Translations under genes and position numbers: made by a program
DNA from: Nitrospirota bacterium
GTDB lineage: Bacteria; Nitrospirota; UBA9217
Length of the DNA stretch: 34,288 nucleotides
Assembly (NCBI GenBank): GCA_035516965.1
Contig: DATIZR010000053.1
Coordinates: 1-34,288, forward strand
Direction: 5' to 3'
Part shown: positions 1 through 34,288 of the stretch, in pieces
How positions within the stretch are numbered: the first letter of the stretch is position 1
Layout of the letters: each line of letters starts with the position of its first letter
The notes under the pieces: generated by a model
Seen by the model: only the letters and a program-made list of their open reading frames with translations
Told to the model about the DNA's origin: nothing
Database searches by the model: none

Positions 1-205
1 TGCCCTCCTTTTTCGCCCTTCTGCCTGATAATTTGCATCTCCCATGCCAGATCGCAATTTATTGATTTTCCACAACTCTCACCCCTCAGGTCTTTTGCAG
101 GGATGAGAAAAGCATCCTGTCATCAAAGATAAATGCGAAAAAAAATCATGCTAGCCTGCCGCAAGGCACGCTCTTTCCCCCCTTTAAGAACGGAGAACTT
201 TTTCC
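1..205. other. Intergenic, no gene seen
   Basis: I find no convincing coding frame here. There is only a short hairpin with a GCAA tetraloop (TGCC/GGCA) near 157-168. The stretch lies upstream of the rpsB promoter; the preceding gene, if any, lies outside the window. Confidence 0.5.
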
Positions 206-234
206 TTGAAAAGAATAAACATATATGCTATTTT
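206..234 (+). promoter_or_regulatory. Putative sigma70-type promoter of rpsB operon
   Basis: A TTGAAA box (206-211) and a TATTTT box (229-234) are separated by exactly 17 bases. Transcription would start near 241 and give a leader of about 115 nt before rpsB. Boxes match consensus 5/6 and 4/6. Confidence 0.5.
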
Positions 235-278
235 AAGGGTCGCCTTTAATAAGGCAAATCCACACGCGCTAGGACTCG

Positions 279-312
279 CGTCAGGGTGTCCGGCTGAAAG
301 CCGGATCTGACG
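279..312 (+). promoter_or_regulatory. Structured rpsB leader hairpin
   Basis: An outer stem CGTCAG (279-284)/CTGACG (307-312) encloses an inner stem CCGGCT (290-295)/AGCCGG (299-304) with a GAA loop; the internal loop is asymmetric (five bases against two). It sits 42 nt upstream of the rpsB start. In E. coli, ribosomal protein S2 represses its own rpsB-tsf mRNA through the rpsB leader. This hairpin is a candidate for the same role, by position and structure only. Confidence 0.45.
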
Positions 313-354
313 GGAAACGACGGGCGCGGCGGCATAACCCAAAAGGAGGGACAC

Positions 355-1152
355 ATGTCCACGATCACGATGAAGGAGTTATTGGAAGCGGGGGTTCATT
401 TCGGCCACCAGGCGAAACGCTGGAACCCCAAGATGAAGAAGTATATTTTCGGTGAACGGAACGGCATCTATATCATCGATCTCCAGAAGACGCTCAAGCT
501 CTTCAAGGAAGCCTACGACTTTGTCCGGCAGTCCTCAGCAGAAGGCAAGGACATCATGTTCGTCGGCACAAAAAAGCAGGCCCAGGATTCCATAACCGAA
601 GAGGCGAAGCGGTGCGGAATGTACTATGTTTCGAGCCGCTGGCTGGGCGGCATGCTCACCAACTTCACGACGATCAAGAAAAGTATCGACCGTCTCAAGA
701 AGATCGAAAAAATGAAGGAAGACGGCACATACGACAAGCTGACCAAGAAGGAAGTTGCCGGCCTCGAAAAAGAGCGGACCAAGCTCGAGAAGATTCTGTC
801 CGGAATCAAGACCATGCCCGAGCCCCCGTCCGTGATCTTCGTCATCGATCCCCGGAAGGAAGACATCGCTGTGCACGAGGCGAACAAACTGGGGATCAAG
901 GTGGTTGCCGTGGTTGACACGAACTGCGACCCCGATAACATCGATTATGTGATCCCGGGAAATGATGACGCTATCCGCGCCATACGCCTCATGGCATCGA
1001 AGATCGCCGATGCCGTCATCGAAGGCAGGCAGGCCATCGTCAAGGAGGCGGGCGAGGCCATGGAGGCCGCGAAGGCGGCCGGTGAAGTCGCGGCTGCTCC
1101 TGCTCCTGTGGAGACCGCTGCAGAAGATGCCGAGGTCGAAGGAGAGGAATAA
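355..1152 (+). CDS. rpsB: 30S ribosomal protein S2
   Basis: This is ribosomal protein S2 of the small subunit, needed to place S1 and initiate translation. The 265-residue protein has the family N-terminus ([31 protein letters not shown]) and the [11 protein letters not shown] and [18 protein letters not shown] blocks. After about residue 230 it ends in an Ala/Glu-rich acidic tail, longer than in E. coli but common elsewhere. The ATG is preceded by a near-perfect Shine-Dalgarno (AAAAGGAGGG, 341-350). It is the first gene of rpsB-tsf-pyrH-frr, a widely conserved order, and is probably controlled through the leader hairpin just upstream. Confidence 0.98.
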
Positions 1153-1160
1153 AGATTGCT

Positions 1161-1230
1161 CCCTGACGGCATCGGACGACGGTAATGCGGAAGGGTGTCC
1201 GCCCGGAAGGGTGTAAGTTTTTTTTCAGGG
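1161..1230 (+). promoter_or_regulatory. rpsB-tsf intergenic stem with direct repeat
   Basis: CCCTGA (1161-1166) can pair with TCAGGG (1225-1230), closing a region that holds an 11-base direct repeat, CGGAAGGGTGT, at 1188-1198 and 1204-1214, followed by a run of eight T. The last base of the closing arm touches the tsf ribosome-binding site (AAAGGGG, 1231-1237). It could act as an attenuator or set the tsf/rpsB ratio; this is inference from structure. Confidence 0.3.
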
Positions 1231-1246
1231 AAAGGGGTTTATTGAA

Positions 1247-2125
1247 ATGGCAACAATTTCGGCAAGTTCAGTAAAGGATCTACGGGAAAAGACCGGCGTC
1301 GGCATGATGGAGGCCAAAAAGGCCCTTGAGGAGGCCGGCGGTGATTTTGAAAAGGCAGTTGACATTCTGAGAAAGAAGGGCCTCTCCGCCGCAGCGAAAA
1401 AAGCGGCGCGCGTGGCGTCCGAAGGCATGATCGCATCCACCATTCGGAGCAGCGCCAAGAGCGGTGTGCTCATCGAAGTCAACAGCGAGACCGACTTCGT
1501 GGCCAAGAACGATGAATTCCAGAAGTTCGCGAAAGATCTGGCAGAACTCGTGGCGGCGCAGAAGCCCGCCGATGTTCAGGCGCTGTCGCAGCTCGCGCTT
1601 GAAGGCGAGAATGTGGAAGCGCGCCGCAACAGGCTCGTCCAAAAGATCGGCGAGAACATAACCATCCGCCGCTTCGTCTCGTACGAAACAGCCGGCCGCG
1701 TCGCCGTATATATTCACGGCAACCGGATCGGCGTCATGGTAGATTATAGCGGCGCTGATGAGCAGCTCGGCAAGGACCTTGCCATGCATATCGCCGCGGC
1801 GAACCCCGCGTTCCTGACCCGCGAGAGCGTTCCGGCCGATGTGCTGGATCGGGAGCGTTCGGTCTATGAAGCACAGGCAAAGGAGTCGGGAAAGCCTTCC
1901 GCCGTCATCGGCAAGATCATCGAGGGCAAACTGGAGAAATTTTATTCCGACAGCTGCCTCGTCGACCAAATCTACATCAAGGACCCCGACGGAAAGCTTA
2001 AGGTAAGGGACCTGCTCAAGAAAGCGGGGGCAAGCGTGAGCCGTTTCGTTCGGTATCAGCTCGGCGAGGGCATCGAAAAAAAGAAGGAATGCTTTGCCGA
2101 GGAAGTTGCCGCCCAGTTGAAATAG
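1247..2125 (+). CDS. tsf: Translation elongation factor Ts
   Basis: EF-Ts is the guanine-nucleotide exchange factor that regenerates EF-Tu-GTP. The 292-residue product opens with the UBA-like EF-Tu-binding module (VKDLREKTGVGMMEAKKALEEAGGD) and carries the core signature EVNSETDFVAKNDEFQ near residues 75-92, then two dimerisation-type subdomains. The length is normal for the family. The ATG follows AAAGGGG at a good distance. It is second in the rpsB operon, about 95 bp after rpsB, with a possible regulatory stem in the gap. Confidence 0.98.
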   Translation: MATISASSVKDLREKTGVGMMEAKKALEEAGGDFEKAVDILRKKGLSAAAKKAARVASEGMIASTIRSSAKSGVLIEVNSETDFVAKNDEFQKFAKDLAELVAAQKPADVQALSQLALEGENVEARRNRLVQKIGENITIRRFVSYETAGRVAVYIHGNRIGVMVDYSGADEQLGKDLAMHIAAANPAFLTRESVPADVLDRERSVYEAQAKESGKPSAVIGKIIEGKLEKFYSDSCLVDQIYIKDPDGKLKVRDLLKKAGASVSRFVRYQLGEGIEKKKECFAEEVAAQLK

Positions 2126-2152
2126 GGCAAGCCGATTTCCCGAGAGCCGCCT

Positions 2153-2881
2153 ATGACGCAGCCGAAATACAAGAGGATCCTTCTCAAGCTTTCCGGTGAG
2201 GCCCTGATGGGAGACCAGGGGTACGGGATCGACCACTCCGTGCTCGATTCGATCACGTCCCAGGTGAAAGATGTGTACGACCTCGGCGTCGAGATCGCGA
2301 TCGTCATCGGCGGCGGCAATATCTTCCGGGGACTGTCCGGGGCCGCCAAGGGTATGGAGCGGGCGAGCGCGGATTATATGGGAATGTTAGCCACGGTCCT
2401 GAACGCCTTGGCCCTGCAGAACGTCCTGGAAAACAAGGGCGTTGTTACGAGGGTTCAATCGGCCATCGAGATGCGCGAACTTGCCGAGACGTACATCCGC
2501 CGGCGCGCGGTTCGCCATCTCGAGAAGCGGCGCGTCGTCATCTTCGCGGCGGGCACCGGCAACCCCTATTTCACGACAGACACCGCCGCGGCGCTCCGGG
2601 CGATGGAAATAGGAGCCGAAGTCATCATGAAGGCTACCAAGGTGGACGGCGTTTACACCGCGGACCCCATGAAGGACAAGACAGCCAGCAAATACGACTC
2701 CCTGACGTACATCGACGTTCTTCAGAAGGACCTTCGCGTCATGGATGCGACGGCCATTTCCCTGTGCATGGACAACAATCTTCCTATTTTGGTCTTCAAC
2801 CTGACGGTCCCCGGCAACATCAGGAAGATCGTTCTGGGCGAAAAGATCGGGACTCTCGTCATCGGGAGGAACAATGGTTAA
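2153..2881 (+). CDS. pyrH: Uridylate kinase
   Basis: UMP kinase of the bacterial amino-acid-kinase family; it phosphorylates UMP to UDP in pyrimidine synthesis as a cytosolic hexamer. The 242-residue product shows the N-terminal [14 protein letters not shown] motif, the glycine-rich [13 protein letters not shown] segment, [19 protein letters not shown], and the [13 protein letters not shown] block. It begins 27 bp after tsf, and its stop overlaps the start of frr by 8 bp, which implies translational coupling. The ribosome-binding site is weak (GAGAG region). Confidence 0.97.
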
Positions 2882-3437
2882 CGAGCTAAAAAAGAAGGCC
2901 GAGGACAAAATGAATAAGGCCCTCGATGTCCTGCGGAGAGAGCTTGCCACCCTCAGGACCGGCAGGGCTTCGCTCGGCATACTGGATGGCATTACGGTTG
3001 ACTATTACGGGACACCGACGCACCTCAGCCAGGTTGCGAACATGGCAGTGCCCGATCCTCGCCAGATCACGATCCAGCCATGGGAAGCCAAGATGCTCGG
3101 TGAGATCGAGAAGGCCATATTAAAATCCGATGTCGGGCTCACCCCCTCGAACGACGGAAAGATCATCCGCCTCACGATACCTCCACTCACCGAGGAGCGC
3201 AGGCAGCAAATCGTAAAACATGCAAAAAAGCTGGCCGAGGACTGCCGGGTTGCCATCAGAAACATCCGAAGGGATGTGAACGACGAGATCAGGAAGAAAA
3301 GCAAGGACAAGGACGCCCACGTCTCCGAAGACGCAACAAAGAAGCTGCAGGACGAGATCCAGAAGACAACAGACAGCTATATTAAGAAAATCGATGAGCT
3401 CTTGGAACACAAAGAAAAAGAGATCATGACCGTCTAA
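2874..3437 (+). CDS. frr: Ribosome recycling factor
   Basis: RRF works with EF-G to split post-termination ribosomes. The 187-residue product has the long three-helix bundle signature: an N-terminal [21 protein letters not shown] helix, the [16 protein letters not shown] and ITIQPWE beta segments, and [30 protein letters not shown]. Length is typical. A GGGAGGA Shine-Dalgarno (2864-2870) lies inside the end of pyrH. The usual downstream partners in many genomes (uppS, cdsA, dxr) are not here; a 380-bp gap and atpB follow. Confidence 0.98.
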
Positions 3438-3753
3438 CCAATGCCCGCCCGAGGCTAGACCGTTCATTGTTCTCTCCCGCACCATCAGCATCTTTTTCCC
3501 TTTCCCAGACATTTCGATGAGTCCCCTTTTGGGGTACCTGCCAGAAGCAGCGCCCATACATTCTCAACCGGGTGACCCGCCGATTTTTCATTATCCCTCG
3601 TGCCCGTGCTCCCGCTGGATTGCCGAGCCGACAACAGGGAGCAATACCCACCGATGAATGGTCCGGCAGCGTGAGATCGATTTCACGAAACGTCCAATAA
3701 TTAACTTGCATATGATTATTAAGAATTCTTATGGTTCTTTTCCGGCTTTTTTC
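3438..3753. other. Intergenic between frr and the atp promoter
   Basis: I find no credible gene. The only structures are a short CCCC-TTTT-GGGG hairpin (3523-3534), too weak and without a T tract to be a convincing terminator, and an AT-rich stretch from about 3695 leading into the atp promoter. Confidence 0.5.
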
Positions 3754-3782
3754 TTGACAAAAAACAGGCCTTCCTGTAAATT
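3754..3782 (+). promoter_or_regulatory. Putative promoter of atpB-atpE
   Basis: A perfect TTGACA (3754-3759) and TAAATT (3777-3782) are separated by 17 bases. A start near 3789 would give a short leader of about 30 nt containing the AAAAGGAG ribosome-binding site of atpB. Confidence 0.6.
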
Positions 3783-3817
3783 TTTTCTGTCATTGCACGC
3801 ATAAAAGGAGTAGAACC

Positions 3818-4498
3818 ATGAAAGAAGGACCGCTGCTCTTACCAGAGATCCATCATATTCCCGAGCATGTTACCTACTCGTGGCTAGCGATGGCCATTCT
3901 GATCGGCCTGTCCCTTGCTGCACGCTTCTCGCTAAAAAGAGATGCGCCCACGGGAGTGCAGAACCTGCTCGAAACCGTGGTCGGCGCCCTGGAAAATTTC
4001 GTCGTCGATATCATGGGACCGGAGGGTCGGCACTACCTGTCTCTGGTGGGATCTCTCTTCCTGTTTATACTCGTCTGCAACCTCCTGGGGCTTATTCCCG
4101 GGTTCGACTCGCCAACAGCCAACATCAATACGACGCTTGCACTGGCGCTCGTATCATTCACCGCGACCCACTATATCGGCGTCAGAAGGCACGGCATCGG
4201 CTATGTCAAGCATTTCATGGGCCCCATGTGGGGGCTTGCGCCGCTCATGCTCCCTATTGAGGTGATCAGCCACTTCGCGCGCGTCATGTCGCTCACCTTC
4301 CGTCTCTTCGGCAACATGGTGGCCAAACATAAGCTGCTTCTCGTGCTTGCCCTGCTCGCACCCTATATCGCTCCGGTTCCGATCCTGGGATTGGGCCTTC
4401 TGGTTGCTTTCGTGCAGGCCGGCGTCTTCACGCTCCTGACCATGCTGTATCTTTCCGGCTCCATTGAGGAAGCACACCTCGGCGGGGAGCATCACTAA
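3818..4498 (+). CDS. atpB: F0F1 ATP synthase subunit a
   Basis: Subunit a of the membrane F0 sector forms the half-channels that deliver ions to the c ring. The 226-residue hydrophobic protein has five to six membrane spans and the essential stator arginine in SLTFRLFGNM (Arg162), with Glu148 in LPIEVISHFAR and Gln200 in the last span (LVAFVQAGVFTLLT). It starts at an ATG behind AAAGGAG. It forms a two-gene unit with atpE; the remaining F0F1 genes are not in the window, so the ATP synthase genes are split, as in many delta-proteobacteria and relatives. Confidence 0.96.
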   Translation: MKEGPLLLPEIHHIPEHVTYSWLAMAILIGLSLAARFSLKRDAPTGVQNLLETVVGALENFVVDIMGPEGRHYLSLVGSLFLFILVCNLLGLIPGFDSPTANINTTLALALVSFTATHYIGVRRHGIGYVKHFMGPMWGLAPLMLPIEVISHFARVMSLTFRLFGNMVAKHKLLLVLALLAPYIAPVPILGLGLLVAFVQAGVFTLLTMLYLSGSIEEAHLGGEHH

Positions 4499-4595
4499 AA
4501 ATCATCGATACCCCGGGGCTGCTGTTCTTTCCCATGGAAAGAGCCCGCGGGAGGTAGTAATCCGGCACGATTCCGGGCAAGCAGTCGACCCCTGA

Positions 4596-4961
<366 letters not shown>

Positions 4962-4990
4962 GTGACCCTGAGCCAACCGGCAACAAAAAA

Positions 4991-5025
4991 GGGACGGTGT
5001 CTGCACCGTCCCTTTTTCTTTTTTT
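4991..5025 (+). terminator. Intrinsic terminator after atpE
   Basis: A perfect 9-bp stem GGGACGGTG (4991-4999)/CACCGTCCC (5004-5012) with a 4-base loop is followed by a T-rich run (5013-5025). A preceding A6 run could pair with the T tract. It ends the atpB-atpE transcript. Confidence 0.93.
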
Positions 5026-5050
5026 ATTAATTGTATGTTTTTTCCGGTCC

Positions 5051-5497
5051 CTATGCCGCTCTCTTGCTTGCGCCACCCTCCCCGAGAACTTTCGTATCAT
5101 TGCCGACACGCGCATTCCCAAAGATCCGTGCCGTACCTCCTACTTCAGCCTTCTCCGCGATCTCCGCATAGCCGCTCACGACCGCGTCGCCATAGACGCT
5201 TGCGGACCCATACACCTTGGCGTCACCCTGAACCTTGGCATTTCCGAAGACCCGGGCATTCCCAAATATCTCTGCCCTCCCCGTAACCTCCGCCTTGTCG
5301 AAGATCCAGGCGTTTCCGAACACAAACACCTCTCCCCTCAGCCTGCAATGACCGCATATTTTGGCAAAGGGACCGACATAGACGGAATCCTCGACCTGCG
5401 CGTGCTCAGCGACCATGCCACCGCCATTCGGATGGTGATGGTATCTCACACCATCGATTTCAACAACAGGAGCCGTCGACAATACCTTGATATCCAT
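5051..5497 (-). CDS. Left-handed beta-helix (hexapeptide-like repeat) protein
   Basis: A 148-residue protein made mostly of short repeats of the type VFGNA-xVxGxA (RAEIFGNARVFGNAKVQGDAK), as in left-handed parallel beta-helix proteins related to E. coli YdcK. No catalytic domain of an acyltransferase is visible, so a structural or binding role is more likely; function unknown. The frame stays open upstream to a TTG at 5626, but that TTG lies in a -35 box. The ATG at 5497 has an ideal GGAGGT site 8 bases away (5506-5511) and is preferred. It converges on the atpE terminator. Confidence 0.75.
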   Translation of the reverse strand: MDIKVLSTAPVVEIDGVRYHHHPNGGGMVAEHAQVEDSVYVGPFAKICGHCRLRGEVFVFGNAWIFDKAEVTGRAEIFGNARVFGNAKVQGDAKVYGSASVYGDAVVSGYAEIAEKAEVGGTARIFGNARVGNDTKVLGEGGASKRAA

Positions 5498-5597
5498 AGC
5501 CGCACACCTCCGCCCTTTTATGACTCTCTTCGGGCCAACGACATTTCGAGTCGGATCATCTCGGAAAGGCATCAAGTTGTAATTTGAGCCTGAACCA

Positions 5598-5626
5598 ATG
5601 ATAGCTAAGACCTTCTCCTTTGTCAA
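5598..5626 (-). promoter_or_regulatory. Promoter of the beta-helix gene
   Basis: On the minus strand a perfect TTGACA (5626-5621) and TATCAT (5603-5598) are 17 bases apart. The leader would be about 95 nt. This placement shows that translation does not begin at the upstream TTG at 5626. Confidence 0.7.
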
Positions 5627-5737
5627 TTACGTCCCCCTTCCCCCCGGCTTGGAAACTGTCCGGGTTTTACGTTGAAACTCAAGCTGTTAGCCTCTTCATC
5701 CCTCTGGGCGGCTATCAAGAATCTCCCATGAATTTTC

Positions 5738-5766
5738 TTTATCTCGCACAAGATATTTGTTATAAT
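5738..5766 (+). promoter_or_regulatory. Putative gltX promoter
   Basis: A perfect TATAAT (5761-5766) has a weak -35 candidate TTTATC (5738-5743) 17 bases upstream. Together with the opposing promoter at 5598-5626 it fills the 318-bp divergent gap between the beta-helix gene and gltX; nothing else is evident there. Confidence 0.5.
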
Positions 5767-5815
5767 GCCATGTTTCAGCGGGATGGATATCACGATGCAA
5801 GGAGCCGATAACACG

Positions 5816-7231
5816 ATGAATACAGTCCGAGTCCGTTTTGCGCCAAGCCCCACCGGTGCCCTCCACATCGGCGGCGTCCGCACCGCCCTTTTCAACTGGC
5901 TCTACGCCCGGCACCATAAAGGCACTTTTGTTCTCCGGATAGAAGACACGGACCAGACGCGCTCAACCGATGAGTCGATCGGGATCATTCTGGATGGCAT
6001 GAAGTGGCTCGGTCTTGATTGGGACGAGGGTCCCTTCCGCCAGACCGAGCGGACAGATATATACCGTGAGCATGTGGACCGCCTGCTTCAGTCAGGCAAA
6101 GCCTATTATTGCTACTGCACTCCCGAGGAACTCGAAACTAGGCGCAAGGAGGCGCTTGCTGCGGGCAAGCCGCCCAAGTACGACCGGAAGTGCCGGTCGT
6201 TGGCCGCACCTCTCCCGGGAAGAACGCCGGCGGTACGGTTCCTTTCATCCGACGAGGGCCAGACGATTGTGCGCGACATGATCCGCGGGGCAGTGACCTT
6301 CGAAAACCAGCAGCTCGACGACCTGATCATCCAGCGCTCGGACGGTCTTCCCACCTACAACTTTGCCGTCGTCGTCGATGACGTGACCATGAAAATTTCC
6401 CATGTGATCCGCGGCGATGACCACTTGAACAACACGCCGCGCCAGATCCAGCTCTACCAGGCGTTGGGATACGAACCGCCGGAATTCGCCCACCTGCCGA
6501 TGATCCTGGGGTCGGACAAGACCAAGCTCTCGAAGCGACACGGCGCGACCGCCGTTACCGAATACATCGATCTCGGCTACCTTCCCGAAGCGCTGGTGAA
6601 CTATCTCGCCCGCCTCGGCTGGTCTCACGGCGATCAGGAGATATTCTCGAGGCAGGAACTGATCGACACGTTCTCGCTGGACAGCGTAGGCAAAGCCCCG
6701 TCCGTCTTCAATCCCGAGAAGCTGCTCTGGCTCAACCATCACTACATTCAGCAGGCGGAGCCCGGGAGGCTCGCGGAACTCGTTCTCGACCTGCTCCGGA
6801 AGGATGGCGTGCTTCAGCCGGGACGCGAGCCCGGCATCGAATGGTTCAAGAAGCTCGTGACTATCCTGACCGAGCGAAGCCACACGCTGGTCGAGATGAA
6901 AACAGCCTCGCTTCCCTTTCTGCTCGACACCATCGTGATGGATGAGAAGGCCAGGGCTAAACACCTGACCCCGGATGTGTTGCCGCTGCTCACCGAACTC
7001 TCATCGCGGCTTTCGTCGCTTGACCCCTTTACTCATTCCGAAATCGAGCGTGTGTTCAACGGGCTCGTGGCAGAAAAAGGCGTCAAACTGGGCAAGCTCG
7101 CGCAGCCCGTGCGGGTCGCGCTCACGGGCTCGACGGTCAGCCCCGGCATCTTTGATGTCGTGGAAATAATGGGCAGAGACCGGACACTCGGGCGCATCGG
7201 GGCCGCGATCGCGATGGCCAGCGGATCCTGA
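5816..7231 (+). CDS. gltX: Glutamate--tRNA ligase
   Basis: Glutamyl-tRNA synthetase, class I, charges tRNA-Glu in the cytosol. The 471-residue product has the HIGH-type motif in FAPSPTGALHIGG (residues 8-20), the IEDTDQTRS block, a Cys-rich insertion (CYC near residue 100 and a further Cys in YDRKCRS) resembling the zinc site of some GluRS, and the KMSKS-type KLSKR (237-241). The C-terminal anticodon-binding region is complete. The frame is open from 5765, but the ATG at 5816 has AAGGAG (5799-5804) upstream and matches the family start. A DUF402 gene follows after 11 bp. Confidence 0.97.
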   Translation: MNTVRVRFAPSPTGALHIGGVRTALFNWLYARHHKGTFVLRIEDTDQTRSTDESIGIILDGMKWLGLDWDEGPFRQTERTDIYREHVDRLLQSGKAYYCYCTPEELETRRKEALAAGKPPKYDRKCRSLAAPLPGRTPAVRFLSSDEGQTIVRDMIRGAVTFENQQLDDLIIQRSDGLPTYNFAVVVDDVTMKISHVIRGDDHLNNTPRQIQLYQALGYEPPEFAHLPMILGSDKTKLSKRHGATAVTEYIDLGYLPEALVNYLARLGWSHGDQEIFSRQELIDTFSLDSVGKAPSVFNPEKLLWLNHHYIQQAEPGRLAELVLDLLRKDGVLQPGREPGIEWFKKLVTILTERSHTLVEMKTASLPFLLDTIVMDEKARAKHLTPDVLPLLTELSSRLSSLDPFTHSEIERVFNGLVAEKGVKLGKLAQPVRVALTGSTVSPGIFDVVEIMGRDRTLGRIGAAIAMASGS

Positions 7232-7242
7232 GCGGGCCCCCC

Positions 7243-7725
7243 ATGGCGGCCTGTGTAGAAAAGAAGATCACCCTGTCCGGCGCGACACACCGGTTCTCCT
7301 GTGAATTGCTGCGTCTTGACGGCGGGTTCGGCGTTCTGCGGTACGTCATTGAACGGCCCTATGATGTGAGTGGAACGCAGCTCTTCCCCGGCGATGTCAC
7401 GTACGCGCTGTACTGGACCGACCGTCCCTATACGCTGTATGTCTGGCGCTTCGGAGGAAGCAAGGCCGCCTACTACTTCAACATCGCGGACAGCGTGTCC
7501 CTCCGTCCGGAGGAATTCTCCTGGAGGGACCTTGCAGTCGATGTTCTGATCGATGCCGACGGGAACGTTCGGGTACTCGATGAGAACGAAGTGCCGGATG
7601 ATACTCCCCTCCCCCTGCGTTCCTGCATCGAAGCCGCGAAAGCGAACATTCTCGCCGAGCATGAGCGCATCATCCGCGAGGCGAACGCCATCCTGGCCCC
7701 TTTTCTGGGCGGCGATCGGCGCTGA
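7243..7725 (+). CDS. DUF402 domain protein
   Basis: A 160-residue protein whose C-terminal half matches the DUF402 fold (YYFNIADSVSLRPEEFSWRDLAVDVLIDADG, then EVPDD and a helical tail). Relatives include the nucleoside-diphosphatase FomD and Ntdp, which hydrolyse nucleotide phosphates with Mg2+ or Mn2+. The acidic residues of the DLAVDVLIDADG strand are in place, so a phosphatase role is possible but unproven. It starts 11 bp after gltX with a weak ribosome-binding site and is probably cotranscribed. Confidence 0.75.
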   Translation: MAACVEKKITLSGATHRFSCELLRLDGGFGVLRYVIERPYDVSGTQLFPGDVTYALYWTDRPYTLYVWRFGGSKAAYYFNIADSVSLRPEEFSWRDLAVDVLIDADGNVRVLDENEVPDDTPLPLRSCIEAAKANILAEHERIIREANAILAPFLGGDRR

Positions 7726-7750
7726 TCCGTCCCCGGCGCACCGCTGTTTC

Positions 7751-7770
7751 TCCGGGTGCTCCCGGATTTC
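7751..7770 (+). terminator. Weak hairpin after the DUF402 gene
   Basis: TCCGGG (7751-7756) pairs with CCCGGA (7761-7766) across a 4-base loop, followed by a poor T stretch (TTTCTG). It may partly end the gltX transcript just before the next promoter. Confidence 0.3.
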
Positions 7771-7773
7771 TGA

Positions 7774-7802
7774 TTGTAAATCCCTTCTTTTTCCGCTACA
7801 AT
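7774..7802 (+). promoter_or_regulatory. Promoter immediately before the S4 gene
   Basis: TTGTAA (7774-7779) and TACAAT (7797-7802) are 17 bases apart. The GTG start of the S4 gene lies only 5 bases past the -10 box, so transcription would begin at or next to the start codon (leaderless mRNA). Confidence 0.55.
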
Positions 7803-7807
7803 TATCC

Positions 7808-8101
7808 GTGCGTCTCGATCTGTTCCTGAAGCAGAGCAGGCTCATGAAACGCCGTTCCGTCGCGAGAGAAATGATCGACAACGGCAGGGTGCTCGTGAAC
7901 GGCCATGAGGCCAAACCGGCCAAAGAGGTCAGGGTGGGCGACTGCATCACCGTGAAACGAGCATCGCGTTCGATCGACGTGATCGTCATCGGTCTGCCGG
8001 AGGGACGCAACTCTTCTCCGGAGCAGGTGTACCGCGTACAATCCGAGACGCTGGTGCCGGAGGAACAGGACCTATGGAGCAGAGACCGCTCATTGTCATA
8101 A
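7808..8101 (+). CDS. S4-domain RNA-binding protein (Hsp15/RqcP type)
   Basis: A 97-residue protein that is almost entirely one S4 RNA-binding fold: RLDLFLKQSRLMKRRSVARE, DNGRVLVNG, AKPAKEVRVGDCITV. Small stand-alone S4 proteins such as Hsp15 and RqcP bind rRNA or the 50S subunit and help rescue stalled nascent chains; a similar role is inferred. The family normally begins with MRLDLFLK, which fixes the start at the GTG at 7808 although no Shine-Dalgarno precedes it. The 3' end overlaps pdxA by 28 bp in another frame. Confidence 0.82.
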   Translation: MRLDLFLKQSRLMKRRSVAREMIDNGRVLVNGHEAKPAKEVRVGDCITVKRASRSIDVIVIGLPEGRNSSPEQVYRVQSETLVPEEQDLWSRDRSLS

Positions 8102-9093
8102 CCATGGGGGACCCGGCCGGGATCGGGCCGGAGATCATCGCCAAGACCTTGGCCGCCGAAGAGACGTTCAGCTTTTGCAGGCCCGTCGTGATCGGTGATG
8201 CCGGCGTCCTGAAGAAACTCGTCGACGAGATGAGCATCCCGGTCAGTGTATCCAGTATCTCCTCGCTGGCCCAGGCCGCACCCCGTCACGGCCGGCTTGA
8301 GCTCCTCAACCTGAATCTCGTGAACCTCTCGACGCACGCCTGGGGCAAGCCGGACGCATCGTCAGGCACCGCGGTCGTCGCCTACATCAAGCGCGCCGTA
8401 GAACTGGCCCTCCGGAACGAGGCCGATGCCATGGTCACGGCACCGATCAGCAAGGCCATGATGAATGCCGCGGGCTATCATTATGCCGGTCATACGGAAC
8501 TCCTCGCCGCCCTGACGCAGTCCCAGGAATACGGGATGCTCTTCGTCGGTGGCGGCCTGCGGGTGATCCTCGCGACCATCCATATGGCCTTAAAGGACGT
8601 TCCCCGCCACATTACGACGCCGGTCGTCCTCAAAACCCTGCGACTTGCCCGTGCCGCCATGCGCTCCTTCGGGATCGACAATCCGCGGATCGGCGTTGCC
8701 GCTCTGAACCCCCATGCCGGCGAGGGGAGACTGTTCGGCAGCGAAGAGTGGGACCAGATCCTGCCTGCCGTGATCAAAGCCCGCGAGGACGGCATCCACG
8801 CAAGCGATCCCCTCCCCGCTGACACGCTCTTCCACAAGGCGCGCAACAACCACTACGACATCGTGGTCGCCATGTATCATGACCAGGGGCTCGCGCCGCT
8901 CAAAATGCTGGCGTTCGGCAACGCCGTCAACGTGACCGTCGGCCTGCCGATCATCCGGACGTCGGTCGACCACGGCACCGCCTATGACATCGCCGGCAAG
9001 GGCTGTGCCGATCCCGCCAGTATGCGGGAAGCACTGAAGCTAGCGGCACACTTGGCCTCGTTCAGAAGGGCGGGGGCACGGGAGCGCGCGTGA
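8074..9093 (+). CDS. pdxA: 4-hydroxythreonine-4-phosphate dehydrogenase
   Basis: PdxA oxidises 4-phosphohydroxy-L-threonine in the DXP-dependent pyridoxal-phosphate pathway, with NAD and a divalent metal. The 339-residue product has MGDPAGIGPEI near the N-terminus, TAPISKAMMNAAGYHYAGHTELLA, the metal-binding His segments (GHTE, ATIHMAL, MYHDQGLAPLK), and the end motif TSVDHGTAYDIAGKG. A GGAGGA site lies within the S4 gene (8059-8064). The GTG of the next, broken gene overlaps its stop. Confidence 0.96.
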   Translation: MEQRPLIVITMGDPAGIGPEIIAKTLAAEETFSFCRPVVIGDAGVLKKLVDEMSIPVSVSSISSLAQAAPRHGRLELLNLNLVNLSTHAWGKPDASSGTAVVAYIKRAVELALRNEADAMVTAPISKAMMNAAGYHYAGHTELLAALTQSQEYGMLFVGGGLRVILATIHMALKDVPRHITTPVVLKTLRLARAAMRSFGIDNPRIGVAALNPHAGEGRLFGSEEWDQILPAVIKAREDGIHASDPLPADTLFHKARNNHYDIVVAMYHDQGLAPLKMLAFGNAVNVTVGLPIIRTSVDHGTAYDIAGKGCADPASMREALKLAAHLASFRRAGARERA

Positions 9094-9570
9094 ACGACCA
9101 AGGCATGCAACCGATCCTGACCCGGACGCGCATCTTAACCATCGTCTTCTTCGCGGTTTTCCTGTTTCTTCCGTATCAGGTCGGGTATCTCCTCGCGCCT
9201 TTTTCGTCTGCTCTGCCCTGGGCGGGAATTATCGCCCTCGCCCTTCACCCGCTGTACCGCAGGCGCGTGGTGCTGAACGCAGAAAATTCGGTGCACGCGC
9301 AGCAGAATGCTTATGTGTATTCGCGAGGTCCGAGGCCAACAAAAAATGATTACAGACCGGGGGAACCATTCTGGTCAGTCTGCCCGACAATTTCATCAAG
9401 CCCGTGGTGATCGGGAAAAAACCCAACTCCCCACGTTTTTCCTGTTCCTCGGCATCCCGGGCGGTCTGCAGGCCTATGGCATCCTCGGCATCCTCTTCGG
9501 ACCGTTGATCGTGACACTGGTCATCACCTCCGCCCAGATCTATCGCGAAGAGTTTGCCGGGAAGGAATAG
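9090..9570 (+). pseudogene. AI-2E/PerM-family transporter remnant
   Basis: Pieces of an AI-2E family permease (normally about 350 residues) survive in three frames. The first membrane helices are near 9150-9260 (FLPYQVGYLLAPFSSALPWAG, ending LHPLYRR). A middle fragment at 9371-9415 reads LVSLPDNFIKPVVIGKK, and the C-terminal helices at about 9419-9570 read FFLFLGIPGGLQAYGILG and IYREEFAGKE. Most of the central domain (roughly 200 residues or more) is missing. The last two pieces are joined by a lost base in the A6 run at 9416-9421. The gene cannot make a working transporter. Confidence 0.85.
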
Positions 9571-9704
9571 CATCAGCCGCTTTGATGCAGATTCAATACC
9601 CGGGAATCTGGATCAATCCCCGAGGCCAAGCCGCATCGAGCTGCCCCCGGTCGTGAATCCGGCTTGGCCGGATCAAGTCATTATTGCGAGAAGGAGAAGA
9701 GAGC

Positions 9705-10388
9705 ATGGAAGATCTGGCAAAATCCGACACCTGGCGTGTGTTCCGAATCATGGCCGAACTCGTCGAAGGCTTCGAAGCGCTGAGCACCATCGGTCCGGCG
9801 GTGACCATATTCGGCAGCGCACGGGTTGCGCCGGGTTCACCCTACTACAACAAATGTCTGAAGGTCGCCGAGCACCTGGCCAAGGACGGATTCGCGGTCA
9901 TTTCCGGAGGGGGGCCGGGCATCATGGAGGCGGCGAACAAAGGCGCCCAGAACGCAGGCGGGACATCGGTCGGGCTGAACATCGAGCTTCCCTTGGAGCA
10001 GTCGCCCAATACGTTTCAAGATATCAAGGTGGAATTCCGCTACTTTTTCGTGAGAAAGCTGATGTTCGTGAAATATGCGGTGGGATACGTCATCTTCCCC
10101 GGCGGCTTCGGAACCCTCGACGAGCTGTTCGAGGCGCTCACGCTGATCCAGACCAAGAAGATCAGGTCATTTCCCGTCGTTCTCGTCGGCACCGACTATT
10201 GGAGGGGATTGATCGACTGGATGAGACAATCGGTTCTTACCACGGGCAATATCGACGCGGCGGACATCGACCTCCTTCATATCGTCGACGAGCCGGAAGA
10301 GGTCTGCGCCATCATCACAAACCGGTACAATGACCGCATCAGGGGGGTTCACCGGGACCGTCGGGACCGGGACCGCAAGGGCGTCTAG
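9705..10388 (+). CDS. LOG-family (TIGR00730) Rossmann-fold protein
   Basis: A 227-residue lysine-decarboxylase-like LOG-family protein. Members cleave ribose-5-phosphate from nucleoside monophosphates (cytokinin-activating phosphoribohydrolases in plants; general nucleotide nucleosidases in bacteria). The diagnostic PGGFGTLDELFEALTLIQTKK motif is present, with GGGPGIMEAANKGA before it and the FFVRKLMFVKYA segment between. The ATG at 9705 follows AAGGAG (9691-9696) and is preferred to the TTG at 9684. The C-terminal RDRRDRDRKGV tail is variable. It converges with the TVP38 gene, overlapping by 4 bp. Confidence 0.9.
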   Translation: MEDLAKSDTWRVFRIMAELVEGFEALSTIGPAVTIFGSARVAPGSPYYNKCLKVAEHLAKDGFAVISGGGPGIMEAANKGAQNAGGTSVGLNIELPLEQSPNTFQDIKVEFRYFFVRKLMFVKYAVGYVIFPGGFGTLDELFEALTLIQTKKIRSFPVVLVGTDYWRGLIDWMRQSVLTTGNIDAADIDLLHIVDEPEEVCAIITNRYNDRIRGVHRDRRDRDRKGV

Positions 10389-11125
10389 TCTTCCCCCCCG
10401 GTCCTCTTCTGCCGGCTCCGCGCGGCCCGGTGCTTCAATTGCTGAGCGGCCCGGATGCTCCGGATCCACCGCTCGATGTTCACGCGGTATACCATGACGA
10501 GCAGGATGCAGAGGATGCTGAGGCCGAGGACCGTGAAAAAGGCCGCGTAGTGCCTGTTGCGAAAAAATGAGCCCTCCAGGGTCAGGAGCACCGTGCCAAG
10601 AAATCTGCCGGTCGTTGACACGATGAGAAAGTTCCGATGCCCCATGTGTCCCAGCCCGAGCAGGTAACACAGATAGTCTTTCGGAAAGCCGGGGATCAGG
10701 AACATCAGAAAGGCGAGAGCAATCCCCTTGTGTTTCATCACGTAGTCGTACCGGTCGATGATCTCGGGTTTCACCAGCTTCTCAACAAGCGGCCTCCCCG
10801 CGACCCGCGCGAGCAGAAAGGCAAGCCATGAACCGATAGTGAGGCCGATCGTCGAATACAGGATACCGCCGCAGTTCCCGAAGAGCATCCCGCCGACGAA
10901 ACCGGTCACCTCTCCGGGTATCGGCGCGGCGATCACCTGGAGAGCCTGCAGCCCGATGAAGATGAAGGCCGCATAGGTCCTGTGCTCTGTGATGAAACGC
11001 GTGAGGAGGTCCCGGTCCGTAAAAAACCTGACCAGGCCGAGCGGGAACAGGATATAGAGGATCGTACTAACGACCAGGCCGAAAACGATGAGTCCGCCTA
11101 TTATTTTCCTGTCGAACTGGATCAT
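10385..11125 (-). CDS. TVP38/TMEM64-family membrane protein
   Basis: A 246-residue inner-membrane protein of the TVP38/TMEM64 (VTT/DedA-like) superfamily, whose members act in lipid scrambling and membrane homeostasis. About six hydrophobic segments are visible. The family signatures are APIPGEVTGFVGGMLFG, the re-entrant GSWLAFLLARVAGRPLVEKL and the FLMFLIPGFPKDYLCYLLG block with its conserved GFPKD. The C-terminus is a basic cytosolic tail (RAARSRQKR). The start lies 17 bp after the zinc-ribbon gene with no strong ribosome-binding site, suggesting coupled expression. Confidence 0.88.
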   Translation of the reverse strand: MIQFDRKIIGGLIVFGLVVSTILYILFPLGLVRFFTDRDLLTRFITEHRTYAAFIFIGLQALQVIAAPIPGEVTGFVGGMLFGNCGGILYSTIGLTIGSWLAFLLARVAGRPLVEKLVKPEIIDRYDYVMKHKGIALAFLMFLIPGFPKDYLCYLLGLGHMGHRNFLIVSTTGRFLGTVLLTLEGSFFRNRHYAAFFTVLGLSILCILLVMVYRVNIERWIRSIRAAQQLKHRAARSRQKRTGGED

Positions 11126-11142
11126 GTCTCATGAGCTGGTGG

Positions 11143-11427
11143 CTATGGTTTGAACAGGTCTTCCAGGGCTCCGCGCGCCTTCGCGAGGGACGCATCGGCG
11201 GCATCCGCACGGGTTTCGATGAATACAAAGAAATCACAGTGATTCGCCTTATGTTTCTCGCGGACAAACTCTGCAACCGGCTCGCGGCACTGCTTCGATG
11301 CTGTGCGATCATGGAAAGCGCAGTTGTGACAGCAATGAAGATCGGCTCCGCAGGAAGAACACTCATCTCTGCGACCGATCCTGGTCGTTCCGACAATCTC
11401 CTTCTTGCACGCGTGGCAAAGTTTCAT
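11143..11427 (-). CDS. Small cysteine-rich zinc-ribbon protein
   Basis: A 94-residue protein with ordered cysteines: CHACKK at the N-terminus, CSSCGADLHCCHNCAFHD in the centre, then QCREP and NHCDFF. These look like two zinc knuckles or ribbons; such proteins are conserved hypotheticals in delta-proteobacteria and neighbours. No enzyme domain is visible, so a role in RNA, DNA or protein binding can only be guessed. It lies upstream of the TVP38 gene on the same strand. Its ATG sits 6 bases after a -10 box, so the transcript may be leaderless. Confidence 0.7.
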   Translation of the reverse strand: MKLCHACKKEIVGTTRIGRRDECSSCGADLHCCHNCAFHDRTASKQCREPVAEFVREKHKANHCDFFVFIETRADAADASLAKARGALEDLFKP

Positions 11428-11433
11428 TCGTTC

Positions 11434-11462
11434 ACTATAGCCGATGCGGACCGATTAGACAA
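11434..11462 (-). promoter_or_regulatory. Promoter of the zinc-ribbon gene, adjoining the start codon
   Basis: On the minus strand TTGTCT (11462-11457) and TATAGT (11439-11434) are 17 bases apart, with the ATG (11427) only 6 bases past the -10 box. No Shine-Dalgarno fits between them. This fills part of the 305-bp divergent gap to the TPR gene. Confidence 0.55.
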
Positions 11463-11566
11463 GTTTAAAAAAAGCTCGAGTGCCGCCCTCCCCCGACTGG
11501 CGAAACAACGATATAACGCTGTCCCGAAATGCCCGTCTCCCAAATGGGTTCTGATGAAAACAACTC

Positions 11567-11595
11567 TTGACTCTCATGCAACTTTGGGATAATAT
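11567..11595 (+). promoter_or_regulatory. Putative promoter of the TPR gene
   Basis: TTGACT (11567-11572) and TAATAT (11590-11595) are 17 bases apart, in a strongly AT-rich stretch (11580-11670). The leader would be about 130 nt. Nothing else stands out in the gap. Confidence 0.45.
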
Positions 11596-11732
11596 CTAAT
11601 GAGGAATATATATTTATCTATTAAAAACAGTATCTTAACCTTGAACATGGCAATAATTTCTATTGCAACTATTTGCATCACGCTGGCTACATGAATGCCA
11701 GCGGGTGTCGTCTTGGCAAGGAGAAATAAAAA

Positions 11733-12713
11733 ATGAGGACCATCATCCGAATCGCATTGCCTATTTTGATCATGGGTGCGCTCTTCGTCCCCGCTTTCGG
11801 TGCGCAATCGCAAAAAGCTGGGGGGTCGGAAGATCTGAAGCAGTACGTTGAAGAGCTGAAAAAGAAACCCGGCGACAAGGTGCTGCGCGAAAAGATCATC
11901 AAGATGGCCGTAGGCATGAAACCGGCGCCTGCTGTGCCCGAAGATGCAGAGCGGAACATGGCTCGAGGCGCAGCGTTCGCCAAGAAGGCTTCGGACAGCG
12001 CCGGGTACAAGAAGGCGATCACGGAATTCGAAGCAGCAACGAACACCGCGCCCTGGCTTGCCCTTGCCTATTATAATCTCGGCGTGGTCCAGGAAAGGGC
12101 AGGACTGTTTAACGATGCGATCCAGAGCCTCAAATTCTACCTCCTGGCTGCTCCCGATGCCAAGAACGCCAGGGACGTCAAGAATACGATCTACTCCCTC
12201 GAGGCGGACGCCGAGGCAGTGCAGGCAGGCATGAACGCGCCGGCTCCGGCGGTTGCGCCGGTTCCCGCCCCGGGCGGGAAGCAACTGGCGGTTGCAGGCA
12301 AGCCGACGCTCGACCTTGAGCCTGAGAAGCAGCTCAAGATCATCAAACTGCCGCCGGAAAAGAGGGCCAAGATGCCTGATTTCTCCGGAAACTGGTATTT
12401 CAAAGAAAATATCCGGGGAGAAGAAGTGACGATTCACGCCTTTGAGATCGCCAAGAACGCGAACGGCGACCTTACGCTCATTCCTCCCAAGCGCGCAGCT
12501 GACAGCGTTGCCACGGTCAATGTGTTCGAGATAACGGACAAGACGTTGAAGCTGCAGATGAAGTGGAAGATGAAGTCGGTCGTTGGCTACTGGAAGACGG
12601 AAACCTATACTCTCACCATGTCCGATGACGGCTCTCGTCTGAGCGGCGCGCACAACCAGCAGAGCGTCGGCGGCCGGAACATCGACATGGACCGTAGTCT
12701 TTTCCGTCAATAA
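11733..12713 (+). CDS. Secreted TPR-repeat protein of unknown function
   Basis: A 326-residue exported protein. Residues 1-23 form a signal peptide (MRTIIRIALPILIMGALFVP, cleavage near AFGA). Residues about 83-145 contain two tetratricopeptide-type repeats (YKKAITEFEAATNTAPWLALAYYNLG, then FNDAIQSLKFYLLAAPDAKN). A Pro/Ala linker near 175-195 leads to a C-terminal beta-rich domain (DFSGNWYFKENIRGEEVTI) that resembles lipocalin-like 'GNW' domains of periplasmic proteins. I do not recognise a specific family. The ATG follows AAGGAG (11719-11724) and the gene stands alone. Confidence 0.72.
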   Translation: MRTIIRIALPILIMGALFVPAFGAQSQKAGGSEDLKQYVEELKKKPGDKVLREKIIKMAVGMKPAPAVPEDAERNMARGAAFAKKASDSAGYKKAITEFEAATNTAPWLALAYYNLGVVQERAGLFNDAIQSLKFYLLAAPDAKNARDVKNTIYSLEADAEAVQAGMNAPAPAVAPVPAPGGKQLAVAGKPTLDLEPEKQLKIIKLPPEKRAKMPDFSGNWYFKENIRGEEVTIHAFEIAKNANGDLTLIPPKRAADSVATVNVFEITDKTLKLQMKWKMKSVVGYWKTETYTLTMSDDGSRLSGAHNQQSVGGRNIDMDRSLFRQ

Positions 12714-12842
12714 GTGCGGCTTTCCCTTCGGCGAAAAAGGCCGGTTGCAATGCAGCCATCGTTGACACGATAACATTCAGGAGCTGCGCCGCATTTTGCC
12801 GAGAATTCTGCTATAGTAACAACAGGCTGTTCGCCTGCCTCG

Positions 12843-12869
12843 CGGAGAGTCCTTTCCTGCGGGACTCCG
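12843..12869 (+). promoter_or_regulatory. Hairpin in the RRM gene leader
   Basis: CGGAGAGTCC (12843-12852) pairs with GGACTCCG (12862-12869), leaving a two-base bulge and a 9-base loop. It ends 20 bases before the ribosome-binding site of the RNA-binding protein gene. Confidence 0.4.
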
Positions 12870-12904
12870 TACAAGAATGAAATGATATGAAGGAGGGCTC
12901 TTCC

Positions 12905-13249
12905 ATGGCTACGAGAAAAATCCTTATTGAAAACCTTCCTCCCGATGTCACGGAAGCGGCGTTGAAGGATATTTTTGCTCAGATCGGAGAAGTTGAGTCG
13001 GTCAAATTGAACACCGATTTATTCACGCAGCGGCCCAACGGCCGTGGGCTCGTGGAGATGACCCTCGATGTGGACGCGTTTCGCGCGGTCAACTGCTTTG
13101 ATGGCGCAACCGTGAAGGACAGAAGGATCCACCTGAGCGAAACCATGCCCCTTCTTGAATGGGCTAAGCAGATGATCGTCAAGAATATCCCTGATTTGCA
13201 CCTGTCGAAATTCAGTCATACTCAGGGAGGCTGTAAACAGGATCATTGA
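12905..13249 (+). CDS. RRM-type RNA-binding protein
   Basis: A 114-residue protein with one RNA recognition motif (about residues 4-85) and a short tail containing His and Cys (HTQGGCKQDH). RNP2 is KILIENLP and RNP1 is NGRGLVEM. Both lack the aromatic residues that normally stack on RNA bases, so RNA binding may be altered or absent. Bacterial single-RRM proteins are often small, abundant and linked to stress. The ATG at 12905 has AAGGAGG 8 bases upstream (12890-12896) and is preferred to the ATG at 12887, which overlaps that site. Confidence 0.8.
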   Translation: MATRKILIENLPPDVTEAALKDIFAQIGEVESVKLNTDLFTQRPNGRGLVEMTLDVDAFRAVNCFDGATVKDRRIHLSETMPLLEWAKQMIVKNIPDLHLSKFSHTQGGCKQDH

Positions 13250-13432
13250 GGATCTTGACTCATCCCATCTCAGGAAAGACCCGATCTGCAGCACTGAGTT
13301 GGCGCAGATCGCTCCCCTTCCCCTCCTTGACAACAACGTCCTCTCCGGGACCGTGAGACCGGCCTCTTCCCGGCAGCGTTCACCAGAGAGGACGTCCGAG
13401 TTTCTCGTGCCGGTCCACGGCGAGACGCCCTT

Positions 13433-14854
13433 TCACTCCCAGTCCAGCAGACGCTTCTGGCCTTCGAGCTTTTTGATCTGCGTCACATCCTGGCTCACTT
13501 CCAGGCAGCCGCGGTATCTCCCCTCCGCATCCCGGACCGCAAAATACTTTATCAGGATAAACTTTCCCTGCATCTGGATCCAAAAGTCCGCCGAACTCCG
13601 CCTTCCCTCGCGGAACTCATCCAGGATCTTCTGCACCATGCCCATGCTCTTCGGCGGGTGGCAGTTCTGCACCTTCCTGCCGATGACTCCCGGGCTCCTC
13701 GGAAAGATCCGGTCGGGAGTTGCCGAATAGTAGATCACCTCGTCCTGCTCATTCACAAAGGACATGTCGATCGGGAGGTGCATCAGCATCAGGTTCACCT
13801 GCTCGGGCGTGAGCTGGCCGGTGTTGAGGTTCAAGCTGCCGACCTTCTCCTCGAGCAGCGTCTGCTGGTATGATCCGGCAGACGGCTTCCACTCCGACTC
13901 CGGCTTGATCCAGGCGTACCCGACCTCCTCCTCGCCTTTCCTGACCCTTGCCCACTCGTCCTCGGACAGCGTTTCGAGCGTCATGGGGAAGAGGATATGC
14001 TCTTCCTTGTAGATCATGTCGTTCACCATCTTGATCAATGCGTCGAGGGCCACCTGTTCCATCTTGCCGTCCGTGGCGCGCTTCCGGACATCCTTGATGA
14101 ACCCGCGGATGTCGTCATGGAGCGCCCACATGACCTTGGACGGTCCGGTGATGCCTTTCGTCTCGATGATCGGGAAGAGCTGGTTCTCCTTGCGGACGAA
14201 GTGCTTGTCGATCTGGCCGAGGCGTTCCAGGAGAGCGAGCAGCTTTTCCTTCTCCCGTGAAAAATCCTTGATCTCGGCCGCTTCCCGCAGGATGTCTTCG
14301 GCAGCGCGGTTTTCAAGCATGAAGGTGTGCACCGGATGGCCTGCGGGCAGGCCGGGCACCGCCTTGTGCTCGAGCGCTTCCTTGAAGACCTGCACATGCA
14401 CCTCGCAGAGGCTCTTGATCTCCGTTTCCGGCATGCCTTCGGAGATCAACCGCTGCTCCATCTGCGCGATCTCCCAGGGCGCGACGTCCTTGATCAGTTC
14501 CTGGAATTTCTTTTTCTGCGATTCAGCGTCCTTCCCTGTGTGCAGTTCCTTGATGATGTTCTTGAGCGTTTCGATCCGGACGTCCTGCTCGTCGGCGCCT
14601 TCCTGCGCGTACGATACGGCGACCGTCTCCTTCGTTTGCTTCTTGATCTCGGCAGCGATGTCGTCGAGCAGCTTCCTGACGTCCATGCCGCCGATCATTG
14701 CCGCCTTGTTCAGGGAGGCGATCCTGCCCACGGTCTTGCGCATAAAGGGATTATCGAGCATCTTGAACTCGGGATTGATGCGGATCAGGAAGTCCTTCAG
14801 AAAGGGATACTGGTTCAGCAGATCATTCACTTTGGTTTTGGGGTCTATGGTCAT
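13433..14854 (-). CDS. DUF438/hemerythrin/PAS protein
   Basis: A 473-residue cytosolic protein with four regions. Residues 5-70 match the DUF1858/ScdA-like module (VNDLLNQYPFLKDFLIRINPEF). Residues 95-165 match DUF438 (IIKELHTGKDAESQKKKFQELI). Residues 170-300 form a hemerythrin HHE four-helix bundle with likely iron ligands His173/176, His218, Glu223, His246 and Glu284/285-His286. Residues 345-460 form a PAS domain (FVNEQDEVIYYSATPDRIFPRS). The architecture is that of DUF438 proteins of anaerobes, suggesting oxygen or nitric-oxide sensing or repair of iron centres; no output domain follows. AAGGAG precedes the ATG, and no operon partner is adjacent. Confidence 0.88.
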   Translation of the reverse strand: MTIDPKTKVNDLLNQYPFLKDFLIRINPEFKMLDNPFMRKTVGRIASLNKAAMIGGMDVRKLLDDIAAEIKKQTKETVAVSYAQEGADEQDVRIETLKNIIKELHTGKDAESQKKKFQELIKDVAPWEIAQMEQRLISEGMPETEIKSLCEVHVQVFKEALEHKAVPGLPAGHPVHTFMLENRAAEDILREAAEIKDFSREKEKLLALLERLGQIDKHFVRKENQLFPIIETKGITGPSKVMWALHDDIRGFIKDVRKRATDGKMEQVALDALIKMVNDMIYKEEHILFPMTLETLSEDEWARVRKGEEEVGYAWIKPESEWKPSAGSYQQTLLEEKVGSLNLNTGQLTPEQVNLMLMHLPIDMSFVNEQDEVIYYSATPDRIFPRSPGVIGRKVQNCHPPKSMGMVQKILDEFREGRRSSADFWIQMQGKFILIKYFAVRDAEGRYRGCLEVSQDVTQIKKLEGQKRLLDWE

Positions 14855-14945
14855 GGCTGTTCTCCTTTATGATGTGAACTATAGCACCGCGCGAACCGTT
14901 CCGCTATGATCTGCATCATGAAGATCGTGCTCCCATTGCTCCTAT

Positions 14946-14974
14946 TTTACCTGGTTTACGGATCGGTGTATAAT
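14946..14974 (+). promoter_or_regulatory. Promoter upstream of the GNAT gene
   Basis: TTTACC (14946-14951) and a perfect TATAAT (14969-14974) are 17 bases apart. A start near 14981 gives a leader of about 100 nt, which holds a 12-codon frame (14988-15026). Confidence 0.6.
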
Positions 14975-15080
14975 GTCCCCGGGGATCATGAGAGCCGAAT
15001 ACGATTTTCACGAACAGCGCGAATAACCTTCCGGCGATCCATTGCGCCGAAGGGATCAATAAAGAAAGCGGTGCTCATCC

Positions 15081-15551
15081 GTGGATATTCATCATTTAGG
15101 AGACCACCAGGAGGTAATCCCGGTCCTCGCCGTCTGGATATACGACGAGTGGTCGTACCTGTATCCGGGGATAACGCTTCGCGATATTGAAGGCTTTCTC
15201 CGGGAGAGAGTGAACAAGCAGAGCCTTCCTCTTACCCTGGTGGCCTTGGATTCGGGCGAACCCGTGGGCACCGTATCTCTCAAGCCGTTCGAAATGGAAA
15301 CAAGGACGGACCTGACGCCGTGGGTAGTCAGCCTGTACGTAGCTAAACCGTGGAGAAGGCGACGGATCGGCTCAGCGCTCATGAAAACCATTGAGCAGAA
15401 GGCGGCAAGTCTGGATTTCCGGAAATTGTTTCTCTTCGTTGCTGATAGCGCACTTGCCGGGCTTTTTTATGCCAAATTGGGCTGGGTTATCAGGGAAAAT
15501 GCAACGTATCACTCATATCCGGTCATCATCATGGAGAAAGAGGTAGCGTGA
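15081..15551 (+). CDS. GNAT-family N-acetyltransferase
   Basis: A 156-residue Gcn5-related acetyltransferase that would move acetyl from acetyl-CoA to an amine; the substrate is unknown. Motif A is clear near residues 89-110 (VSLYVAKPWRRRRIGSALMKTIEQKA, with the pyrophosphate-binding RRRIGSA), preceded by GEPVGTVSLKPFE and followed by LFVADSALAGLFYAKLGW (motif B). The N-terminus DIHHLGDHQEVIPVLAVW matches the usual start of this subgroup, so the GTG at 15081 is accepted despite a poor ribosome-binding site. Confidence 0.85.
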   Translation: MDIHHLGDHQEVIPVLAVWIYDEWSYLYPGITLRDIEGFLRERVNKQSLPLTLVALDSGEPVGTVSLKPFEMETRTDLTPWVVSLYVAKPWRRRRIGSALMKTIEQKAASLDFRKLFLFVADSALAGLFYAKLGWVIRENATYHSYPVIIMEKEVA

Positions 15552-15641
15552 CTTCTTCCCGGAGCTCTTAACTGTTTCGCCGTCCAACAATGAGGACTTC
15601 ACGGGGAATTGAGCACTGATAGAGGAAATCACCGGAACAAT

Positions 15642-16058
15642 ATGACCATGAAATGGAAAATCACAAATAGACGAACATGTCTTAACCTCATCAGCGCCAT
15701 TATCCTGCTGGCTGGTCTGGGAAGCGCCATCTTCATTTATCTGACCGCGGATAATGTCCTGGATAGCATCTTGGGTTATGAAGTAGCAGGTGGAGACGTG
15801 TATCCTGTTACACCTGATAACTCCAAGATGTATGCACATGATCTGGAACTCTATGGAGGCAAGGCGGCTGTGCTGGCGAACGACTTCAGGTATTGGTTTG
15901 TCGGACTATGGCATGGAAGATCGCTTGCATTCACCGTTGCAAGCATCACTATTCTTATATCCTTCGGGGTTTTCTTTGTTGCCAATCATTTGCCATCCGA
16001 CCTGCCATCGGATGTTCAAGAAGAGAACAATCGCCGCGGTAAATATTTCAACCCGTAA
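15642..16058 (+). CDS. Two-span membrane protein, conserved hypothetical
   Basis: A 138-residue protein with a first membrane span (LISAIILLAGLGSAIFIYLTA), an external loop holding GYEVAGGDVYPVTPDNSKMY and DLELYGGKAAVL, and a second span (SLAFTVASITILISFGVFFV). I recognise the pattern as a recurrent hypothetical family of delta-proteobacteria-like genomes; no function is known. Start is uncertain between ATG 15642 and ATG 15648; the open frame reaches a TTG at 15609 with no better support. It lies between the GNAT and OYE genes with moderate gaps, so it may stand alone. Confidence 0.62.
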   Translation: MTMKWKITNRRTCLNLISAIILLAGLGSAIFIYLTADNVLDSILGYEVAGGDVYPVTPDNSKMYAHDLELYGGKAAVLANDFRYWFVGLWHGRSLAFTVASITILISFGVFFVANHLPSDLPSDVQEENNRRGKYFNP

Positions 16059-16206
16059 CTGCATGAAGAGGCGCATGGGATAGAGACCTGCCACGACAAG
16101 CATCTTGACAGGATTCGAAACGGGTCAGGCCTTTCAATAGATACAATCGCCCCTGAAGACAAGGCCGGGCGCTGAGGGAAGTAACGTTGGAAACCGGGGC
16201 TTCATT

Positions 16207-16224
16207 ATACGGTTCATACGGTTC
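16207..16224 (+). repeat. Tandem 9-mer upstream of the OYE gene
   Basis: ATACGGTTC occurs twice with no spacer (16207-16215 and 16216-16224), about 40 bp before the oxidoreductase start. It could be a regulator half-site pair. Confidence 0.5.
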
Positions 16225-16266
16225 GCCAGGGAATGGCGGCCGTTCTGATCGGAGGCTGATCAATCT

Positions 16267-17265
16267 ATGTCCTATCTCCTCAAACCTTTAAAAGTGCGTT
16301 CAATGAACCTGGCCAACCGGCTGGTTATGCCGCCGATGGCTACGGCAAAAGCCGGGCCTGACGGAAAAGTAAGCCAGGCGCTTCTGGACTACTACGGAGA
16401 TAAATCCCGTGGCGGCCATATTGCCTTGATCATCATCGAGCACAGCTACGTATCTCCGGAAGGAAAGGCAGGCAACAATCAGCTTTGCGTTTCCGATGAC
16501 GCAGTGATCCCTGGTCTCTCTCAATTAGCGGATGTCATTCACCGCAACGGATCAAGGGCCGCAATGCAGATCAACCACGCCGGAAGCGCTGCGCTCAAAG
16601 AGGTCACCGGTACGACGCCCCTGGCTCCTTCGGCAACGGCGAACCCGAGGCGCGGCGACATGCCCCGTGAGATCACCAGGAACGAGATCGGCGAAATTGT
16701 GAAGGCCTTTCAAAACGCCGGCCGCAGGGTCAGGGAGGCGGGCTTTGACGCCGTGGAAATACATTCCGCACATGGCTACCTTCTCAACCAGTTCCTGTCT
16801 CCCCTCACAAACAAACGCACTGACGAATACGGTGGAGATATTTCCAACCGGATTCGCATTCATTTGCAGGTGATCCGGGCGGTACGCGAGGCACTCGGGC
16901 CGGATTTTCCCATTCAGGTGCGGCTGGGGGCTTCGGACTATACAGAAGGCGGAACGACGATCGAAGACAGCAGGATTGCCGGCCGGGCCTTTGAAAAAGC
17001 CGGCGTGGATATCATTCACATTTCCGGCGGGTTCGTCGGATATACTCCTCCCGGCCTCATGGGGCAGGGCTATTTTGCTCCCCTCAGCGAGGCCATCAAG
17101 AGCTCAGTTTCCATTCCCGTGATCCTTACGGGCGGGATTACCGAAGTTGAAGCTGCAGAGAGACTCCTTGCCGAGAAGAAAGCAGACCTGATCGGCGTGG
17201 GAAGAGCCATCCTTCAAGACAGCACATGGGCGAAGCGTGCTATTGAAAGCCTTCGATCAAAATAG
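16267..17265 (+). CDS. Old Yellow Enzyme family NAD(P)H:flavin oxidoreductase
   Basis: A 332-residue FMN-dependent TIM-barrel oxidoreductase, without the C-terminal FeS/FAD domains of 2,4-dienoyl-CoA reductase. Active-site features are visible: Gln101 and His104 in MQINHAGS, the His166/His169/Tyr171 set in EIHSAHGYLLNQFLSP, and the phosphate-binding VILTGGI and IGVGRAIL segments at the barrel end. The Cys used for redox tuning in YqjM-type enzymes is absent (MPPMATAKAG). It probably reduces electrophilic alkenes; substrate unknown. GGAGG lies 11 bases before the ATG. A direct 9-mer repeat upstream may be an operator. Confidence 0.92.
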   Translation: MSYLLKPLKVRSMNLANRLVMPPMATAKAGPDGKVSQALLDYYGDKSRGGHIALIIIEHSYVSPEGKAGNNQLCVSDDAVIPGLSQLADVIHRNGSRAAMQINHAGSAALKEVTGTTPLAPSATANPRRGDMPREITRNEIGEIVKAFQNAGRRVREAGFDAVEIHSAHGYLLNQFLSPLTNKRTDEYGGDISNRIRIHLQVIRAVREALGPDFPIQVRLGASDYTEGGTTIEDSRIAGRAFEKAGVDIIHISGGFVGYTPPGLMGQGYFAPLSEAIKSSVSIPVILTGGITEVEAAERLLAEKKADLIGVGRAILQDSTWAKRAIESLRSK

Positions 17266-17498
17266 AAATGAATGAGCCGAATGGCTGCCTTCATGTACGG
17301 CACGGAGAGCCCGGACTTCTTCCTCTTTCTGATCTTGTTTCCATTCTTTGGAACTCATAAATTAAATTTACGAGGCGGGCCTCAATAACAGGAGTTACGA
17401 ATTCATATCGGTCTCTGGCAATTATCTGCAATAGAATGAATTGTTGCAAGTCCTTGAAATTGACAACTCTTCAAATCTTTGCCATCATTTAATCAGAT
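17266..17498. other. Non-coding stretch before the riboswitch array
   Basis: No gene is seen. It must hold the array promoter. The best candidate has a perfect TTGACA at 17460-17465, with CATCAT (17482-17487) 16 bases downstream, or TTTAAT (17488-17493) at an overly long 22 bases. The start would then fall just before the first aptamer. Confidence 0.45.
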
Positions 17499-17580
17499 CT
17501 CGATAAAGCTAAACTCTTCGCGAGAAGGGTACGGAAAGCCACGGGTCTTAAGAGACAAAGACGGCCGAGCTGCCGAAGGA
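17499..17580 (+). promoter_or_regulatory. c-di-GMP-I (GEMM-I) riboswitch aptamer, copy 1
   Basis: The aptamer shows the GEMM-I layout: AAAGCTAAAC entry, a 6-bp stem CTCTTC/GAAGGG capped by a GCGA tetraloop, the ACGGAAAGCCACGGGTCTT strand carrying the tetraloop receptor, a second stem GTCTT/AAGAC, and the closing GGCCGAGCTGCCGAAGG. Third base before AAAC is G (the position of G20 in the Vibrio Vc2 aptamer), as in c-di-GMP binders rather than the A found in cGAMP binders. Copy 1 differs from copies 2 and 3 mainly in loops. Its 3' strand is shared with the terminator that follows. Confidence 0.88.
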
Positions 17581-17608
17581 TTATGCCTTTGGTGGGCCCG
17601 GCCTTTTT
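17563..17608 (+). terminator. Riboswitch-controlled terminator, copy 1
   Basis: GGCCGAGCTGCCGAAGG (17563-17579, the aptamer 3' strand) pairs with CCTTTGGTGGGCCCGGCC (17586-17603) with one mismatch, one bulge and some G-U pairs, followed by TTTTT (17604-17608). Aptamer folding and this stem exclude each other. Confidence 0.85.
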
Positions 17609-17747
17609 ATTTGGCCGGCGATCGACAACGGGGCAGAAGAGAGGGAACATAGGGAACTCGGGTTCATAAGAGCACGAACGTATAGACTGGCGAGTCTCAC
17701 GCAGTTATTGACCTCCTGGAAAGAAGAAAGGAAGGCACACTTCTAAA

Positions 17748-17780
17748 ATGAATACGCGTCACATAACTACCAGCATGTAA
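17748..17780 (+). other. Ten-codon frame in spacer 1
   Basis: A short frame MNTRHITTSM with AAGGAAGG about 12 bases upstream. It recurs nearly unchanged in spacer 2. It may be a leader peptide, or the remnant of a duplicated gene start; I cannot decide. Confidence 0.3.
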
Positions 17781-17786
17781 ACCGTT

Positions 17787-17869
17787 CTCGATAAAGCTAA
17801 ACTCTTCGCGAGAAGGGGGACGGAAAGCCACGGGTCTTAAAGGACCAAGACGGCCGAGCTGCCGAAGGA
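17787..17869 (+). promoter_or_regulatory. c-di-GMP-I (GEMM-I) riboswitch aptamer, copy 2
   Basis: Same architecture as copy 1, 288 bp downstream: GCGA-capped first stem, GGACGGAAAGCCACGGGTC strand, and GTCTT/AAGAC second stem with an AAAGGACC loop. The G before CTAAAC is kept. Within the aptamer it is identical to copy 3. Confidence 0.9.
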
Positions 17870-17897
17870 TGATGCCTTTGGTGGGCCCGGCCTTTTT
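17852..17897 (+). terminator. Riboswitch-controlled terminator, copy 2
   Basis: Same overlapping stem as copy 1, from GGCCGAGC (17852) to GGGCCCGGCC, with TTTTT at 17893-17897 and an ATGATG loop. Confidence 0.85.
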
Positions 17898-18048
17898 ATT
17901 GGGCATGCGATCAACAACGGTGCAGAAGCGAGAAAGAAGAAGAGGAAGCATGAGGAACTCAGGTTCATAAGAGCACGAACGTATAGTCTGGTTCGTCTCA
18001 CGCAGTTATTGACCTCCTGGAAAGGAGAAAGGAAGGTACACCTCGACA

Positions 18049-18081
18049 ATGAATACGCGTTACATAACTACCAACATGTAA
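18049..18081 (+). other. Ten-codon frame in spacer 2
   Basis: A short frame MNTRYITTNM at the same place as in spacer 1, differing by two residues. TTACAT (18060-18065) and ATGTAA (18076-18081) flank its second half as an inverted repeat. Confidence 0.3.
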
Positions 18082-18087
18082 ACCGTT

Positions 18088-18170
18088 CTCGATAAAGCTA
18101 AACTCTTCGCGAGAAGGGGGACGGAAAGCCACGGGTCTTAAAGGACCAAGACGGCCGAGCTGCCGAAGGA
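18088..18170 (+). promoter_or_regulatory. c-di-GMP-I (GEMM-I) riboswitch aptamer, copy 3
   Basis: The last aptamer before the structural gene, identical over the aptamer to copy 2. Its terminator ends about 165 bp before the start codon. It is the gate closest to the gene. Confidence 0.9.
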
Positions 18171-18198
18171 TGATGCCTTTGGTGAGCCCGGCCTTTTT
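18153..18198 (+). terminator. Riboswitch-controlled terminator, copy 3
   Basis: Same stem as copies 1 and 2 with one G-to-A change (GGTGAGCCCGG), which falls at the bulge and keeps pairing. TTTTT lies at 18194-18198. Confidence 0.85.
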
Positions 18199-18362
18199 AT
18201 TGGGCATGCGATTCGATCGACAGGGAGACAGACGAGAAGGAATCGTGAGGAAAGGAAAATTTCATAAGGTCACTGATGCATATATGGTGAGTCTCATGTT
18301 GTCACATGATCACCTGTCGAAAGGGAAAAACATGATGGACGTCAGAAGGGAGGGGATGACGT

Positions 18363-21300
18363 ATGAAGAACTATCTGAATACGATCGTCATGTATTTGGT
18401 CATGTTCCTTCTCACTGCAACTTCGGTTTTGGCACAGCCTCCCCAGCCGTTTGCGGCCATCCACATCTCCGAACTTACCCAGGCCCTGGAAACCATGCCG
18501 GCCGTCGCGCCGACGCCTACGGGGCCTGGAACCACCGGACATCAATGGTGGGTCGCAGACTGGAAGTATCTCGTGGCGCCTCAGTCCCTGGAAGAGGCGT
18601 TCCGGTCGGACGGAACTCCCTATGTCGAAGTGTGCGATGCCGATATTGCGGCAGGCAATCTCTTGAACCCTGACGGGACACCCAGGTATCCGATCGTGTT
18701 CAGCCTGGGTTCGGAGGCTATTAACGACAATGAAATTGCTCCGCTTCGCGCATACGTTAATGCAGGAGGATTTCTGTTCGTCGGCTCATCTTCCTTCACG
18801 CGCAATCCGGATGGCACCACGAGGGGAGATTTTGCCCTGGCAACCGAGATGGGAGTGCACATGAAAAATACCAATCTTCAAAACTGGGACTGGAACTCGC
18901 ATATTACCCCGGTGATCTCCCATCGTTTGACCGCCGGATTCCCGACAAGTGCGGTATCCTGGCGGATGCCCGCATCGGCCGAGGAGATCCCTCTTGGCGA
19001 TGACACGGATCATACGGTACATGGGAACAATGACGAGTTCCAGGTCACTTCATCCGGAGCTGCCGTCATCGCGAACTGTGACACGGGGCCGTTTCTGACA
19101 ACGAAGCAATACGGTAATGGAAACTTCATCTACCACGGGGCGATGCAGCCTCTTATCGGCCATACCGTCTACGACCCCTCTCTGTATGCGTACCTTATTT
19201 ACCGGCATGCGGTCGAGTGGGCGTTCGAGACTGCAAACCTTCCGATCATCAAGCTGAGTCCGTGGAGATATCCCTATGATTCTGCTTTTGTGGTGAGACA
19301 CGACTTTGAGAACAGCAAAACGTCCATACAGTCAATCGAAAGCTCAGCGTCCTTTGAGCATTCCCTTGGAGCAACTCCCGACTACTATTTCTGCACCGGG
19401 ACGCTGCGCGAAGAGATGTCCAATGACCCGGTGACCGTGAACAGCATTCGCAACGCGATCACCAGCTACGGGGCCACGATCGGGTCGCATAACGGGGGAT
19501 TGAGGAATCCTCTTAATTCTGCCCTCACCTATGCTGATTTCGATTACTGGCACTGGGGACCGGATGAGGCCCTGAACACTTCGCCGAAGGGATATGCAAG
19601 CGGCAGTGCCTACGCCCGGGCATCGCTCCTGAAATCCTTCCAGGATATTGAAGGCTGGTTCGCGGGAACGGACAACGGAAGGCCGGGATGCGGCGCCTTG
19701 GGCAACTGTCCAAGGACCTGGGTTGCTCCCTACTTCAACTCTTCCCGGGATGCTTCCGAAAAGATCCTGGACGACCTGGGAGCCGTCAATGGTGGAGAGC
19801 AAAAGATCGGACCGCTGCCTCACTGGATAGTGTCCTACGCGACACCTACGAGCAGACTCCCTCGTGTGGTAATTCCCGCGAGTGACTGGTATGTTGGAGC
19901 GGAGATCCCGGGCGACATCGAGGACGGTCATACCCAGACTACGATGAAGGCCGCTGTTGACTTCTATCACGGCCTTGGAGGTATCATCAACCTCTACGGT
20001 CATATTCCGTCAACATCCACCTCGATCATCGGGCAATATGTAGCCTATGGAGTGACCGTGCCGCGGCAATGGGTCACGAATGCGGTCGGAGTGGCCGACT
20101 GGTGGACCTTGAGATCGCAGGTCATGGTTACTCCGTCCTGCACTCAGACGGGAAACACGGTCATTGCGCAAGCTTCTATTTCCGGAGCAGTCGTTGACCC
20201 GAACACGACAGTGGAGATCTTCTTCCCAAACAGCATCTCCCAGTATGTCGGGAGCGCACAGGTTTTAGCCAATGGGGCACCGGTGAACCCGGCGGATTAT
20301 CGAGTCGTCGGGAACACCATAAAGGTCCTTGTTGGAACGGCGACTTCCAACGTGCAGGTGCAGTACTCGATCAGTAATCCCGTGCCGCTGACAACAAGCC
20401 TGAGCCCGTCATCCGGGACTGCAGGCTGCGCGGCCTTCACATTGACCGTGAACGGCACCGGCTTCGTGTCAAACTCGACAGTGCAATGGAACGGGTCTGA
20501 CCGCACGACGACGTATGTGTCTGATACGCGGTTGACCGCAACGATCCTGGCCGCGGACATGGCAACAGCGGGGAATGCTTCGGTGACCGTGGATAGTCCG
20601 GCGCCGGGAGGGGGAGCCTCCAACGCCCAGACCTTCACGATCAATAACTCTCAAGCTCAGCCTGTGGTCTGGACCCAGACCAACTGGGTCGGCGGAGCAG
20701 GACAGGCAGTCTGGTCCGACGCAACGCGCTACAGCTCATCAAGCGGCATAAGCAGCAGCGTCGCCGGGCTCATCAGCCTCACCACCTCGAGCACCGTACT
20801 GTTCTCGGACGACTTTACCCGGGTTGCGGGCGGTACGCTGTCGCCGTGGCTGGTCTCGATGGGCACCTGGACAATAACAGGCGGAGTGCTGCAAGGATAT
20901 AACTCCGTGCAGTGGGCCGAAGCCTATGCCTACTTCACCACCACGCCCCAATTGACCGATTATGTGGTGCAGGGGAGCATCAAGATCCCGGCCGGCGCCT
21001 TCGGGGGCGGCATCGGCGGGCGATTGGATCCGGCAACCGGCAAACACTACGGCGCCTGGGTCTACCCGGCAGGGTCGGCTGGTGGATCGAATGTACTGAA
21101 ACTCTGGAAGTTCCCGAGCTGGACGGGCATCGATGACACGAGTGTGCCGATGCAGCAGGTCAGCCTGTCCGATGTCGGTACAGGCTCGCACACACTCCAG
21201 ATGAACTTCACCGGGAATCGCATCCGCGTCTATTACGACGGGAGCCTCAAGATCGATGTGACAGACAATAATTTTGGCTCCACGCCGGCCTACTTGAGCG

Positions 21301-23336
21301 GCGGCATCAGCGCGGATTGGGAGGCAGGCTCCCAGGCGTATAAGATATCGGTGGATAACATAATCGTATTTACCCTGCCGGCGTACGGCACGAGCGGCAC
21401 GTTACTCTCCTCTGCCTATGACGGCGGGGACGGCGTACAGTGGCAGGCCGTGTCCTGGGACGCAACAACTGGCAATAGCACGAATGTCTGCGTCCAGACC
21501 CGGACCGCCGGAACCTCAGACCAGCTTGCCAACGGAACCTGGTCGAATTGTTACAGCACCAGCGGGTCGGCAATTACGAGCGCTAACAATCGCTGGATCC
21601 AGTACCAGTTGGGGTTGACAACAAGCAATACGGGAACCTCGCCTGTTCTGAGCGAGATCAGGATATCCTCCTATCCTGGAGCGGCAGGGGCACCTTTACC
21701 GGTCATCAGCGGCCTGGCTCCTGCATCCGCGACTGAAGGAGGAGCCGCCTTCACGCTTACGGTCAATGGCAGCGGGTTCGCGTCCAACTCAACCGTGCAA
21801 TGGAACGGAGCGAGCCGTACGACAACGTATATGTCAGCCACCCGCTTGACCGCAGGGATCACGGCCGCTGACATCGCAACAGCAGGGACTGCCACGGTGA
21901 CCGTGTTCACTCCTGCGCCGGGCGGAGGAACATCCAACGCTCAAGCGTTTTCGATCTTGAGCATTCCAGCGCCGGCGATCACCACGATCAATCCGGCATC
22001 AACGACAGCCGGAGGACCAGCGTTCACGCTAACCGTGAACGGTAGCGGGTTCGTGTCCAGCTCAGCCGTGCAATGGAACGGAGCGAACCGTACGACAACA
22101 TACGTAACTTCTAGCCAGTTGACCGCGGGGATCACGGCAGCTGACATCGCAACAGCGGGGACGGCCACGGTGACCGTGTACACTCCCGCGCCGGGCGGTG
22201 GAACATCCAACGCTCAGGTGTTTTCGATCTTGAGCATTCCAATGCCGGCGATCTCCACGATAAGTCCGGCGTCCGCAACAGCAGGAGGGACAGCGTTCAC
22301 GCTAACCGTGAACGGCAGCGGGTTCGTGTCCAGCTCGACCGTGCAATGGAACGGAGCGAACCGTACGACAACGTATATGTCAGCCACCCAGTTGACCGCA
22401 GGGATCACGGCAGCTGATATCGCAACAGCGGGTACGGCCACGGTGACCGTGTTCAACCCCGCGCCGGGAGGCGGCACATCCAACGCACTGACGTTTACGA
22501 TCACTACGCCGAGTAATCCGGTGCCCTTGACAACGAGCATCAGCCCGGCAGCAGCCACAGCCGGCGGGGCTGATTTTACGCTGACCGTGAACGGCAGCGG
22601 GTTCGTTTCCGGCTCGACAGTGCTCTGGAATGGAGCAAGCCGCACAACGACCTATGTATCTTCGACCCGGTTGACCGCAGGGATCATGGCAGCTGACATT
22701 GCAACGGCTGGAACAGCTTCGGTGACCGTGTTCAATCCTGCACCGGGAGGCGGCACATCCAACGCACAGGCTTTTACGGTCACTACGTCCACTAATCCGG
22801 TGCCCGCCACGACGAGCATCAGCCCTTCGTCGCGGACAGCCAGGGGAGCGGCGTTCACGCTGACCGTGAACGGCAGCGGGTTCGTGTCCAGCTCGACTGT
22901 GCAATGGAACGGGGCAAGCCGTACGACGACCTATGTATCTTCAACGCAACTGACAGCGGCGATACCCTCTTCGGATATCGCAACGGCCGGGACGGCCTCG
23001 GTGACCGTATTCAATCCGGCGCCGGGCGGCGGGACTTCCAACGCACAGACTATCACGATCAACAACCGCGTGCCGACGATAACGAGCATCAGCCCTTCGT
23101 ACCGGACTCACGGGGGGACGGCGTTCACGCTGATTGTGAACGGCAGCGGCATTGGAACGAACTCGGTCGTACGCTGGAACGGGTCGAATCGCACGACCAC
23201 GTTTGTTTCCTCTACCCGGGTGACAGCGGCGATACCAGCTTCGGATATCGCAGTTGCGGGGACGGCCTCTGTGACCGTGTTCAACCCGGCACCGGGCGGC
23301 GGGACTTCCAATGCCCGGGCCTTCACGATCAGATGA
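18363..23336 (+). CDS. Giant secreted protein: NodB-like deacetylase module, jelly-roll and seven IPT/TIG repeats
   Basis: A 1657-residue exported protein with a signal peptide at residues 1-24 (cut near SVLA/QPP). Residues 60-290 look like a GATase/ThuA-type alpha/beta domain ([20 protein letters not shown]). Residues 295-585 resemble a divergent NodB polysaccharide-deacetylase fold: HDFE (Asp314), IGSHNGG (His376), VAPYF (Pro456-Tyr457) and LYGH (His547). The second His of the usual HxxxH is missing, so activity is doubtful. A beta-sandwich (586-670) and one IPT repeat follow, then a LamG-like jelly roll (about 813-1003), another beta domain, and six IPT repeats to the end. No LPXTG or PEP-CTERM anchor is present. 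The start has GGGAGGGG upstream. It is monocistronic and gated by three c-di-GMP riboswitches, which suggests a biofilm matrix or surface protein acting on polysaccharide. Confidence 0.85.
20379..20648 (+). repeat. First IPT/TIG repeat, separate from the main array
   Basis: One approximately 90-residue repeat ([20 protein letters not shown] to NAQTFTINN). It is the most diverged unit and carries a cysteine. About 1 kb of jelly-roll and beta-domain sequence separates it from the six-unit array. Confidence 0.8.
21699..23333 (+). repeat. Six tandem IPT/TIG repeat units at the DNA level
   Basis: Units begin near 21699, 21972, 22245, 22521, 22800 and 23070 (270-279 bp each). Shared blocks such as CTGACCGTGAACGGCAGCGG and the [10 protein letters not shown] codons are almost identical between units, which implies recent duplication or gene conversion. 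Confidence 0.9.
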
Positions 23337-23361
23337 CGTTCTCTCTGTGAAGAACATCAAA

Positions 23362-23397
23362 GGGATCTGTATACCGCATTATACAGATCCCCTTTTT
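23362..23397 (+). terminator. Strong intrinsic terminator after the giant gene
   Basis: A perfect 12-bp stem GGGATCTGTATA (23362-23373)/TATACAGATCCC (23380-23391) with a 6-base loop, then CTTTTT. I see nothing else of note between it and 23573. Confidence 0.95.
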
Positions 23398-23573
23398 ATC
23401 GTTTATCGTTATAAGTTCTCAGAATTTCGGGCAACCGGCGGATCGACTGATCTCATGGGTATCAGAGCCACGTCCGAAGATATCTCCGCCCTTGAAACGG
23501 GCCTGCTCTGGAAATACCGAGCGAAGACCGACTTTGCAGAAGCCTATACACCGCTCGCCATGACGAAGATAGT

Positions 23574-24221
23574 TCAGTAGCGGAATCCCAAATTGAGGGT
23601 CGCTGTGTATCCGTCCAGTCTCACGGGCTGGCCGCCGTATTCCGGTTTTGCCTTGATATATCTTCCCTCAAGACCCATGAAGAACGAATCCGTGAAATTG
23701 AAGTTCAACCCGGCACCCCAATGAATACCGTAGGTGACTCTCGAGGTGCCGTTGAAGCTGCCGAGATTCCCCTGCACTTCAAACTTCGTAAAGTAAGCGC
23801 CGATGCCCGCTTCAGCATAGGGCTCGAAAGGACCCAGGGGGAGAAAGAGTTTGCCTGACAATTGCACCGGGACTACTTTCAATCGTGTCTGCCCCGGCTC
23901 CGCAGGGGGTGCGGATTTGCTTTCAAAGTATCCGGCCCCGAATTCAATTCCAAATATGGGGAAGAAGTAATGACCGAATGCTATCTCACCGTCAAATCCG
24001 TTCTTTCTTTCCAACTCAGTTCTCGTACCCGAGTCCTCGAAATCATTTAGGCTCAACGTGCTTTCGCTTGGATAATAATAGCCGCCCTTCAATACAAAGT
24101 AGCCGTCGTTCTTCTCGCTCGCGGGAGCGGCCGCCAAAGTGGCGGGCATCGCGATCGCTATCGAGAAGAGAATCGGGAGAATCAATTCCTGTCTTCCGAA
24201 ATACGCCCTTGTCGTCTTCAT
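23574..24221 (-). CDS. Outer-membrane beta-barrel protein
   Basis: A 215-residue protein with a signal peptide (MKTTRAYFGRQELILPILFS, cleavage near TLAAA) and alternating amphipathic strands typical of an eight-stranded OmpA/OmpW-like barrel. Examples are GYFVLKGGYYYP, FGIEFGAGYFESK, FEPYAEAGIGAYFTKFEV, SFFMGLEGRYIKAKPEY and the C-terminal TATLNLGFRY ending in an aromatic residue, the usual assembly signal for the BAM complex. Its ligand or role is unknown. The ATG follows GGGAGGTG. It is transcribed towards the giant gene and stands alone. Confidence 0.8.
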   Translation of the reverse strand: MKTTRAYFGRQELILPILFSIAIAMPATLAAAPASEKNDGYFVLKGGYYYPSESTLSLNDFEDSGTRTELERKNGFDGEIAFGHYFFPIFGIEFGAGYFESKSAPPAEPGQTRLKVVPVQLSGKLFLPLGPFEPYAEAGIGAYFTKFEVQGNLGSFNGTSRVTYGIHWGAGLNFNFTDSFFMGLEGRYIKAKPEYGGQPVRLDGYTATLNLGFRY

Positions 24222-24256
24222 AGGTCACCTCCCATAAAATTGTCATAGTTTCTATA

Positions 24257-24284
24257 AGAGTAGCGCCTGCCATATGAATGTCAA
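24257..24284 (-). promoter_or_regulatory. Putative promoter of the barrel-protein gene
   Basis: On the minus strand a perfect TTGACA (24284-24279) with a weak TACTCT (24262-24257) 16 bases away; leader about 30 nt. Confidence 0.45.
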
Positions 24285-24536
24285 GGACCGGCCCTCATTA
24301 TGATCTTTTATCATATTTTAGTTGCCCATCACAAAGATAAAGCCAACTCAGAAATTCATTAGAGCGCAGAAGATGGGCGCGCCTCGGTAAGATGACAGGG
24401 GGCGGCATGAGCACATAGTACTATTTGAATCATGGATTTTATGGTATAGTTTTTAAATAAAATAAACTTCCTGCAGTATATTGCAATTGCATCATATGGA
24501 AATTGCTGAACACCATGGGGTAGATTGAATTTTTAT
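24285..24536. other. AT-rich intergenic stretch
   Basis: No gene is seen. Base composition drops visibly in GC from about 24420 on, marking the left edge of an accessory-looking islet that runs to about 25600. Confidence 0.45.
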
Positions 24537-24610
24537 TGACTAATATCTGCATTTGCATATTAGTCAGTTTCAGCATGATTTATGACAAATGGGATATTAG
24601 TCAATTGACA
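24537..24610 (+). promoter_or_regulatory. Operator-like repeat cluster
   Basis: TGACTAATAT (24537-24546) and ATATTAGTCA (24557-24566) form a perfect 10-bp inverted repeat. ATATTAGTCA recurs at 24594-24603 and runs into the palindrome GTCAATTGAC (24600-24609), which itself overlaps a TTGACA box (24605-24610). A -10 box at correct spacing is not clear (TATATC at 24632 is too far). Looks like a regulator binding region for the gene at 24864. Confidence 0.4.
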
Positions 24611-24723
24611 ATCAGCACAATTTCAACTGGTTATATCTATTTGGCTTTGATTGTGCGGAAATGTCGAGATAATATTTTCGTTTCGCTAATTCCTTGTTCT
24701 TCCCCTCGCTTCGCTCGGGAAAG

Positions 24724-24834
24724 AATCGCGGCGGTAAGTCGCCCGACTGCCATTCGCCCTCGCGAAGCTCGGGCGAAGAACCAGGCAGTCAAGATCGACA
24801 CCCCGCTGCGCGGGGGCGACTTACCGCCGCGATT
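24724..24834. repeat. GC-rich multibranched palindromic element
   Basis: A perfect 20-bp inverted repeat, AATCGCGGCGGTAAGTCGCC (24724-24743)/GGCGACTTACCGCCGCGATT (24815-24834), encloses two further hairpins. One is GACTGCC/GGCAGTC with an inner TTCGCCC/GGGCGAA; the other is CCCCGC/GCGGGG-type at about 24800-24816. It is GC-rich inside AT-rich sequence. It could be a MITE-like or REP-like mobile unit, or a structured RNA in the leader of the next gene. Confidence 0.6.
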
Positions 24835-24863
24835 AGTTTTGGAAGCAGAGGGACATTACAAGT

Positions 24864-25598
24864 TTGACGACCACAGAATATATGGAATTCGCCTTCTATT
24901 TCCTCTTTCTTGTGCTCTATATTAGTTTTGCCTTTTTAAGCTTCTTTAAAACAGCGCAAGTCGCTAAGTCAAAATGGGGTAAGTCAATATGGCGTAACAT
25001 GAAACCGAAGCAAATCAAATGGCTCAGCGCTATCTTCTTACTTGCAGGAATGTTATTCATGATTTTTGCAGTGGGCCAACTTGCAACCGGAACATTCAAG
25101 TGGCGAGGGCGGCCGAAGACATACAGCTTCTCTGATTTCCGCGTGAGAGTTAAAGCGGCGAAACCGCAGCAGGAGTACCAATCACCAGATGGAAAATATA
25201 TCGCAATCATTATTCCTTTGCCGAATGCACCATCCGGTTCTGGAGAGAGCAAAGTTGAGGTTCATTCGAAAGATGCTATCATGAGTTCTGCAAGTTACAG
25301 TTCTGAGGATGGCGAGCATGGTTTCGGCGTTGAACACGCGACATGGTCACCAGATTCGAAGTTCTTCGTTTACAGCATGTCCAGCTCGGGCGGTCACCAA
25401 TCCTGGCATTTCCCTACATACTTCGTTTCCGTTAATGATTTCAAAACGAGATGTCTGGATGACTATGTTGGTTCAATAACACAGACTGAACTTTCGTTTA
25501 ATCCGCCCGACATAGTTCATGTTTACGGCCATGCACCAAACGATTTTGAAAAAGAAACTGAAATTAGCGCCAGCCTTTCAAAACTGCTAAAGGAATGA
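24864..25598 (+). CDS. Membrane-anchored protein with PD40-like motifs, unknown
   Basis: A 244-residue protein with two N-terminal membrane spans (residues about 9-30 and 50-75) and a C-terminal domain outside the membrane. That domain contains two TolB/PD40-type beta-propeller motifs (YQSPDGKYIAIII and ATWSPDSKFFVYS), too few for a full propeller. I recognise no family. The start is uncertain: TTG 24864 has GAGGGA upstream; ATG 24882 is the alternative. Composition is visibly AT-richer than its neighbours, and the stop is followed at once by an attC-like hairpin, so it may be an acquired gene cassette. Confidence 0.6.
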   Translation: MTTTEYMEFAFYFLFLVLYISFAFLSFFKTAQVAKSKWGKSIWRNMKPKQIKWLSAIFLLAGMLFMIFAVGQLATGTFKWRGRPKTYSFSDFRVRVKAAKPQQEYQSPDGKYIAIIIPLPNAPSGSGESKVEVHSKDAIMSSASYSSEDGEHGFGVEHATWSPDSKFFVYSMSSSGGHQSWHFPTYFVSVNDFKTRCLDDYVGSITQTELSFNPPDIVHVYGHAPNDFEKETEISASLSKLLKE

Positions 25599-25654
25599 AC
25601 CAACAACCGCGTCCACAGCGACGCGCCGAAGGGCGGCGCGTGACGCGGGCGTTC
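25597..25654 (+). repeat. attC-like hairpin directly after the stop codon
   Basis: Outer GAAC (25597-25600)/GTTC (25651-25654), then CCGCGTC (25607-25613)/GACGCGG (25642-25648), then ACGCGCC (25621-25627)/GGCGCGT (25635-25641). The left side (CCAACAACCGCGTC) and right side (GACGCGGGCGTT) resemble integron attC sites such as the Vibrio VCR, including AAC and GTT triplets. The right core GTTCCCA does not fit GTTRRRY, and no integrase is in the window. Confidence 0.45.
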
Positions 25655-25669
25655 CCAAGAGAGATGATA

Positions 25670-25996
25670 ATGAAAAAGTGCCCCTTCTGTGCTGAAGATA
25701 TTCAAGACGACGCGATAAAGTGTAAACACTGCGGTGAGTTCCTGGATGCCTCCGCACGCCCACGCATGGCAGAAGAAAAGATCCCCTGGTATTTCGGGAA
25801 AACCTTTATCATCATCGCCGTCTTGTCTGTGGGACCGCTGGCGTTGCCCTTGATCTGGTGGCGTCCGCAAACGACGCGGGCATGGAAGATCGGGCTCACC
25901 ATAGGGATCCTTGTCCTCAGTTGGATTTTGTACCAAACCACGATGGAATCCATCCGAACGATCCAGAAGTATTACAAAATGCTTGAAGGACTTTGA
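25670..25996 (+). CDS. Zinc-ribbon membrane protein
   Basis: A 108-residue protein beginning with a zinc-ribbon (KCPFCAEDIQDDAIKCKHCGEF: two CxxC pairs at about residues 4-7 and 19-22), a short linker, and two membrane spans (TFIIIAVLSVGPLALPLIWW and IGLTIGILVLSWILYQTTM). Such small proteins are common conserved hypotheticals; function unknown. The frame is open further upstream through the attC-like hairpin, but the first credible start is ATG 25664 or 25670, after a purine-rich AAGAGAG. Confidence 0.7.
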   Translation: MKKCPFCAEDIQDDAIKCKHCGEFLDASARPRMAEEKIPWYFGKTFIIIAVLSVGPLALPLIWWRPQTTRAWKIGLTIGILVLSWILYQTTMESIRTIQKYYKMLEGL

Positions 25997-26081
25997 AATT
26001 ATGTGCAAATGTTCTGATCGCCAGCACCGGTGAAGTACGTCCCCGAGGTAATCTCCCGCAAGGTCTATCATACATAACTAC

Positions 26082-27317
26082 ATGCCCTCCTCTCTCGCTC
26101 CAGATGAACCGCAGGCGATCCTGCGGCACCGTCCGTTCGTCCTGTTCTGGTTCGCCCGTGTCGCGACCATGGTCGCCTTCCAGATGCAGGCCGTTGCCGT
26201 GGGCTGGCAGATCTACGCCCTCACCGGCAGCGCGCTGTATCTCGGCCTTGTCGGGCTTGCGCAGTTCCTGCCCATGTTCCTGCTGACGCTCGCCGTGGGC
26301 CACGTTGCGGACCGATACGACCGCCGCACCATTGCGCGGGTCTGCCAGTTCACTGAAGGCCTGGCCGCCTTCGCACTGGCCTGGGGGAGCGCGGCGGGCT
26401 GGCAGAGCAAGGAGAGCATCCTCGCCATCATGTTCGTCGTCGGCGCCGTACACGCCTTCGAAGGGCCGACCATGCAGTCGCTCCTGCCCGGCCTGGTCAC
26501 CGCCCAGCTCCTTCCGCGGGCGCTCGCCTGGTCCGCGTCGGCAATGCAGACCGCAACCATTGTCGGGCCGGCGCTCGGCGGCCTCCTGTATACCGTGGGC
26601 CCGACCGAGGTCTATGCAGCAGCAGGCATCCTGTTCCTGGCTGCAAGCGTATTTCTCGGCCTCATCCGCGCAGGCCGCGCTCCCGCCTTGCACGAACCCG
26701 CAAGCATCAAATCGGTGTTCGCCGGCATCGCCTTCATCCGCAGCCGTCCCGAGGTTTTGGGCGCCATATCCCTCGACCTCTTTGCCGTGCTTCTGGGCGG
26801 AGCTACGGCCCTCCTGCCGATCTATGCGCGCGACATCCTGATGACCGGACCGTGGGGGCTGGGCCTCCTCCGTTCGGCGCCCGCAGTGGGAGCACTTGCC
26901 ATGTCCCTTTTCCTGGCGCGTTATCCGCTCAAGCGCCGCGTGGGCAGGACCATGTTCAATGCCGTAGCCGTCTTCGGCGTCGCAACCATCGTGTTCGCTC
27001 TCTCGACGTCCTTCGTCCTGTCCCTCGTTGCCCTTGCCGTGCTCGGAGCCGCCGACGTGATCAGCGTCGTGATCAGGCACTCGCTGGTCCAGATCGAAAC
27101 GCCTGACGAGATGCGGGGCCGGGTCAGCGCTGTTAACTCCCTGTTCATCGGAACATCGAACCAGCTGGGTGAGTTCGAATCGGGGATCACCGCGGCCTGG
27201 TTCGGGGCGGTCTTCGCCGTCCTGATCGGCGGCATCGGCACGATCATCGTCGTAGCGCTCTGGATGCGGTTTTTCCCGCAGCTGGTGCGAACCGACACCC
27301 TGGATTCAAAGAAATGA
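26082..27317 (+). CDS. MFS exporter (EntS/MFS_3 type)
   Basis: A 411-residue major facilitator with twelve predicted spans, of the EntS-like group that exports siderophores and other small molecules; the substrate is unknown. The N-terminus ILRHRPFVLFWFARVATMVAFQMQAVAVGWQIYALTGS is typical of this group. The loop 2-3 signature is VGHVADRYDRRTIARV, and the C-terminal half holds the ETPDEMRGRVSAVNSLFIGTSNQLGEFESG segment. No siderophore genes lie nearby. No clear ribosome-binding site precedes ATG 26082, but family homology reaches nearly to it. Confidence 0.9.
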   Translation: MPSSLAPDEPQAILRHRPFVLFWFARVATMVAFQMQAVAVGWQIYALTGSALYLGLVGLAQFLPMFLLTLAVGHVADRYDRRTIARVCQFTEGLAAFALAWGSAAGWQSKESILAIMFVVGAVHAFEGPTMQSLLPGLVTAQLLPRALAWSASAMQTATIVGPALGGLLYTVGPTEVYAAAGILFLAASVFLGLIRAGRAPALHEPASIKSVFAGIAFIRSRPEVLGAISLDLFAVLLGGATALLPIYARDILMTGPWGLGLLRSAPAVGALAMSLFLARYPLKRRVGRTMFNAVAVFGVATIVFALSTSFVLSLVALAVLGAADVISVVIRHSLVQIETPDEMRGRVSAVNSLFIGTSNQLGEFESGITAAWFGAVFAVLIGGIGTIIVVALWMRFFPQLVRTDTLDSKK

Positions 27318-27398
27318 AGCAGGATTGTCATTAAGGGTCATATACTAGAAACACCGGATCGGAACCAATGGAAGCAATCAAGATTCTGCTAAATGACT

Positions 27399-27416
27399 TT
27401 CCCGCGAATGCGGGAA
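27399..27416. repeat. Short palindrome TTCCCGC-GAAT-GCGGGAA
   Basis: A perfect 7-bp stem with a GAAT loop. It is of the type found dispersed between genes in many proteobacteria (REP/dRS3-like). It lies in the 359-bp gap after the MFS gene. Confidence 0.5.
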
Positions 27417-27432
27417 TCCAGTTCAGTTTTTT

Positions 27433-27518
27433 ATCCACAGATTGCGCAGACTTCACAGATTAAACCGAAGAAAAATTACTATTTTTACAATCTGCGTCCA
27501 TCTGCGACGTCTGCGGAT
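27433..27518. repeat. Long imperfect palindrome with T tract
   Basis: The left arm (27433-27461, ATCCACAGATTGCGCAGAC...) and the right arm (27489-27518, ending GACGTCTGCGGAT) are imperfect reverse complements. Each is built of short CAGA/TCTG-GCG modules, and the right arm is followed by AGATTTTTTTTT. It resembles dispersed intergenic palindromes; it could also end the MFS transcript. Confidence 0.55.
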
Positions 27519-27619
27519 AGATTTTTTTTTCGCGTCTTCTGAAGGATAGTCATACTGAGTGGTTACATTCGATGTAAAACTATTATCAGACAGTTAATAA
27601 GCTCGACACCAATATAGGT

Positions 27620-27625
27620 TATAAT
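27620..27625 (+). promoter_or_regulatory. -10 box before the LEA14-like gene
   Basis: A perfect TATAAT at 27620-27625, about 50 bases before the start codon; no good -35 box at 16-18 bases (TTAATA at 27594 is 20 bases away). Confidence 0.4.
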
Positions 27626-27676
27626 AGGACGGCGTCCGAGATAGGGGTAGCTGCCGGAATCAAAGGAGTATATACA

Positions 27677-28231
27677 ATGCTCATGAAACGCGGGATCTTA
27701 ATAGCCCTCATCCTGATCCTGCCGGGGTGCTCATTATCGAGGCTCCTCGGCACCAAACTAGAGCGGCCCACCTTCGCGTACTCGGGATACGAACTCGCGG
27801 AGGTCTCGGAGAGCGAGACAACCGTTCACTTTCTGTTCTCCGCGCACAACCCGAATAAGGTAGGAATCAAGGACGTGCTTGTTTCCTATGAACTCTTTGT
27901 AGAGGGGAATTTTCTGCTGCAGGGAAATGACATACGTTTAGTGTTGCCTCCAAAAAGCGATACGGTGATCCAGGTTCCAGCAATAATCGCTTATAAGGAC
28001 CTCTTGCCTGTCCTGGGGTCCCTTGCTGCTAGAATTTTATCAGGACAGAAAACAGTTCCGATAACGATCAATGCCGTCTTTTCCGGAAAGCCTTTGGTCT
28101 ATGACGAGTCGGGTCAAGGAAGCGCGTTTTCGTTCGAGAAGAATCTGACGAAGACCGAGGACATCCCTATACCGCTGGATAAGATCAACAAGGCCATGAA
28201 ACGTTTCAGGGATGCCATCCAGAATTTTTAA
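27677..28231 (+). CDS. LEA14-like (WHy domain) lipoprotein
   Basis: A 184-residue lipoprotein. The N-terminus MLMKRGILIALILILPGCSL holds a lipobox (LPGC), so the mature protein would start at Cys18. The rest matches the LEA type 2 / WHy fold, an Ig-like beta-sandwich found in desiccation and stress proteins (TVHFLFSAHNPNKVGIKDVLVSYELFVEG, with the conserved NPN, and a second half ending with IPIPLDKIN). It probably sits in the outer membrane facing the periplasm. AAAGGAG precedes the ATG. Confidence 0.88.
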   Translation: MLMKRGILIALILILPGCSLSRLLGTKLERPTFAYSGYELAEVSESETTVHFLFSAHNPNKVGIKDVLVSYELFVEGNFLLQGNDIRLVLPPKSDTVIQVPAIIAYKDLLPVLGSLAARILSGQKTVPITINAVFSGKPLVYDESGQGSAFSFEKNLTKTEDIPIPLDKINKAMKRFRDAIQNF

Positions 28232-28303
28232 ATGCGCACAGGATTATTGACGATCAGCTGCCTTCGTGATCGGGTTTTAGGAGAAATGGAGAAATGATGT
28301 GGC

Positions 28304-28552
28304 TTAAGCGGCCTTTGGCAGGCCAGAGGAAGGCAACAAATGGGTTTGACGATGGGCAATCGTAACAATATCGATGACCTCACCGGCTCTTATTAGCAAG
28401 TCGTCACTGTAAAAGCGCTTTTCAGCGGCATCGCTCTTCTCTTCGATCTGTTCAACCTTGCCGGTCCTTCCGTCTATTATCACGCCCTTATTCAGGTCAT
28501 CGGTCGCGCGCCGACGAGGTGAATTGATCCTTCTAAATGCTAGGTTCGTCAT
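28304..28552 (-). CDS. Small hypothetical protein
   Basis: An 82-residue frame (MTNLAFRRINSPRRRATDDL, then IIDGRTGKVEQIEEKS, ending SSGLPKAA) with no domain I recognise. Support is a GAGGAG motif 8-11 bases before the GTG/ATG pair at 28555/28552 and a plausible soluble composition. It could be spurious; it stands alone on the minus strand between a lipoprotein gene and a non-coding region. Confidence 0.4.
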   Translation of the reverse strand: MTNLAFRRINSPRRRATDDLNKGVIIDGRTGKVEQIEEKSDAAEKRFYSDDLLIRAGEVIDIVTIAHRQTHLLPSSGLPKAA

Positions 28553-28555
28553 CAC

Positions 28556-29399
28556 GGCCGGAGCTCCTCACACCTGAAAAAAAACGAGATGCATTCTTTA
28601 TTTTAAGTGTAGCATAGAATTGTAAGGTTAGAGCTAAGCTATGCGGTCACGCAGGCGATCAGTAATACTATAGTGTCAGGCCGAAAGGGGGAATACCGGC
28701 TGAAAATGAAGGACCATAGCATAAAGACAGGTCCTTCCAAGGAAGTTCAAGATGCTTTTCTTTTTTCTGCACCCCGGTTCACAGGTCCGCGCAGGCATGC
28801 ATTGCGGGTACTGCTCCTAAGCCTTCTCGGGCATCGCAGCACTTCCCCTCGCCCGGAATAGCGGGCTCGGCCGTGTCTGCCTAGCTTTGTGACGGTATTG
28901 ATCTTGACAGCTTGCGCATGCTTGTGCGCGTACCTGTTCACGGGATGCAGGGGCCTCTGAAAGGCAAGGACCCTGAGTCTTTACCCAAACCCCGCATGTC
29001 CCCGGATCGGCCCTACGAATTTCTCGGGCACCCGTCTTGACCAAAGGAAGCGTCCCCTTGGGCGGCCGTGCACTGTCTGAGGCCGCAGGCCGAGTTTGCG
29101 CGGCCGAGCGGACGTGGCCCTAGACGGGTCAAGAAATTCGTTCAGGCCACGAAGGGGATATGCAAAAAAAATCAATTCTTCAGAAAACGAGCAAAGTACC
29201 CACTCAAAAGGGAGAAGACCCTTTTAAAAAAACTGTGCTACACTCTTTCTCGCATCCTGGTTCTTTTCCTTGCCATGAGGATGATCTTCCGCTAAAGTAG
29301 CTGCGGCTGATCGATCCGGCAAGGACGCTACGATCATTTTCAGACAGTTCGATCTTACAAGTCGCTCTGCACCCGCGAACGAACGAAAGGAAGGACGTG
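28556..29399. other. Approximately 840 bp without a credible gene
   Basis: Only short, unconvincing frames occur. The region is rich in structure: AAGGACC (28709-28715)/GGTCCTT (28730-28736), GCGC-flanked repeats near 28914-28930, the 125-bp inverted-repeat element at 29016-29140, and AAAAGGG (29206-29212)/CCCTTTT (29219-29225). A TACACT with an extended TGC (29236-29244) may be the -10 box for the downstream UPF0182 gene. RNase P, tmRNA and SRP signatures were looked for and not seen. Confidence 0.5.
29016..29140. repeat. 125-bp inverted-repeat element
   Basis: CGAATTTCT (29016-29024) and CCCGTCT (29031-29037) are matched by AGACGGG (29122-29128) and AGAAATTCG (29132-29140). The interior is GC-rich with several GGCCG motifs and a GCGTCC/GGACGT pair. 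Possible mobile repeat or structured RNA. Confidence 0.5.
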
Positions 29400-32093
29400 A
29401 TGAGCAATAAAATTCAGAGGCACTGGGTCCTTATCTTTTCCGTCGTCGCGGCGCTCACGCTTCTCGCCAGCGCGCGGGAGCTTATCTCCCTTGAAGTGGA
29501 TTGGCAGTTTTTCCACGAAACCGGCTTCGAAGCGGTCTTTACCAAGACCCTTACCGCAAAGCTGCTGGCCGGGCTCGCTTTCGGCGTGATCGCTTTTCTC
29601 CTGATCTACAGCAACCTCCTTATTGCCGGAAAGCGAAGGTTCCCGCCCGGCGGCCTGAATCTTCTCTGGGAAAGCATGCCGCAGCTGCCGCGCATCGATC
29701 TGGGCCGGCTGATGGGCGGGATCTCGCTCCTGGTGTCCTTTGCCGCATTCATCCTCGCCTTCCAGGTTGGCGCGCGATATTGGGAGCAGTCGCTTCTCTT
29801 CCTGAACAGCTCGCCTGCTGGCCTTGTCGATCCGCTCTTCGGCAAGGACATCTCGTTCTATCTGTTCAAGTATCCCTTTATCGACGCGATGAACTCGATG
29901 ATCCGCATCCTGATCGTGATCTCTGCTGTCCTGACAACGGCGGTCTATATTTTCCGGGGCGGCGCGGTGACCATGGGAAAGCTCTTCGCCGTGGATCCCT
30001 TCGTGAAGCGCCACATCGCCGTCCTGGTATCGCTCTTTCTTCTCAGCCTCTCGTTCAGCTTTGTTCTCGACCGCTTTGGACTGCTGACCAGCGAACACGG
30101 CGTACTGTACGGCGCCTCGTACACTGACGTGCACGCCCGCCTGCTGATGCTCACGGTCATGGCCGCGCTCGCCCTGGCTGCGGCGATCGTCGTTCCCGTC
30201 TTTGCCAGCCGGGGCTCCCTCGTCATGCCGCTCGCTGCGCTTGGGGTTCTCATGGGCCTCTCCCTGCTGGGACTGCAGGTCTATCCCTCCACCCTGCAGA
30301 GCTTCAAGGTTTCGCCGAACGAGATCGTGCTGGAGCGGCCCTACATCGCGGACCATATCAAGTTCACCCGGTACGGCTACGGCCTGGAGAACATGGAACT
30401 GGAGCCCTTTGCGGCGAACAAGCAGCTGACCTTCACGGATATCCGGAAGAACCTGCCCACCATCCAGAACATCCGGCTCTGGGACGAAGAGCCGCTCCTG
30501 AAGACCTACAGCCAGCTGCAGCAGATCCGGACCTATTACCACTTCAGCGGCGTGGACAATGACCGCTATACCGTGAACGACAACTACCGCCAGGTCATGC
30601 TGTCCCCCCGGGAGCTGTCCTACGCTGATCTGCCGGAGAAGTCATGGATCAACGAACGGCTCGTCTTCACCCACGGCTTCGGCCTGGCCATGGGGCCCGT
30701 GAGCGGCATCACGAAAGAAGGCTTGCCGGAATTCTACATCAAGGACATCCCGCCGGTCACGAACGCGGGGCCGAAGGTGGCCCGGCCTGAGATCTACTAC
30801 GGCGAAAGCCCGAACGACTACGTCATCGTGAACACGAAGACAAAGGAGTTCAGCTATCCCACGACCGAGGGGAACGTGTACAGCGTTTATACGGGGAAGG
30901 GAGGCGTCCGGTTCTCGTCGCTCCTGATGCGGTGCCTCTATGCCGCCTACTTCGGGAGCTTCAATATCGTGCTGTCGAGCGATGTGACCGATGAAAGCCG
31001 GATCCTCTATAACCGGGAAGTCATCAAGCGGGTCGCCGCGATCGCGCCGTTCCTGTCGTACGACCCTGATCCGTACATGGTCATCGGCGACGACGGTAAA
31101 TTGTTCTGGATCATCGACGCCTACACCCAGAGCGGCAACCTCCCCTATTCCAAGCCGCTTCCGGGAGGGACCAACTACATTCGTAATGCGGTCAAAGTGG
31201 TCGTGGACGCCTATGACGGCTCGGTCTCGCTCTACGTTGTGGACCGGAAGGACATCCTGGCGAAGACCTATGCAGCCATCTTCCCGACGCTGTTCAAGCC
31301 GATCGGCGATATGCGCGCAGACCTCCGGGGGCACGTCCGGTATCCCCGGGCGCTCCTCAAGATCCAGGCGCGGATGTTCACGACCTTCCATATGACGGAC
31401 CCCTCGGTGTTTTACAACAAGGAGGACCTCTGGGAGATCCCGTCGTACCGGCAAAAGACCATGGACCCCTATTACCTCATTACGAAGCTCCCGGGGTTCG
31501 ACGAGGAAGAGTACATCCTGCTCCTGCCTTTCACACCGTCGAAGCGGGACAACCTGGCCGCCTGGATGGCAGCGCGAAGCGATGGCGGGAACTACGGCAA
31601 GGTCACGGTCTACACCTTTCCGCGGGACCGGCTCGTCTTCGGGCCGCGCCAGATCGACGCCCGCATCGACCAGGACGCCTATATCTCGCAGCAGCTCACG
31701 CTCTGGGGCCAGCACGGCTCCGATGTGATCAGGGGGAGCCTCCTCATCATCCCCATCGAGGACTCGCTCATCTATGTGCAGCCGCTCTTCCTGGTGGCCA
31801 CGGACAAGGGCGGCCTGCCGGAGCTCAGGAGGGTCATCGTTGCCTACGGGAACAACGTGGTCATGGAAGAGACGCTCGATGCCGCGATCCAGCGCCTGTT
31901 CACCGGCTCGCTGCCGAGCATGCGGATGATGGAGAACGGCGCGGCAGAGGGCAAGCGGCCCTCACGGGAATTGAGCTCCCAGGCGCTGGAACAGTTGCGC
32001 AAGGCAAGGGAAGCGGTCCGGAAAGAAGACTGGGCCGGCTACGGGAAATACCTGAAAGACCTGGAAGAGACGCTCCGGGAAATGGCGAAGTAA
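29400..32093 (+). CDS. UPF0182 family membrane protein
   Basis: An 897-residue UPF0182 (COG1615) protein. About seven hydrophobic spans lie in the first 310 residues (WVLIFSVVAALTLLASA to LGVLMGLSLLGLQVYPSTLQ). A large extracytoplasmic domain follows (NEIVLERPYIADHIKFTRYGYGL, GEGNVYSVYTGKGGVRFSS-type segment, FLSYDPDPYMVIGDDGKLFWIIDAYTQS) and an acidic/basic coiled tail (LRKAREAVRKEDWAGYGKYL). Length is normal for the family. Its function is unknown. ATG 29400 is preferred to GTG 29397 because AAGGA lies 4 bases upstream of the latter pair. Confidence 0.92.
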   Translation: MSNKIQRHWVLIFSVVAALTLLASARELISLEVDWQFFHETGFEAVFTKTLTAKLLAGLAFGVIAFLLIYSNLLIAGKRRFPPGGLNLLWESMPQLPRIDLGRLMGGISLLVSFAAFILAFQVGARYWEQSLLFLNSSPAGLVDPLFGKDISFYLFKYPFIDAMNSMIRILIVISAVLTTAVYIFRGGAVTMGKLFAVDPFVKRHIAVLVSLFLLSLSFSFVLDRFGLLTSEHGVLYGASYTDVHARLLMLTVMAALALAAAIVVPVFASRGSLVMPLAALGVLMGLSLLGLQVYPSTLQSFKVSPNEIVLERPYIADHIKFTRYGYGLENMELEPFAANKQLTFTDIRKNLPTIQNIRLWDEEPLLKTYSQLQQIRTYYHFSGVDNDRYTVNDNYRQVMLSPRELSYADLPEKSWINERLVFTHGFGLAMGPVSGITKEGLPEFYIKDIPPVTNAGPKVARPEIYYGESPNDYVIVNTKTKEFSYPTTEGNVYSVYTGKGGVRFSSLLMRCLYAAYFGSFNIVLSSDVTDESRILYNREVIKRVAAIAPFLSYDPDPYMVIGDDGKLFWIIDAYTQSGNLPYSKPLPGGTNYIRNAVKVVVDAYDGSVSLYVVDRKDILAKTYAAIFPTLFKPIGDMRADLRGHVRYPRALLKIQARMFTTFHMTDPSVFYNKEDLWEIPSYRQKTMDPYYLITKLPGFDEEEYILLLPFTPSKRDNLAAWMAARSDGGNYGKVTVYTFPRDRLVFGPRQIDARIDQDAYISQQLTLWGQHGSDVIRGSLLIIPIEDSLIYVQPLFLVATDKGGLPELRRVIVAYGNNVVMEETLDAAIQRLFTGSLPSMRMMENGAAEGKRPSRELSSQALEQLRKAREAVRKEDWAGYGKYLKDLEETLREMAK

Positions 32094-32177
32094 GTTCGGG
32101 CATAAAGTCTGCCGCGGCATTCTGAAATATCAGCTGGCCGCACATGTGCGCTGAAACTCAGGAGTGGAATATTTATT

Positions 32178-32924
32178 ATGAGAAGACGGCCCGGCTCGAG
32201 CGCCAAGTTCGTATCGAAAGGGATCGCAATCCTTTACGAGGATAAAGACATCCTTGTGGTGAATAAGCCGGCGGGCCTTTTGACGGTCGCTACGGAGAGG
32301 GAAAAATCGCGCACGGCCCATTCCCTGCTCACGGAGTACATCCGCAAAGGCTGCGGCAGGTCCCGCAAGCAGCTTTTTGTCGTTCACCGTCTGGACAGGG
32401 ACACCTCCGGGGTGCTCATCTTCGCGAAGAGCGAAGAGGCGATGCTGCGTCTGAAGGCCCAGTGGAAACAGACGGAGAAGAAGTACCTGGCCGTGGTTCA
32501 CGGCAAATGCGAAAAGAGCTCGGATACGATCACTTCCTACCTGGCGGAGGACAAGGAGTATAACGTTTACTCCACGTCTGACAGCACCAAGGGCAGACTG
32601 TCCCAGACGGCCTACAGGGTCCTCAGGTTCACAAAAGGCCTGTCCTTGCTGGAAGTGACGTTGTTAACAGGCAGGAAGAACCAGATACGGGTGCACCTCG
32701 CCGGAATCGGGCGACCCATCGTGGGCGACACAAAGTACGGGAAAGAGGATGGACCGCAGCCACGCATGGCGCTTCATGCGAGATTGATATCCTTCAAACA
32801 TCCCTTCAGCAACGAGCGGCTCACGTTCGAAGCAGAAGTGCCGGCTTTTTTTGCGACGCTCGTGGGCCGCATCGAACGTCTGAACGAGCCTTCGGGACCC
32901 TCACTGACATTCAGTAATAAATGA
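32178..32924 (+). CDS. RluA-family pseudouridine synthase
   Basis: A 248-residue RNA pseudouridine synthase of the RluA family, which isomerises uridines in rRNA or tRNA. The catalytic motif HRLDRDTSGVLIFAKS has Asp73. ILYEDKDILVVNKPAGLLT precedes it, and the C-terminal LLTGRKNQIRVHLAGIGRPIVGDTKYG block follows. No S4 domain is present, so the target cannot be named. CAGGAG lies 13 bases before the ATG, a rather long spacing. The short intergenic region upstream contains a 12-base palindrome CGCACATGTGCG (32139-32150). Confidence 0.92.
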   Translation: MRRRPGSSAKFVSKGIAILYEDKDILVVNKPAGLLTVATEREKSRTAHSLLTEYIRKGCGRSRKQLFVVHRLDRDTSGVLIFAKSEEAMLRLKAQWKQTEKKYLAVVHGKCEKSSDTITSYLAEDKEYNVYSTSDSTKGRLSQTAYRVLRFTKGLSLLEVTLLTGRKNQIRVHLAGIGRPIVGDTKYGKEDGPQPRMALHARLISFKHPFSNERLTFEAEVPAFFATLVGRIERLNEPSGPSLTFSNK

Positions 32925-32978
32925 TGCGGCTTGAATATCTGTTGACGAGAGATCACCTCCAGCCTCAATCTTCCTGGT

Positions 32979-33557
32979 TCAACAGGATGGCTTCATTTCA
33001 TCTCTATCGATACCTGGAGAAGAAAGCTTGGCTGAGCACTCCCTGCAGAGTCCCTGGCTAAACGTTGTTTTCGCGTGTTTGTCGATGTAGAACTCCACCT
33101 TGTGCCGATACTCGTCATCATCACGGACTTTTTTGCAGTTGGCGCAAATGGGAAGCATGCTATTGAGCTCCTCATTCATGTTGAGCGCCCTATCGAGCTC
33201 TTCAATGAGACTTTCACGTTGTTGCAATGTTTTTCGTAATTTTAGCAAAACGGTCACAATGATGTAGAAAGCGAAGTACATCGCCCCATTCCAGAATTCG
33301 ATGGTGAATTGGGCATATTTTTTTCCTGCCATAATGTCTGAAAACACTATCGTGACAAGAGATATTAATGAAAACATGATGCCGATTCTTTGGCCAACGA
33401 ACCAGGTAACATAAGAAATCGGCACCAAATAAAATAATTCCATTCGTAATTCAAAACCTGTCACGTAATCAACATATCCTATTACCATCACCAAAAGGAG
33501 ACCGACGGCAATATGATATGTCTTGGGAAGATTGCTTAATCGTTCTAAAATGCCCAT
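32979..33557 (-). CDS. Four-span membrane protein with CxxC tail
   Basis: A 192-residue protein with four membrane spans (about residues 15-32, 37-54, 58-78, 88-107) of the MASE-like type that often precede diguanylate cyclase or histidine kinase domains (DYVTGFELRMELFYLVPISY). A short coiled coil (108-133) follows, then a compact four-cysteine tail (ICANCKKVRDDDEY, Cys138/141; LCRECS, Cys171/174). The tail is known from the C-terminal ends of PAS-type sensors. No kinase, GGDEF or EAL output is present. It may be a stand-alone redox or metal sensor, or a truncated receptor. GAGGGGG precedes the ATG. Confidence 0.75.
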   Translation of the reverse strand: MGILERLSNLPKTYHIAVGLLLVMVIGYVDYVTGFELRMELFYLVPISYVTWFVGQRIGIMFSLISLVTIVFSDIMAGKKYAQFTIEFWNGAMYFAFYIIVTVLLKLRKTLQQRESLIEELDRALNMNEELNSMLPICANCKKVRDDDEYRHKVEFYIDKHAKTTFSQGLCRECSAKLSSPGIDRDEMKPSC

Positions 33558-33700
33558 AGGGACCCCCTCATTTGTTGCATTCCGTGGTACACCGGATACT
33601 ATGTATGATTGTTAATCTGCATAAAGATCCATTACTACCTGTCTTGTGAACTATTCAGCATTTCGCTACTACTATCTGCTCCAGGAAGAATCCTCGCAAT

Positions 33701-34288
33701 CTACAACTCCTGATGCTTTTGTTCTGCCTTCTCAATGAGCCTTCCGATAATATAAACAAGAATGGCGATCACCGCTAACAACATAAACGCGAGGACCATA
33801 AAATGTCTGAGCCGCTGCGTGAACATAACAGCCACGCTGCCGAAAAGGTATCCGATCGTCAAAAAAAGCAGGGACCAGATGAATGATGAAATAAATTGAA
33901 TGCGCATAAAATGCCCGAAGGGAACTTTAAGAAACCCCAATACAACGAGAGTTGAATGGTTCAAGCCGTACAGAAATTTTGACAGGAAAATGACATGAAA
34001 AGGATTGCTCTCAATATCCGGCAGATATCTCTTGACGCGGCGTATCACGACTGTTGAGATTCGCTGGCGGGGATACCGGGATCGGAGTTGTCTCCCTGCA
34101 AAGTACCACAGCATGTCACCCAGCAGGACGCCACACAGGGCAAAGAGAAAGGAGTCAAGAAAGTGAAAGGCATGAAGCCGAACCATCATACCGGCCGTGG
34201 CCAGAAAGAGTTCCCCTTCAATGATCATCGCCGCACAAAGCAGCCAGTATGCCCAGTGCCGGTTCGCCTCAACAGTCGAAATAAAGAA
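33701..34288 (-). CDS. DedA-family membrane protein, N-terminus beyond the window
   Basis: A DedA (SNARE-associated/VTT) inner-membrane protein, related to transporters that recycle undecaprenyl phosphate or other lipids. The frame stays open to the window edge; residues before the internal ATG at 34228 (NRHWAYWLLCAAMIIEGELFL) belong to the family, so the true start lies outside. Visible parts are the EGE motif, GVLLGDMLWYFAGRQL, the re-entrant FLSKFLYGLNHSTLVVLGFLKVP and two C-terminal spans ending in a basic tail. In this group the usual Arg of the F-x-R-F motif is replaced by Lys (LSKFLYG). Confidence 0.85.
   Translation of the reverse strand, partial: FFISTVEANRHWAYWLLCAAMIIEGELFLATAGMMVRLHAFHFLDSFLFALCGVLLGDMLWYFAGRQLRSRYPRQRISTVVIRRVKRYLPDIESNPFHVIFLSKFLYGLNHSTLVVLGFLKVPFGHFMRIQFISSFIWSLLFLTIGYLFGSVAVMFTQRLRHFMVLAFMLLAVIAILVYIIGRLIEKAEQKHQEL

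Follow-up and report, generated by a model that had tools for sequence, protein, structure and literature searches.

A triple-tandem c-di-GMP-I riboswitch, probably acting in series as an ON-switch, upstream of a repeat protein gene in a Nitrospirota bacterium

Among all riboswitch classes, c-di-GMP-I (GEMM-I) has the most tandem cases, and the relevant survey counts 347 doublets and 12 triplets, which are classed as pseudo-cooperative (PMC9481103). Moreover, c-di-GMP riboswitch tandems are enriched in Thermodesulfobacteriota and Deinococcota (PMC12452182). One triplet, Bc3-5 of Bacillus thuringiensis, was tested in reporters and behaves as a series ON-switch (PMC4759541). For a Geobacter tandem, RNA-seq showed that without ligand the RNA is lost by the second copy.

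Here, a window of 34,288 nucleotides from a Nitrospirota draft genome was analysed, in which three aptamer-terminator units precede a single gene. The comparison with Bc3-5, which the initial annotation had drawn already, is supported (PMC4759541): Bc3-5 likewise has three complete and very similar aptamer-terminator units following one another within one 5' UTR, and in both arrays the terminator takes the P3 and P1 strands and an ON response is predicted. However, Bc3-5 precedes cspABCDE, whereas the window array precedes one gene for a secreted protein with choice-of-anchor Z (CoaZ) repeats, and the window spacers of 178–190 nt have an identifiable duplication history. The homotypic aptamers and separate expression platforms agree with the pseudo-cooperative c-di-GMP-I tandems surveyed before (PMC9481103), and the pilM switch of G. 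metallireducens has the same ON-switch geometry (PMC9262584). The tandem GEMM-Ib riboswitches of Geobacter, e.g., before GSU2885, are also of the ON type and terminator-based, but comprise two copies of the cGAMP type, in contrast to three copies with G20 in the window (PMC6456294).

The locus is a new, or newly read, example of an arrangement already described in the literature, in which triplets are rare and not unknown. The earlier statement that tandem GEMM arrays are rare holds for the triplets but is too strong in general, in view of the doublets counted in that survey and of further doublets among the matches listed for the family (G005 twice, G007, G012) and the phylum (G141 twice, G251, G305, G373). 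A secreted CoaZ-repeat protein is not mentioned as a target of tandems in the accessible portions of PMC9481103, PMC12452182 and PMC4759541. The array leaves the knowledge of riboswitch kinds unchanged; it adds a clear homotypic triplet from a lineage in which c-di-GMP and cGAMP riboswitches abound, and its readable duplication history together with a single large secreted target offers a simple natural test of whether stacked terminator switches confer low leak or steepness.

Three aptamers and their ligand class

Searching the whole 34-kb window with cmscan against Rfam 15 at the gathering threshold resulted in three matches only, all to RF03167 and all on the + strand (Table 1). They begin exactly where the initial annotation had placed three GEMM-I aptamers, and RF01051, the model it had proposed as a check, also matches all three above its cut-off. 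The gathering cut-offs of RF01051 (35 bits) and RF03167 (59 bits) are passed by each copy, with RF03167 scoring higher in every case, and a chance origin of the three matches is excluded. The copies are nearly identical, as had been noted: aptamers 2 and 3 are the same in sequence and copy 1 differs at few loop or junction positions. P2 with a GNRA tetraloop (GCGA), P3 and the closing P1 are present in the copies, with one C-A mismatch in P3.

Table 1. Features of the array and its target gene (window positions).
Feature	Position	Strand	Remarks
Stop codon of FMN-oxidoreductase gene, upstream of array	17265		
Promoter-like TTGACA-17-CATCAT, TG before second hexamer	17460-17488	+	consensus match only
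c-di-GMP-I aptamer, copy 1	17499-17578	+	RF03167 66.5 bits, E 8.5e-14; RF01051 58.7 bits
Intrinsic terminator 1	17563-17608	+	fold -25.4 kcal/mol; U5 tract; 5' arm = aptamer 3' strand
Spacer 1, diverged leader, 178 nt	17609-17786	+	
c-di-GMP-I aptamer, copy 2	17787-17867	+	RF03167 65.1 bits, E 2.1e-13; RF01051 54.0 bits
Intrinsic terminator 2	17852-17897	+	fold -25.4 kcal/mol
Spacer 2, 190 nt	17898-18087	+	homologous to spacer 1
c-di-GMP-I aptamer, copy 3	18088-18168	+	RF03167 65.1 bits, E 2.1e-13; RF01051 54.0 bits
Intrinsic terminator 3	18153-18198	+	fold -26.7 kcal/mol
Gene leader, 164 nt	18199-18362	+	homologous to spacers 1 and 2
Ribosome-binding site GGGAGGGG	18348-18355	+	
Target gene, 1657 aa	18363-23336	+	ATG at 18363
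Terminator after target gene	23362-23391	+	25 nt past stop codon

The pocket bases, read off the model alignments, are G20, A47 and C92 in all three copies, the numbering being what we take to be that of Vc2. Judging from the consensus lines, the variant names in Rfam appear to give the bases at these positions, i.e., G/A/C for RF01051, G/G/C for the GGC variant and U/A/U for the UAU variant. RF03167 (c-di-GMP-I-GGC) is the best-scoring model here and is above its cut-off, but where its consensus GCGAA has G at position 47 the three copies read GGAAA and carry A. Because of this A and the G/A/C pocket the copies were filed as canonical c-di-GMP-I, despite the higher RF03167 scores. Riboswitches of the c-di-GMP and cGAMP types are told apart by position 20, which is G in the former and A in the latter (PMC9481103), and the A of the cGAMP riboswitch (GEMM-Ib) is found in none of the copies, each of which has G. 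The pocket bases thus suggest that the ligand of the three copies is c-di-GMP. That they sense another dinucleotide, be it cGAMP or a different one, is very unlikely in view of the uniform pocket and the missing A-to-G change that defines GGC, even though the preference for RF03167 and the presence of A20 (cGAMP-type) aptamers in the same genome (contigs C50, C117, C36 and C75) would fit such a ligand. Mixed binding is possible as well, since position 20 influences selectivity without being an absolute filter (PMC9262584).

Overlapping terminators and predicted series switching

Each aptamer has its own intrinsic terminator, as the initial annotation had claimed, and the three UUUUU tracts end at 17608, 17897 and 18198, the last being the end that had been assigned to the array. 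The terminators were missed by a simple terminator scan because their stems are interrupted. In all copies the stem GGCCGAGCUGCCGAAGG/CCUUUGGUGRGCCCGGCC begins within the aptamer, using the 3' strand of P3 and P1, C92 included, as its 5' arm. With the aptamer 3' strand doubling as the terminator 5' arm, aptamer and terminator are mutually exclusive, which is a ligand-ON anatomy. In the full-length unit the aptamer fold is costlier than the terminator fold by 17 kcal/mol (copy 1) or 20–22 kcal/mol (copies 2 and 3), and by only 5–8 kcal/mol before the terminator 3' arm is transcribed, in calculations that leave out tertiary contacts and the ligand. A ligand bound before this arm exists would keep the terminator from forming, and each unit is accordingly predicted by its folding to be an ON-switch.

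A promoter-like site, matching at 10 of 12 positions, lies 10 nt before aptamer 1 and predicts a transcription start just before this aptamer. Two such sites occur in the window compared to 0.06 expected, and the only one on the + strand stands at the front of the array. The scan of the + strand gave no internal promoter within the array, where such promoters are possible; the prediction is a single front promoter, from which all units would be transcribed on one RNA. The target gene is followed by a terminator and a convergent gene, making it a monocistronic unit, as described before.

The three aptamers are of the same class, each is coupled to a separate expression platform, and together they precede one gene, which is the arrangement of a pseudo-cooperative tandem. 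It is very likely that the c-di-GMP-I units form a homotypic triple-tandem riboswitch that controls transcription as a pseudo-cooperative series ('AND') ON-switch. RNA polymerase would start just 5' of aptamer 1. At low c-di-GMP, the downstream arm would capture the P3/P1 3' strand of each aptamer to form the terminator, giving three chances to stop, whereas at high c-di-GMP the ligand would hold each aptamer and block the terminator, allowing the polymerase to pass. Expression of the gene would require ligand on all three copies of one transcript, and read-through would be the product of three independent switches. This should result in very low leak, a steeper response and a half-maximum at higher ligand concentration. 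In an idealised product model, which illustrates the logic and is no measurement, a leak of 20% falls to 0.8%, EC90/EC10 falls from 81-fold to 43-fold (32-fold without leak) and the half-maximal ligand concentration rises about threefold.

Duplication history

The units are tandem repeats of 288–301 nt, and the array arose by tandem duplication. The last duplication comprised a 301-nt unit (17640-17911 versus 17941-18212, 94% identical), and this pair differs at 16 of 147 nt in the spacer and at 1 of 111 nt in aptamer plus terminator (Fisher p = 0.0008). The switch core was thus kept while the spacer drifted, as expected under selection. Both spacers also share homology with the gene leader that follows copy 3 (z 12.6 and 16.2). 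A recent and neutral duplication, or membership in a repeat element, with a single working copy and no gain in function, would account for the tandem repeats and for orthologous genes elsewhere without the array. It is nevertheless improbable, given the far better conservation of the core than of the spacer and the retention of pocket, stems and terminator in all three copies. Furthermore, no other copy of the spacer sequence was found in the genome, which argues against a dispersed repeat; a dispersed element was also rejected as there was no phage match. There could in fact be more or fewer than three copies, since copies 2 and 3 share an identical run of 110 nt and the genome is a draft of 120 contigs.

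The promoter-like hexamers lie within the 47 nt before aptamer 1, and this stretch is identical in register to both spacer ends at 29 of 47 positions, compared to a maximum of 24 in about 20,000 random pairs. The promoter region was therefore probably part of the duplicated unit, whose internal copies lost both hexamers (TTGACA to ATGAAT, CATCAT to CAGCAT). This might also be read as parallel promoter-riboswitch cassettes, in which every unit has, or once had, a promoter to itself and transcripts starting before copy 1, 2 or 3 meet three, two or one terminators, so that the array would raise the dose and make the response graded rather than strict. The inclusion of the promoter region in the duplicated unit speaks for this arrangement, but the decay of the internal hexamers and the scan without an internal + strand promoter make it unlikely as a description of the present array. 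With the series switch as the present state, we tentatively suggest that a promoter-riboswitch-leader cassette was duplicated in tandem and that decay of its internal promoters then made a three-stage series gate out of parallel cassettes, a gate that the orthologues without a riboswitch do not have; this is possible, though somewhat short of an even chance. If true, cassette duplication followed by promoter decay shows how a series switch evolves.

Several candidates around the array were rejected. The spacers do not fold better than shuffled sequences (z 0.06 and 1.01), and their derivation from the gene start would rest on matches of 8–15 nt, which are not significant. Terminator-like remains GCCGAATGGCTGCC...GAGCCCGGACTTCTT are present upstream of the array at 17276-17321, collinear with the units. 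A decayed fourth unit at this site is not significant alone, as 95–312 of 1000 shuffles are as good and control stretches of the window score similarly. A wider upstream homology fails the window-wide control (33 against 31; 29 against 33), and only the 47 nt adjoining aptamer 1 were kept.

Target protein and related elements in the genome

The initial annotation had described the target as an IPT/deacetylase-type protein, of which the repeat part was borne out and the deacetylase part was not. Behind a signal peptide (read by eye) the protein has an N-terminal region of about 600 amino acids without domain assignment, and its C-terminal part consists of seven CoaZ (TIG-like) repeats (NF058597, E 1.1e-236), with a weak TIG match. 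The motifs RHDFE and SHNGG are the sole hint of a deacetylase; the segment has no Pfam match even at E<=10, no relative of the region was found in the PDB, confidence in the structure model is low (mean pLDDT 31.8), and a NodB-type deacetylase fold was rejected on these grounds. If switched on by c-di-GMP as predicted, this large secreted repeat protein plausibly has a surface or matrix role in the sessile state.

The N-terminal region (window 18363-20400), which lacks Pfam and PDB relatives, has only two homologues among the collections searched, one in the same family (G009, 61% identical) and one in a Verrucomicrobia MAG (49%); this patchy distribution suggests horizontal transfer. Upstream of these two orthologues, both of which have very short leaders, no riboswitch was found, so that the array is specific to this lineage as far as seen.

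In line with the predicted c-di-GMP control, the same genome contains 22 GGDEF-domain matches. Further GEMM-I sites number about 10, and many of these lie before predicted secreted proteins or lipoproteins. The aptamer at C21:91446-91524 (-) has an unusual pocket of G20, A47 and U92; its best model is RF03168 (UAU), with a score below the cut-off of this model. A second tandem array of two aptamer-terminator units of the A20 type is located at C36:30289-30400 and 30426-30568 (-), the upstream unit of which has diverged beyond the reach of the Rfam model but still aligns from end to end (score 170, shuffle maximum 51). Moreover, aptamers at C113:8427-8515 and C75:36277-36357 lie at contig ends before genes whose starts are near-identical; position 20 is G in one aptamer and A in the other, which suggests paralogues with diverged ligands (c-di-GMP versus cGAMP).
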